Source: Bryobacterales bacterium
GTDB taxonomy: Bacteria > Acidobacteriota > Terriglobia > Bryobacterales > Bryobacteraceae
DNA: 49,237 bases
NCBI GenBank assembly: GCA_003163855.1
Contig: PLRJ01000060.1
Span: forward strand, 24,022 to 73,258
Reading direction: 5' to 3'
Both the position numbers and the translations under genes were made by a program. The notes beneath the pieces are model-generated. The model did not search any database. It was not told the origin of the DNA and saw only the letters and a program-made list of their open reading frames with translations. Numbering within the stretch: the first letter of the stretch is position 1; each line of letters begins with the position of its first letter. Below, piece after piece: positions 1 to 49,237 of the stretch.

Positions 1-198
1 GCCGTACGCGGCAGATCGAAGTCAGTTGTGTATTCCAAACAGTGTCCGCATTGCCGGTCCATCGATTTTCGAACGGTAGGAACCAGAAACTCGATGGAAA
101 AGGCGTTTTCCTGGCTGGTTATGCCATTTCGCTGTGACTTGTGCGGAAGGCATTTCTTCCTGTTCCGTTGGCGCGGACCTATAGCGGGCACGGTTTAG
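1..198 (+). CDS. Zinc-ribbon protein, C-terminal part (cut by window edge)
   Basis: Frame 1 is open from the first base to a TAG at 196-198. It encodes 65 residues with two Cys pairs, CPHC near residue 15 and CDLC near residue 47, the second followed by GRHFFLFRW. Two CxxC knuckles about 30 residues apart, followed by an aromatic/basic tail, are typical of small zinc-ribbon proteins. The spacing and periodicity of the cysteines make this strand more credible than the longer reverse-strand reading frame over the same bases, which has no recognisable features. The start lies outside the window, so total length and role (nucleic-acid binding or membrane-associated ribbon) are unknown. It would run towards the reverse-strand permease gene, so the two are convergent. 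Confidence 0.55.
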   Translation, partial: AVRGRSKSVVYSKQCPHCRSIDFRTVGTRNSMEKAFSWLVMPFRCDLCGRHFFLFRWRGPIAGTV

Positions 199-329
199 CT
201 GCCATCTGGAAATCCGCCGCGATGCAGAATCATCGGATTCCAAGAGACGCTGCACGTTGGCGCTGACCGCGACGATCCGACCAGCTCTCGGTAAGCCGCC
301 TCAGCCAGAGTTTCAGCTCTTTTTTCCGA

Positions 330-410
330 CTAGGGCGCGGCGTGGTTGGTGGTTCGATGCGGCGCCTGGTGTTCGAACTCGTTGTCGCATTCGATGACGA
401 AAGCGACTAG
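330..410 (-). pseudogene. Possible remnant of an acidobacterial winged-helix protein N-terminus
   Basis: The reverse strand reads LVAFVIECDNEFEHQAPHRT followed by TNHAAP and a stop. The pattern [IV]E.DNEFEH..PHRTT resembles, from memory, the N-terminus of a winged-helix family common in Acidobacteria. The frame stops after 26 codons, no clear start precedes it, and the downstream sequence to about 199 does not continue the domain in any one frame, so I read it as a decayed fragment. The rest of the 199-434 interval shows no gene. The identification rests on one short motif and is uncertain. Confidence 0.3.
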
Positions 411-434
411 GGTAACAGCGCCCAGAGAAGCATG

Positions 435-2852
435 TCAGTCGGCCTGCAGCGCCTTCAGCGGATCGATTCGGGTCGCGCGGTGGGCAGGAATATAACTGGC
501 GGCAAGTGCCACGACGATGAATAGAACCGCTATAGCTACAAAGGTGGCGGGATCTGTCGCGCTGACTTGAAACAGAAGATGCGTCAGCACACTGGTGAGA
601 CCCAATGCACCGAACACACCGACGGCAACCCCGGCCAGCGTTAAGCCAAGTCCCTGCCCCACCACCAGGCCCAGAATGTTGCCATGCTGGGCTCCCAGTG
701 CTCGCCGGATGCCGATTTCCTGGGTGCGCTGGACCACGGAATAGGTGATGACGCCGTAGATTCCAATCAGAGCCAGCAGCAGGGCCACTCCGGCAAAGGC
801 GCCCAACAGTGTCACGGTCAAACGGCGCTGGCCGATTTGATCGTCTACCAAGGCTTCCATGGTGCGAACGGTTGAAATGGGCTGATCGCGGTCTATGGAG
901 CGAACCTGCTGGCGGATTACGCCGGTCAAACGTGCCGGATCGCCGTTGGTTCGCACCGCGAGCATAGCCGACGGTTGCGCATGCTGCGCAAAGGCAACGT
1001 ACACGCTCTGGGGCCAGGAATTGTCTTCCAGTTCCTGATGAACGTTGGCGACAATGCCGACGATCTCGGTCGGCCTCGGATCGGAAAAGCCGATGAGAAT
1101 GCGCTGGCCGACGGGATTCGGATCGGACGGCCAGAAGCGGCGTGCGAAGGATTCGTCGACGATGGCCACACGCTGGGAATCGGCGAGGTCGTGTTGGTTG
1201 AAGTCGCGGCCGTGACGAATGGGGACGCCTAGCGTGCGGAAGTAATCGGGACTAACGATGATCAGCTTAGCGATGGGCCGTTCGTTCAGCTTCAGCGGAG
1301 GCTTGTTGGCGTCTTGCACCGGACTTCCTGCGAAACCTGTCATGGGGAGGAACCAGGCCACTGTTGCTGCCTGGACACCGGGCACAGTTTGCACGCGGCG
1401 GCGGAGGTCTTCAAAGAAGGACGATTTTTTCTGGATAGTGTCATAGCGCGTCAGTGGCAAGGAGACACGCAGAGTCAGCAGGTTGGCTGGATTGAAGCCG
1501 AGGTTGACGTTGCGCAGATGGACAACAGACTGCAGCAGCAGTGCCGCGCCGATGAGCAGCATGACCGAGAGCGCTACCTGAGCAACTACCAGCAGACTGC
1601 GCAAACTGAGCCACGACAGCACGCGTCCTCTGACGCCCTGGCCGCTTGCTTCACCCCTGGCTCGAAGCGCCGTTACGAGATCGGGCTTGGATGCATTTAG
1701 CGATGGCGCTAAGCCAAACAGCATGCCCGTTCCAAGCGAGATGGCGGCGGCAAAGGCGAGCACGGTCCAATCGAGATGAATTTCAGCGGCGCGCGGGAGG
1801 CTGAAGGCGGTGATGTTGTGAATGGAATGAATGCTCCAGGCGGCGAGCACGACGCCGAGCAGTCCGCCGAAAACAGATAATAGAATGCTCTCGGCGAGTA
1901 ACTGGCGCACCAGGCGACTGCGCGAAGCGCCGAGTGCGGAGCGGACGGCAAACTCGCGTCCACGGGAAGCGGAGCGTGCCAGCAACAGGTTCGCTACGTT
2001 GGCGCAGGCGATCAGCAAAACAAAGCAAACCGCGCCGAACAGCGTCCACAGCATGGCCCGAACGCCCGATACGAGTTGGTCCTTCAGGCGGGTCAGTTCC
2101 AGCGGCGATTTTCCTTTGGCGTCTAACGCGGTTGGATGAGCGGCGGCGTAGCGATGCTGGATGACGGTCATCTCAGCGTTCGCCTGTTCAAGCGTGACGC
2201 CTGGTTTCATGCGGCCAAAAACGGTGAGAAACGGGCTGAGTGCGCGCGATTGCGGCGGCATCTGCGGCCAGTCAACGGGCCGCGTCGCCCAGACATCTAA
2301 ACCCGGGTACGGGAACTGGAAACGCAACGGAAGAACGCCCACAATGGTGAACGGTGTGGATCCCAGGTCGATAGTTCTGCCGGTTACGTGTGGATCGGCG
2401 GCAAAGCGGCGGCGCCATAGCTCGGCGCTTATAAGGGCTACGGGCGGCGCACCAGGAGTGTCTTCGGCGGGCAGAAAGCCTCGTCCCTTCAGCGGAGCAA
2501 CATGCAGAATCTGCAGAAAATTAGCGGAGACGCGCGCGGCGGAGAGCACCTCAGGCTCGCCTGCTCCGGTAAGCGTCAGGTCCTCCTGATTGGTATAGGC
2601 TCCAATGCCAGTGAACGACTGGGCGTCTGCCTTCATCTCTTCAAAACGGCTGGGAGTGGCGCCTCCGGTTATGCGAATGAGTTGTTCGGGGTCACGAAAT
2701 TCCAGCGGATTCAGCAGGACGCTGTGGATGACGGTGAACATGGCTGTGTTGCCGCCGATGGCAAGCGCCAGCGTGAGAATGGCGGTTATGGCAAATGCTG
2801 GATTGTTGCGCAGAGTCCGCAGCGCATACTGCAGATCTTTTCGGATGTTCAT
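435..2852 (-). CDS. ADOP-type ABC transporter permease (MacB/FtsX-like)
   Basis: This is a large inner-membrane permease of the acidobacterial duplicated orphan permease type (805 residues from the chosen start). It begins MNIRKDLQYALRTLRNNPAF, followed by a first transmembrane helix (about residues 20-42), a MacB-like periplasmic domain, and three FtsX-type helices near 270-370 preceding ARSASRGREFAVRSALGASR. A second helix, a second periplasmic domain, and C-terminal FtsX helices with RTQEIGIRRALGAQ complete the duplication. A reading frame extends 76 codons further upstream but overlaps the aminoacylase gene and lacks family features, so the ATG at 2852 is preferred. It lies 17 bp downstream of the D-aminoacylase gene, so co-transcription is likely. 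No ATPase partner is adjacent, as is usual for orphan permeases. The substrate cannot be inferred. Confidence 0.9.
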   Translation of the reverse strand: MNIRKDLQYALRTLRNNPAFAITAILTLALAIGGNTAMFTVIHSVLLNPLEFRDPEQLIRITGGATPSRFEEMKADAQSFTGIGAYTNQEDLTLTGAGEPEVLSAARVSANFLQILHVAPLKGRGFLPAEDTPGAPPVALISAELWRRRFAADPHVTGRTIDLGSTPFTIVGVLPLRFQFPYPGLDVWATRPVDWPQMPPQSRALSPFLTVFGRMKPGVTLEQANAEMTVIQHRYAAAHPTALDAKGKSPLELTRLKDQLVSGVRAMLWTLFGAVCFVLLIACANVANLLLARSASRGREFAVRSALGASRSRLVRQLLAESILLSVFGGLLGVVLAAWSIHSIHNITAFSLPRAAEIHLDWTVLAFAAAISLGTGMLFGLAPSLNASKPDLVTALRARGEASGQGVRGRVLSWLSLRSLLVVAQVALSVMLLIGAALLLQSVVHLRNVNLGFNPANLLTLRVSLPLTRYDTIQKKSSFFEDLRRRVQTVPGVQAATVAWFLPMTGFAGSPVQDANKPPLKLNERPIAKLIIVSPDYFRTLGVPIRHGRDFNQHDLADSQRVAIVDESFARRFWPSDPNPVGQRILIGFSDPRPTEIVGIVANVHQELEDNSWPQSVYVAFAQHAQPSAMLAVRTNGDPARLTGVIRQQVRSIDRDQPISTVRTMEALVDDQIGQRRLTVTLLGAFAGVALLLALIGIYGVITYSVVQRTQEIGIRRALGAQHGNILGLVVGQGLGLTLAGVAVGVFGALGLTSVLTHLLFQVSATDPATFVAIAVLFIVVALAASYIPAHRATRIDPLKALQAD

Positions 2853-2869
2853 GCCAGTGATCCCTATTA

Positions 2870-4369
2870 TTAGATCAACTGGCCATTCCTTATAACGTGG
2901 CTGATGCCTACTGGCTTGCCTTCCGGATTCGCGTAGGTGGATTGGCTTTGAATCGCATTGGCGTCGAAGATAGCGAGGTCGGCGAAGTAGCCGGGACGAA
3001 TGAAGCCACGCTGCCTGATCTGAAAACGGTCGGCCGGTTTTCCGGTGACTTTGTGGAGGGCGCCGGCTAGCGTCAGCCAATGGTTTTCGCGGCAGATTCG
3101 TCCCAGCAATTCGGGAAAGGTGCCGTGCAGTCGCGGATGGGGCCTTCCTTTGACATAAAAACCGTCGCTGATGACGATGGATAAAGGGTGGGCCAGATTG
3201 CGGCGCAGATTCTCTTCGCTCTGATTAAACTGCAACATATTCACCGCGCCCTTTTCTTCCACCAGCAAGTTGAAGATAACGTCGGTGGGGCTTTCCGAGC
3301 GGAGTTTGGAGATCTCTTCGAGGTTCTGGCCAACCAGATGCGCGTTCGCTTCCGACTGTACGCCGCTGATGAAGATGTCGGACCATTGGTGAACCATCGA
3401 CTGAAGAATGGCGTCGGTCAATCGGCGGCGTGTGGCAGGATCCTGCAGGCGTTCCAGCAGACCGCTGGTTCCACCTTCCAGCGCCCACTGGGGCAGCATC
3501 TGGGTCAGCACGGTGCTGCCGGCCAGGTAGGGGTAGCAATCGAACATGACGTCGATGCCGTTCTGGCGTGCCTGTTCAATCTTTTCCAGCGCCAGATCGT
3601 TGCGATACCAATTCACGCGGCCCACGGTTTGCAGGTGGGAGATCTGCAGACGGCAGCCGGAGTTGCGGGCGAGTTCGATTTGCTCGTCGATGGCTTCTAA
3701 AAGATGAGTGCTGTAATCGCGAATGTGGGTGCAGTAGATTTTGTCGCGCTTGGCGACCACGCGACAAAGGCGAATGAGTTCGTCGGTTGGCGCGCTAGCT
3801 CCAGGCGCGTACATAAGGCCGGTGGAGAAGCCGGTGGCGCCATCGGCGAGGGACTCGTCGAGCGTGGCTTCCATAGCGGACAACGTTGTTTCCGGCAGCG
3901 CGCCGTGAGCGTTGCCCGCGTGCGCGATGCGCAGGCTGCCGTGACCGACAAGTGAAGCGACGGAGGCCAGGCGTGCGCGCGCTTGCGTCTCCAGCAGATA
4001 ATCCGCTGCTTTGCGCCAGCCCCAATGGGCTCCTCCGAAGAGAATGCCATTGGCAAACTCGTGCAGTGCCTGCTCGTCGCCGCACGGATAAGGAGAAAAG
4101 CCGCAGTTGCCCACCACTTCGGAGGTGACACCCTGGCGCGACTTTTCGGTGCGCTGCGGATCAAGCACCTGGAGATCGGAGTGGCTATGCGCATCGATAA
4201 AGCCGGGTGAGACAACTTGACCGGAACAATTGATTTCAGTGGCCTCCGGCGGGCAATCCACTGGACCGACAGCGGCGATTTTGTCGCCATCAATCAAGAT
4301 ATTTGCTGGATAAAAGGGTGTACCGGAACCGTCCGCCACCTGGGCGTTTTTCAGGAAAAGGAGACTCAT
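2870..4369 (-). CDS. N-acyl-D-amino-acid deacylase (D-aminoacylase) family amidohydrolase
   Basis: This 499-residue metal-dependent amidohydrolase belongs to the D-aminoacylase/dihydroorotase-like group, which removes acyl groups from N-acyl-D-amino acids. The N-terminal beta-sandwich carries LKNAQVADGSGTPFYPANI. The metal-binding HxH is in GFIDAHSHSD (H61, H63), and the family-specific cysteine is in VGNCGFSPY (C89). Further ligand regions are THIRDYS and QISHLQTVG, and a late Asp lies in IVISDGFYVKG. The C-terminus LAIFDANAIQ...GISHVIRNGQ is the usual return of the sandwich domain. No signal peptide is seen. Length fits the family. It is the first gene of a probable pair with the ADOP permease and is divergent from the Rpn-like gene, with a 47-bp shared upstream region. 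The exact substrate is not visible. Confidence 0.9.
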   Translation of the reverse strand: MSLLFLKNAQVADGSGTPFYPANILIDGDKIAAVGPVDCPPEATEINCSGQVVSPGFIDAHSHSDLQVLDPQRTEKSRQGVTSEVVGNCGFSPYPCGDEQALHEFANGILFGGAHWGWRKAADYLLETQARARLASVASLVGHGSLRIAHAGNAHGALPETTLSAMEATLDESLADGATGFSTGLMYAPGASAPTDELIRLCRVVAKRDKIYCTHIRDYSTHLLEAIDEQIELARNSGCRLQISHLQTVGRVNWYRNDLALEKIEQARQNGIDVMFDCYPYLAGSTVLTQMLPQWALEGGTSGLLERLQDPATRRRLTDAILQSMVHQWSDIFISGVQSEANAHLVGQNLEEISKLRSESPTDVIFNLLVEEKGAVNMLQFNQSEENLRRNLAHPLSIVISDGFYVKGRPHPRLHGTFPELLGRICRENHWLTLAGALHKVTGKPADRFQIRQRGFIRPGYFADLAIFDANAIQSQSTYANPEGKPVGISHVIRNGQLI

Positions 4370-4416
4370 GGATTTTCGTGCTTCAGTTGCGAGTCTAACT
4401 GAGAATAGGAAAGCGC

Positions 4417-5253
4417 ATGCACGATTACGACGCCGCCCTCAAACTGCTACTTCAGTCCCCCGCAAATTTCCTCCTCCGTGAGATCACAGGTCTCACCATC
4501 TCTCATTGGCTGAACGCTGAACTGCCCAAGGCGCAAACCACCCGCGCCGACCTGCTGGGAACGACCGAAGACGAGACCCTGGTGCACGTGGAATTGCAAT
4601 CCACCAACGATGCCACCATGGCCTTGCGCATGGCCGATTATGCCTTGCGTATATATAGCCACTATGGCCGATTTCCGAAGCAGATTGTGCTGTATGTGGG
4701 CAAAGCTCCCCTGCGGATGAAAGCGTTATGGCGCGAACCCGATTCCGACAACCCCGACTCCCTCTATCGCTATACTTTGGCGGACATTCGCGACCTTGAC
4801 GCCAACCTCCTTCTGGCCAGTTCCCAAATAGAAGACAACGTCCTGGCCATCCTCGCCCGTCTGCAAAACCAAGCCGCCACCGTGCATCAAATTCTGGAAC
4901 GAATAGCCAGTCTGGAGCCATCCCGACGGTGCAACGCCCTAGCGCAACTTCTGGTAATCTCAAAGTTAAGAGACCTTGCCAAACTCGTCCAAGAGGAAAC
5001 ACGGAAAATGCCCATCCTAGATGACATCATGGATCACGACGTGCTCGGCCCGGTACTGCGCCAAGGCCGGGAAGAAGGCCGCCACGAGACTTTTCTGAGG
5101 ATTATCAAGCGATCTCTCGCGCTGCGCTTCGGGTCCGTTCCCGCGTCGATAAACGATCGACTGGCGAATTTCTCAAGTAACGAGCTTGAAACCCTGCACG
5201 AACGTCTCCCGCAAATCACCGACATCAAAGATTTGTTTCCGAATTCAAAATAG
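4417..5253 (+). CDS. Rpn/PD-(D/E)XK nuclease family protein with DUF4351-like tail
   Basis: This 278-residue protein resembles the Rpn (recombination-promoting nuclease, formerly YhgA-like putative transposase) family. Early motifs are ALKLLLQSP, then ADLLGTTEDETLVHVELQS, where an Asp (D45) and the E-x-Q pair E59/Q61 fit the PD-(D/E)XK core. This is followed by MADYALRIYSHYGRFPKQIVLYVG, the usual strand-helix after the core. The C-terminus, LRIIKRSLALRFGSVPASINDRLANFSSNELETL, looks like the DUF4351 helical tail common on cyanobacterial and acidobacterial members. An AGGA-type ribosome site precedes the ATG. It is a monocistronic gene ending at a strong terminator. Such genes are often mobile or multicopy; no terminal repeats were seen here. 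Confidence 0.8.
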   Translation: MHDYDAALKLLLQSPANFLLREITGLTISHWLNAELPKAQTTRADLLGTTEDETLVHVELQSTNDATMALRMADYALRIYSHYGRFPKQIVLYVGKAPLRMKALWREPDSDNPDSLYRYTLADIRDLDANLLLASSQIEDNVLAILARLQNQAATVHQILERIASLEPSRRCNALAQLLVISKLRDLAKLVQEETRKMPILDDIMDHDVLGPVLRQGREEGRHETFLRIIKRSLALRFGSVPASINDRLANFSSNELETLHERLPQITDIKDLFPNSK

Positions 5254-5289
5254 CCTCGTCAACTACGCCGCGTCATCGACAGGTACCGC

Positions 5290-5336
5290 AAAAAAAGGGG
5301 AGCTAGGCACCCACGGGTGCTTAAGTTCCCTTTTTT
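5290..5336. terminator. Bidirectional Rho-independent terminator
   Basis: A run of A and GGGGA at 5290-5301 is complementary to TTCCCTTTTTT at 5326-5336, enclosing an inner GCACC/GGTGC hairpin around 5307-5320. It has T runs on both strands and lies between the convergent Rpn-like and phosphate-transporter genes, so it can terminate both. Confidence 0.85.
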
Positions 5337-5352
5337 GTCGCCAAACGTAGTA

Positions 5353-6837
5353 TTAGCTGACGCCGAACACGTGCAGGATCAGGTAAAGCGAAGCGGAGAA
5401 GATGCCCGCGCCCAAAAGCACGCAGACAGGCAGCGTCAACACCCAAGCGAGCAGAATGTTGCGCATGGTTTCCATCTGCAGGCCGGAATGGTTGGCGGCC
5501 ATGGTTCCGGCGACACCGGAAGAAAGGACGTGGGTGGTACTGACGGGCAGACCATAAGAATCGGCCAGGCCGATGGTTATCATCGCGACTATTTCGGCCG
5601 AGGCGCCCTGGGCGTAGGTAAGGTGCTCTTTGCCGATCTTTTCGCCGACGGTCACCACAATGCGCTTCCAGCCGATCATGGTGCCTAATCCGAGCGCCAA
5701 AGCGACAGCGAACTTGACCCAGATGGGAATGAACTTGGTTTCCGCCTGTAGCGTCTTCTGGAAGCCGGTGAGCGCCTTTACTTCAGTCGGATCGGTAACC
5801 TTGTGCTGTTTAACCAGCTTGGCGATGCTTTCGCCCAGCAGGTAGATGTCGCTGCGGAAGCCTTTGCGCTGCTCGATGTTGAGATCGGAGTAGTTCTGAC
5901 GGCCATCCAACTCGATGGCGACTTCGCGTGAGCGGCCGGCCAGCGCCTCCCAGGTGCGCTCGGAAGCCTTGCCGGTGGTCTTCAGATAGGCAGATAGTTC
6001 GTCGGTAGCTTCTTGCGAGGAGAGTACGCCGCCGGGTGCGTGACTTCTCAGGTACGGCTCAACCATGCGCGCCTCCTGGACAATATGCGCAAGATCCGCC
6101 GGCTTGGCGTAAGGATTGAGCGCGAAGGCTCCGGGAACGATGCCGACCAGGATCAGCACGATCAAGCCCATGCCTTTTTGCCCGTCGTTGGAACCGTGGT
6201 AGTAGCTGACACCGGTGCAGGTCCCCATCAACAAAAGACGGATCCAAAAGGGTGGCGGCTTGCCTTCGGGAGATTTATAGAGTTCCGGCCTCTTGACCAT
6301 TGCCTTCAACAACAGCAACAGCAGGCCGGCTCCGACAAAGCCGACAATCGGGGACAGCAGCAGCGAGGTAAAAACTTCCTGCGCTTTGGCCCAGTTCACG
6401 CCTTCGCCGAATACGTGGCCGTTGATCCAGGAATTCGCCAGTCCGACTCCCATGATGGAGCCGATGAGTGTGTGGGAACTGGAGGCGGGCAGGCCGAAGT
6501 ACCAGGTACCTAGATTCCAAATGATGGCGGAAATAAGAAGCGAGAACACCATGGCAAACCCAGCACCGGAGCCCACGTTGAGAACAAGCTCGACAGGCAG
6601 CAACGATACAACGCTGAAAGCGACCGCGCCATTGGAGACGAGAACGCCAATAAGGTTCCACAAGCCGGACCAGACAACGGCGTAAACCGGCTCAAGTGTG
6701 TGGGTGTAAATTACAGTGGCAACGGCGTTAGCCGTGTCATGAAAGCCGTTTACAAACTCAAAACTGAGCGCAAGGCCCAAGGCTAAAAAAAGAGCAATAG
6801 CGGTAGCTATGGAAATATCTTGACCGAATACGTGCAC
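5353..6837 (-). CDS. Inorganic phosphate transporter, PiT family
   Basis: This low-affinity, ion-coupled phosphate permease of the inner membrane has about 10-12 helices. Both inverted-repeat signatures are present: GFHDTANAVATVIYTHTLEP near the N-terminus and GLPVSTTHVLSSGVAGTM near the C-terminus. The first repeat also has GLPASSSHTLIGSIMGVGLA. A hydrophilic insert of about 110 residues in the middle (around HAPGGVLSSQEATDELSAYL) is longer than in PitA of E. coli. I prefer the GTG at 6837, preceded by GGGAG; a TTG at 6873 would add 12 residues but has no ribosome site. No PhoU-like (DUF47) partner is adjacent. Upstream, in the same direction, lies a small membrane-protein reading frame. Confidence 0.92.
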   Translation of the reverse strand: MHVFGQDISIATAIALFLALGLALSFEFVNGFHDTANAVATVIYTHTLEPVYAVVWSGLWNLIGVLVSNGAVAFSVVSLLPVELVLNVGSGAGFAMVFSLLISAIIWNLGTWYFGLPASSSHTLIGSIMGVGLANSWINGHVFGEGVNWAKAQEVFTSLLLSPIVGFVGAGLLLLLLKAMVKRPELYKSPEGKPPPFWIRLLLMGTCTGVSYYHGSNDGQKGMGLIVLILVGIVPGAFALNPYAKPADLAHIVQEARMVEPYLRSHAPGGVLSSQEATDELSAYLKTTGKASERTWEALAGRSREVAIELDGRQNYSDLNIEQRKGFRSDIYLLGESIAKLVKQHKVTDPTEVKALTGFQKTLQAETKFIPIWVKFAVALALGLGTMIGWKRIVVTVGEKIGKEHLTYAQGASAEIVAMITIGLADSYGLPVSTTHVLSSGVAGTMAANHSGLQMETMRNILLAWVLTLPVCVLLGAGIFSASLYLILHVFGVS

Positions 6838-6939
6838 AAATCTCCCAGGTGCGCCCTCATGGGGCAGAGTCAACCTAGTCAGGGTAGAAAGCGGGTATTA
6901 CAGCCGTATGAAATTGTGCTAGTTGCGGAGAAAACGGTA

Positions 6940-7107
6940 CTAGTCGCCAGCCGGGTTCCAGCGAAGGAAAACGATCCAGGCCAGCACCCCTAGCAAGATG
7001 AGAATCCAGGCGACAATATTCCAGGTCTTGGAAGCGGTAAGCCGTTTGATAAGGTCAGAGCCCGCTCCGTAGCGGATGAAGAGAGTTTCAAAGATTCCTT
7101 CGCGCAC
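6940..7107 (-). CDS. Small single-pass membrane protein upstream of the phosphate transporter
   Basis: An open frame on the reverse strand ends at TAG (6940-6942) and encodes 55 residues from a GTG at 7107. A basic/amphipathic stretch (REGIFETLFIRYGAGSDLIK) is followed by one strongly hydrophobic segment, WNIVAWILILLGVLAWIVFL, then RWNPAGD. The frame stays open upstream to a stop near 7152 but contains no ATG. A purine-rich site (AGAAGAGG, about 7132-7139) lies too far (23 nt) from the GTG to be convincing, so the start is unsure. It is 102 bp upstream of the preferred transporter start and co-directional. A -10-like TAAAAT lies at 7159-7164. Function unknown; a regulatory or accessory small protein of the transporter is possible. 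Confidence 0.5.
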   Translation of the reverse strand: MREGIFETLFIRYGAGSDLIKRLTASKTWNIVAWILILLGVLAWIVFLRWNPAGD

Positions 7108-7296
7108 TCTTTGTTTATCGACGGTGTTTGCCTCTTCTATTAAGCTGACTCTGCTGCTATTTTAGCTTTTTCTGGCAGGGTTGGTTCAGTGGTCTGGATA
7201 AAGTGAATAAAAAAGTTTTTGATGCTGACTTTAACCCTTCCGCCGCGCCAGTGCTAACCTCAAATATTCCGGTACGAAACGAACGGTTTTCTACGG

Positions 7297-8055
7297 GTGG
7301 GAGTTCGCTTGAGAGCAAAATTCTATCTGGTAGGTGCGGGTCCGGGCGACCCGGAACTGCTAACTCTTAAGGCGCATCGCTTGTTGCAACAGGCCGATGT
7401 GATCATTTACGATCGCCTGGTTAGCGAGGAGATTCTGGCGCTGGCCAACCCCTTCGCACAGATTATCTACGCTGGCAAGAGCAAGGGCGAGCAGGACCAG
7501 GTGCAGGGTGAAATCTACGATCTTTTCCTGCGCTTGAGCGGGCAAGCCCGGGTGGTGGTGCGCTTGAAGAGCGGAGATCCTACGGTGTTCGGGCGCTCCG
7601 GCGAAGAGCTGACGTTCCTGCTGGAACATGGTCTGGAAGCGGAGATTGTGCCTGGAGTTTCCTCGGCCCTGGCAGCACCCGCTCTAGCCGGCATTCCGCT
7701 GACGCTGCGAAACGTGGCGCGGTCGTTTGCTGTGCTAGCGGGCCACAGCGAGAGTGTGGCCACCGCTAACTGGACTGCGTATAAGGATGTTGACACACTG
7801 GTTGTGTTGATGGGAATAGAAAACCGCGCCAATATCGCCCGCTGCCTGATTGATGCAGGTCGTTCGCCGATGCAGCCGGCTGCCTTTATTGAACGCGCGT
7901 CCACAGCTGAAGAGCGGATTGTAGTTTCCACACTGTTCGACATTGCGAACGGCGGAGTGGAAGTGGAATCTCCTGCTGTGTTCATCATTGGCGAGGTGGT
8001 CCGGTTTCGAGCTTGTGCGGCGGAAATGCGCGCGGCCGAAAGCATCGCCTGCTAA
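7297..8055 (+). CDS. cobA: Uroporphyrinogen-III C-methyltransferase
   Basis: This enzyme transfers two methyl groups from S-adenosylmethionine to uroporphyrinogen III, making precorrin-2 for siroheme or cobalamin synthesis (252 residues, cytosolic). Family motifs are present in order: KFYLVGAGPGDPELLTLKA at the N-terminus, DVIIYDRLVS, VVRLKSGDPTVFGRSGEE (SAM-binding loop), and EIVPGVSSALAAPALAGIPLT. It is the monofunctional form, with no CysG dehydrogenase/chelatase domain and no fused HemD. The start is GTG; a TTG four codons later is also possible. No other siroheme or cobalamin genes are adjacent. The 7108-7296 interval upstream is AT-rich and presumably carries its promoter, but I could not identify a convincing -35/-10 pair. 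Confidence 0.93.
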   Translation: MGVRLRAKFYLVGAGPGDPELLTLKAHRLLQQADVIIYDRLVSEEILALANPFAQIIYAGKSKGEQDQVQGEIYDLFLRLSGQARVVVRLKSGDPTVFGRSGEELTFLLEHGLEAEIVPGVSSALAAPALAGIPLTLRNVARSFAVLAGHSESVATANWTAYKDVDTLVVLMGIENRANIARCLIDAGRSPMQPAAFIERASTAEERIVVSTLFDIANGGVEVESPAVFIIGEVVRFRACAAEMRAAESIAC

Positions 8056-8079
8056 GGTTGTGGCCCTTACTATGGTTTT

Positions 8080-9312
8080 GTGCCGACTTTAGCCTTGAGA
8101 CGAACCACCGGATTGCTGAGCGGCGTTCTTCTGCTGGCATTAGGCGCGCTGGGCATGTGGATCAGCAAGTCTTCCTATAACAGCGGCGCAGTTCAAGCCT
8201 TCTGCCGGGCCTGGTACTGTCCGGATGAATTTTCTGTTGAGCGAATCTTTCAACTCAGCCAAAAAGCCGCGCTGGGCGACCCCGCCGGACAACTTCGCGA
8301 TTTTCAGCGAGCTTTAGCGGCGGACAGCGCGTCGGCTTATCGCTGGGCCGATGTAGGCGATTCGGAATTCAACCTTCACGACCTGACAAGAGCACAGTAC
8401 GCTTATCGGCAGGCGCTTGCCAACGGCCCTCGTAGTCTCGTGATCCTGCAGCGGGCTGCCAATTTCTTCTTTGAAGCCGGCCTCCCAGTAGAGGCGACGA
8501 TGCAACTCAGAAAAATATTGAGCGATCCCGCGCTGTCCGATTCTTACGACACGGTTTTCCTCACGTACAGCCGCCTCGGTTTGCCGCTAAGCCAGATCTT
8601 GAGCGAAGGAATTCCGCCGCAAACGAAGGCGGGTGCGCGTTTTCTGCGGTTCTGGATCAACCGCGGCAAAGAGCCGGAAGCCAGAGAAACGTGGGACTGG
8701 CTGCGGCGTGAGGGAAACGTAGACGATAGCGATGCCGGCAGCTATGTGAACTTCTTACTCGGTCAGCACGAACCAGCAATTGCGCAGGCTGCCTGGCAAA
8801 GCTACACGCAAGGGGAGATGCCCACTTATTGCAAGACAAACTGGGTTTTTAACGGCGGTTTTGAAGCGCCCTTCAGAAAACCATCAGAACTGGATTGGAC
8901 GATTGTGCCGAGACCTGAGGTAAACGTTGAACGGGTTAAAACAGAACGGGTTGACGGATCGTGGGCCTTACAGTTGAGGTTCCATGCTTTGCAGAACGTG
9001 GGTTATCGCGAGACTTACCAGATGGTTGTTCTAACACCCGGCACATGGCATTTCTCAGCCAGGATTAAGACGCAATCGATTACGACGGACCAGGGGCCAC
9101 ATTTTCATTTGGCGAGCATAGAAGGGAAAAAGGTTGACGTCTGGACTGAACCTGAAAAGGGCAGTGCCGACTGGCATAGAGTGGAGGCTTCGTTTCTGGT
9201 TGGCCCGGCGACACAAGCTATCCGCATGGAGGTACTACGCTCACCCTCCATGCAGTTCGACAACAAGATAAGCGGAACGATGTGGATCGACGATGTTACG
9301 CTAAGCCACTAG
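8080..9312 (+). CDS. Membrane-anchored TPR protein with C-terminal carbohydrate-binding-like domain
   Basis: This 410-residue protein has no firm family name. Residues about 10-30 form a transmembrane anchor (GLLSGVLLLALGALGMWI). Residues about 65-150 contain TPR-like helical pairs (SAYRWADVGDSEFNLHDLTRAQYAYRQAL). The last 140 residues look like a jelly-roll CBM4/9-type module: FNGGFEAPF opening, GSWALQLRF, GTWHFSARIKTQ, a Trp-rich strand, and a terminal MWIDDVTL. Starts with GTG 24 bp after cobA. Its stop codon overlaps that of the convergent FecR-like gene. With the nearby O-antigen ligase this suggests a role in exopolysaccharide assembly or surface display; this is inference from context. 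Confidence 0.7.
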   Translation: MPTLALRRTTGLLSGVLLLALGALGMWISKSSYNSGAVQAFCRAWYCPDEFSVERIFQLSQKAALGDPAGQLRDFQRALAADSASAYRWADVGDSEFNLHDLTRAQYAYRQALANGPRSLVILQRAANFFFEAGLPVEATMQLRKILSDPALSDSYDTVFLTYSRLGLPLSQILSEGIPPQTKAGARFLRFWINRGKEPEARETWDWLRREGNVDDSDAGSYVNFLLGQHEPAIAQAAWQSYTQGEMPTYCKTNWVFNGGFEAPFRKPSELDWTIVPRPEVNVERVKTERVDGSWALQLRFHALQNVGYRETYQMVVLTPGTWHFSARIKTQSITTDQGPHFHLASIEGKKVDVWTEPEKGSADWHRVEASFLVGPATQAIRMEVLRSPSMQFDNKISGTMWIDDVTLSH

Positions 9313-9869
9313 CGCGGGCTAGCAGCAGCGGGCTGGAGAATGGCATCCGTAGCCAGGCCCAAGCCAGCCAAGGATACTCCGCTTGCGAAGCCGAGGAACA
9401 CAAGTTTACGGAAACTGTTGTTGTTGTTCGGACGTGTGGCGCCGGTTGAAGCCGGTTCGATGGTCGGCGTCGTGTTGCTGCCCGTGTCTTTATCCTTGTC
9501 GGCATCAACGCGCGTAACCAACAGCCTTGAACCCGGTGCAAGCTTGGCTTGCAGGTTGCCTGCCAGGAGAATGACTTCAGGGGCTGACTCCGTGCCGGCG
9601 AGTTTGATTCTCGATTGCGGATCCAATTTCACCGCGCTGCCATCACGGAACGTAAGCAACGCTCCGGCTGTCGTGGTGGAGACCTCATCGTTAGTGATGA
9701 CTGGCCAGGTGGCAACACCCGGACTAGCCAACACAACTCCATCCACCGAAAAAGAATCGCCACTAGTAACTGTGGCGAGCGAACCGGCAGCCGAACACAA
9801 AGAAGCAAAAAGCGCTAAACCAGCGGCGAGCTTCAGTTGCGTAGATACAGGAGTAAGCTTAATAGCCAT
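9309..9869 (-). CDS. FecR-domain-like exported protein with C-terminal membrane segment
   Basis: This 186-residue protein has an N-terminal signal (LAAGLALFASLCSAAG) followed by a FecR-like beta domain: VTSGDSFSVDGVVL, then TTTAGALLTFRDGSAVKLDPQSRIKL and PEVILLAGNLQAKLAPGSRL. A low-complexity Thr/Asn linker (about 125-150) leads to a hydrophobic C-terminal segment (LVFLGFASGVSLAGLGLAT). The pattern DGS.V.L...S.I.L is typical of FecR domains found outside siderophore signalling, often in polysaccharide loci. No sigma factor or TonB receptor is adjacent, so a classical FecR role is unlikely. Its stop overlaps that of the convergent TPR gene. Confidence 0.65.
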   Translation of the reverse strand: MAIKLTPVSTQLKLAAGLALFASLCSAAGSLATVTSGDSFSVDGVVLASPGVATWPVITNDEVSTTTAGALLTFRDGSAVKLDPQSRIKLAGTESAPEVILLAGNLQAKLAPGSRLLVTRVDADKDKDTGSNTTPTIEPASTGATRPNNNNSFRKLVFLGFASGVSLAGLGLATDAILQPAAASPR

Positions 9870-9918
9870 ATTGAATTAGTGTAGCGCATCACGGGGAGCT
9901 AAGGGGGGCCCAAGCAAA

Positions 9919-11250
9919 TTAAGGTTCATCTCCGACGACCGCAAACACCGAGCCGCACCCCATGACCCAGGCCGAGGCTAAAACGTTAGCCGGAACATAT
10001 AGGTTGAAGTCAAACGAACTGTGTACGGCAAGCGCGAACAGGCTGGCGGTGCAACCCACTACCATAATTCGGTGCTGGCGCCCAGATCGCAGAGCGGCTG
10101 AGAAAATCGGCCAGATGACGCCGCCAACGGCGGCCATTAGCGGGAGAAAGCCAATGATGCCGAGCTCAATCAGGTATTGCAGATAGTCGTTATGAGCGAA
10201 ATCGATACGCAGCGAGTTCATGCTTGCCTGGTATTTCAGAAACGTTGGATCGAAACCCATTAAGCCAGTCCCAAACCAGGCGAAAGCCTTGTGCAAGGGA
10301 AGAGATTGGCTCCAGATAAGGAAGCGGCCTTCGGTTTGCGTATCGGTATCGGCAAGCCGTGCCAGGAGGGCTGCCGGGCTGGCAAAAATCAGCACAGCAG
10401 CCAGCCCCAGCAGCAAGGATATGACTACGGCGATGCGGGAAAACGGCGAGGAAAGACGCGGAGACAGGAAGAGGAGGCCCAAAACCAGCAGCGCTAGAAG
10501 GGTGTCCAGGATGCCGGCACGCGACAAGGAGGCGAGGATGGCCAGCAACTGGATGCTGGCAAGTAGCCACACACCCGCTGCAGCCAACATGGGAAGCACA
10601 GAGGGATTTCCGGCATTTCCCGCTGCTAAATAGTGGCGACGCGAGAAAAGAAGCATGCCATACGAGATTGTGATTGGCAGGCAGAGTTCCAGGATGCATA
10701 CGTAATGATCCCGGCCGTTGTACGTTCCGGTCGCCTGGGTGGCGCCCGCACTTACCTGCACCAAGCCGAGCGCGGCCTCGAGAGTGGCTACCGCCAGCAG
10801 GGGAAACAGCACCAGTCCGGGCCGAGCCTTAAAGCGAAACGTGAGTTCGCGCAGCAGGAAGAATGCGGACAGACAGGTCAAGAGAGTCAACAGCCAAAGC
10901 AAGTCGGCGGGCGGATCGACGCTAAGTGGAGCGGACGAGAGCGATCCGCTGACCGGCTGAAGGGCCCGGGCAAGTTCGACGCGAGTGGGGCTAAGAACGG
11001 CGAGCAGAGGCAGCGGCAGAGGAATTAGCTGAAACGCCATATAGAGCACAACTGCCGCTATGGTCCAGCGGAGCCAACTGGGGAGCGGAGGAGCAAGCGT
11101 CTTCCGGCGCCGGCTCCAATAAACAAGCGACGACAGCCCTATCAGGACCATTGCGACGTACCAATCGAAGGGCAGGACACCGGATTTGTTAGTGGCGGCC
11201 CAGGCGAGCGCGATACCTAAGAAGAAAATCGAAGCGTAAGAAGCCATCAT
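9919..11250 (-). CDS. O-antigen ligase/polymerase family membrane protein
   Basis: This polytopic inner-membrane protein (about 443 residues from the chosen start) is of the Wzy/WaaL O-antigen ligase superfamily. It has about 11-12 hydrophobic segments beginning with FFLGIALAWAA. The Wzy_C-type periplasmic loop includes SLPLHKAFAWFGTGLMGFDP and the diagnostic FAHNDYLQYLIELGIIGFLP. The frame extends 35 codons upstream of tandem ATGs, but that extension is hydrophilic and unlike the family, so I start at 11250; no clear ribosome site is seen. It shares direction with the FecR-like gene 49 bp downstream. It joins or polymerises lipid-linked glycans at the periplasmic face; substrate unknown. Confidence 0.85.
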   Translation of the reverse strand: MMASYASIFFLGIALAWAATNKSGVLPFDWYVAMVLIGLSSLVYWSRRRKTLAPPLPSWLRWTIAAVVLYMAFQLIPLPLPLLAVLSPTRVELARALQPVSGSLSSAPLSVDPPADLLWLLTLLTCLSAFFLLRELTFRFKARPGLVLFPLLAVATLEAALGLVQVSAGATQATGTYNGRDHYVCILELCLPITISYGMLLFSRRHYLAAGNAGNPSVLPMLAAAGVWLLASIQLLAILASLSRAGILDTLLALLVLGLLFLSPRLSSPFSRIAVVISLLLGLAAVLIFASPAALLARLADTDTQTEGRFLIWSQSLPLHKAFAWFGTGLMGFDPTFLKYQASMNSLRIDFAHNDYLQYLIELGIIGFLPLMAAVGGVIWPIFSAALRSGRQHRIMVVGCTASLFALAVHSSFDFNLYVPANVLASAWVMGCGSVFAVVGDEP

Positions 11251-11376
11251 TTGAGCGCGACATGAACAGTATCGGCTATCGGCATAGCAAGTGAGTAAGC
11301 GCGCCTTTCGCCTATTGGCATTACGAAGGTTTGCTGAAGCGAGGTGGGACTGCAAGCAGCGTGCGAACGTTGCGGG

Positions 11377-11577
11377 CTAATCAAGCATCCGGCTGAACAC
11401 CGCCATCACAGAGAACAGGAAGAACAGAGTGTTGTTATTCCAGCATACAAACGCCGACAGCAGGCATAGCATGGCTAGCTGTGATTTGGGATCTAGAGAC
11501 CAATCGAACACGGTATTTCCATAGTGCCTCAAAGCCGCAGCTCCTCGCAATTGTTCGCGCGAAAAAAATCGGGTCAA
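11377..11577 (-). CDS. Possible small membrane protein (weak)
   Basis: A 66-codon frame starting at TTG lies in the 11251-11685 interval, upstream of the O-antigen ligase gene. Its C-terminal half has two short hydrophobic stretches (LAMLCLLSAFVCW and TLFFLFSVMAVFSRM). There is no ribosome site and no recognisable family. It could be a small gene, the remnant of a larger membrane protein, or chance. Nothing else was found in this interval. Confidence 0.22.
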   Translation of the reverse strand: MTRFFSREQLRGAAALRHYGNTVFDWSLDPKSQLAMLCLLSAFVCWNNNTLFFLFSVMAVFSRMLD

Positions 11578-11685
11578 ACGCGATAACGGCTTGGTGGCAA
11601 AGTGACTGCCGAGTGCGGATGGGGCGCCGAAGGCGACGTCGCAGGTGGGAGCCCATTTTGCCCAAATTGCTGCCCTGCACGGTCG

Positions 11686-12174
11686 TTAAAGCGCTGAGAA
11701 GCCGGTTTTCAATTTTGTATAAGTATCAACTAAAAGCTCTGGGATGATGCGGGTCTGGCCGATACTGGTCATGAAATTGGCGTCGCCTTTCCAGCGCGGC
11801 AGGGCGTGCAGATGAAGATGCTGCTCAATGCCGGCGCCGGCGGCCTCGCCTAAATTCAAGCCGATGTTCAGGCCATCGGGATTGTAGGCTTGCTGAATGA
11901 CTGCTTCGGCACGACGCGCAAGATGCATCATCTCCAAAGCCGTTTCTTCCGCTATCTCCTGCAAACGCGCCGCATGCTGAAAGGGCGCGATCATCAAATG
12001 CCCTGTCGTATAGGGGTAGCGGTTCAACATAATGAAACTGAAATTTGCCCGAAGGATAACCAGATTTTCCTCGTCGTTACCATGAGCGGAACCGGCGCGG
12101 CAAAAAACGCAAAGACCTACATCCTTCTTCGATTTCATGTACGTGGAACGCCACGGCGTCCACAGGTGTTCCAT
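11686..12174 (-). CDS. HIT family nucleotide hydrolase/transferase
   Basis: This 162-residue histidine-triad protein carries the triad in GIEQHLHLHALPRW (H119, H121, H123), which binds the alpha-phosphate of a nucleotide substrate. The N-terminal WTPWR and CVFC (C22/C25) and the sequence ENLVILRANFSFIMLNRYPYTTGHLMI match the bacterial AP4A-phosphorylase-like branch of HIT proteins. It follows the IHF/HU gene by 18 bp in the same direction and is likely the last gene of the rpsA operon. The precise substrate cannot be told. Confidence 0.9.
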   Translation of the reverse strand: MEHLWTPWRSTYMKSKKDVGLCVFCRAGSAHGNDEENLVILRANFSFIMLNRYPYTTGHLMIAPFQHAARLQEIAEETALEMMHLARRAEAVIQQAYNPDGLNIGLNLGEAAGAGIEQHLHLHALPRWKGDANFMTSIGQTRIIPELLVDTYTKLKTGFSAL

Positions 12175-12192
12175 GGTTTATGCCAGCGGTGC

Positions 12193-12525
12193 CTAGCCGT
12201 GATGGTTCCCGGTCTTCAGCGTCTCGGCCATATTATGTGCGCCGTCACCGGACTGGTTCACCAGGTCGCGCAGTTCTTTGCTGGGCTTGAAAAATGGGAT
12301 GCGTTTGGAGGGAACCTCCACGCGTGACCCGGTCTTGGGATTACGCCCTACGCGTGGCTGCCGCTGGCGCGTACGAAAACTGCCGAAGCCGCGAATTTCT
12401 ATTTTGTCGCCCTTATGCAGGCTGTTGACGATGCTGTCAAAGATGGTTTCTACGATCGTTTCGGAATCTTTCCTGGTCATCTCCACAACCTTAGAAACTT
12501 CCTCAATCAGCTCAGCCTTCGTCAT
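12193..12525 (-). CDS. HU/IHF family DNA-binding protein
   Basis: This 110-residue nucleoid protein starts MTKAELIEEVSKVVEMTRKD and has the signature GDKIEIRGFGSFRTRQRQPRVGRNPKTG with the DNA-intercalating Pro of the beta arm in GRNPKTG. A C-terminal extension of about 18 residues past the usual end (GDGAHNMAETLKTGNHHG) is unusual. It follows rpsA by 5 bp. The rpsA-ihf arrangement, known from Proteobacteria, suggests the IHF-beta-like branch, but I do not assign a symbol. A second HU-family gene lies at 35881-36183. Confidence 0.92.
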   Translation of the reverse strand: MTKAELIEEVSKVVEMTRKDSETIVETIFDSIVNSLHKGDKIEIRGFGSFRTRQRQPRVGRNPKTGSRVEVPSKRIPFFKPSKELRDLVNQSGDGAHNMAETLKTGNHHG

Positions 12526-12530
12526 AACAG

Positions 12531-14273
12531 TTAGGATCTTTCTTCAGGTTTATGTTGTTTGATAGCGTCGCCCACAGTAGTGGTGGCAACTAACGCCTGG
12601 CGATTGTAGTCGCGCAAACGGTTTTGCTCATCGTCTTCGGAAATGGCCTTGATACTCAAGCCGATACGCTTCTGCGCTTCGTTCATCTTAATAATTTTGA
12701 AATCCAGCTCTTCGCCGATAGGCAGCGCGGGCTCGTCGGCGGAGGGTTTGCCGGCACGCTGGCGCGTGTCATCCGCCATTTCACTGCGATGACACAAGCC
12801 TTCCACACCAGGCAGCAGTTCCACAAAGACGCCGAAAGCGGCGGCGCGGCAAACCTTGCCACGAACGATATCGCCCACCTGGCGGGTTTTGAAGAACGTC
12901 TCCCAGGAGTCCGGCTGCAACTGTTTAATGCCGAGCGAGAGACGCCTGTGCGGCGCATCGATGTTGAGGATGACGGCCTGCACAATCTGGCCTTTTTTCA
13001 CCAGTTCGGATGGGTGCTTTATATGGGCGGTCCAGGACATGTCCGAAATGTGAACCAAGCCGTCGATGCCTTCTTCAATTTCAATGAAGGCGCCAAAGTC
13101 GGCGAGTTTGCGGACGCGCCCTTCCACTACCGAACCGATGCTGTACCGATCGGCCACCGTGGTCCAGGGATCAGCTTCCAATTGCTTGATGCCTAACGAT
13201 ATGCGGCGGTCTTTGGCCTCGACTTCGAGCACAACCGCCTCTACCTGGTCGCCGGCTTTGACGACCTTGGCGGGGTGCTTCATGCGCCGGCTCCAGGTCA
13301 TTTCCGAGATGTGGATGAGGCCTTCCACACCCGGCTCCAATTCGACGAAGGCACCGTAGTCGGTGACGCTGACAATGCGGCCAATTACGCGCGCCTGCTT
13401 GGGATAGCGCTGTTCAATGGTAGCCCAGGGATCGGGATGCAGTTGCTTTAAGCCGAGCGAGATCCGTTCCTTCTCGCGATCGTACTTAAGAACCTTGACG
13501 TTGATGGTTTCGCCCACCTGAATCACGGTGGAAGGATGGGTGACATTGCCGTAGCTTAAATCGCTGACATGCAGAAGGCCGTCTATTCCGCCAAGATCGA
13601 TGAAGGCGCCATAGTCAGTAAGGTTCTTGACGACGCCGGAGACGACGGCGCCCTCACTGATGACAGCCAGAGCCTGGCTCTTGCGCGATTCGGCTTCGGC
13701 CTCAAGCAGAACGCGGCGCGAGACCACGGCATTGCCGCGCTTGCGATTGAGCTTCAGTATGCGGACTTCGAGTTCTTTGCCGAGGTAGCCATCCAGGTTG
13801 TGAATGGGACGAATTTCAACTTGGGAGCTTGGCAAGAAAGCGATGATGCCGATATCAACTGCCAGTCCGCCCTTGATCTTGTTCACCACTTTGCCCTTCA
13901 CGGGCGTGCCATCGGCGGTGGCTTTTTCAAGGTCGTCCCAGATGTGAAGGCGATGCGGCCGTTCGTAGGAGAGAAGGATGTAGCCTTCAACCTGGTTGCC
14001 GGTGCGGTCGAACATCACCTCAATGGTGTCGCCCACTTTCACATCGGGCTTGCCATCGACGAGTGGAAACTGTGAGGCGGGAACCAGTCCTTCGGACTTG
14101 CGGCTGATGTCTACTATGACTTCTTTTTCGGAGACACTAAGCACGTGCCCATGCAGCACCTGCCCTTCCTGGTGCGTAACTTGGATGTTGTAGTCGTCAA
14201 GGAAGGCTTGATAGTCATCGGAGTTATCCGCCGTCCCTGGTGTTTCAACATACTCGTCTGATGAACCAGCCAT
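12531..14273 (-). CDS. rpsA: 30S ribosomal protein S1
   Basis: This 580-residue protein has six S1 RNA-binding repeats, which capture mRNA on the 30S subunit. The repeats start near GQVLHGHVLSVSEKEVIVDI, GTPVKGKVVNKIKGGLAVDI, GAVVSGVVKNLTDYGAFIDL, ARVIGRIVSVTDYGAFVEL, GSVVEGRVRKLADFGAFIEI and GDIVRGKVCRAAAFGVFVEL. Repeats 3-5 are canonical; repeat 1 and 2 are divergent, as usual for the ribosome-binding part. The N-terminus has an acidic leader of about 35 residues. The ATG at 14273 is preceded by an A/C-rich tract without a Shine-Dalgarno sequence. A strong promoter lies at 14445-14473. Downstream genes are the HU/IHF and HIT proteins. Confidence 0.96.
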   Translation of the reverse strand: MAGSSDEYVETPGTADNSDDYQAFLDDYNIQVTHQEGQVLHGHVLSVSEKEVIVDISRKSEGLVPASQFPLVDGKPDVKVGDTIEVMFDRTGNQVEGYILLSYERPHRLHIWDDLEKATADGTPVKGKVVNKIKGGLAVDIGIIAFLPSSQVEIRPIHNLDGYLGKELEVRILKLNRKRGNAVVSRRVLLEAEAESRKSQALAVISEGAVVSGVVKNLTDYGAFIDLGGIDGLLHVSDLSYGNVTHPSTVIQVGETINVKVLKYDREKERISLGLKQLHPDPWATIEQRYPKQARVIGRIVSVTDYGAFVELEPGVEGLIHISEMTWSRRMKHPAKVVKAGDQVEAVVLEVEAKDRRISLGIKQLEADPWTTVADRYSIGSVVEGRVRKLADFGAFIEIEEGIDGLVHISDMSWTAHIKHPSELVKKGQIVQAVILNIDAPHRRLSLGIKQLQPDSWETFFKTRQVGDIVRGKVCRAAAFGVFVELLPGVEGLCHRSEMADDTRQRAGKPSADEPALPIGEELDFKIIKMNEAQKRIGLSIKAISEDDEQNRLRDYNRQALVATTTVGDAIKQHKPEERS

Positions 14274-14444
14274 ATGTGTGGTGTGTTGTTAAAAGATAGC
14301 CGCGAGCCGCTTACTTGCTCTGGCATTGATCAAATTAGGGTCTATCCATGGGCTTGATCAACTCCGACCTCGTGCGCAGGCCCGGCGTGGGGACGGCAAA
14401 TTCGGGGTAAGGCTTCAACTCATTGAAAGGGCAATACTTTAGGA

Positions 14445-14473
14445 ACTATAGCCGACACGTTGGGCTATGTCAA
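14445..14473 (-). promoter_or_regulatory. Sigma-70-type promoter of rpsA
   Basis: On the reverse strand a perfect TTGACA (14468-14473) is followed after exactly 17 nt by TATAGT (14445-14450). Transcription would start near 14438, giving rpsA a leader of about 165 nt. The 14274-14592 interval between rpsA and tatA is otherwise non-coding and holds this promoter and the divergent tatA -10. Confidence 0.75.
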
Positions 14474-14542
14474 CTTCAAGCCGGTAAACTTACAGTTGGT
14501 TTGCGGCGTTTTAATAAAGTCTTACGGACCAGTGATTTCGTA

Positions 14543-14548
14543 TATAAT
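14543..14548 (+). promoter_or_regulatory. -10 element for tatA
   Basis: TATAAT lies 45 bp upstream of the tatA start. No good -35 is present at the standard distance (TCTTAC at 14520-14525), so the call rests on the -10 consensus and position. Confidence 0.5.
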
Positions 14549-14592
14549 AGCGAAGTGGGTATTACACCCGCAGGTAGAGCGGAGAGTTCCAA

Positions 14593-14799
14593 ATGATTGA
14601 AGGACTTTTACAGCCAACACACTTGCTGATCATTCTGGTGATCGCACTGTTTGTTTTTGGCCCGAAAAAATTGCCCGAGCTGGGTCAGGGGTTGGGGAAA
14701 GGCATACGTTCCTTTAAGGACAGCATGCGTCAGGCGACCGAAGAGCCCGAAAAGGTTGAGCCGCCACCGCCCGCCAACCACAGCGAAGCCGTTAAGTAA
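14593..14799 (+). CDS. tatA: Sec-independent (Tat) translocase subunit TatA/E
   Basis: This 68-residue protein has an N-terminal membrane helix ([13 protein letters not shown]), the hinge [21 protein letters not shown] forming the amphipathic helix, and an acidic, proline-rich tail. It forms the pore-like component of the twin-arginine pathway, which exports folded proteins. The [10 protein letters not shown] motif is diagnostic. It is monocistronic and ends at a strong terminator; tatBC are not in this window. A Tat-signal protein is encoded at 41652-42833. Confidence 0.95.
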
Positions 14800-14832
14800 T
14801 TATTTCGGCTCGATAAATTCGCTAATCTTCTT

Positions 14833-14884
14833 AAAAAAACCCGCATCGTTTTACGTTTTCCGGCGTAAGATATGCGGGTTTTTT
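14833..14884 (+). terminator. Rho-independent terminator of tatA
   Basis: AAAAAAACCCGCAT (14833-14846) pairs with ATGCGGGTTTTTT (14872-14884), with an internal CGTTTTACG/CGTAAG extension. The T run follows on the + strand and the A run allows use from the other side too. Confidence 0.85.
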
Positions 14885-14987
14885 CGTGCCTGGATGACCG
14901 CCTTCGTCAGCTTCAGCAATTTTTGCAACTTCCGGCAAGAATTTCTCGTCGCTGCGCTTCCGCGCTATTCGTTGCCAAACAGTTACG

Positions 14988-15009
14988 CGCTCACCTAGCT
15001 GAGCGTTTT
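14988..15009 (+). terminator. Weak hairpin with T4 tail
   Basis: CGCTCA (14988-14993) and TGAGCG (15000-15005) form a 6-bp stem with a 6-nt loop, followed by TTTT. It sits in the non-coding 14885-15088 stretch between the tatA terminator and the sigma-factor leader. It could end a short transcript or be chance; no gene is evident in that stretch. Confidence 0.3.
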
Positions 15010-15088
15010 CAGCTACTTACCCCTATAGAAATCTTGCGTCAATGCATTGGCCAGTGAACTGCCTAATCAGTAGCGTCGGTGAAGAAAG

Positions 15089-15156
15089 TCGATCGCCGAA
15101 CCGGGTGGCCACGAAGAGCTACCCGCTTACCGAATCGCCAGTAAAACGGTGATCGG
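15089..15156 (+). promoter_or_regulatory. Structured leader upstream of the sigma-factor gene
   Basis: CGATCGCC (15090-15097) can pair over 8 bp with GGTGATCG (15148-15155, one G-T). Inside it, CGGGTGGC (15102-15109) pairs with GAGCTACCCG bases 15118-15125 over 8 bp with one G-T pair and an 8-nt loop CACGAAGA. The nested fold ends about 20 nt before the purine-rich ribosome site (about 15177-15187). It was paired by hand; known riboswitch consensus sequences were not recognised. Confidence 0.4.
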
Positions 15157-15196
15157 GAGAAGACAAAAATACTTCCAGAGGGGTGGGATTAAATTT

Positions 15197-15748
15197 ATGA
15201 CGACTGAAGATTTTGGCAGGGCATATCAAAAAGGATTTAACCTGACAGTTCGTTTCTTGGTATCACGCGGGCTTTCCTATGACGCAGCGCTCGACACAGC
15301 ACAAGCAGCATGGGCCAAAGGCTGGGAACGTCGTGAACAGCTTCGCGATCCCGCATTGGTGTTGACCTGGACCAACAGCATTGCCCTGAATATTCACCGC
15401 ACATTCCTGCGCCGTGAGCCGCAAACACAGACGCTGCCCGACTTGCAAGCTCCGCCGCGCATGAACGTGGCTGCGATAGATGTGAAAAGAATTCTTAACG
15501 AATGCAAGCCCAATGACCGCGTGGTGCTGGAAGGGCACTACATTGAAGGATACAAAGTGCAGGAAATCGCCCGCCAGAATGGCTGGTCGGAAACGGCCGT
15601 ACGTATTCGCCTGCTACGCGCGCGCCGCAGCGTAGAGCGCCGCCTCAGCAAGCCGAAAAATTCGCGCCTGCGCACTTTAGCCGATAAGACGCACAAGGCT
15701 TTGGCCAGTGCCTATTCTGAACAAGGTTACGAAGCGAAAGTCGCGTAA
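15197..15748 (+). CDS. Small sigma-70-like (ECF-type) RNA polymerase sigma factor
   Basis: This 183-residue protein consists of a sigma-2-like region (about 10-75: GLSYDAALDTAQAAWAKGWE, then LVLTWTNSIALNIHRTFLRR) and a sigma-4 helix-turn-helix (about 100-160: LNECKPNDRVVLEGHYIEGY, then KVQEIARQNGWSETAVRIRL). The ATG at 15197 follows AGAGGGGTGGG, an excellent ribosome site; an upstream in-frame GTG would add 16 residues. A basic C-terminal tail of about 30 residues follows. No anti-sigma gene is adjacent, and the gene stands alone between two terminators with a structured leader. The target regulon is unknown. Confidence 0.75.
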   Translation: MTTEDFGRAYQKGFNLTVRFLVSRGLSYDAALDTAQAAWAKGWERREQLRDPALVLTWTNSIALNIHRTFLRREPQTQTLPDLQAPPRMNVAAIDVKRILNECKPNDRVVLEGHYIEGYKVQEIARQNGWSETAVRIRLLRARRSVERRLSKPKNSRLRTLADKTHKALASAYSEQGYEAKVA

Positions 15749-15768
15749 AACGATTGACGAAATATCGC

Positions 15769-15800
15769 AAAAAGGGCGGGTGTTGAACCCGCCCTTTTTT
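15769..15800. terminator. Bidirectional Rho-independent terminator
   Basis: AAAAAGGGCGGGT pairs with ACCCGCCCTTTTTT around a short TTGA loop. T runs occur on both strands, serving the convergent sigma-factor and ndk genes. Confidence 0.9.
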
Positions 15801-15806
15801 GTTGGA

Positions 15807-16226
15807 TTAAAGAAGTTCAGAGCCGCTAAAGAAGAAAGGTATTTCTTGCGCGGCGGTTTCAACCGCGTCCGAGCCGTGCACCGAGTTTCGTTCGATGTTC
15901 TCGGCGAAGCTCTTGCGAATGGTTCCCTCGGCGGCGTTAGCGGGGTTGGTGGCGCCCATTAGTTCGCGCCACCTGGCAATGGCGTTTTCACGTTCCAGTG
16001 CGAGGACCACGACAGGGCCTTCGGTCATGAATGTGACGAGGCCGTTAAAAAAGCCACGCTCTTTGTGGACGGAGTAGAAGGCTTCGGCTTCTAGCTTAGA
16101 TAACCGCTGCATGCGCATACCGACTACGCGGAAGCCAGCTTCTTTAATCATTGTCAAGATTGCGCCCACGTGGCCATTGGCTACGGCATCGGGCTTGATA
16201 ATTCCAAAAGTACGTTCCAAACTCAT
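15807..16226 (-). CDS. ndk: Nucleoside diphosphate kinase
   Basis: This 139-residue enzyme transfers the gamma phosphate between nucleoside tri- and diphosphates through a phosphohistidine. The active-site His is H117 in ERNSVHGSD, and the N-terminal [15 protein letters not shown] is the family signature. Length is normal. It lies 18 bp downstream of sucD in the same direction; sucCD-ndk clustering makes sense because succinyl-CoA synthetase yields ATP or GTP and ndk balances the pools. Confidence 0.97.
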
Positions 16227-16244
16227 TTAAATTGCTTGTTCCTT

Positions 16245-17123
16245 TTACTTAGAAGCCATTGCTTGCTTCATTTTTTCGCCCATGACTGCCGGCGAGGGGC
16301 AAACAACAATGCCGGCGGCTTCCATTGCCGCCAGTTTGTCCTCGGCCTTCCCTGCCCCGCCTGAAATGATGGCGCCTGCGTGGCCCATGCGACGGCCTGG
16401 AGGCGCGGTCTGGCCGGCGATAAAGCCTACCATCGGCTTTTTGACGTGCGCTTTTACGTAGGCTGCGGCGGTTTCTTCAGCGCTGCCGCCGATTTCACCA
16501 ATCATGATGATGGCGTGGGTATCGGGATCGTCGTTGAACAGTTTGATAGCGTCGGTGAAACTGGTGCCGATAATGGGATCGCCGCCGATACCGATGCAGG
16601 TGGATTGGCCAATGCCCAGCTTCGTCAGTTGTCCGACCGCCTCGTAAGTCAGCGTGCCGGAGCGCGACACGATGCCGACATGCCCGGGCAAATGAATGTG
16701 GCCGGGCATGATGCCGATTTTGCATTTGCCGGGCGTGATAACGCCGGGGCAGTTGGGGCCAACCAGGCGCGTGGCAGGCTTGGTTTTCAAATACGCCCAA
16801 ACCTTGACCATATCGGCGCTGGGTATGCCTTCGGTGATGCAGACAACCAGCGGAAGACCGGCGTCGGCCGCTTCCATAATGGCGTCGGCCGCAAATGGCG
16901 GCGGGACGAAGATGACCGTAGCGTTAGCGCCCGTTTCTTTCACGGCGTCGGCCACGGTGTTGAACACCGGCAGATTTAAATGAACCTGGCCGCCCTTGCC
17001 GGGAGTGGTGCCGCCCACAACATTGGTGCCATATTTTATGGCCTGTTCGGCATGAAAAGTGCCTTCGCGTCCAGTGAAGCCCTGAAACAACAGCCTGGTA
17101 TTTTCGTCAACAAGTACGCTCAT
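16245..17123 (-). CDS. sucD: Succinyl-CoA synthetase alpha subunit
   Basis: This 292-residue subunit binds CoA and carries the phosphohistidine (in [20 protein letters not shown]). The N-terminal CoA-binding Rossmann region has [17 protein letters not shown] and GGTTPGKGG, and the ligase domain has [20 protein letters not shown]. It catalyses substrate-level phosphorylation in the TCA cycle together with SucC. Its ATG overlaps the sucC stop by one base (TAATG). Confidence 0.97.
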
Positions 17124-18280
17124 TACTTTGCCAGCCCCACTACCTTCTCCGCCGCATCCTTCATGCCGTCGGCAACGGTGAAATTGAATTCAGATTCTGC
17201 CAGAATTTTTCGCCCCAGTTCCACGTTGGTGCCTTCCATGCGCACGACGATGGGAATTTTGATGCCGAGTTCACGCGCAGCCGCAAGCACGCCGTTAGCC
17301 AGCGTGTCGCAGCGCAGAATGCCGCCGAAAATATTGATGAGCAAAGCTTTCACGCTGGCATCGGAGAGCAGAATACGGAAGGCGTTCTTGATCTGCTCGG
17401 CATTGGCGCCGCCGCCGACATCCAGGAAGTTGGCCGGTTGGCCGCCGGCGTATTTAATGATGTCCATTGTTGCCATGGCCAAGCCGGCGCCATTCACCAT
17501 GCAGGCAATGTTGCCTTCCAGCTTGATGTAGTTCAGGCCGAAGCGCGACGCTTCGACTTCCAGCGGATCTTCTTCATTCAGATCGCGCAACTCCAGCAGA
17601 TCTTTATGCCGGTACATGGCGTTGTCGTCAAGGTTGACCTTGGCGTCCAGCGCGAACACCTTGCCATCCTTGGTAAGGATGAAGGGATTAATCTCGGCGA
17701 GCGAGCCATCGATAGCATCGTACGCCTTTGACAGCGCGATCATAGCGGCTGCGGCCGCGTTCACGCTAGTGGCGGGGATGCCCATACCGAAGGCCAGTTT
17801 GCGCGCCTGGAAAGGCTGGAGCGGCTGGCCGGGGATGAGAGCTTCCTTCAAGATGAGTTCGGGAGTTTTCGCCGCAACCTCTTCGATCTCGACGCCGCCT
17901 TCTTTCGAGGCCATGAATACGGACTCGCCGCGGTCGCGATCGAGCACGATGCCCAGATAAAGCTCGCGTTCGATGGGCAGCGTTTCTTCTACCAGTAAGC
18001 GCTGGACCACCCGGCCTTCCGGTCCGGTCTGGTGTGTGATCAGCGTCATGCCGAGAATTGTCTTGGCGATTTCCGCGGCTTCGTTGGCGTCTTTCGCTAT
18101 TTTGACGCCACCACCCTTACCGCGGCCGCCGGCGTGTATTTGCGCCTTTATTACGACGCTGCCGCCAATTTTCTTGGCCGCCGCCTCGGCTTCCTCAACC
18201 GTGTACGCTACCTCGCCACGCGGCACAGGAACGTCAAACTTGGCAAGAATCGCCTTCGCCTGATACTCATGGATTTTCAT
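17123..18280 (-). CDS. sucC: Succinyl-CoA synthetase beta subunit
   Basis: This 385-residue ATP-grasp subunit begins [20 protein letters not shown]. It has the nucleotide-binding motif [19 protein letters not shown], and later [18 protein letters not shown] and [14 protein letters not shown], which form the succinate/phosphate site. First gene of sucC-sucD-ndk on the reverse strand. The 122-bp region upstream is shared with the divergent crcB gene; no clear promoter consensus was identified. Confidence 0.97.
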
Positions 18281-18402
18281 AATTTGGCTTGGCTACGGCG
18301 TCGAAACTCGGTGCTGAAGCCAACCGCTAGTGTACCCAATGGCGGCACGCGTTAAGCGCGCCAGCCGCTTTTGCCCAAACTCCGGAAGGCGCATAGTTCA
18401 CA

Positions 18403-18798
18403 ATGGTGATGTTAGGTTCCATGGGTCGTTATCTTTGTGTGCTGATAGGCGGCGGTGTGGGATCGTTGACGCGCTATCTTTTGGGTAGGGCCATTATGCA
18501 GCGCTTCCCCAACGCGCAGTTTGCGTTGGGAACGTTTGCCATCAACGTCACGGGATCGTTCTTGATTGGTCTCTTGATGACGCTGCTAGTGGAGCGATGG
18601 AAATTGCCGCATTATTGGCAACTGGCCGTCGTGGTTGGATTTCTTGGGGGTTATACAACCTTTTCTAGTTTTGAATACGATGGCTATCTCTCGGCACGCG
18701 GCGGTCATCACATGATTGCAGTGTCCTATTTAGTCGGGAGCGTTGTCGCCGGATATATAGCCGTGTGGTTTGGGGCTTGGCTCGCTACAAAACGGTAA
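18403..18798 (+). CDS. crcB: Fluoride channel/exporter CrcB (Fluc)
   Basis: This 131-residue membrane protein has four helices. Diagnostic motifs are GGGVGSLTRYLLGR, FALGTFAINVTGSFLIG, and GFLGGYTTFSSFEYDG with the Phe/Thr/Ser residues that line the fluoride pathway. It works as an antiparallel dimer exporting fluoride. Starts at ATG 18403; an internal ATG six codons later is possible. The upstream 18281-18402 region does not match the fluoride (crcB) riboswitch consensus as I know it. The trpD start follows 17 bp after the stop. Confidence 0.95.
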   Translation: MVMLGSMGRYLCVLIGGGVGSLTRYLLGRAIMQRFPNAQFALGTFAINVTGSFLIGLLMTLLVERWKLPHYWQLAVVVGFLGGYTTFSSFEYDGYLSARGGHHMIAVSYLVGSVVAGYIAVWFGAWLATKR

Positions 18799-18814
18799 CG
18801 GCGGGAGAAACAAG

Positions 18815-19912
18815 ATGAGTAGTCCTGGAGTCGCAGTTGCAGAACCGTGTAATCGAATGAGTAGTCGCAGCATGTCCCACTTTCCTTTTCGGAGTTTTGT
18901 CCACCTGACGCAGCAGGAGGCGCATGACTTGATGAGCCGGATGTTATCGGGAGAGATGGAAACCGACGGTATTGCCGAGGTGCTTCATTTCCTGCGCCGG
19001 AAAGGCGAAACGATAGCCGAACTGGTGGGTTTTGCGCAGGCTATTCGCGAGATGGCGCATCCGGTGGAGTTGGACCAGTCGGAAACATGCGTGCTGGATA
19101 CGTGCGGCACGGGCGGCGATGGCACCAACACCTTCAACATATCCACCGCAACCGCGTTTGTAGTGGCCGCCGCCGGGCAACCCGTGGCGAAACACGGTAA
19201 CCGGCGGATTTCCAGCCAGTGCGGCAGCGCCGACGTGCTGGAGGCGCTGGGCGTTCCGGTGAACTTGACGGCCGAGCAGGTGGCGCGCTGTGTGCGCGAA
19301 ACGGGCATTGGATTTCTGTATGCGCCGCTGCTGCATCCGGCAATCAAGCATGCGCAGGAAGCGCGGCTGGCGTTAAAAGGGAGAACCGTGTTCAACATGC
19401 TGGGGCCGCTGACGAATCCGGTGGGCGCCCGCATGCAACTGATGGGCGCGTTTTCAGTGCGGGCGGCGGAAATGATGGCACACGCGGCGGCTCGGCTGGG
19501 AACGGAACGCGCGTTCGTGGTGCATGGTTCGGACGGTCTGGATGAAGTGACCATCTCAGGGCCGACGACGGTTTTTCAAGTGGAAGACGGCGGCGTGCAG
19601 AAGGGCCGGTGGGTGCCGGGTGATTTCCAAGTGGAGGCGGCTTCGGTTGAGGAACTGAAGGGCGGCGATAGCGAGACCAATGCGCAGTTGATTCGCGAAA
19701 TTTTCGAGGGCGAAGCGGGGCCGAGGCGCGATGTGGTGATTGTGAATTCGGCGGCGGCGTTGTTTGCGGCACGGCGAGCGGTGGATTTGAAGACGGCTGT
19801 GGCGATGGCGGTGGAAGCAATTGACACCGGCGCGGCACGGCGCAAGTTGGAACAGCTGGTGGAGTTTTCCGCGCGGCTGGACCATAAAACGCTTGAGCAC
19901 CATTCGTCATGA
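18815..19912 (+). CDS. trpD: Anthranilate phosphoribosyltransferase
   Basis: This 365-residue enzyme joins anthranilate and PRPP in tryptophan synthesis. Key motifs are the PRPP loop DTCGTGGDGTNTFNISTATA, AKHGNRRISSQCGSAD, and FLYAPLLHPAIKHAQEAR, followed by TVFNMLGPLTNP. The ATG at 18815 has a good GGGAGA site; an upstream GTG in frame lies inside crcB. The N-terminus is about 25 residues longer than most TrpD proteins; MSHFPFRSF near residue 20 could be the functional start. No other trp gene is adjacent. The stop overlaps the start of the next gene (ATGA). Confidence 0.94.
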   Translation: MSSPGVAVAEPCNRMSSRSMSHFPFRSFVHLTQQEAHDLMSRMLSGEMETDGIAEVLHFLRRKGETIAELVGFAQAIREMAHPVELDQSETCVLDTCGTGGDGTNTFNISTATAFVVAAAGQPVAKHGNRRISSQCGSADVLEALGVPVNLTAEQVARCVRETGIGFLYAPLLHPAIKHAQEARLALKGRTVFNMLGPLTNPVGARMQLMGAFSVRAAEMMAHAAARLGTERAFVVHGSDGLDEVTISGPTTVFQVEDGGVQKGRWVPGDFQVEAASVEELKGGDSETNAQLIREIFEGEAGPRRDVVIVNSAAALFAARRAVDLKTAVAMAVEAIDTGAARRKLEQLVEFSARLDHKTLEHHSS

Positions 19913-20916
19913 AGGTCTGTGAGATTCAAGAGTTCGGCATTGACCAGCTGACTTTTGTTGAGCGTGATATTCAGAGGCCAGCGGACGGACAGGTGCTGGT
20001 GAAGATGGCGGCGGCATCGCTGAATTTTCGCGACTACCTGATGGTGGGAGGGCAGTATAACCCTAAGTTGAAGCGCCCGTTGATTCCATTGTCGGATGGC
20101 GCCGGGATTGTCGAGGAAGTGGGCACGGGCGTTACGCGGTTCAAAAAGGGTGACCGGGTGGCGGGGATTTTTTTTCAGAAGTGGATTGATGGACCACCAA
20201 CTCGGGATAAGGGGAATTCGGCTCTGGGCGGCGCTATCGATGGGGTGCTGGCGGAATACAGGACGTTTTCGGAAGAGGGTCTGGTGGCGGTGCCGGAGTT
20301 TCTGACACTTGAAGAAGCGGCTGCGCTTCCTTGCGCCGCTGTTACGGCTTGGCACGCTTTGTTTGGGCATACTTCGCCTGCTCCCGGTGATGTTGTTTTG
20401 TTGCAGGGGACGGGCGGGGTGTCGATTTTTGCGTTGCAATTTGCGCTGGCGGCTGGGATGCGGACTATCATGACGTCTTCGAGCGATGAGAAGCTGGCGC
20501 ATGCAAAGGCGCTGGGCGCGCACGAAACCATCAATTATAAGATTCACCCCGATTGGGATAAAGAAGCGCGGCGGTTGACCGGGGATGAAGGCGTGGATCA
20601 TGTGATTGAGGTGGGCGGCAGTAATACCTTGCCGAAATCGTTGAAGGCGGTGCGAACGCATGGGGCGATTAGCGTGATTGGCGTGTTGTCGGGCGTTGAG
20701 CCTTCGGTCACGCCGACGGCGCTGCTGATGAACAGCCTGCGCGTGCAGGGAATTTATGTTGGTTCACGGTCGATGTTTGAGCGGATGAACAGGGCTCTGG
20801 CGCTGCATGAGATTAAGCCGGTGATTCATCGGACGTTTGGGTGGATGGAGATTAAAGAGGGTTTGCGGTTGATGGAAAGCCAGAGTCATTTCGGGAAGAT
20901 TTGTTTGCGGTTTTAA
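19909..20916 (+). CDS. Zinc-free MDR-family NAD(P)-dependent oxidoreductase
   Basis: This 335-residue medium-chain dehydrogenase/reductase is of the quinone-oxidoreductase type. The GroES-like domain has SLNFRDYLMVGGQY and PLIPLSDGAGIVEEVG. The catalytic-zinc Cys is replaced (NFRDY), and the structural-zinc cysteine cluster is absent, so it should be metal-independent. The Rossmann motif is VVLLQGTGGVSIFALQFALA. Translation is probably coupled to trpD by the ATGA overlap, but there is no obvious metabolic link. Substrate unknown. Confidence 0.85.
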   Translation: MKVCEIQEFGIDQLTFVERDIQRPADGQVLVKMAAASLNFRDYLMVGGQYNPKLKRPLIPLSDGAGIVEEVGTGVTRFKKGDRVAGIFFQKWIDGPPTRDKGNSALGGAIDGVLAEYRTFSEEGLVAVPEFLTLEEAAALPCAAVTAWHALFGHTSPAPGDVVLLQGTGGVSIFALQFALAAGMRTIMTSSSDEKLAHAKALGAHETINYKIHPDWDKEARRLTGDEGVDHVIEVGGSNTLPKSLKAVRTHGAISVIGVLSGVEPSVTPTALLMNSLRVQGIYVGSRSMFERMNRALALHEIKPVIHRTFGWMEIKEGLRLMESQSHFGKICLRF

Positions 20917-20929
20917 GGGGGCTTGCCTT

Positions 20930-21571
20930 ATGTCATTGTTCGCGCGTAAGGCGGAGCCATCGGGATTTCAAATTTCCTGCTTTGCGGTTCTGCTTCCGGT
21001 TGGCGAGCTTCTCATCTGGTTAGCCATCGTTGTTATTCCGACGCTAAACCTCTACGCCAAATTGCAGGCGCTGCATTCCAGAGGCGAACCTTTAGCCTTC
21101 GGGTCCTTCCAGGTTAAAGTGCCGCAGGCTCGCCAGTTCACTTTCTCCCTCGACATGATCAGTGCCGAACGATATCGAACGATTGTTAATATCAATCTGC
21201 CCGGTGCACTCGCAGGGGCAGCAATCACGGTACCTGCTATCGCCTACTTGCGAAAACACCCGGGCATTATCTGGGTCGAAACCTGGAATGCGGTAACGAC
21301 TCCATTCTTCTGCTTACCGATCTGGTGGCTCCTCGGCAGAAGTCTCGACTTATTTCTGACGACAAGGCGAGTGCAGGCCATCATGCTCTGGGCTGGCTCT
21401 ATTCTGGGTTGTGCTTCGATTGCCCTGGGAATTGGCATTCTAACCGCACCGTTGGGGGATCAGAAAGACTTGGCCCCCTTCCTGCCGGGCGCGATTTTCT
21501 GGGCTTTTGCCTTCGGCTTTTTTCCAGTCGTCCGGCTCGTACGTCGGCTCGGCGCAAGCCTTCAGGCTTAG
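20930..21571 (+). CDS. Uncharacterised integral membrane protein
   Basis: This 213-residue protein has about four hydrophobic helices: ISCFAVLLPVGELLIWLAIV, PGALAGAAITVPAIAYL, AIMLWAGSILGCASIALGIG and GAIFWAFAFGFFPVVRLV. A polar loop of about 60 residues follows helix 1. I do not recognise the family. It starts 13 bp after the MDR gene, so it may be the last gene of the trpD operon. The three-hairpin element follows it. Confidence 0.6.
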   Translation: MSLFARKAEPSGFQISCFAVLLPVGELLIWLAIVVIPTLNLYAKLQALHSRGEPLAFGSFQVKVPQARQFTFSLDMISAERYRTIVNINLPGALAGAAITVPAIAYLRKHPGIIWVETWNAVTTPFFCLPIWWLLGRSLDLFLTTRRVQAIMLWAGSILGCASIALGIGILTAPLGDQKDLAPFLPGAIFWAFAFGFFPVVRLVRRLGASLQA

Positions 21572-21590
21572 TTATCTGCTCAGGATATGG

Positions 21591-21649
21591 AAGGCGGCGG
21601 AGCCGCCTTGGCCGCCTGGAAAGGCGGCCGGCAGGCAAAAATGCCTGCC
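21591..21649. repeat. Three consecutive GC-rich hairpins (REP-like element)
   Basis: Three adjacent perfect stems are visible: AAGGCGGC/GCCGCCTT (21591-21609, loop GGA), GGCCGCC/GGCGGCC (21610-21629, loop TGGAAA) and GGCAGGCA/TGCCTGCC (21630-21649, loop AAAA). They abut with no spacer. There is no T run, so it is not a standard terminator. It may be a dispersed extragenic palindromic element; the remaining non-coding sequence to 21762 shows nothing else. Confidence 0.65.
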
Positions 21650-21762
21650 CCACCCCGCCAAAACAAACATTTCAACAATGCCGCGGCGTCCCAGGCAAGG
21701 TCAATCGGAAGAGCCTTCGGGGATCTCGAGGTTGAACATTATATGCATCCTCCTCTTTCGAT

Positions 21763-23184
21763 TTAATTCACCCGATCCGAATAGCTTCCGCCTGTGTACA
21801 TGCGGACGACTTTTCCATTTTCCTCTATAAAGCGGACGGTCTCCCCAACAGGTCCGCCGCCTGTGGCCGCTTCCACTTTGAACAGCCCGTTACCTATAGG
21901 TTGTAGCTTTGTGGGGTGTTCGGGAAAAGGGCCGGATGGATCAATGCTTACCAGGTAATGATTCATCTCAATCACTTTCACCTCGCCGCCAATCTTGCTC
22001 TTGTAAGTTCCAGCGAAACGGCTCCAAGTGGGGTCCCAGGTAACCATCACGGGCGGCTTCATAGATGCTTTGGCTACTGCTTCGCCGACTGATTGCATCA
22101 AGTGGACGGCGATGTCGCGTGGATTGGAGTCATCGGCATTGGTCAGCACAATGACGCCGACTTTGGGCTCCATCTGCATCAGCGTTTGCGTCTTATAACC
22201 GAAGTAAGAGCCGCCGTGTCCCACGTAAATCTTGTCGCCTTCTTTACTGACGGCGAAGCCGATGGCGTTGCCGCTTAGCCAGTTATTTTCCAGCACACGC
22301 ACGCGATGCATCTGGCGCAGCGCGCCGATGCTGAGGAGCTGGGTTCCACCCACTTTGCCATCGCAGAATTGCGAGGACACGAACTTTGCCATGTCGTCCA
22401 CGTTTGAGGTAATGCCGGTGGCGGCGGCCATGGCTTTCGCATCGACGAAAGGCATTTTGGCGCGCGTGCCGTCGGGCATGCGCTCGCCATAGCCGGTGGC
22501 CAGACCTTCCACGTCTTTATCGACGCTGGACGATGTCATTCCCAGTGGATCGAAGATATGCTGCTGCACATACGCCGCCCATTTTTCGCCGGAGACCTTT
22601 TCCACCACGAGGCCGGCGATGGTGAAGCCGAGGTTTGAATATTTCCAGCGAATCTCCGGCGCGTAGGGCGCTTGATGACTTTCGATAAAAGCTTTTACGC
22701 CGTCCTCATCGGGGAAGGTCAGGTCCGACCAATGCGATCCCGCTTCGCGCGGCAGGCCGGCGCTATGGGTCAGCAATTCTTCGATGGTGATGGCCGGATC
22801 GTTGGCATTGGCGGTTCGAATCTGAAACCAAGGCAGATAGGTAGCCACCGTATCGTCGAGGTGGATTTTTCCGGCGTCGCGTAATTGCATGACGGCGGTG
22901 GCGGTGAACAGCTTGCTGTGCGAGGCCATGCGGAACTTGGTCTCGGGTGTCATCGGTGTTTTCGCGGCGACGTCGGCAAAGCCGAAGCCTTGCGCCCAGA
23001 CCAGTTTTTGATCCTGCACCACTCCCACCGCGATGCCGGGAAGATTGCGGTAGGCGAGTTGGCCTTGCATCCAGGTGGAGAAGAAGCGTTCCGCCGCGGC
23101 AACGTCGGGGTCGTCGTTGAGCCCAGCAGCGGGACTGAAGCGGGCACAGAGAAGAGTCAGCAGGATGGCAAATGTCAGGCGCAT
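21763..23184 (-). CDS. Exported serine hydrolase, beta-lactamase class C/penicillin-binding family
   Basis: This 473-residue protein has a signal peptide (LTFAILLTLLCARFSPAAG). The catalytic SxxK is S88-H-S-K91 in KFRMASHSKLFTATAVMQL, the YxN is in RWKYSNLGFTIAG (about residue 185), and the third motif is HGG in VGHGGSYFGYKT. The N-terminal AVGVVQDQKLVWAQGFGFAD is typical. The C-terminal 110 residues form a beta-rich DUF3471/lipocalin-like tail common in environmental members. It acts in the periplasm or outside. Such proteins are usually esterases or peptidases, not resistance enzymes. Confidence 0.9.
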   Translation of the reverse strand: MRLTFAILLTLLCARFSPAAGLNDDPDVAAAERFFSTWMQGQLAYRNLPGIAVGVVQDQKLVWAQGFGFADVAAKTPMTPETKFRMASHSKLFTATAVMQLRDAGKIHLDDTVATYLPWFQIRTANANDPAITIEELLTHSAGLPREAGSHWSDLTFPDEDGVKAFIESHQAPYAPEIRWKYSNLGFTIAGLVVEKVSGEKWAAYVQQHIFDPLGMTSSSVDKDVEGLATGYGERMPDGTRAKMPFVDAKAMAAATGITSNVDDMAKFVSSQFCDGKVGGTQLLSIGALRQMHRVRVLENNWLSGNAIGFAVSKEGDKIYVGHGGSYFGYKTQTLMQMEPKVGVIVLTNADDSNPRDIAVHLMQSVGEAVAKASMKPPVMVTWDPTWSRFAGTYKSKIGGEVKVIEMNHYLVSIDPSGPFPEHPTKLQPIGNGLFKVEAATGGGPVGETVRFIEENGKVVRMYTGGSYSDRVN

Positions 23185-23208
23185 GATTTGCCAGAGTTTA
23201 GCATTTAT

Positions 23209-23718
23209 TTAGACTGGCGGGGCGGCGCACCAGTCGAACAGCAGTTGCCATTCGGCCATCTGAATGTCGATAGCCGCCTCTTCCGCTTTGCCGCTTTGCC
23301 TGTTGGCCTCTTCGCACCAATCGATAAAGAGGGCCGGATCCCACGACGTTTTTAAGCGCCACGGCTGGCCGTGCTGGCGGATGATCTCCGCTGCGCGTTC
23401 ATGCAGATCCGGAAAGATGGCATGGCGGCCGACGCGGCGAAACCAATATTGCGCGTTGAACGGGTCCGGCTCAAGGCGGTGAATGATGGCGTGCCAGTAG
23501 CTTCCCTCCGGCGAGTCGATGTCCTGCGCAATTTCGTGGCTCTGCGTCCAGCAGCCAAGCCGCAGCAGCGCGCCCGCTAGAGCCGCCTTACTGTTTCGCG
23601 CATCGGGGAAAAGATCGGCGGCGTTGGCGGAGCTTAGGCGGCAGGCATCTTTCGCCGGTTGGAACTGCGACTTCGTCAGAGGCACGCGTTCAGGAGCTGG
23701 GTTATTCAAAAGGTACAT
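23209..23718 (-). CDS. Conserved hypothetical protein downstream of dnaB
   Basis: From an ATG at 23718 (overlapping the dnaB end by 17 bp) this encodes 169 residues. The frame also extends 10 codons upstream, inside dnaB. It is rich in Trp, His and Ala, with GALLRLGCWTQSHEIAQDID, SYWHAIIHRLEPDPFNAQYW and WDPALFIDWCEEA, and looks alpha-helical. Similar proteins occur, as I recall, as uncharacterised genes in Acidobacteria; I cannot name a domain. It is co-directional with dnaB and translationally overlapped. Function unknown. Confidence 0.65.
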   Translation of the reverse strand: MYLLNNPAPERVPLTKSQFQPAKDACRLSSANAADLFPDARNSKAALAGALLRLGCWTQSHEIAQDIDSPEGSYWHAIIHRLEPDPFNAQYWFRRVGRHAIFPDLHERAAEIIRQHGQPWRLKTSWDPALFIDWCEEANRQSGKAEEAAIDIQMAEWQLLFDWCAAPPV

Positions 23719-25075
23719 CGTCACCGGTGTCCGCTGCCAGGTTTTCAAACTTGGTGAAGCGGTTGAGGAACGCCAGTTTTACGCGGCCAGTAGGGCCATT
23801 ACGCTGTTTGGCCAGAATGAACTCAGCCGTCCCCTTCAAGCTCTCTTTATCGGGGCGGTAAACTTCCTCGCGGAAGATGAAGCCCACCACATCGGCGTCC
23901 TGTTCGATGCTGCCCGATTCGCGCAGATCGCTCAACATAGGGCGATGGTCGCCGGGGCGCGTCTCCGGCGCCCGCGACAACTGCGACAGCACCAGGAACG
24001 GCACGCGCAGTTCCTTCGACATCAATTTGAAGCCGCGTGAGAGCGTGCTGATTTCCTGCTGGCGATTTTCAAAGCGGCCGCGGCCTTGCATCAGCTGCAG
24101 ATAATCGACAATCACCAGGCCAAGATCCTGTTCGGCCTGCAGGCGCCGCAGCTTGGAATGCACATCCATCAGATTGGTGCCGGCGCTGTCATCCAGGAAC
24201 AGCGGCGATTCGACAATCTTGTACAGAGCCTCCTGCAAAGCCGACCGTTCTTCATGGTTGAGATAACCGGCGCGAAAACGCTGTTGATCTACGCGCGCGG
24301 CGGCGCACACCATGCGAGTCAGCAACGACTCGTTCGACATTTCGAGCGAGAACACCGCCACCGCTTTCGGGCTCTTCAGATTGCTGGTGACGTGCTGGGC
24401 GATGTTCAGAGCGAACGCGGTTTTGCCCATTGCCGGACGCGCCGCCAGAATGATCAACTCACCTTCGCGGAAACCGCCGGTCATCTCATCGAGTTTCAGG
24501 AACCCGGTGCTGATGCCCTTAATGCGCTTGCTGGTATCGAGGAACGAATTGATGCCGCCCTCATACTCATTGATGATCTGGTTCGGCGTTACCAGCGCGT
24601 TGCGCGTGTTGGCGTCGCCCAGTTTCATGAAAGCGTCTTCGGCGGCGCCCAGAATTTCTTTCGGATTATCGTCCTGCGTCAGGCAGCGGTTGATGGTGTC
24701 CTGCGAGACGCTGATAATCCGCCGCAGCAGCGATTTTTCCTTAACGATGTTGACGTAGCTTTCCAGGTTGTGGAGATGCGGTAGTCCGTCATCGAGCGAA
24801 ACAAGGTAGCTGACGCCATCAACGGACTGCAACTGGCCATGTGTGTTGAGTTCGTTGGCAAGCGTGACGCGGTCGATCCTGTCGCCGCGCTCATGCAGAT
24901 CCAGCATGCGCAAAAAAATGCGCTTATGCTTTTCCAGGCTGAAGTCGTCGGCCGATATGTTGCCTGCCACCTGCAGAAACGACGTGTCATCGCTCATTAC
25001 GGCGCCGAGCACAAAGCGCTCCGCGTCCAGATTATCGGGCAAGGGCCTTTCGGTACTGACTTCAGTCATTCGCAT
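23702..25075 (-). CDS. dnaB: Replicative DNA helicase
   Basis: This 457-residue hexameric helicase unwinds DNA at replication forks. The N-terminal domain (about 10-115) starts PLPDNLDAERFVLGAVMSDD. The RecA-like domain has Walker A in ILAARPAMGKTAFALNIA, then VAVFSLEMSNESLLTRMVCA and Walker B in LVIVDYLQLMQG. It has the late motifs LSRAPETRPGDHRPMLSDLR, SGSIEQDADVVGFIFRE and LAKQRNGPTGRV. No intein is present. The 25076-25287 upstream region contains an inverted repeat but no gene. Confidence 0.96.
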   Translation of the reverse strand: MRMTEVSTERPLPDNLDAERFVLGAVMSDDTSFLQVAGNISADDFSLEKHKRIFLRMLDLHERGDRIDRVTLANELNTHGQLQSVDGVSYLVSLDDGLPHLHNLESYVNIVKEKSLLRRIISVSQDTINRCLTQDDNPKEILGAAEDAFMKLGDANTRNALVTPNQIINEYEGGINSFLDTSKRIKGISTGFLKLDEMTGGFREGELIILAARPAMGKTAFALNIAQHVTSNLKSPKAVAVFSLEMSNESLLTRMVCAAARVDQQRFRAGYLNHEERSALQEALYKIVESPLFLDDSAGTNLMDVHSKLRRLQAEQDLGLVIVDYLQLMQGRGRFENRQQEISTLSRGFKLMSKELRVPFLVLSQLSRAPETRPGDHRPMLSDLRESGSIEQDADVVGFIFREEVYRPDKESLKGTAEFILAKQRNGPTGRVKLAFLNRFTKFENLAADTGDDVPFE

Positions 25076-25162
25076 AGAAACAACTCGTCTACCTTAACGG
25101 AAGCGCCTGTGTACAACAAGCCGCGCGGAGCAGAAACCGTTGGGAATTAAAACATCACATGA

Positions 25163-25209
25163 GAAATGCTTACGAGTCCGCGTTTACGCGTGTTTGCGTC
25201 GAGCATTTC
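25163..25209. repeat. Inverted repeat between dnaB and the his operon
   Basis: GAAATGCT (25163-25170) and AGCATTTC (25202-25209) are perfect complements, 31 nt apart. Between them is a small CGCG-TTTA-CGCG hairpin (25179-25190). It lies in the divergent intergenic region and could be an operator or a leader fold of the dnaB transcript. Confidence 0.4.
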
Positions 25210-25287
25210 CACAAGCTTTCCTCACGACATTTCTATTGTATTTTGTTTTAGCATGTTTCGGGGCAGCCCGGCGCGCGCATGACTGGC

Positions 25288-25296
25288 TGCTATACT
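25288..25296 (+). promoter_or_regulatory. Extended -10 promoter of the his operon
   Basis: TG-C-TATACT is an extended -10 element. With normal spacing, transcription would start at about 25303, at or one base before the leader-peptide GTG. The -35 position (about 25268-25273) shows no consensus, as can occur with extended -10 promoters. Confidence 0.45.
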
Positions 25297-25303
25297 TCGG
25301 TCA

Positions 25304-25354
25304 GTGATTACTCACGCACATCGCCATCATCTCCACCATCGCTCGATGGCTTAG
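25304..25354 (+). CDS. hisL: Histidine operon leader peptide
   Basis: A 16-codon frame, GTG start to TAG, reads MITHAHRHHLHHRSMA: six of sixteen residues are His, four of them in two adjacent pairs. It lies about 105 bp upstream of hisI and directly before an attenuator-like set of stems. Ribosome stalling at these codons when charged His-tRNA is scarce would control the downstream hairpins. No Shine-Dalgarno precedes the GTG, and the predicted transcript start is at or next to it, so initiation may be leaderless. This short frame is not found by length-based gene calling. Confidence 0.8.
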   Translation: MITHAHRHHLHHRSMA

Positions 25355-25426
25355 GCGGCGAATCTGCGTTCCCCACTTTAATCAAAAAGATTTGCAGACG
25401 CGCCCGCCGCTTGAGGTGGGCTTTTT
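25321..25426 (+). promoter_or_regulatory. His operon transcription attenuator (mutually exclusive stems)
   Basis: Three competing pairings are visible. Segment 1 TCGCC (25321-25325, in the His codons) can pair with segment 2 GGCGA (25357-25361); GCCATC (25323-25328) with GATGGC (25345-25350) is an alternative early stem. Segment 2 AGGCGGCG (25353-25360) can instead pair over 8 bp with CGCCGCTT (25405-25412, one G-T). That pairing destroys the terminator stem GCCCGCC/GGTGGGC (25402-25421). A ribosome stalled at the His codons would mask segment 1, free segment 2 and allow read-through. The geometry matches classical his/trp attenuators. Confidence 0.75.
25402..25426 (+). terminator. Attenuator terminator hairpin
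   Basis: GCCCGCC (25402-25408) pairs with GGTGGGC (25415-25421) over 7 bp with one G-T, loop GCTTGA, followed by TTTTT (25422-25426). It lies 36 bp before hisI, so it can only be a conditional terminator of the operon. Confidence 0.8.
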
Positions 25427-25461
25427 CGTTAGGAATCAACATAAGGGTGAAAGACTGGTCA

Positions 25462-25848
25462 ATGAGCGAAATACTGGATTTTGGCAAGCAGGATGGACTG
25501 ATTGCCGCCATTGTGCAGGATGCGAATACGCGGCGGGTCCTGATGCTCGGCTATATGAATCGTGAAGCGTTTCAGAAGACGCTAGCCAGTGGCAACGTTA
25601 CCTTTTTCAGCCGATCGCGGCAGAAGCTTTGGACCAAAGGCGAAAGCTCAGGACACGTGCTGAAGCTGAAATCGATGGCGGTGGATTGCGATGGCGATGC
25701 TTTGCTGGTGCAGGCCGATCCGGTTGGGCCGGGCGTGTGTCACGCGGGTTACGAAAGCTGTTTTTATCGCACGCTGACAGATGGTGAGTGGGTGGAAACA
25801 GACGCCAAGGCTTACGACCCGGATGCCGTGTATGGAGCGAAGAAGTGA
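25462..25848 (+). CDS. hisI: Phosphoribosyl-AMP cyclohydrolase
   Basis: This 128-residue enzyme opens the purine ring of phosphoribosyl-AMP, the third step of histidine synthesis. Motifs: [50 protein letters not shown] (metal Asp/Cys) and [11 protein letters not shown] (metal cysteines). It is the monofunctional form: no HisE domain follows. The ATG at 25462 follows AAGGGTGA; a longer frame from 25279 runs through the attenuator and is not real. It is the first structural gene of the operon. Its stop overlaps hisG by 4 bp (GTGA). Confidence 0.95.
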
Positions 25849-26714
25849 AGCTGAAGCTAGGCATTCCCAAGGGCAGCCTGGAAAATGCCACCATCGATCT
25901 GTTTCGCCGCGCCGGATTCAACATCACCACCAGCAGCCGCAGTTATTATCCCGCCATAGACGACCCGGAAATTGAATGCATGCTGATTCGCGCGCAGGAG
26001 ATGGCGCGCTATGTAGAAGATGGCGTGCTGGATGCAGGGCTTACGGGCCTCGATTGGGTAGCCGAAAACGAGGCGCAGGTGGAATGCGTGGCCGATCTTG
26101 TCTATGCCAAGCAGAGTTTCGGCAAAGTGCGGTGGGTGCTGGCTGCGCCGGAAACGTCAGTGTTTCAAAAAGTGGAAGATCTGCAAGGCAAGATTATTGC
26201 GACCGAACTGGTGCGGACCACGGAGCGCTATCTGGCTTCGCGCGGCGTGAAGGCCAAGGTGGAATTCAGCTGGGGGGCGACGGAAGTGAAGCCGCCGGTG
26301 CTGGCCGACGCCATAGTGGAAGTGACGGAGACCGGATCGTCTCTGCGCGCCAATAAGCTGCGCATTCTGGAAACGATTCTAGAATCGAACACGCAGCTGA
26401 TCGCCAACGCTTCGTCTTGGAAGAACGATTGGAAACGGCGCAAGCTGGAAGACATCAAGATGCTGCTGGAAGGCGCCATCAACGCGCTGGGCAAAGTGGG
26501 CCTGATGCTGAACGTGCGCAAAGTGGATTTGAGTGGCGTGCTGGGCGTGTTGCCGGCTTTGAAGAATCCCACTGTTTCGCAGTTGAGCGATGGCGAATGG
26601 GTGGCGGTGAATACCATTCTGGAAGAATCCACAGTGCGCGTGATTATTCCGCGCTTGAAAGAAGCCGGCGCGCAAGGCATTGTTGAGTATCCGTTGAACA
26701 AGATTGTGATGTAG
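25845..26714 (+). CDS. hisG: ATP phosphoribosyltransferase, long form
   Basis: This enzyme catalyses the first committed step of histidine synthesis, joining ATP and PRPP. From the GTG at 25845 it has 289 residues: the catalytic domains begin [20 protein letters not shown] and include [13 protein letters not shown] and [15 protein letters not shown]. The C-terminal 75 residues ([20 protein letters not shown] to [11 protein letters not shown]) are the ACT-like HisG_C domain that senses histidine. It is thus the hexameric long form and needs no HisZ. Feedback inhibition by histidine is expected from the family. Confidence 0.96.
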
Positions 26715-26723
26715 GCGCAGACC

Positions 26724-27968
26724 GTGATCCGCATATTGACACATAACGAGGCAAAGGCCTTTGCGCCGGACCGCAGCACGGACGATTCGCACTATGAAGC
26801 GGTGGTGCGTCCTATTCTGGCGGCTGTGCGCAAGGATGGCGATGCAGCGCTGCTTGCTTATGCGCGCCAGTTCGATAATTTGGGCGATGCGCCGCTGCTG
26901 ATTCCGGCGAGCGAGCTTGCGGAAGCAGCAGAATCGTTGACGCCGAACGTGCGCGCCGCGATTGAGACCGCGATTGCCAATATTCGTCAGTTCGCCGAAG
27001 CGCAACTGCCGCGCGAACGCTTTGAAGAATTTTCGCCAGGCCGGAAGCTGGGTTGGATCGTTCGCCCGTTGAAGGCCGTCGGCTGCTATGTTCCCTCAGG
27101 ACGCTATCCGCTGCCTTCAACGTTACTGATGACCGCCGTGCTGGCGCAGACCGCGGGTGTCGCGCGCATCTGTGCCACGTCGCCCAAGCCATCGAAGGAA
27201 ATATTGGCCTGCGCGCACATCCTTGGCATTAGCGAAGTCTACCGTGTGGGTGGAGCCCAAGCCATCGCCGCTATGGCGTTCGGTACGGAGAGCATCGCCC
27301 GTGTCGATCGGATTGTCGGTCCGGGCAATGCCTATGTCGCGGTGGCGAAGAAGCTGCTGGCGGGCGAAGTAGGAATCGATTTCCTGGCCGGTCCGACTGA
27401 GATTCTGATTCTGGCCGCCGATGGCGATGCGCGCGTGATTGCGGCTGACATGCTGGCGCAGGCCGAGCACGACGTCAGCGCCAGCGCCATGCTGTTGACC
27501 ACTTCGCACCAATTGGCGCAGCAGGTTTCGATGGAACTTGAACGTCAGTTGGCGACTTTAACCACCGCCGCCGTTGCGCGCGAATCGATTGATAAAGAGA
27601 GCTGCATTCTGGTGTTCGATGACATGGATGCGGCTGTGGCCTGCGCCAACCGGCTGGCGCCGGAGCATCTGAGTCTGCATGATGCTTCTTTACTTCCGAA
27701 AATCACTAACGCGGGAACGGTGTTTCTGGGTCAGAATTCGCCAGAATCGGCGGGCGATTATGCCGCTGGGCCGAGCCATGTTCTTCCCACCGGCGGCGCT
27801 TCGCGGCTGCGCGGCGGCTTGTCCGCGGCTGACTTTGTGAAGCTGATTGCCATTCAGCAATTAACACCGGCGGCACTGGCGCAGTTGGCTCCGGCGATAA
27901 CTACGCTGGCGCGCACCGAGGGTCTGGAAGGGCACGCGCGCGCGGTAGAGGTTCGCAATGGCTGTTAG
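26724..27968 (+). CDS. hisD: Histidinol dehydrogenase
   Basis: This 414-residue zinc enzyme oxidises histidinol to histidine in two NAD-dependent steps. Motifs: GWIVRPLKAVGCYVPSGRYP, GGAQAIAAMAFGTESI, DFLAGPTEILILAADGDARV, and the catalytic/zinc segment DMLAQAEHDVSASAMLLTTS. Late motifs are NRLAPEHLSLHD and SAGDYAAGPSHVLPTGG with a zinc-binding His. The start is GTG, 9 bp after hisG. The 3' end overlaps hisC by 11 bp. Confidence 0.97.
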   Translation: MIRILTHNEAKAFAPDRSTDDSHYEAVVRPILAAVRKDGDAALLAYARQFDNLGDAPLLIPASELAEAAESLTPNVRAAIETAIANIRQFAEAQLPRERFEEFSPGRKLGWIVRPLKAVGCYVPSGRYPLPSTLLMTAVLAQTAGVARICATSPKPSKEILACAHILGISEVYRVGGAQAIAAMAFGTESIARVDRIVGPGNAYVAVAKKLLAGEVGIDFLAGPTEILILAADGDARVIAADMLAQAEHDVSASAMLLTTSHQLAQQVSMELERQLATLTTAAVARESIDKESCILVFDDMDAAVACANRLAPEHLSLHDASLLPKITNAGTVFLGQNSPESAGDYAAGPSHVLPTGGASRLRGGLSAADFVKLIAIQQLTPAALAQLAPAITTLARTEGLEGHARAVEVRNGC

Positions 27969-29019
27969 TACAAAACTCACTCCGCGGCAGGCCGTGCTGG
28001 ACATGGCGCCGTATCATCCACCCACCGGGGCGCGCCGCAGCAAGCTCCGATTGGATTTCAATGAGAATACGGTGGGTGCGCCGCCGCATGTTATTGATTT
28101 CATCCAACGCTATCTCACGGCGGCCGACCTCAGCATGTATCCGGAATATGATCATGCACTGGAAGATTTGTCGCGCCACTTCGGCTGCGCGCTGAATGAA
28201 CTGACTTTGACCAACGGCACTGATGAAGCCATTCATCTGCTGTTGAGCACGTTTGTGGATCATGACCAGGAAGTGCTGATTCTGAAGCCTTCCTATGCGA
28301 TGTACCGCTTTTATGCGCAGCTTGCCGGCGCCAAGGTGCGCGAACTTGATTATCGCCCCGGCACTTTGGCGTTTCCGCTTGATGAAGTGCTGGAAGGCTT
28401 GACGCCGGCCACTCGCGCTGTCATGATCAGCAATCCGAATAATCCAACGGGCACCGGGATCGACCTTCGCGGCATCGAAAAAATCCTGGAGAAAGCGCCG
28501 CATACCGCTGTCCTTATCGACGAAGCGTATTACGAATTTTGCGGCGTAACCGCCATGCCGCTGCTGTCGCGTTACGCGAATTTATTTGTCAGCAGGACCT
28601 TTTCCAAAACCTATGGCATGGCCGCGATGCGCTGCGGCTGTTTGTTTTCGCAGGCGACGAATATTGCTCATGTGCGCAAAGGGCAATCGCCGTACAGCGT
28701 GAATGCCGTGGCTGCTATGGCCGCTCGCATTGCGGTGCAGGATAAGAAGTTTGTAGAAGATTACGTGCTTGAGGTGCTGACCGCGCGTGAACTGCTGTAC
28801 ATCGGGCTGGAAAAGTTGAACATTCCTTACATCCGGAGCCAGGCGAATTTTGTGTTGTTTCAGGCCGGAGATCGCGCGATTGAAATTCGCGATGCGTTGC
28901 GTGAGCGCGGCATTCTGGTGCGCGACCGCAGTTATGAAATTGCCGGCTGCGTGCGAGTGACGGTGGGAACGCGCGACCAGATCCGGCAGTTTTTAGAGGA
29001 GTTGGAGAAGCTATGGTAG
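27958..29019 (+). CDS. hisC: Histidinol-phosphate aminotransferase
   Basis: This 353-residue PLP-dependent fold-I aminotransferase converts imidazole-acetol phosphate to histidinol phosphate. Motifs: LRLDFNENTVGAPP, TNGTDEAIHLLLSTF, ISNPNNPTGTGID (Asn and PLP contact), VLIDEAYYEFCG, and the PLP lysine in SRTFSKTYGMAAMRCG. The C-terminus has RGILVRDRSYEIAGCVRVTVG. It overlaps hisD by 11 bp and the HAD gene by 7 bp, so translation is probably coupled. Confidence 0.96.
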   Translation: MAVSTKLTPRQAVLDMAPYHPPTGARRSKLRLDFNENTVGAPPHVIDFIQRYLTAADLSMYPEYDHALEDLSRHFGCALNELTLTNGTDEAIHLLLSTFVDHDQEVLILKPSYAMYRFYAQLAGAKVRELDYRPGTLAFPLDEVLEGLTPATRAVMISNPNNPTGTGIDLRGIEKILEKAPHTAVLIDEAYYEFCGVTAMPLLSRYANLFVSRTFSKTYGMAAMRCGCLFSQATNIAHVRKGQSPYSVNAVAAMAARIAVQDKKFVEDYVLEVLTARELLYIGLEKLNIPYIRSQANFVLFQAGDRAIEIRDALRERGILVRDRSYEIAGCVRVTVGTRDQIRQFLEELEKLW

Positions 29020-29711
29020 CCGAACGAACTCCTGAAGTTCTGGTATTCGACATGGACGGAGTGCTGGTGGAAGTGGGCCAAAGTTATTGGGAGGCCATTC
29101 GCCAGACGGTGGCGCATTTCACCGGACATTTGGTCTCGCATGACACCATCCAGGATTTTAAGAACGCCGGCGGATGGAATAACGACTGGGTGCTTTCGCA
29201 CCGGCTGATTGCCGATCAGGGCAAGACGGTCGAGTATGCGGACGTGGTGGCGGAGTTTAATCGAATTTTTCTGGGTGAGAACAACGACGGGCTAATCCGC
29301 AACGAACAATGGATGCCGCAAAATGGCTTGTTGGAGCGGCTGGGCAAGCATTCCGCGCTTGCCATCTTCACCGGGCGCGCGAAATTTGAAGCGGATGCCA
29401 CGCTGGACAAGTATGCGCCAGATATCAAATTTGAACCCATCATTACCGATGAATCGGTGGCGAATCCAAAGCCCGCTCCCGAAGGCTTGGAAATGATAAA
29501 GCAGCATTACCCCGGCAAGCACATCTGGTACTTGGGCGACACGGTGGATGACGCCCGCAGTGCGAAAGCGGCCGGCGTGCCGTTCATCGGCGTATCGATG
29601 CCGCACAACAATCGACATCGTGAAATCAGCGAGATCTTGCACCGCCTGGGCGCTTTTGCTGTGATTCAGGACATAAACGAACTGGAAGAATTATGCGCGA
29701 AGCCACGGTAG
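29013..29711 (+). CDS. HAD-superfamily phosphatase, candidate histidinol-phosphatase
   Basis: This 232-residue HAD subfamily IA hydrolase carries all four motifs: I in [13 protein letters not shown] in [13 protein letters not shown] Lys in [13 protein letters not shown], and IV in [20 protein letters not shown]. It is embedded in the his operon between hisC and hisB with overlaps of 7 and 19 bp. Neither a HisB-N domain nor a PHP- or IMP-type histidinol phosphatase occurs in the operon, and this position and fold suit that missing step. As I recall, relatives occur beside or fused to IGP dehydratase in other lineages. The sequence alone does not prove the substrate. Confidence 0.8.
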
Positions 29712-30280
29712 AGCGAATCACCAAAGAAACGCAGATCAAAGGCGAGTTGCGTATTGAAGGAACCGGGATTTACGAAGTTTCCACCGGCATTCGCTTTCTG
29801 GATCACATGCTTGAGCTTTTCACCAAGCATGGCGCTTTCGACCTGAAACTCAACGCCAAGGGTGATTTGGACGTGGACCAGCATCACACGGTGGAAGACA
29901 CCGGCATTGTCCTGGGCGATCTGTTCGCGAAGGCGCTGGGCGACAGGCGCGGCATTAATCGCGCGGGTTATTTTGTGCAGACCATGGATGAATCGCTGGC
30001 GGTTGTCGCCGTGGATCTTGGCGGGCGGCCCGCGCTGGTGTACGACCAGCAAGTTACCGTCACGCATGTGGGCGATTTGCAGACCGAACTGTTGGAAGAC
30101 TTCTTCGACGGCTTTGCCAACCACGCCGGGGCGAATTTTCACGCCAAAATCAAGTACGGCCGTTCGAACCACCACAAGATTGAAGCCATCTTCAAATGTT
30201 TCGGCCGCGCCATGAGTTATGCCTGCTCTACTAACGAACGCTTGAAAGACCAGCTTCCGTCAACCAAGGGTTTGTTGTGA
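29693..30280 (+). CDS. hisB: Imidazoleglycerol-phosphate dehydratase
   Basis: This 195-residue manganese enzyme dehydrates imidazole glycerol phosphate. Both His-rich metal motifs are present: [17 protein letters not shown] with [13 protein letters not shown], and [17 protein letters not shown] with [18 protein letters not shown]. It is monofunctional, lacking the N-terminal HAD domain of enterobacterial HisB; the separate HAD gene just upstream may replace it. It starts inside the HAD gene (19-bp overlap) and ends with a GTGA overlap with hisH. Confidence 0.97.
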
Positions 30281-30870
30281 CCACGATTGTCGATTACGGC
30301 GCCGGCAATATTCGGTCGGTGCGCAACACGCTGGAAGAGATCGGTGCTCCGTATGAGGTGACCAACGATGCGGCCGTGGTATCGAAAGCTACCAAAGTGA
30401 TGTTGCCTGGAGTTGGCCATTTCGGGCAGATGCTGCATGCCATCGACAACCTGGGTTTGCGCGCGCCGCTGCTTGATCGTATTCGCGCTGGTGTGCCGTT
30501 TCTTGGCATCTGCGTAGGTCTGCAGTGTTTGTTCGAAGAGAGCGAGGAGGCGCCGGGGGTGGCTGGACTTGGCGTTTTTCCTGGCGTGGTGCAGCGCTTT
30601 GTTGGCGATGCGCGCATTCCGCACATGGGTTGGAATTCGCTTGACCGTACCAAGCCATCCAAACTTCTGGCGGGGTTGGACGAATCGGCGTACACGTATT
30701 TTGCGCACAGTTACTACGCGCCAGTGAATATGTCGACCGCCGCAACGTGCACTTACATTCATCCCTACTCGGCGGTGATTGAAGAAGGAAATGTACACGC
30801 TGTGCAGTTTCATCCGGAGAAGTCGGGGCCGGTGGGCTTGCGCGTAGTCGGCAATTTCGTGCAATTGTAA
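30277..30870 (+). CDS. hisH: Imidazole glycerol phosphate synthase, glutaminase subunit
   Basis: This 197-residue class-I glutamine amidotransferase supplies ammonia to HisF. The nucleophile Cys lies in [20 protein letters not shown], and the His/Glu of the triad in [19 protein letters not shown]. The start [18 protein letters not shown] is typical. Begins with GTG overlapping the hisB stop; ends with a one-base overlap (TAATG) with hisF, its partner. Confidence 0.97.
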
Positions 30871-31634
30871 TGCTGGCGAAACGAATCATCCCCTGCCTTG
30901 ATGTCACCGCCGGACGGGTGGTGAAAGGCATCAATTTCGTTGCTTTGCGCGACGCGGGCGATCCGGTTGAACTGGCCGAGCGCTACAACGACCAGGGCGC
31001 CGATGAACTGGTGTTCCTGGACATCACCGCATCGAGCGATGCGCGCGAGATTATGGTGGACCTGGTGGCGCGAACGGCGCGCAAAGTTTTTATTCCGCTG
31101 ACGGTAGGCGGAGGCATTCGTTCGGTCGTCGACGCGCGCAAAATTATTCTGGCGGGTGCGGATAAAGTCAGCGTCAACACCGCCGCCGTTCATCGGCCTG
31201 AACTGATTCGGGAGCTTAGCCTGGAATTTGGCGCGCAGGCGGTGGTGCTGGCGATTGATGCGCGGCGCGCGGCGCCAGGCAGTTGGAACGTTTATACAAA
31301 AGGCGGACGCCAGGATGAGGGCATCGATGCGGTAGGCTGGGCGCGCCGCGGCGAAGAATTGGGCGCCGGAGAAATTCTGCTCACATCTATGGACACCGAT
31401 GGTGTGCAGAGCGGTTTTGATTGTGCGCTAACGCGAGCGGTGGTAGAAGCTACCACTGTCCCTGTTATTGCTTCAGGCGGCGCGGGAACGCTGGAAGATT
31501 TTGCCGAAGTGTTCGTCAGCGGGCGCGCCGACGCCGCTCTGGCCGCCTCTGTCTTTCATTATGGTAAGTACACGGTTGCCGAGTTGAAGCATCATCTTGC
31601 ATCCGTGAATGTCCCGGTCAGACCTATTGCATGA
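30870..31634 (+). CDS. hisF: Imidazole glycerol phosphate synthase, cyclase subunit
   Basis: This 254-residue TIM-barrel enzyme makes imidazole glycerol phosphate and AICAR from PRFAR and ammonia. Catalytic Asp residues are in [19 protein letters not shown] and [14 protein letters not shown]. Phosphate-binding loops [12 protein letters not shown] and [17 protein letters not shown] are intact. It overlaps hisA by 4 bp (ATGA). Confidence 0.97.
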
Positions 31635-32329
31635 TTATTCCCTGTATTGACCTTATGGACGGCAAAGTGGTCCAACTAGTGCAAGGCCGCACCAAAGTTC
31701 TGGAAGGCAAATCGCCCGATGAAATGCTGGATGAGTTCGCTGGCTTTCCGCAGATTCAGGTGATTGACCTGGATGCGGCTATGGGACGCGGTTCCAACGG
31801 CGACATGGTTGAGTATCTGGCGCGCCGGGCAGCCATCCGCGCAGGCGGCGGCGTACGCAGCGTGGAACGCGCGCAACAACTGATCGATCAAGGCGCATGC
31901 CGGGTTATTGTCGGCACAGCCGCCTTTGGCACGGATGGGCCGAATACCGAGTTTCTTAGCGAATTGAGCAAAGAGATTGGCCCTGAACACATCACGCTCG
32001 CGCTTGACAGCAAGCATGGGCACATTGTGGTGAAAGGCTGGCAGGAAGCAACCGAGTGGACCGCTATCGACATGATCAACCGGTTGGAGCCGTTTTGCTC
32101 GGGCTTCCTATGCACTTATGTGGACAAAGAAGGCATGATGCAGGGTACGGACCTGGATTGGTTTGCCAGTTTGCGCGCCGCCACGCCGCATGAGATTATC
32201 GCGGCCGGCGGCATAACCACGATGGAAGACATCAAGGCTCTTACTGCCATGCGTATTCACTGTGCGGTGGGCATGGCCATTTATACTGGCCGGCTGGCGC
32301 TGGCGGATTTGCGCCCGCTTAATGGATAA
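31631..32329 (+). CDS. hisA: ProFAR isomerase (HisA)
   Basis: This 232-residue TIM-barrel isomerase is related to HisF. The N-terminal [18 protein letters not shown] carries the catalytic Asp. Other segments are [53 protein letters not shown] (second catalytic Asp) and [16 protein letters not shown]. It is the final gene of the operon; the product feeds HisF. The loop containing [12 protein letters not shown] is usual for HisA. No clear terminator follows; the next gene starts 51 bp downstream. Confidence 0.93.
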
Positions 32330-32380
32330 GCGTCTGCTGCCCGTTTCGCTTTGCCATCATGTAATGGAGGGAATTTACGA

Positions 32381-33697
32381 ATGAATTGGAAATCTAAGCG
32401 CCCGGCGTTGTTGATCGCCGTCTCGGCCGTTTCCATCGCCGGATTCGTCCATATCGCCACCGCCGATACGTCCGACGTTGCCGACGTCATCACGGGCACG
32501 TCAGCCTTCACAGATTACAAGCAGGAAAAGCCAGGAACATTCCGCAAAATCACCGTTGCCGATCTGCCCAAGCCTTATGCGACGGAGGGCGTTGCGAATG
32601 CCGCCAGGGTAATACCCAAGCCGAACGATGCGTGGCCCAAGACGTTGGCGGGTTTCAAGGTGGATCTCTACGCTTCCGGTTTGAGAGGACCGCGTGAGAT
32701 TCGTACTGCCCCGAACGGCGATCTCTTCGTTTCCGAAAGTGACGCCGGCGAATTGAAAGTCTTTCGCGGCATTACCAAAGAGGGCAAATTTGAGCAGCAG
32801 AGTTTATTCACCGACGGACTTAAGCAGAATTTCGGCATAGCCTTCTATCCGCTGGGCAACAACCCGCAGTGGGTATACGTCGGCAATACTAATTCCGTTG
32901 TTCGATTTCCCTATCATAATGGCGACCTGAAGGCATCTGGCCCGGCTGAAGTTATTGTGCCGGAGCTTCCCAGCGGCGGCGGCCATATCACCCGCGATCT
33001 GGCGTTTTCCAAAGACGGCAGCAAGCTGTTCGTTTCTGTCGGCTCCGCTTCGAACGTGGACGATCCCGACACCCATCCAAAGGAGACGCATCGCGCCGAT
33101 ATCCTGGAATACACACCCGATGGGAAGTTTTTGAAAATTTATGCTGCCGGCATTCGCAATCCGGTGGGCATTGCCGTGAACCCGATTACCGGCCAACTGT
33201 GGTGTTCGGTGAATGAGCGCGACATGCTGGGCGACAATTTGGTGCCCGATTACATCACCTCTGTGAAAGAGGACGGGTTCTACGGCTGGCCCTGGTATTA
33301 CATGGGCAATCATCACGATCCGCGGCTGGAAGGCAAACATCCCGAGCTGGCGCAAAAAGTAACTGTACCTGACGTATTGCTGCAGCCGCATAACGCTTCG
33401 CTCGAGATGACTTTCTATTCCGGTCGGCAGTTCCCCAAACAGTACGACGGTGACATCTTCGCGGCCGAGCATGGTTCGTGGAACAAGGCTGTGCGCGCCG
33501 GCTATGAAGTGATTCGGGTTCCGCTGGCACACGGCAAGGCGGAGGGCGTTTACGAAGACTTTCTTACCGGATTCGTCACTCCTGACGGCGGCGTTTGGGG
33601 AAGACCGGTGGGCGTTGCTACCGCGCCTGATGGATCATTAATGGTTAGTGATGACGCTTATAAGGCATTATGGCGGGTATCCTATGTTGGCAAGTAA
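32381..33697 (+). CDS. Exported glucose/sorbosone dehydrogenase-like beta-propeller protein
   Basis: This 438-residue protein has a signal peptide (ALLIAVSAVSIAGFVHIATA) and a six-bladed propeller of the PQQ-dependent sugar (sorbosone) dehydrogenase type. Motifs: SGLRGPREIRTAPNGDLFVS, GGHITRDLAFSKDGSKLFVS, AAGIRNPVGIAVNPITGQLW, VNERDMLGDNLVPDYI, and IFAAEHGSWNKA. The ATG at 32381 follows GGAGGG; an upstream TTG/ATG extension is unlikely. It acts in the periplasm, probably oxidising a sugar or binding a cofactor; PQQ use cannot be proven from sequence. It follows hisA by 51 bp but is probably separate in function. Confidence 0.85.
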   Translation: MNWKSKRPALLIAVSAVSIAGFVHIATADTSDVADVITGTSAFTDYKQEKPGTFRKITVADLPKPYATEGVANAARVIPKPNDAWPKTLAGFKVDLYASGLRGPREIRTAPNGDLFVSESDAGELKVFRGITKEGKFEQQSLFTDGLKQNFGIAFYPLGNNPQWVYVGNTNSVVRFPYHNGDLKASGPAEVIVPELPSGGGHITRDLAFSKDGSKLFVSVGSASNVDDPDTHPKETHRADILEYTPDGKFLKIYAAGIRNPVGIAVNPITGQLWCSVNERDMLGDNLVPDYITSVKEDGFYGWPWYYMGNHHDPRLEGKHPELAQKVTVPDVLLQPHNASLEMTFYSGRQFPKQYDGDIFAAEHGSWNKAVRAGYEVIRVPLAHGKAEGVYEDFLTGFVTPDGGVWGRPVGVATAPDGSLMVSDDAYKALWRVSYVGK

Positions 33698-33731
33698 ACT
33701 AAGAAGCCAAACCTAAGGCGATCGACGAACG

Positions 33732-34979
33732 ATGTCTGACTTTGATATTGGCGTAGGCCCCACTCTCGCCGGGCGTGTTCACGAACAGCTTGGGGCGGTG
33801 GGCCTTTTTGCGGTGTTAATCGCCTTCACGCTGACCACGATGGACGGCGGCGACATCGCTCCGCGCGTTATTTCGGGCATCTTTCTGTTCATGGCGGCGT
33901 TGTTCTTTGCCGTGTCTTCTTCGCAGCGGATGAAGCTTGGCGTGCCTACCCAGTGCCTGCTGTTTATGACGCTGTGGGGCATACTGCAAACACTCTTTTT
34001 CCCGCAGAAGCTTGTCTTTAACGGTTGGAGTGGTGTTTTATTCTGGTTTACCGCGGCCGTTATCTCCATGGTGGGCGTTAATTCTTTTCGCCGCGCCCAT
34101 GTGGCTACGCAGTTCCGGCTTGGCGTCATCTACTTCTGTTCCGGCGTCTGCGTTCTCGATCTGCTGCAGCAGGCATCCGGAACAAACCGATACTTCTGGC
34201 TGATACCCAGCCGTTATCATGTTGTGTTCGGTTCCTTTGCTTACTGGAACAACTTCGCCCAATTCGTTGAGCTGGCACTCCCCATCACGCTTTGGCATGC
34301 GTTTGCCCGCAGCAAGCCGTCGGTCTTATTTTCGGTGCTCGCCGCGTTGCAGGTGTGCGCCGTGGTGGCGTCAGGATCGCGCGCGGGGGCAGCGCTGGTG
34401 CTGTTGGAGTTGATAGCCGTAGTCGCCATTGCCTACCGGCGTTATAGGAATCGCAGCATCGTCTATGGCGCGGCGATCGCCATTGCGCTTTGCATCATCT
34501 TTGTTAGCGCAGCAGGTTTCGAGACGCTCTCCAGCAAGCTTGAACAGAAAGACCAGATCTCAGTGCGCGCTAACATCAATCGGTCTTCACTGGCGATGAT
34601 CCGCCAGCACCCGTTTACCGGCTGGGGACTCGATACCTACGTACCGGTGTATAGAATGTTCGCTCTATACGACGACGGCAGCTATGTGAATCGCGCCCAT
34701 GACGACTGGCTGCAATGGACGGCGGAGGGGGGCATATTCTTTTCCGGTGCGATGCTTTTTCTCGTAATCTGGAGCGCTCGTCCTGCCCTGCGTTCAGGCT
34801 GGGGCATCGGTCTGCTGGCCATCTTTATCCATGCCGCCGTGGATTACCCATTTGCCCGCTTCGGTGTTTGCGGCTGGTATTTTGCGCTGGTCAGCATGAT
34901 GACTTATCAGCGCGTGCCCATTATTTTTGAATACGACAAGCCCGCGCGCGAGTCTGAGTTCAAGGAGGCCACGGCCTGA
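33732..34979 (+). CDS. O-antigen ligase family membrane protein
   Basis: This 415-residue polytopic membrane protein has about 11 helices and a Wzy_C-like periplasmic loop: SLAMIRQHPFTGWGLDTYVP followed by YVNRAHDDWLQWTAEGG. The H-D-D-W-L-Q segment corresponds to the HNDYLQ motif of the paralogue encoded at 9919-11250, with Asp in place of Asn. SGSRAGAALVLLELIAV precedes the loop. It should ligate or polymerise undecaprenyl-linked glycans. The secreted EEP-fold gene follows 4 bp downstream, so the two are likely co-transcribed. Confidence 0.83.
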   Translation: MSDFDIGVGPTLAGRVHEQLGAVGLFAVLIAFTLTTMDGGDIAPRVISGIFLFMAALFFAVSSSQRMKLGVPTQCLLFMTLWGILQTLFFPQKLVFNGWSGVLFWFTAAVISMVGVNSFRRAHVATQFRLGVIYFCSGVCVLDLLQQASGTNRYFWLIPSRYHVVFGSFAYWNNFAQFVELALPITLWHAFARSKPSVLFSVLAALQVCAVVASGSRAGAALVLLELIAVVAIAYRRYRNRSIVYGAAIAIALCIIFVSAAGFETLSSKLEQKDQISVRANINRSSLAMIRQHPFTGWGLDTYVPVYRMFALYDDGSYVNRAHDDWLQWTAEGGIFFSGAMLFLVIWSARPALRSGWGIGLLAIFIHAAVDYPFARFGVCGWYFALVSMMTYQRVPIIFEYDKPARESEFKEATA

Positions 34980-34983
34980 ATTT

Positions 34984-35880
34984 GTGAAGTTGCTGGTGTG
35001 TTTAGGTGTATTTCTCAGCCTTGCTGCTGGATTTTCACAGGGACCAAGCTCCGCGCCAACCATTGATTTCGATCAGCCGCGCGAGATCAAGGTAGATGGC
35101 GTGGTGCCAGAGGATGAACAGGCGCGAACGCTGCGCCTTGCCAACTGGAACATTGACCATGGCAGCAATCTGAAAGTCATCGCGTCCGAATTGCAGGAGG
35201 ACGCGCCCGATTTATGCCTCTTGCAGGAAGTGGATTGGAATGCCATGCGTTCCGGCAAGCTCGACGTAGCGCAGGCCATCGGGCGGCAGTTGCACCTGAA
35301 CGTGTCGTATGCCATTGAGTTTCAGGAATTGAGCCAGGGCAAGGACAAGCCTGCCTACATTGGACAGGCTACTCTCACGCGTCTGCCCATCCGCCGTTCG
35401 CGCGTGCTGCGTTTCAAAAAGCAATCGAACTTCTGGCGTCCAAACGGCCTGCTGCCGTCCTCGGTGCCCTTTATGCAAAGGCGGTTAGGGAGCCGCGTTG
35501 CCCTGGTGACTGACCTCGAGTTTCATGGCAAGCTGCTGGTGGTTTACAACGCGCATCTGGAGAGCCGCAGCATGGGGATGATTCAGGCAGCGCAGATAGA
35601 CGAGATGCTGGCTGACCTGAAGCAATACCCGCCTGACACGGCCGTAATTATCGGCGGCGACTTGAATAGCAAGTATTTCCCTAGCATTTTCCTGCGGAAA
35701 CTGGAACGCGAAGGTTTCCACAGCGCCTTAGGTGAGCAGGTGCGCCGAACGCATGCCATCGCCATGGCTCTGGACTGGATCTTCGTGCGGGGACCCTTTA
35801 AGTGGCAGGACGGAACGGTCCGGCGCGACGTTAAAGGATCGGATCATTATCCTATCTACGCGCAGCTCCAGCTTGAGTAG
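34984..35880 (+). CDS. Secreted endonuclease/exonuclease/phosphatase-fold protein
   Basis: This 298-residue protein has a signal peptide (KLLVCLGVFLSLAAGFSQG). EEP motifs in order: LRLANWNIDHG, DLCLLQEVDWNAM (metal Glu), YNAHLESRSMGM, AVIIGGDLNSKYF, and KGSDHYPIYAQL (terminal Asp-His). The core catalytic residues are therefore present. I chose the GTG at 34984 because it begins the signal peptide; an upstream TTG frame overlaps the ligase gene by 53 bp. It could be a nuclease, a phosphodiesterase or a lipid phosphatase; location next to an O-antigen ligase hints at lipid-linked substrates, as inference only. Its stop abuts the convergent HU gene stop. Confidence 0.82.
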   Translation: MKLLVCLGVFLSLAAGFSQGPSSAPTIDFDQPREIKVDGVVPEDEQARTLRLANWNIDHGSNLKVIASELQEDAPDLCLLQEVDWNAMRSGKLDVAQAIGRQLHLNVSYAIEFQELSQGKDKPAYIGQATLTRLPIRRSRVLRFKKQSNFWRPNGLLPSSVPFMQRRLGSRVALVTDLEFHGKLLVVYNAHLESRSMGMIQAAQIDEMLADLKQYPPDTAVIIGGDLNSKYFPSIFLRKLEREGFHSALGEQVRRTHAIAMALDWIFVRGPFKWQDGTVRRDVKGSDHYPIYAQLQLE

Positions 35881-36183
35881 TTATTTCGCCACTTCAACCG
35901 ACGACACTTTGGTGCTCAAGCGCTCCTTCAATTCTTTGCTGGGTCGAAAGCTGGCTTTGCGGCTGGCAGGTATTTCAATCGTGGCCCCGGTGCTCGGGTT
36001 GCGTCCGGTGCGCGCCTTGGTTTCCTTAGCTTCAAAAATGCCGAAGCCGCGCAGCTCCACGCGGTCGCCGCTGACCAGCGCAGTTGAGATCCGATCGAGA
36101 ATCGCCTCCACCATGCTTTCAATCTGTGCCTTTGGCTGGCCAGTCGCGGTGGCCACCGATTCTACTAGTTGTGGTTTAGTCAT
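35881..36183 (-). CDS. HU-family DNA-binding protein
   Basis: This 100-residue nucleoid protein begins MTKPQLVESVATATGQPKAQ and has the signature GDRVELRGFGIFEAKETKARTG followed by RNPSTGATIEIPASRKASFR, with the Pro of the DNA-bending arm in GRNPSTG. It differs clearly from the IHF-like protein encoded at 12193-12525. It is monocistronic. Its stop codon directly abuts that of the EEP gene. Confidence 0.93.
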   Translation of the reverse strand: MTKPQLVESVATATGQPKAQIESMVEAILDRISTALVSGDRVELRGFGIFEAKETKARTGRNPSTGATIEIPASRKASFRPSKELKERLSTKVSSVEVAK

Positions 36184-36242
36184 CCCCCCTAAGCATACCG
36201 AGGAGGCAGATGGGGGAATAGTTGGTTGTTACCAGCAGGCCG

Positions 36243-36260
36243 CGGAATTGTTTGATTCCG
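36243..36260. promoter_or_regulatory. Palindrome upstream of the toxin-antitoxin pair
   Basis: CGGAAT (36243-36248) and ATTCCG (36255-36260) are perfect inverted repeats around TGTTTG. It lies 46 bp before the antitoxin start and in the divergent region with the HU gene. It could be an operator for VapB autoregulation; no direct proof. Confidence 0.3.
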
Positions 36261-36306
36261 GGAGAATTTTTGGCATGGAGTTAACCTGAGAAATGAAAGG
36301 GTTCTT

Positions 36307-36567
36307 ATGACCTTGACACTCGATCTCCCGCCGCAAGTCGAAAAGGCATATCTGGCTGAGGCTCAGGCACGCGGACTGCCGCTCGCTGAAGTGGTGCGCG
36401 AGGTTCTAGTGGCGGCGCGCCCTGCAGATCCAGCCGCAGAACTCAGCCCCGAAGAGTGGGTGCGTGAATTCAGAGAGTGGGCCCAAAGCCATGCGGGACT
36501 TGGTTTGCCGATCCTCTCCGATGAGGATATTAGCCGGGAATCCATCTATGCCGACCGCGGACTATAA
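36307..36567 (+). CDS. VapB-like antitoxin
   Basis: This 86-residue protein starts MTLTLDLPPQVEKAYLAEAQ, a short beta strand plus helix typical of ribbon-helix-helix-like antitoxin N-termini, with ARGLPLAEVVREVLVA. The C-terminal part (EEWVREFREWAQSHAGLGLP, then SDEDISRESIYADRGL) is acidic and probably wraps the toxin. It is followed after 3 bp by a PIN-domain gene, the usual antitoxin-toxin order. Identification rests largely on that neighbour. Confidence 0.7.
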   Translation: MTLTLDLPPQVEKAYLAEAQARGLPLAEVVREVLVAARPADPAAELSPEEWVREFREWAQSHAGLGLPILSDEDISRESIYADRGL

Positions 36568-36570
36568 TCG

Positions 36571-37005
36571 GTGATTTTAGCCGATACGAATATCCTGCTG
36601 CGATCCCTGCACCCGGAACACCCGCATCACGAAATCGCGGAAAAGGCCTTAAGCACGTTGCGCTTGAGTGGAGAGACTCTTTGCATCGGGCCGCAGAATC
36701 TCGTGGAGTTCTGGGCAGTCGCAACGCGGCCATGGAGCGAGAATGGACTAGGTTTGGACTCGCCCGTGGCCGCGCGGGAAATCGCAAAATTGCGCCGCTT
36801 GTTCCACCTGTTGGCGTATCCACAGGAAGTACCGGACACGTGGCAGAGGATGGTAGTCGATCTAGGGATTTCCGGAAAGCAAACACACGATGCGCACCTT
36901 GCCGCCATCATGCGAATAAACGCGGTGCCAAGCATCCCAACGTTTAACGGGGCGCATTTCATCCGGTTTCCGGGAATTGCAGTTATCGATCCTGCACAGG
37001 TATAG
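36571..37005 (+). CDS. PIN-domain toxin (VapC-like ribonuclease)
   Basis: This 144-residue protein has a PIN nuclease core: MILADTNILLRSLHPEHP with D5, NLVEFWAVATRP with E46, and SGKQTHDAHLAAIM with D107. The last block TFNGAHFIRFPG aligns with the usual TxNxxDF, but the fourth acidic residue is replaced (Gly-Ala-His), which is common in this subgroup. It probably cleaves tRNA or rRNA when free of the antitoxin. The start is GTG. A truncated Uma2 gene follows. Confidence 0.82.
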   Translation: MILADTNILLRSLHPEHPHHEIAEKALSTLRLSGETLCIGPQNLVEFWAVATRPWSENGLGLDSPVAAREIAKLRRLFHLLAYPQEVPDTWQRMVVDLGISGKQTHDAHLAAIMRINAVPSIPTFNGAHFIRFPGIAVIDPAQV

Positions 37006-37168
37006 GTTAGCTACCGTCCGGGAGCAACACGGGAGGCAAAGAGCCTCAACCTGGCCGAGCAGCAGGTTGCGCTCCATAAAACACAAAAGGGGCTTAAGCG
37101 GGGCGAGGGGCTTCCGAATAGCGTCTGGAGGCAAGGGTCGGTTCCATTCTTGAAAGAGCATTTTCGAA

Positions 37169-37534
37169 TTGCAAAGTCTACGGTCCGAGCTTGAACGTTA
37201 CATCGCCTCGGCGAACAAGATCGTCCACCCGGATGCGACGGTGATCGGCGGACCGGAGAACTACCCGAAGCCGGACTGCATCGATAATCCGACCATTGTT
37301 GTCGAAGTCACCTCTCCGTCAACCAAGGATTATGACTACGGAACGAAACGAGCACATTACTTCAGCCTACCCAGCGTGCAACACTATCTGCTTGTGAGTC
37401 AGACTGAGAAGACGGTCGGGCACTATGAGCGGTCAGGCGCGGGGTGGACCTACATAGACCGCCAATCCGATGCCACTTTTCTCCTCGGAAACGTTGAAAT
37501 TGCAGTCGGCGACATCTACGCTGGCATTTTATGA
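37169..37534 (+). pseudogene. Uma2 family (DUF820) endonuclease, 5'-truncated
   Basis: The 121-residue frame matches the C-terminal two thirds of Uma2 proteins: the PD-(D/E)XK core has HPDATVIGG (D22), NPTIVVEVTSPST (E46) and YDYGTKRAHYFSLPSVQHYL (K60), then LLVSQTEKTVGHYERSG. The N-terminal 60-70 residues normal for the family are missing: an in-frame TGA lies at 37151-37153 and upstream frames do not supply them. The only start is a TTG without a ribosome site. Probably a degraded gene, despite an intact catalytic core. The 37006-37168 stretch has no recognisable domain. Confidence 0.7.
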
Positions 37535-37543
37535 CTCACCGCT

Positions 37544-37552
37544 TGCTATAAT
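37544..37552 (+). promoter_or_regulatory. Extended -10 promoter of yceD-rpmF-plsX
   Basis: TG-C-TATAAT is a perfect -10 with the extended TG motif, 41 bp before the yceD start. No good -35 was found. The context, just after the truncated Uma2 frame and before an AAGGAGGG ribosome site, supports it. Confidence 0.65.
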
Positions 37553-37592
37553 CAACATTTGTTTGTCTGATCGGTCTCAAGGAGGGTTGTGT

Positions 37593-38141
37593 TTGTTCAT
37601 TAGCCTCCAGGAACTAGAAACTCAGAATGTCCGTTTTAAGGCTGACATCCCAGCAGGCGAGATCGAGTTTGACAGCAAGCTGAAGCAAGCTACGGCTCTG
37701 CACACGGAAGGTGTGGCCAGCCTGCTAAGCCACTCGGTTGGCGATGTGCGTGTCCAGGGTGACTTGGATGTGCACATAGATGCGGTTTGCGACCGCTGCC
37801 TGGAAGCTGTTAAGTTTCCCATCAGGCGCCACTTCGACCTGGTCTATTTGCCTGCAAGTGAGGCGGTTGAGGGCGGCGAAGAGGAAATAGAGGAAGCGGG
37901 AGTCGATGTAGGCTTCTACGAAGGCAATGGCCTTGAGCTGAACGATGTCCTGCGGGAAGTTGTTTTGTTAGACCTGCCTATGCAGGTTGTATGCGACGAA
38001 GCTTGCAAAGGGATTTGTCCCGTTTGTGGGCAGAATCGCAACCAGCGTGATTGTGACTGCCGCACCAAGGCAGAAGACGACCGTTGGAACAAATTGAAGA
38101 GTTTGCGGGCTGAAATGGCCCGCGAAGGAATTAGAAAGTAG
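37593..38141 (+). CDS. yceD: YceD/DUF177 family protein
   Basis: This 182-residue protein is the usual partner upstream of rpmF, linked to 23S rRNA/L32 assembly. It starts with TTG at 37593, spaced 7 nt from GGAGGG, giving FISLQELETQNVRFKADIPA. It has CDRCLEAVKFPIRRHFDLVY and the C-terminal Cys-rich block CDEACKGICPVCGQNRNQRDCD, a likely zinc site. The acidic stretch EGGEEEIEEAGVDVGFYEG is typical. Followed by rpmF after 7 bp. Confidence 0.88.
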   Translation: MFISLQELETQNVRFKADIPAGEIEFDSKLKQATALHTEGVASLLSHSVGDVRVQGDLDVHIDAVCDRCLEAVKFPIRRHFDLVYLPASEAVEGGEEEIEEAGVDVGFYEGNGLELNDVLREVVLLDLPMQVVCDEACKGICPVCGQNRNQRDCDCRTKAEDDRWNKLKSLRAEMAREGIRK

Positions 38142-38148
38142 GAAAGTA

Positions 38149-38331
38149 ATGCCAAATCCGAAACGCCGCCATTCGAAGCGACGTACGTCAACGCGCCGCG
38201 CCCATGATTCGCTGGCGATCCCCCAATTAGCCGAGTGTCCTAACTGTCACGAAAAGATTCGCGCCCACCGGGCTTGCCCCCATTGCGGCAAATATAAGGG
38301 TCGCGAAGTGATAGAAGTCGTACAAGCTTAG
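38149..38331 (+). CDS. rpmF: 50S ribosomal protein L32
   Basis: This 60-residue ribosomal protein starts [20 protein letters not shown] and has two CxxC pairs, CPNC and CPHC, forming the zinc ribbon of the zinc-containing L32 form. The order yceD-rpmF-plsX is conserved across bacteria. Normal length. Confidence 0.97.
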
Positions 38332-38363
38332 TTGCTGTTAAGGCCGATCACAAGACCAAATAC

Positions 38364-39380
38364 ATGGTGACCATAGCCGTGGATGCGATGGGCGGCGATC
38401 ATTTCCCTAAGCCGGAAGTGGCGGGTGCAGTGCAAGCCGCTGAGCAGTTTGGCGTCAAAGTAATTCTGGTTGGGCTGCAAGATGCAATTGCGGCTGAGTT
38501 GAACCTGCACAGCGGCTGGAAATCGCTGCCCATTGAGATTCGCCACGCGAGTGAGCAGATCACCATGGAAGACAGCGCGGGCAAAGCCATGCGCGCCAAG
38601 AAAGACAGTTCCATTCGCGTAGCCTGCCGCCTGGTGCGAGAAGGCACCGCGCAAGGCGTCGTCTCGGCTGGCAACACGGGCGCAGTGATGGCCACCGCCA
38701 AAATCGTCCAAGGCATGTTGCGCGGCGTAGACCGCCCCGCGCTAGGCGCGCCCTTCCCCACCGTCAAGGGTGGTTCGGCAGTGATGCTGGATGTCGGCGC
38801 CAATGTGGATTGCTCGGCCAAAATGCTGGCGCAGTTCGCGGTTATGGGCAACGCTTATGCGCGCATCATCTTGAAGTTAAGTAATCCGCGCGTTGGTCTA
38901 CTTTCTATCGGTGAGGAAGAGCACAAGGGCAACACTCTTACCCACGAAGCCTTCCCGCTGCTCAAAAACCTGTCTGGCATCAATTTCATTGGCAACGTGG
39001 AAGGCCGCCATGTCTATACCGGCGATGTGGACGTGATCGTCTGCGACGGGTTTGTCGGCAATGTGGCTTTGAAAACCAGCGAAGGTTTGGAAGAAGCTAT
39101 TCGTAACATGCTTCGCGAGCAGATGCTGGCTACTCCGCTGCGCAAGTTAGGCGCCTGGCTGTCTCGAGGCGCGTTTGCCGACTTCAAGAAACGGGTCGAT
39201 TACAGCGAATACGGCGGAGCCCCGCTCCTGGGTTTGAACGGTACCTGTGTCATTTGCCACGGGCGCTCCACGGCAAAGGCCATCGCCAACGCCATTCGCG
39301 TCGCGAAAGAATCGTCGGAGGGCAAGATCGACGAGGCAGTTGCATCGGAACTGCTGCAATTCACATCAGCCTCAGTGTAG
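38364..39380 (+). CDS. plsX: Phosphate acyltransferase PlsX
   Basis: This 338-residue enzyme makes acyl-phosphate from acyl-ACP for phospholipid synthesis. Motifs: [86 protein letters not shown], and [18 protein letters not shown]. It lies 32 bp after rpmF. fabH, often next, is absent; dsbD follows instead. Confidence 0.96.
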
Positions 39381-39389
39381 GTTAAGAAG

Positions 39390-41291
39390 ATGTTCCGCAC
39401 CGTGTTTTTGAGGCTTGCGCTGGCGACAGCGCTGCTGCCATTTCTGGCGACGGCCAAGGACGATCCAGTGCAATGGACGCTGAAGGCCCGCAACAGCAGC
39501 GTGGCACCCGGGGGGGCGGCCATCTTCGAGTTGACTGCCACCATTCAGGACGGCTGGCATCTCTACTCGCCCACTACCCCTCCTGGCGGTCCCATCATCA
39601 CCACCATTCGCCTGCCTCAGACGGATGCCGTCGCTAAATACCAGGTTTATCGGCCCGAACCGGTCCGCAAGATGGATCCGAATTTTCAGATTGAAACTGA
39701 AACTTACACGGGCAGCGCGATCTTTCTGGTTCAGGCCGACACTGCGAAGACCGCTTCGGGAAAGGTGCCCGTCGCGGTCGAAGTTCGCTATCAGGCTTGC
39801 ACGGGAACGAAGTGCCTGCCGCCGGTTAAGAAGACTGTCTCCGATACTTTGACCTTTGCTGCAGGTGCTCCGGCCGCTCCTTTCTCGACCGTTGGCTACA
39901 CATTGATTGGTGCTGCCTCGTCTCCACCCATTTCGGCGCCCAAGGCTGCAAGTTCGGCGGGTCCGTCCCCGGCCGCAACGCAGGATCTGCTTCCATTCCT
40001 CCTAACCGCCTTTGGATTCGGCCTCGCGGCGCTATTTACCCCATGCGTTTTTCCGATGATCCCGATTACCGTCTCCTTCTTCATTGGACAGGGCGGTGCC
40101 GATCAACCAAAGAAGTCGGGGTGGATCCAGGCGCTGATCTTCTGCCTCGGCATTATCGTCTTATTCACTGGCTTAGGCTTCCTGGTGACCGCCATCGCTG
40201 GCCCCTTCGGCGTAGTGCAACTCGGTTCCAGTCCCTGGGTGAATGGATTCATAGCCATCGTATTCTTCGCCTTCGGGCTTAGCCTGCTGGGAGCGTTCGA
40301 GCTTACCTTGCCCTCGGGAGTGCTCACCAAGTTGAACAGCGCCTCGCAAGGCGGCGGCTATGTAGGCACGCTCCTAATGGGTCTGACGTTCTCGCTAACG
40401 TCCTTCGCCTGCATCGGGCCCATCGTCGGCCCCTTGCTGATTGCGTCCGTGCAATCAAAAGGCGCACAGCCCGTACTCGGCATGCTGGCCTTTGCAACTG
40501 GCTTGGCCGCACCGTTTTTCTTTTTGGCGCTTTTCCCTTCCTATCTGCAGCGCCTTCCGCGCAGCGGCGGCTGGATGGCCCGAGTCAAAATCGTGCTGGG
40601 CTTTGTCGTGCTGGCGGTTATGCTCAAGTACCTCAGCAACGTCGATCAGGTGCTGCAAACTCACTGGCTGACGCGTGAGCGATTCCTGGCCGCATGGATT
40701 GTGCTGTTCGCGCTGCCTGGGCTTTATCTTCTCGGCTTGATCGTCATGGAAGGCATCAAGCGCGATGAACGCCTTTCCGTTTCGCGCGCCCTGATCGCAG
40801 CTTTGTTCTTAATCTTTTCTATCAGCTTGATACCCGGCCTTTTCGGCCAGCACTTGGGCGAACTCGATGCATTCATTCCGGAATCGACCGCTACTGGTAT
40901 CGGTTCCATCTCGCAGGCCGCACCGGCAAACTACTTCAAAAACAACCTGGATGGTGCCCTTGCCACCGCCAAACAGCAGAACAAGCTGGTGCTGGTCAAC
41001 TTCACCGGCTACGCCTGCACCAACTGCCATTGGATGAAGGCGAATATGTTCACCCGTCCGGAGATCCGTAGCCTGCTAGACAATATGGTTATCGTGGATC
41101 TTTACACGGACGGAACGGACGTTGAATCTGAAAAGAATCAAAAGCTGGAAGACCAGAAATTCTCGACGGTCTCCATTCCTTTTTACGCCATCATGGATCC
41201 GAATCAGACCGTCGTCGCCACCTTCCCGGAATCTACGCGGGACGCGCAGAAATTTATGGCGTTTCTCGAAAATAAATCCCCAATCGTATAA
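39390..41291 (+). CDS. dsbD: Thiol:disulfide interchange protein DsbD
   Basis: This 633-residue membrane protein moves reducing equivalents from cytosolic thioredoxin to the periplasm. After a signal peptide (about 1-22) come the periplasmic alpha domain with CTGTKC (C137/C142), then a polytopic domain with LFTPCVFPMIPITVSFFIG and SFACIGPIVGPL, whose cysteines form the transmembrane relay. The C-terminal thioredoxin domain has NFTGYACTNCHWMKANMF (CTNC active site). All three domains and six catalytic cysteines are present. It ends 13 bp before tRNA-Leu. Confidence 0.93.
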   Translation: MFRTVFLRLALATALLPFLATAKDDPVQWTLKARNSSVAPGGAAIFELTATIQDGWHLYSPTTPPGGPIITTIRLPQTDAVAKYQVYRPEPVRKMDPNFQIETETYTGSAIFLVQADTAKTASGKVPVAVEVRYQACTGTKCLPPVKKTVSDTLTFAAGAPAAPFSTVGYTLIGAASSPPISAPKAASSAGPSPAATQDLLPFLLTAFGFGLAALFTPCVFPMIPITVSFFIGQGGADQPKKSGWIQALIFCLGIIVLFTGLGFLVTAIAGPFGVVQLGSSPWVNGFIAIVFFAFGLSLLGAFELTLPSGVLTKLNSASQGGGYVGTLLMGLTFSLTSFACIGPIVGPLLIASVQSKGAQPVLGMLAFATGLAAPFFFLALFPSYLQRLPRSGGWMARVKIVLGFVVLAVMLKYLSNVDQVLQTHWLTRERFLAAWIVLFALPGLYLLGLIVMEGIKRDERLSVSRALIAALFLIFSISLIPGLFGQHLGELDAFIPESTATGIGSISQAAPANYFKNNLDGALATAKQQNKLVLVNFTGYACTNCHWMKANMFTRPEIRSLLDNMVIVDLYTDGTDVESEKNQKLEDQKFSTVSIPFYAIMDPNQTVVATFPESTRDAQKFMAFLENKSPIV

Positions 41292-41304
41292 TTGATCACG
41301 AAGC

Positions 41305-41391
41305 GGCCTCGTGGCGGAATTGGCAGACGCGCAGGATTTAGGTTCCTGTATTCGCAAGGGTGTGAGAGTTCGACCCTCTCCGAGGCCACCA
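41305..41391 (+). tRNA. tRNA-Leu (anticodon UAG)
   Basis: The acceptor stem GGCCTCG (41305-41311) pairs with CGAGGCC (41381-41387), followed by A and an encoded CCA. The anticodon stem CAGGA/TCCTG flanks TTTAGGT, giving UAG. The T arm GAGAG-TTCGACC-CTCTC is perfect, and the long variable region marks a class II tRNA. It reads CUA and other CUN codons. Confidence 0.95.
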
Positions 41392-41393
41392 AA

Positions 41394-41639
41394 TTACTCG
41401 CCAACTATTTCCTGAAAGGTCCATGGGCAAGCTTCCGGAAAGGTATCTTCTCCCAGTTGCGTTTCGCTGGCCGCCTGGAGTCGCGCATCTTCGTAGGCAT
41501 CAGCCACCAACGTAGCCACTTGCGGCCTCAGACTGGGACTTTCCGTCAGGAATCGAATAATGCCACGTCTTTGTATTCGAATGGAAAGCTCCCAGCTTCT
41601 AGTGGCCTTATCCGGTTGGAACTCGGCTTCGATGATAAC
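41394..41639 (-). pseudogene. DUF29 family protein, C-terminal remnant
   Basis: On the reverse strand an open stretch of 81 codons ends at TAA (41394-41396). It reads RGIIRFLTESPSLRPQVATL, then DAYEDARLQAASETQLGEDT and FPEACPWTFQEIVGE. The pattern YxxAR..AA.ETxL..xTFPxxCPWT is the hallmark of DUF29 C-termini. A TAG lies directly upstream in frame and no ATG exists in the stretch, so the N-terminal half is lost. It is squeezed between tRNA-Leu and the Tat-protein gene. DUF29 genes are often mobile or multicopy; an insertion and decay at the tRNA 3' end is possible. Confidence 0.7.
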
Positions 41640-41651
41640 CTAAACTTCGCT

Positions 41652-42833
41652 ATGCCACGTCGCTCGGGAAACGTCTATCAGCCCGCAAATCCGCGCGAAG
41701 TGGCTCGCGCCATCTCTCACAGCCGGCGCGATTTTCTGCGCGGTGCCACCGGCGCAGCGTTGGCCGGAGCACTCCTCCATCCCTACCCTCTAAAGGCCAT
41801 GGCTTCTCCTGCCGCCTCGCAAAAAGCCGTCGTTGTCACTTTCGGCGGCGGCGCGCGTGACGACGAAACTTTCGCCGAAGACGGCCAGCAGAACATCCCG
41901 CACATGTTGAACGACCTGGCGCCCCGTTCCACATTCTTCACGCAGGTTGTGAACCGCGGCATCTTGGGCCATTACGTCGCCACGGCAAGCATCGTAACCG
42001 GCGTTTACGAATCGTTCAACAACTTCGCGGCCGTGTCCCCCGACAACCCCACCGTTTTCGAATATTTCCGCAAAGACCTGCACCGCCCGTCCACTGACGC
42101 CTGGGTGATTGCACCCAGCAACGGCTTCAATCGCATCGGCGAAAGCGAGCATCGGGGTTACGGACCCGGTCTGGGCGCCGGAGTGATTCTGCCCAAGCGC
42201 CTGCTGGCCGCCGCCATGAAGACGGGAAATGGGGCTGCCTTCGATCATCTGCTGCGCGACAATTATGAGTCGTCCGTTTACAGCCCGATCGTCGGCGGCA
42301 ATGACGTCGAAATGCAGCAACTGCTGGAAATCATGAAGCTGAGCGTCGGAGACTTTCTCAGCCGGGCCCGCAATCTGGCCAGTCCCGACGAACTCTCCGT
42401 TTACATCGCCAAACAGTTGATGCACCGGCTTGCGCCCAGCCTTCTCTGGATTACGCTGCACGATATTGACGTTGCTCATTCGGGCGCATTCTCGCTTTAC
42501 CTGGAAGGCATTCAGCGATCTGACCGTTTATGTGCAGAACTGTGGAACACCATCCAAGCCGAGCCCGAGTACGCGAACAAGACGACTATGTTCATCATGC
42601 CCGACTTCGGCCGCGACTCCGATACCAGTTCGGGCGGCAATGGGTTCCAGCATCACCGCACCGGTGATCCCACCTCGCGCACAACGTGGATGATGGTGCT
42701 AGGTCCGAACGTGCATGAGAACACCATCGTGGAACGGCCGGTTGAATCCACCGACCTGGTTCCCACTCTTGGAGCGCTGCTTGGATTTGATGCGCGGCTC
42801 GCACAAGGCAAGCCTTTGCATGAGGTGTTGTAG
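41652..42833 (+). CDS. Tat-exported alkaline-phosphatase-superfamily-like protein
   Basis: This 393-residue protein begins with a twin-arginine signal: SHSRRDFLRGATGAALAGAL. The mature part resembles sulfatase/alkaline-phosphatase-fold proteins: VVVTFGGGARDDETFAEDGQ near the start (usual metal-Asp strand, with the Asp shifted), ATASIVTGVYES, WITLHDIDVAHSGAFSLYLE, TMFIMPDFGRDSD, and STDLVPTLGALLGFDARLAQ at the C-terminus. ATG 41652 is chosen because upstream sequence is the DUF29 remnant and tRNA. It abuts the next gene without a gap. The substrate is unknown and metal ligands look incomplete. Confidence 0.7.
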   Translation: MPRRSGNVYQPANPREVARAISHSRRDFLRGATGAALAGALLHPYPLKAMASPAASQKAVVVTFGGGARDDETFAEDGQQNIPHMLNDLAPRSTFFTQVVNRGILGHYVATASIVTGVYESFNNFAAVSPDNPTVFEYFRKDLHRPSTDAWVIAPSNGFNRIGESEHRGYGPGLGAGVILPKRLLAAAMKTGNGAAFDHLLRDNYESSVYSPIVGGNDVEMQQLLEIMKLSVGDFLSRARNLASPDELSVYIAKQLMHRLAPSLLWITLHDIDVAHSGAFSLYLEGIQRSDRLCAELWNTIQAEPEYANKTTMFIMPDFGRDSDTSSGGNGFQHHRTGDPTSRTTWMMVLGPNVHENTIVERPVESTDLVPTLGALLGFDARLAQGKPLHEVL

Positions 42834-44036
42834 ATGCAGCCCGCGCAACTCCGCGAAAGCGACTTTCAAAGATATCCCGCAAAAGCGCGCAAGATCGCGA
42901 TAGACAATCTGCCGCTGCTGCGATTGTTGCCGCTGGGATTCGTTCCGTTCCTGCTGAAAGAAGTCATTCTCTACGACTGGAAATTTCCAGCCGAGCAGCG
43001 TGAGCTCGATTGGCAGATGACGTACCTGACCGCGATGACGCCAGTTCACAGGGAAGAAGAGATGCGTAGCTTTGCGGCACTCACTCTGAACGAAAAGCTG
43101 GCGGCGCTCGACTGGGTGAACGCGCCAGCCCAGTTTCTGGAGCAGCTCTCCGCGCATCTTTGGGCTACTCACCAGATGGATGGGTTTCGAAGCGCTTCGG
43201 AGGATTATGTCCACAAGCTGAACGAAAGCTTGTCCGTAGAGCCGCTGCCGGCAGCGCGCCTGGGTGTCGTGCTGATTGGCCAAGGCGTGAATGCCAGCCC
43301 CTACCCGCTTTTCCGAAAACTGCGGCGGCAGGGTGTTCATTTCACCAATGTCGATCCGGCAGATGGTTTTCGAGTCATCTCGCAAGCGCTACGTGACCGT
43401 GCCGAGTTACATCCTTCGCCCTACAGCCACTGGCAGATCAATGGCGGCAAAACCGATGCCCTCTCCGGTTTTGCGTCCGTCTCCTACGATGCTCTGATGC
43501 CTGCGCGTAATGCCCTGGCGGCCAAGATGCTAAGCGCTTACGAAGCACCAAAGTTCGATCCGGAACAACTGCGTACGACACTCGCGCAAACTACCGTGGA
43601 GACGCTTGGCATACACTCTTCCGGCGATGGCATTATGGACCGATTTGCTTTAAGCCTGCTGACGGAGGGTTCGGGCACGCAGATTTACAGCACCACCTTT
43701 GTCCAATGGGGCGCGCGCGAAGCTCTCCGGAGGGCGCAGCCTCTGACGCTTTATGTGCGTTACGCTCCACGCCAGAAGGAGCGTTCCATGGACGAACTGC
43801 TTGCGGGCACAACCGGATTAAGCCAGACCGACGCGGAAGGCTCACTGATCGACGCCGACATGGGCGCCTACTACACATGGTTGAACCAGCAGCGTCTGAG
43901 CGAGGCCGCCAAAGCGCACTTTCTGGTATGGTTTGAAGGGCAAAGACAGGCCGTTGCGGTTGGTCCAGGGCTGGCGAAAGGAACCGTTAATGCTGCCACC
44001 ATCACGATGGCGGCGCTCCTACAGAGGGTTCTCTGA
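42834..44036 (+). CDS. Uncharacterised protein paired with the Tat-exported protein
   Basis: This 400-residue protein has no recognised domain and no signal peptide or membrane helix; it starts immediately after the previous stop. The N-terminal half is helical (ARKIAIDNLPLLRLLPLGFV, MQDGFRSASEDYVHKLNE-like region). The middle has ARLGVVLIGQGVNASPYPLF with FRKLRRQGVHFTNVDP, which resembles a Rossmann-like strand-turn-helix. A later segment, YSHWQINGGKTDALSGFASV, is rich in Gly/His/Trp. The tight linkage suggests that it acts with the exported partner, perhaps in maturation. Function unknown. Confidence 0.65.
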   Translation: MQPAQLRESDFQRYPAKARKIAIDNLPLLRLLPLGFVPFLLKEVILYDWKFPAEQRELDWQMTYLTAMTPVHREEEMRSFAALTLNEKLAALDWVNAPAQFLEQLSAHLWATHQMDGFRSASEDYVHKLNESLSVEPLPAARLGVVLIGQGVNASPYPLFRKLRRQGVHFTNVDPADGFRVISQALRDRAELHPSPYSHWQINGGKTDALSGFASVSYDALMPARNALAAKMLSAYEAPKFDPEQLRTTLAQTTVETLGIHSSGDGIMDRFALSLLTEGSGTQIYSTTFVQWGAREALRRAQPLTLYVRYAPRQKERSMDELLAGTTGLSQTDAEGSLIDADMGAYYTWLNQQRLSEAAKAHFLVWFEGQRQAVAVGPGLAKGTVNAATITMAALLQRVL

Positions 44037-44112
44037 AAACGCTCCTATCCGGGAAAATAATGCGTTTCGATAATATGGCGGTGGGAAAACTGTCGCCGGA
44101 ATAAAACATATC

Positions 44113-44129
44113 GGCCGGATCGCCCGGCC
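44113..44129. repeat. GC-rich hairpin after the paired genes
   Basis: GGCCGG (44113-44118) and CCGGCC (44124-44129) form a 6-bp perfect stem with loop ATCGC in the 132-bp gap before the SDR gene. There is no T run, so termination is uncertain. Confidence 0.35.
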
Positions 44130-44168
44130 ACTTGCGGTGCAATTCACTACTAGGAAAGCAAAGTAATC

Positions 44169-44972
44169 ATGCAGAGTACAAGATTTGTGGGGAAGAACGT
44201 CCTCATCACGGGAGCATCGTCAGGCATTGGCGAGGCCATCGCCATCAGGTTCGCGCAGGAAGGCGCTAACGTCGCCATCAACTATCACAGCGGCGCCGAC
44301 CGGGCAGAGGCCGTGCGCGCTAAGTGCGCCGAAGCAAACCCAAAAGGCAAGATGATCACGGTAAAAGCGGACGTGGCTGATGAACAGGACGTAATCAACA
44401 TGTATGCCGCAACGCTGAAGGAGTTCGGCACGCTGGATGTCCTGATCAACAATTCCGGCATCCAAAAGCCCGCCGCCAGCGACAAAGTTGAAATGGCCGA
44501 CTACGATAAGGTCATCGGAGTAAACCTCCGCGGCGCATTCATCTGCGCTCGTGAAGCTATCAAGCACTTCCTGTCTCGCGGCGCGAAAGGCTCCATTGTC
44601 TTCAATTCGAGCGTCCACGAAATTATTCCGAAACCGAAATATGTGCCCTATTCCATCAGCAAGGGCGGTATGGAAAACATGACCAAGAGTCTGGCCTTGG
44701 AATACGCGGACAAAGGAATTCGCGTAAACGCCTGCGGACCTGGCGCCATTGTCACGCCGATTAACATGGCTTGGATCAACGATCCGAAAGCAAAATCCGA
44801 AGTAGAAAGCCACATCCCCATGGGTCGCGCCGGCACGTCGGAAGAAATCGCCGGAGTTTTCGCCTTCCTGGCATCGGACGAAGCATCGTACATCACCGGA
44901 CAGACGCTGTTCGCTTGCGGCGGATTAACGCTCTATCCAGAATTCCGTGTCGCGTGGTCTTCCGGCGAATAG
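44169..44972 (+). CDS. Short-chain dehydrogenase/reductase (glucose 1-dehydrogenase-like)
   Basis: This 267-residue SDR has the cofactor motif NVLITGASSGIGEAIAIRFA, the NNSG motif in LDVLINNSGIQKP, and the active site with Ser in IVFNSSVHEIIP and YxxxK in YVPYSISKGGMENM. The strand after the catalytic helix, GIRVNACGPGAIVTPIN, is typical. The C-terminus SYITGQTLFACGGLTLYPEF matches glucose 1-dehydrogenase-type members. AGGAAAG lies upstream of the ATG. The true substrate is unknown. Confidence 0.92.
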   Translation: MQSTRFVGKNVLITGASSGIGEAIAIRFAQEGANVAINYHSGADRAEAVRAKCAEANPKGKMITVKADVADEQDVINMYAATLKEFGTLDVLINNSGIQKPAASDKVEMADYDKVIGVNLRGAFICAREAIKHFLSRGAKGSIVFNSSVHEIIPKPKYVPYSISKGGMENMTKSLALEYADKGIRVNACGPGAIVTPINMAWINDPKAKSEVESHIPMGRAGTSEEIAGVFAFLASDEASYITGQTLFACGGLTLYPEFRVAWSSGE

Positions 44973-44980
44973 ACAGTACG

Positions 44981-45781
44981 TTACAGCGGCAACTGCTCCG
45001 GTGGAGTCAGCTTTTTCGTGTAGAGCGGATGCGAAAAGTCATGCAGGTAGTAAATCTCTTCCTGCCACGCATCCGCATACGGCATCATCCAGCGCAGATT
45101 ATTCAGCTTGCATAGCTTCTTGCTGTCGTGCTGCTCATTGAACTCACGAATGGCCAGAAACTCGCCCGCGAATTCGTTGTGGCACGCGTCTTCCGGCCAG
45201 ATCATATCGTCGAAGTAACAACACACCCGTGGCAGCCGCGTCGCGTTCGCCCCTTCGAAGATTTGAAGAGCGGCTACGGTGGAACTGTAGTAATCCAGAT
45301 CGAACGAAACGAAGCCTATAGGTGGAAATCCGCCCGCTTCAAGAAACGGAATCACCGTCTGACTAACGTCTCCCAACACCAGCTTCGCCGTGGATAGCCT
45401 TGCCTTCAACTTAGCCACATCCATCTGGTAGTCGCCTTGTTCCCAAACATGCGGCAGATCTCGAAAGTCGATCGGCTTAGGCAAACCCTTCTCGGCATCA
45501 AAGCCCCATACCTCGATGCGCACGCCGAAACGCGGGCTAATTTCCCGCGCCGCATGTTCGAGCGCCACCAGCCCCCTGCCGCCAGCCACACCAAACTCAA
45601 TAACGGAAATCGCTTCCAAACCGAGGTTCTTCGCCTGCCTCGCCGCTGAATAAACTGCCCAGGCGTAATGCGGATAGCGATAAATGCCCAGCCGGACCTT
45701 GTTTTCGACGCTGCCAACCGGAACCCGCCGCCAGAGTTTTTGGAAACCTGGAACTTGAATGAGACCGCCCAATAAATCCAT
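44981..45781 (-). CDS. Class I SAM-dependent methyltransferase-like protein
   Basis: This 266-residue protein has a motif I-like glycine loop (ISVIEFGVAGGRGLVALEHA, about 58-77), VWGFDAEKGLPKPIDF, and GFVSFDLDYYSSTVAALQIF (a motif resembling the metal-dependent TylF/MycF group). A late acidic pair (CCYFDDMIWPEDACHNEF) could bind metal. No membrane segments. It lies 8 bp beyond the convergent SDR and 6 bp after the kinase gene. Methyl acceptor unknown; it may be unrelated to the kinase. Confidence 0.65.
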   Translation of the reverse strand: MDLLGGLIQVPGFQKLWRRVPVGSVENKVRLGIYRYPHYAWAVYSAARQAKNLGLEAISVIEFGVAGGRGLVALEHAAREISPRFGVRIEVWGFDAEKGLPKPIDFRDLPHVWEQGDYQMDVAKLKARLSTAKLVLGDVSQTVIPFLEAGGFPPIGFVSFDLDYYSSTVAALQIFEGANATRLPRVCCYFDDMIWPEDACHNEFAGEFLAIREFNEQHDSKKLCKLNNLRWMMPYADAWQEEIYYLHDFSHPLYTKKLTPPEQLPL

Positions 45782-45787
45782 CAGAGG

Positions 45788-47245
45788 CTATGATGGCACT
45801 TCGCTTACTGGCGCCGTCTCCGCGGCTGGACGTCTAAGCGGAAAGCGCACACAGAAGCGCGTGTCTCCAGGCTTTGATTCGAACGTGATATCGCCCCGGT
45901 GATTCGTTACAATGCGGTACGCAATATCCAACCCAAGCCCTGTTCCTTCATTCACTCCCTTGGTAGTGAAGAACGGTTCAAAGATGCGGCTGCGAATCTC
46001 CGGCGGAATGCCTGGGCCGCTATCGATAATCTCAATCAACGCGTTGCGAGGCTCCAGATGAGTGCGGATCTGCAAAAGGCCTTTACCCGCCATGGCATCA
46101 ATCGCATTGCCGATAAGATTCGTCCAAACCTGGTTCACTTCGCCGCCGCGCAGGCACAGCTTCGGAATGCTGCGGTCATACTCGCGAATCACCTCAATAC
46201 CACCTTTCAGCCGGTACTTCAGCATGATGAGCGTATTGTCCAGACCTTCGTGAATATCGGTCTCCTGCTCAGGCATCTGGTCCATGTAGGAGTACTCTTT
46301 CACCACGCGAACCAGTTCCGATATTTTGCCCGTGGCGCTCTGAATTTCCGCCACTAAGCGAGCCATGGTGACCGTCGCCGCAAACCGCTTCATGCCGGGT
46401 GCCACAAACTGCTTCTGAACTTTCCCGAAGATCGGCTGCATCTTCTCCTTGGTGAGCCCAGCGTCCACCAGTGAGGCGGCCAGGCTCCAGCCATCGGGAA
46501 CGTTCAAGCTCTCAAGATAGCCGCCAAGTTCCTCTTCACGCTCGCTGCGCTCCAGGGTGTCCATCGTTTCCATGCAAGAGGAGAGGCGCGCATGGTCATA
46601 TTCAAACTGCGAAAGAAAGACCCGGTCTTCCAGCGAAAGATCGCTCTGGCTGAGTTCCAGATTTGCGCGGCGGAAGTCGTCAAGTGCCGAGGCGATGCAA
46701 TCGGCCGCGCGCCGTGCCGCCGACGCCGGATTGTTCAATTCGTGCGCCAGGCCGGCCGATAGCTTGCCCAATGCCATCAGTTTCTCGTGCTGCTGATCGA
46801 GCTTTGTCGTTTCGCGGATTCTGTCGGCCATCAGGTAAACCATGCGCTCGTTCAGAACGGGCATGCGGCGCAACATTTCGGGAAAATGTTCTTTATGCAG
46901 ACTGGCGCCGCGTGACTTAACCACTGCATGACCCGTGAACTGCGTATTCTTCAAGCGTGAATACGGCAGCAGGCCACCCACTTGGCCCGAGCGCATGGTG
47001 AACGTCCGTTTATCGCCGCCCTCCCATTCTGCGCGAATCTCACCATCAAACATCACCATCAATCGATCAATCGGCTGGCCCGGACGCATATAGATGTCGC
47101 CCGGCTCGAGTTCAATCGACTCCATCTGCTGGCGCATCCACTCCAGGTCTTCTTCTGGAAGATCGGCGAACATGGGCACGGTGCGCAAGTCCGACATCGC
47201 CGGGTGGACTGTTTCTTCAGTATGATTCTCTGCTGTCTCTGGCAT
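45788..47245 (-). CDS. Soluble sensor histidine kinase with cyclic-nucleotide-binding domain
   Basis: This 485-residue protein has an N-terminal cNMP-binding fold (about 20-140: MFADLPEEDLEWMRQQMESI, LEPGDIYMRPGQPIDRLMVM, FDGEIRAEW), followed by a histidine kinase. The H-box is LSAGLAHELNNPASAARRAA. The ATPase part has the N box NQVWTNLIGNAIDAMAGKGL, G1 DSGPGIPPEIRSRIF, F box EPFFTTKGVNEGTGLGLDIA. No transmembrane helix, so it is cytosolic. Start is 1 bp after the stop of the receiver fusion gene, so the two form an operon and probably a signalling pair. The ligand could be cAMP, but the fold also binds others. Confidence 0.92.
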   Translation of the reverse strand: MPETAENHTEETVHPAMSDLRTVPMFADLPEEDLEWMRQQMESIELEPGDIYMRPGQPIDRLMVMFDGEIRAEWEGGDKRTFTMRSGQVGGLLPYSRLKNTQFTGHAVVKSRGASLHKEHFPEMLRRMPVLNERMVYLMADRIRETTKLDQQHEKLMALGKLSAGLAHELNNPASAARRAADCIASALDDFRRANLELSQSDLSLEDRVFLSQFEYDHARLSSCMETMDTLERSEREEELGGYLESLNVPDGWSLAASLVDAGLTKEKMQPIFGKVQKQFVAPGMKRFAATVTMARLVAEIQSATGKISELVRVVKEYSYMDQMPEQETDIHEGLDNTLIMLKYRLKGGIEVIREYDRSIPKLCLRGGEVNQVWTNLIGNAIDAMAGKGLLQIRTHLEPRNALIEIIDSGPGIPPEIRSRIFEPFFTTKGVNEGTGLGLDIAYRIVTNHRGDITFESKPGDTRFCVRFPLRRPAAETAPVSEVPS

Positions 47246-47246
47246 A

Positions 47247-48917
47247 CTAAACCTTGCTCAGGTATTGATGAACAAACTGTATAGCGACTGATCCCTCGCC
47301 CACACCTGAAGCTACTCGTTTGATTGAGCCATGGCGCACGTCGCCGACCGCGAAAACGCCGGGAATATTCGTCTCCAACAACCCGGGATCTCGATCCAGC
47401 TGCCAACCCTTCGGTCGTTTACCACCAATCATCAGGTCCATGCCGGTCAATATGAATCCACGCTCGTCGCGCTCCACTGTGTCCTGCAGCCAATCGGTCC
47501 GAGGCTCCGCTCCGATGAAGATAAATAAGGCTGTAGCCGGCACTTTGTTGGTTTCGCCCGACAGATCGCAAGTTATAGATATTGCCTGCAGCCGGTCTTC
47601 TCCGTGCGCTTCCACCACTCGAGAATTGAATTCCAGATGAATGTTTTCAGTCTGCTTAACCTGGTCAATCAGGTACTGCGACATACTGGCCGCCAGCGAC
47701 TCGCCGCGGACCAGCATGATGACGCGGCGCGCGTATTTGGAAAAGAACATGGCGGCCTGGCCGGCGGAGTTGGCGCCGCCTACTACGTAAACCTCTTCAT
47801 CGCGGCAGGACAGCGCTTCTGTCGAGGCCGCACCATAATAGACGCCGGCGCCCTGCAATCGATCCATGCCCGGTATGTCAAGCTTGCGCCATTGCACGCC
47901 CATCGCCAGCAGCAGTGTATGGCACGACAACTCCGATCCATTGCCCAGCTTTAGATAGCGATAAGGGCCGTCCACACGCAAGCCCGTGGCATCCTGCGGC
48001 GAAACAATTTCCACGCCAAACCGTTTAGCCTGCGTTACCGCGCGCCGCGCCAGATCTCCGCCCGAGAGACCCGACGGGAAGCCAAGATAGTTTTCAATCC
48101 GCGAACTCAAGCCGGCTTGTCCGCCCGGCGCTTCACGCTCCACCATCACCGTGCGCAACCCTTCGGAAGCGCCATATACGGCCGCCGCTAAGCCAGCCGG
48201 ACCGCCACCCACAATGGCCAGATCGTAAAAATCCAACCCCGCTTTGGTTTGCAGTCCTAGCCGCGCTGCAACATCCGGAAGTTCCGGTTGGGTCATAGGA
48301 TCGCCGCTCTGAAAGAACACGATTGGCAGCTTCTGATCGGGTTGAGCCAGGCTGTCCATCAAGCGCCGCACCTCGGGCTCGCGCTCCGCCGCCTCGGCAT
48401 CTAACCACTGATAAGGAATCTGGTTGCGCGCCAAAAAATCCCGTATTTCGTAAGACTTTGGGGACCAACGCGTCCCCAGCACCCGGACGCCTTGAAACGG
48501 AGGCCGGAAGTTCGACTGCCAATCTCCCAGCAGATCGTCCAACACTGGATACAGAAGCTGCTCCGGCGGGTCCCACGGCTTCAGCAGGTAGTGATTTAGT
48601 TGAACTTGGTTGATAGCCTTAATGGCCGCATCCGTATCAGCGTACGCGGTCAGCAGGACGCGTTTAGCCTCCGGGTAGAACTTCACCGCCTCCACTAATG
48701 TTTCAATCCCGTTCATGTTGGGCATTCGATGATCCACTAACAGCAATGCCACGGGATCGTTCGTCTGCTTCAGGCGCTTCAATAAATCGAGCGCCGCCTG
48801 CCCCGACTCCGCCCGCATCACACGATAAGTAGAACTGTAACGTTTGCGCAGGTCCCGTTCCACCGCCCGCAACACATCCGGATCATCATCTACGGAAAGA
48901 ATCACTGGCCTAGCCAC
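47247..48917 (-). CDS. Receiver - glutaredoxin-like - thioredoxin-reductase-like fusion protein
   Basis: This 556-residue protein has three parts. Residues 1-130 are a response-regulator receiver (SVDDDPDVLRAVE; phospho-acceptor D62 in LLVDHRMPNMNG; T90; K113 in LLKPW). Residues about 141-225 resemble glutaredoxin (VLGTRWSPKSYEIRDFLARN, IPYQWLD), but its CPxC is replaced by SPKS. Residues about 230-556 are an FAD/NAD(P)H thioredoxin-reductase-like module: LAIVGGGPAGLAAAVYGASE, PGGQAGLSSRIENYLGFP, YVVGGANSAGQAAMFFSKYA, GVFAVGDVRHGSIKRVASGV. The TrxR CxxC is also absent (GVYYGAAS at 357-364), so disulfide reduction is unlikely. Co-transcribed with the kinase. Confidence 0.92.
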   Translation of the reverse strand: MARPVILSVDDDPDVLRAVERDLRKRYSSTYRVMRAESGQAALDLLKRLKQTNDPVALLLVDHRMPNMNGIETLVEAVKFYPEAKRVLLTAYADTDAAIKAINQVQLNHYLLKPWDPPEQLLYPVLDDLLGDWQSNFRPPFQGVRVLGTRWSPKSYEIRDFLARNQIPYQWLDAEAAEREPEVRRLMDSLAQPDQKLPIVFFQSGDPMTQPELPDVAARLGLQTKAGLDFYDLAIVGGGPAGLAAAVYGASEGLRTVMVEREAPGGQAGLSSRIENYLGFPSGLSGGDLARRAVTQAKRFGVEIVSPQDATGLRVDGPYRYLKLGNGSELSCHTLLLAMGVQWRKLDIPGMDRLQGAGVYYGAASTEALSCRDEEVYVVGGANSAGQAAMFFSKYARRVIMLVRGESLAASMSQYLIDQVKQTENIHLEFNSRVVEAHGEDRLQAISITCDLSGETNKVPATALFIFIGAEPRTDWLQDTVERDERGFILTGMDLMIGGKRPKGWQLDRDPGLLETNIPGVFAVGDVRHGSIKRVASGVGEGSVAIQFVHQYLSKV

Positions 48918-48991
48918 TAAAGCTCTCCACCGCTAAACGCTTCGCGCATGTCTTCCCTTGGATTCTCGCAGAACAAAATTAGATTCGAGCG

Positions 48992-49237
48992 TTACGGCTT
49001 GGCAATGCTTCGGCTGTAAAGCTGGAAAGGGGCCCAATAGTAAGGCTTCTGATATCGGGTAGACTGCAACAGCGACCTTTTAGCTTCGCGTAAAGCGACA
49101 GCATAGCTGCTGCCCGACGCCACGCCCTCGTAGAATTTGCCCATCAAATCGGCCGTGGAACGGTCATCCACCTCCCACAGGCTGGTAACGGCATTGTGGG
49201 CGCCGGCTAAAAACGAAGCCCAGGCGAAACCAACCAG
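48992..49237 (-). CDS. CHAT domain protein, C-terminal end (cut by window edge)
   Basis: The reverse strand is open from the window edge to TAA at 48992-48994, giving 81 residues: ASFLAGAHNAVTSLWEVDDR, then STADLMGKFYEGVASGSSYA, VALREAKRSLLQST and YQKPYYWAPFQLY. The pattern AGA..V..SLW.VDD..T..LM..FY and the terminal PYYWAPF are hallmarks of CHAT (caspase-like, TPR-associated) peptidase domains. The catalytic His-Cys region would be upstream, outside the window. Co-directional with the fusion gene, 74 bp before it. Confidence 0.8.
   Translation of the reverse strand: MVGFAWASFLAGAHNAVTSLWEVDDRSTADLMGKFYEGVASGSSYAVALREAKRSLLQSTRYQKPYYWAPFQLYSRSIAKP

Follow-up and report, generated by a model that had tools for sequence, protein, structure and literature searches.

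A predicted, probably leaderless histidine attenuator upstream of hisI in a Bryobacterales genome and in related Terriglobia

Introduction

Histidine attenuators have been described in gamma-proteobacteria and in some Firmicutes (accessible text of PMC9413887 and PMC2965389). In gamma-proteobacteria, the attenuator modelled as RF00514 combines a short ORF with tandem His codons and alternative antiterminator and terminator structures upstream of the his operon (PMC9413887, accessible text), and the first gene of this operon is hisG (PMC4833913, accessible text). The His-leaders of Firmicutes, which precede hisZ or hisS in bacilli and also occur in Erysipelotrichales and other groups, carry runs of His codons before a terminator/antiterminator; the accessible parts of PMC2965389 and PMC9413887 make no mention of leaderless leaders for Firmicutes. 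Leaders that begin with the transcript are known for other amino acids. The trpL ORF of Sinorhizobium meliloti starts at the 5' end of its mRNA and is translated, according to the accessible text of PMC10117765. In Streptomyces lividans, leuL1, leuL2, metL and thrL are transcribed leaderless before amino-acid genes, and leuL1, metL and thrL are without a clear Rho-independent terminator (PMC8079986, accessible text).

For Acidobacteria, the accessible text of PMC4833913 mentions the phylum just for the distance between leader and structural gene, and the word Acidobacteria is absent from the main text of PMC3766115. The sequence-only reading of the present locus knew of no earlier acidobacterial description, and we found none among the literature matches listed, which cover subscription papers thinly; the 2010 survey by Lopatovskaya et al. 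may list one.

Here, we analysed a stretch of 49,237 nucleotides from a Bryobacterales bacterium, an acidobacterium of soil (contig PLRJ01000060.1, positions 24,022 to 73,258), referred to as the window, together with related genomes. The locus shares with the gamma-proteobacterial system its position upstream of the his operon, the tandem His codons in a short ORF and the choice between antiterminator and terminator structures, and with the Firmicutes leaders the run of His codons before these structures. It differs from the former by its first gene (hisI rather than hisG), by the absence of an Rfam match, by a leader that is probably leaderless and by its phylum, and from the latter by phylum and genes. 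A leaderless start like that of S. meliloti trpL is predicted here, whereas it was measured there, in an alphaproteobacterium and for tryptophan; the S. lividans leaders belong to Actinobacteria and serve other amino acids.

Results

A His-rich leader ORF and an intrinsic terminator precede the his operon

The operon starts with hisI, encoding phosphoribosyl-AMP cyclohydrolase (25462..25848, + strand; NCBIfam PRK00051, 150.2 bits for a cut-off of 126). It continues on the same strand with hisG, hisD, hisC, a gene for a HAD-type hydrolase (29013-29711), hisB, hisH, hisF and hisA (25845..32329). The attenuator thus adjoins genes making the same amino acid as the one encoded in its leader, as named by NCBIfam: hisG, hisD, hisC, hisB, hisH and hisF scored above their family cut-offs, whereas hisA reached 182 bits for a cut-off of 228.95 and the HAD protein 125 bits for a cut-off of 140.2. 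The latter, located between hisC and hisB, may supply the histidinol-phosphatase step. The gene upstream of the attenuator, dnaB (23702-25075), is on the opposite strand.

The leader ORF, hisL (25304..25354, + strand), starts with GTG at 25304, reads VITHAHRHHLHHRSMA and stops with TAG at 25352-25354. Its codons are GTG ATT ACT CAC GCA CAT CGC CAT CAT CTC CAC CAT CGC TCG ATG GCT TAG, so that the window sequence bears out the leader of 16 codons with six His codons that had been proposed. An intrinsic terminator was predicted at 25402..25426 on the same strand. It is made of a 7-bp stem (25402-25408 with 25415-25421) closed by a loop at 25409-25414, the stem-loop spanning 25402-25421, and is followed by T5 at 25422-25426. 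The sequence-only reading had this terminator 36 bp before hisI; the terminator stands, and the distance from T5 to the hisI ATG at 25462 is 35 nt. Overall, the elements lie at the positions that were originally given for them or within 1-2 bases of these.

A second frame, opening at an ATG at 25279, runs across the whole attenuator into hisI (25279-25461). An automatic gene caller could therefore annotate hisI too long, extending it through the attenuator. When the protein is read from 25462, HisI family matches start at its residues 4-9.

The window's leader RNA is predicted to form mutually exclusive structures

The predicted fold of the leader RNA had an energy of -38.9 kcal/mol (z -2.35), and 3 of 200 shuffled sequences folded equally well. 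The antiterminator that had been proposed, an 8-bp pairing of 25353-25360 with 25405-25412, can form; the predicted folds favour another register. In this register, strand 2 (GGCGGCG, 25354..25360, + strand), which starts inside the leader stop codon, pairs as the antiterminator 5' strand with strand 3 (25401..25408, + strand), leaving one bulge at 25403. An inner helix joins 25363..25368 (TCTGCG) to 25393..25398 (TGCAGA), both on the + strand. Positions 25402-25408 of strand 3 double as the 5' arm of the terminator. A candidate strand 1 (TCGCC, 25321..25325, + strand) could pair with 25357-25361 as suggested initially, although this pairing of just 5 bp is weak and missing from the predicted fold.

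The leader is conserved upstream of hisI in related genomes

Of 150 genomes related to that of the window, 144 had a HisI match. We examined 143 loci, leaving out one (G016) whose contig begins inside hisI. We scored as leaders those short ORFs that held 3 or more His in a stretch of 9 residues and ended 20-320 nt before the hisI match. Such an ORF was found in 111 of the 143 loci, all from the same class, Terriglobia, or 111 of 129 when the 14 loci of families f9, f10 and f5, which were scanned separately, are set aside. The conservation of a His-rich frame, which had been put forward as a check, was thus found. By kinship, leaders were present in 13/15 loci of the genus, 67/70 of the family, 8/20 of the order and 23/38 of the class. 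Within 320 nt upstream of hisI, a threshold of 3 His in 9 residues gave frames in 111/129 loci on the + strand and in 5/129 on the reverse strand; raising the threshold to 4 His gave 102/129 and 0/129. Leader peptides were 14-28 residues long, the medians being 22 residues and 6 His. A terminator was predicted after all 111 leaders, that of the window included.

No leader was found in 32 of the 143 loci, and these losses were clustered: they comprise the loci of f9 (6/6), f10 (3/3), f5 (6/6) and genus g76 (11/11), and 6 others. In the 14 genomes of f9, f10 and f5, neither the region before hisI nor the 1500 nt preceding hisG held a leader (0/14). Upstream of hisG, the other 18 leader-less genomes had no His-rich leader with a terminator, and two chance His-rich frames without one. 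In a g76 genome assembled as one contig (G093), hisG lies about 1.8 Mb away from hisI. At two loci (L010 in G009 and L028 in G017), the -10 element and the terminator upstream of hisI are kept and the leader ORF between them is gone, by either natural deletion or assembly collapse.

Leader start codons lie just downstream of -10 elements

An extended -10 element, TGCTATACT, is found at 25288..25296 on the + strand, as judged from the sequence and from -10 placement in relatives. It consists of TATACT (25291-25296) with TG before it, and 7 nt separate its end from the GTG. The usual spacing between a -10 element and +1 puts the transcription start at the leader start codon. The start is accordingly predicted at 25303..25304 on the + strand, at or 1 nt before this codon. 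The best -35 for the window's leader matches 2 of 6 positions, and a plain consensus promoter scan of the window listed no promoter at this site. A transcription start downstream of 25354, which the sequence-only reading had named as evidence against itself, is not predicted: the best -10 ends at 25296, and the start is expected near 25303-25304.

When the position of the start codon was ignored, a -10 could be assigned in 94 of the 111 leaders; the other 17 had no independently placed -10 at the required score. An in-frame start codon lay 5-12 nt past the independently placed -10 in 90 of the 94, and an out-of-frame one in 1. When start choice favoured a nearby -10, 105/111 leaders had a -10 matching at least 4 of 6 positions, mostly 8-9 nt before the start. 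This preference inflates the count of 105, and the test was repeated without it. Taking the nearest ATG as the start, 62/99 leaders had a -10 at 6-10 nt, against 1/391 control ATGs; the nearest ATG, GTG or TTG gave 57/103. With the longest ORF, just 26/111 leaders had a -10 that matched 5 or more of 6 positions and lay 6-10 nt before the start. The extended form, with TG just before the -10, was present in 68 of the 105 leaders having a -10. Shine-Dalgarno-like motifs preceded 8/111 leaders, as compared with 32/109 hisI starts. Since an in-frame start follows the -10 by 5-12 nt in 90/94 cases, translation of the leader probably takes place on a leaderless mRNA, a prediction that rests on the -10 spacing.

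Predicted pairing of the leader 3' end with the terminator arm is species-matched overall

The best duplexes between leader and terminator 5' arm were more stable than dinucleotide shuffles at p<=0.05 in 47/111 loci (median z -1.45). Single-locus shuffle tests of this kind were not strong enough to support the argument, and we therefore also swapped arms between species and compared state-dependent folds with those of shuffled sequences. In the swap test, the pairing energy was -19.97 kcal/mol when leaders kept their own arm and -18.03 (sd 0.24) after permutation, and none of 10,000 permutations reached the real value. Permuting by kinship gave 0 (family), 0 (class), 420 (order) and 897 (genus) per 10,000, counts in which relatedness is still present. 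Pairing of the leader 3' end with the terminator 5' arm is therefore species-matched, and weakly so within genus and order.

Two alignments were analysed, A2 with 67 family leaders and the window (68 rows) and A1 with 23 class rows; 12 other genus leaders and 8 order leaders were outside both. In A2, 76.5% of the cells were paired for strands 2:3, against 35-46% when the strands were slid, and 1/500 shuffles was as high. For strands 1:2 the values were 65.1% and 37-48%, with 0/500 shuffles as high. The clearest two-sided change was found in this helix, at column pair 23:74, with UA in 18 rows and CG in 12. In A1, strands 2:3 were paired at 74.0%, against 34-45% when slid, with 30/500 shuffles reaching this percentage and 43/500 the covariation; strands 3:4 were paired at 98.5%. 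Counts of double-change pairs were not above those of shuffles (312/500 for 1:2 in A2, 216/500 for 2:3 in A2 and 258/500 for 2:3 in A1). The covariation that had been proposed as a check on the stems was seen in part: the helices are kept beyond slid controls with some two-sided changes, whereas double changes are no more frequent than in shuffles. The protector helix 1:2, through which the terminator could form in an untranslated leader, is supported in the family alignment and absent from the predicted fold of the window.

The strand-2 7-mer GNCGGGC was found near the end of 39 of the 111 leaders. It occupied frame 1 in 25 leaders, frame 2 in 5 and frame 0 in 4, and in the other 5 it lay at the stop codon or beyond it; a wider set of strand-2 variants was present in 89/111. 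This spread over frames points to selection on the motif as RNA and not as peptide.

Predicted folds depend on the position of the ribosome

The fold test was carried out on 109 leaders, two of the 111 being left out because they are without the CCCG core, and assumed that a ribosome reaches about 13 nt past its A site. Shuffles were made of the upstream sequence. With a ribosome stalled at the second His codon of the run, before strand 4 was made, strand 3 was sequestered in 99/109 leaders; shuffles gave 54.5 (sd 4.5), with 62 as the largest of 20 runs. With the ribosome at the stop codon, strand 3 was sequestered at the same stage in 8/109 (shuffles 15.8), and without a ribosome in 69/109 (shuffles 53). 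The contrast between 8/109 at the stop and 99/109 at the His codons agrees with the earlier proposal that a ribosome at the stop codon blocks the antiterminator and favours termination. In these computed folds, the antiterminator and the terminator exclude each other, and the ribosome at the stop codon covers the antiterminator.

In the window, whichever of the six His codons held the stalled ribosome, the antiterminator was predicted to form before strand 4; with the ribosome at the stop, the terminator was predicted. Once the full sequence was folded, the terminator core was present in 107/109 leaders with the ribosome at the stop, in 76/109 when stalled and in 96/109 when free. Since most full folds of stalled leaders, the window included, still hold the terminator core at equilibrium, the switch needs the antiterminator to form first and to persist. 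The full free fold of the window keeps the antiterminator and does not contain the terminator. On this modelled fold, an untranslated window leader may read through by default.

Specificity of the model and occurrence outside the class

Rfam models for the his leader (RF00514) and the T-box (RF00230) did not match the window at gathering score, and a search of 25200-25500 at E<=10 found neither of them. A histidine T-box and membership of RF00514 were rejected on this lack of matches. A covariance model built from A2 matched in 87/110 genomes at E<=0.01, many of which supplied model rows. At E<=1e-5, it had one match away from hisI (in G020), without a His-rich ORF. Eight matches away from hisI were checked: seven were without a His-rich leader and one was at hisS (G129). 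At the latter locus (L362, contig C1), a short ORF containing two His lies, together with a terminator, before hisS (TIGR00442, 439.6 bits).

Outside the class, 63 genomes had a hisG match, of which 60 were taken and 58 scanned, two stretches being shorter than 300 nt. Upstream of hisG, 15/58 genomes had a His-rich ORF, with 4 or more His in 9 residues, and after it a hairpin with a T-run; the reverse strand gave 0/58. In some further genomes, a His-rich ORF was present and the terminator test was not passed. The leader is thus wider than Terriglobia and not universal. Four of the 15 genomes, from family f27, have two His-rich ORFs in series upstream of hisG (L272 in G164, L275 in G177, L276 in G189 and L280 in G212), each with its own terminator, forming tandem attenuators.

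Leaders for other amino acids were also sought. Upstream of trpE-family matches at 24 loci of relatives, nothing convincing was found as a Trp leader; the genus matches were below the family cut-off and are maybe not true trpE. A short Val/Leu-rich ORF and a terminator precede ilvB at L319 (G000, contig C148) and at other ilvB loci among L311-L332. This leader occurs in the genome of the window and in several relatives with, as judged by eye, an apparently normal 5' UTR. From its sequence, the element upstream of ilvB is likely a branched-chain attenuator.

Discussion

The ORF, the terminator, the promoter-to-start spacing, the conservation, the matched pairing and the state-dependent folds described above were all computed, and we regard it as very probable that they reflect a ribosome-mediated transcription attenuator of the his operon with a leaderless start. 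From them we infer the start site, translation, termination and histidine response of the attenuator. The extended -10 would start transcription at the leader start codon or one base before it, and ribosomes would load on the leaderless mRNA. When charged His-tRNA is ample, the ribosome would reach the stop codon and cover strand 2 (25354-25360). Strand 3 would then pair with strand 4, the terminator at 25402-25426 would form, and a transcript of about 123 nt would end before hisI. When charged His-tRNA is scarce, the ribosome would stall on the His codons and strand 2 would pair with strand 3 as soon as the latter is made; this antiterminator would forestall the terminator, and the his genes would be transcribed. 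In relatives, strand 1, ahead of the His run, could pair with strand 2.

The attenuator could be real and its leader not leaderless, with transcription starting further upstream and TATACT being coincidental or secondary. The -35 of the window with 2 of 6 matches would fit such an arrangement, as would the 17/111 leaders without an independent -10 of the required score, the biased start choice in one of the counts, the low yield of the longest-ORF rule (26/111) and the f27 leader, which appears by eye to have a short 5' UTR. Against it, the start codon follows an independently placed -10 in frame in 90/94 leaders and out of frame in 1/94, the nearest-ATG and nearest-ATG/GTG/TTG rules give 62/99 and 57/103 where control ATGs give 1/391, TG precedes the -10 in 68/105 leaders, and an SD-like motif is found in just 8/111. 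We therefore consider an upstream start unlikely. That the whole structure is spurious, the stem-loop and U-run being the terminator of the upstream gene and the His-rich frame a product of chance, draws on the fact that such hairpins are common and that the covariance model matches ordinary-looking gene ends at E values from 8e-6 upward. Nevertheless, dnaB (23702-25075) is encoded on the other strand, so that no dnaB transcript ends here, and His-rich frames are found in 111/143 loci, as opposed to 5/129 on the reverse strand. On this conservation and on the orientation of dnaB we rejected this explanation, which we hold to be extremely improbable.

The terminated leaderless RNA or its peptide might in addition act in trans, as has been reported for rnTrpL, the trp attenuator RNA of S. 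meliloti, and for the peptide peTrpL. The product expected here resembles rnTrpL in being a small leaderless mRNA (PMC10117765, accessible text), whereas the spread of GNCGGGC over frames suggests that the RNA and not the peptide is under selection; we find this extension quite improbable. The cis-acting attenuator remains our preferred reading. Its mechanism is classical, and for other amino acids leaders of the leaderless kind have been described before. We read it as a conserved histidine sensor of known general type, which would work like the classical his attenuator and falls outside RF00514.

Terriglobia, and perhaps early Acidobacteriota, might control histidine synthesis through a his attenuator with a leaderless leader, in which initiation at the 5' end is selected and the antiterminator strand lies in the last codons or the stop, and some other acidobacterial lineages might carry a doubled sensor in series; the arguments for and against this broader picture seem to us evenly balanced. 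The 111 leaders are natural variants of one switch, in which the position of the stop, the frame and the strands vary and the pairing is kept, and they are useful for testing models of attenuation. If leaderless initiation proves true, this family would provide a compact case for how leaderless mRNAs couple to transcription.
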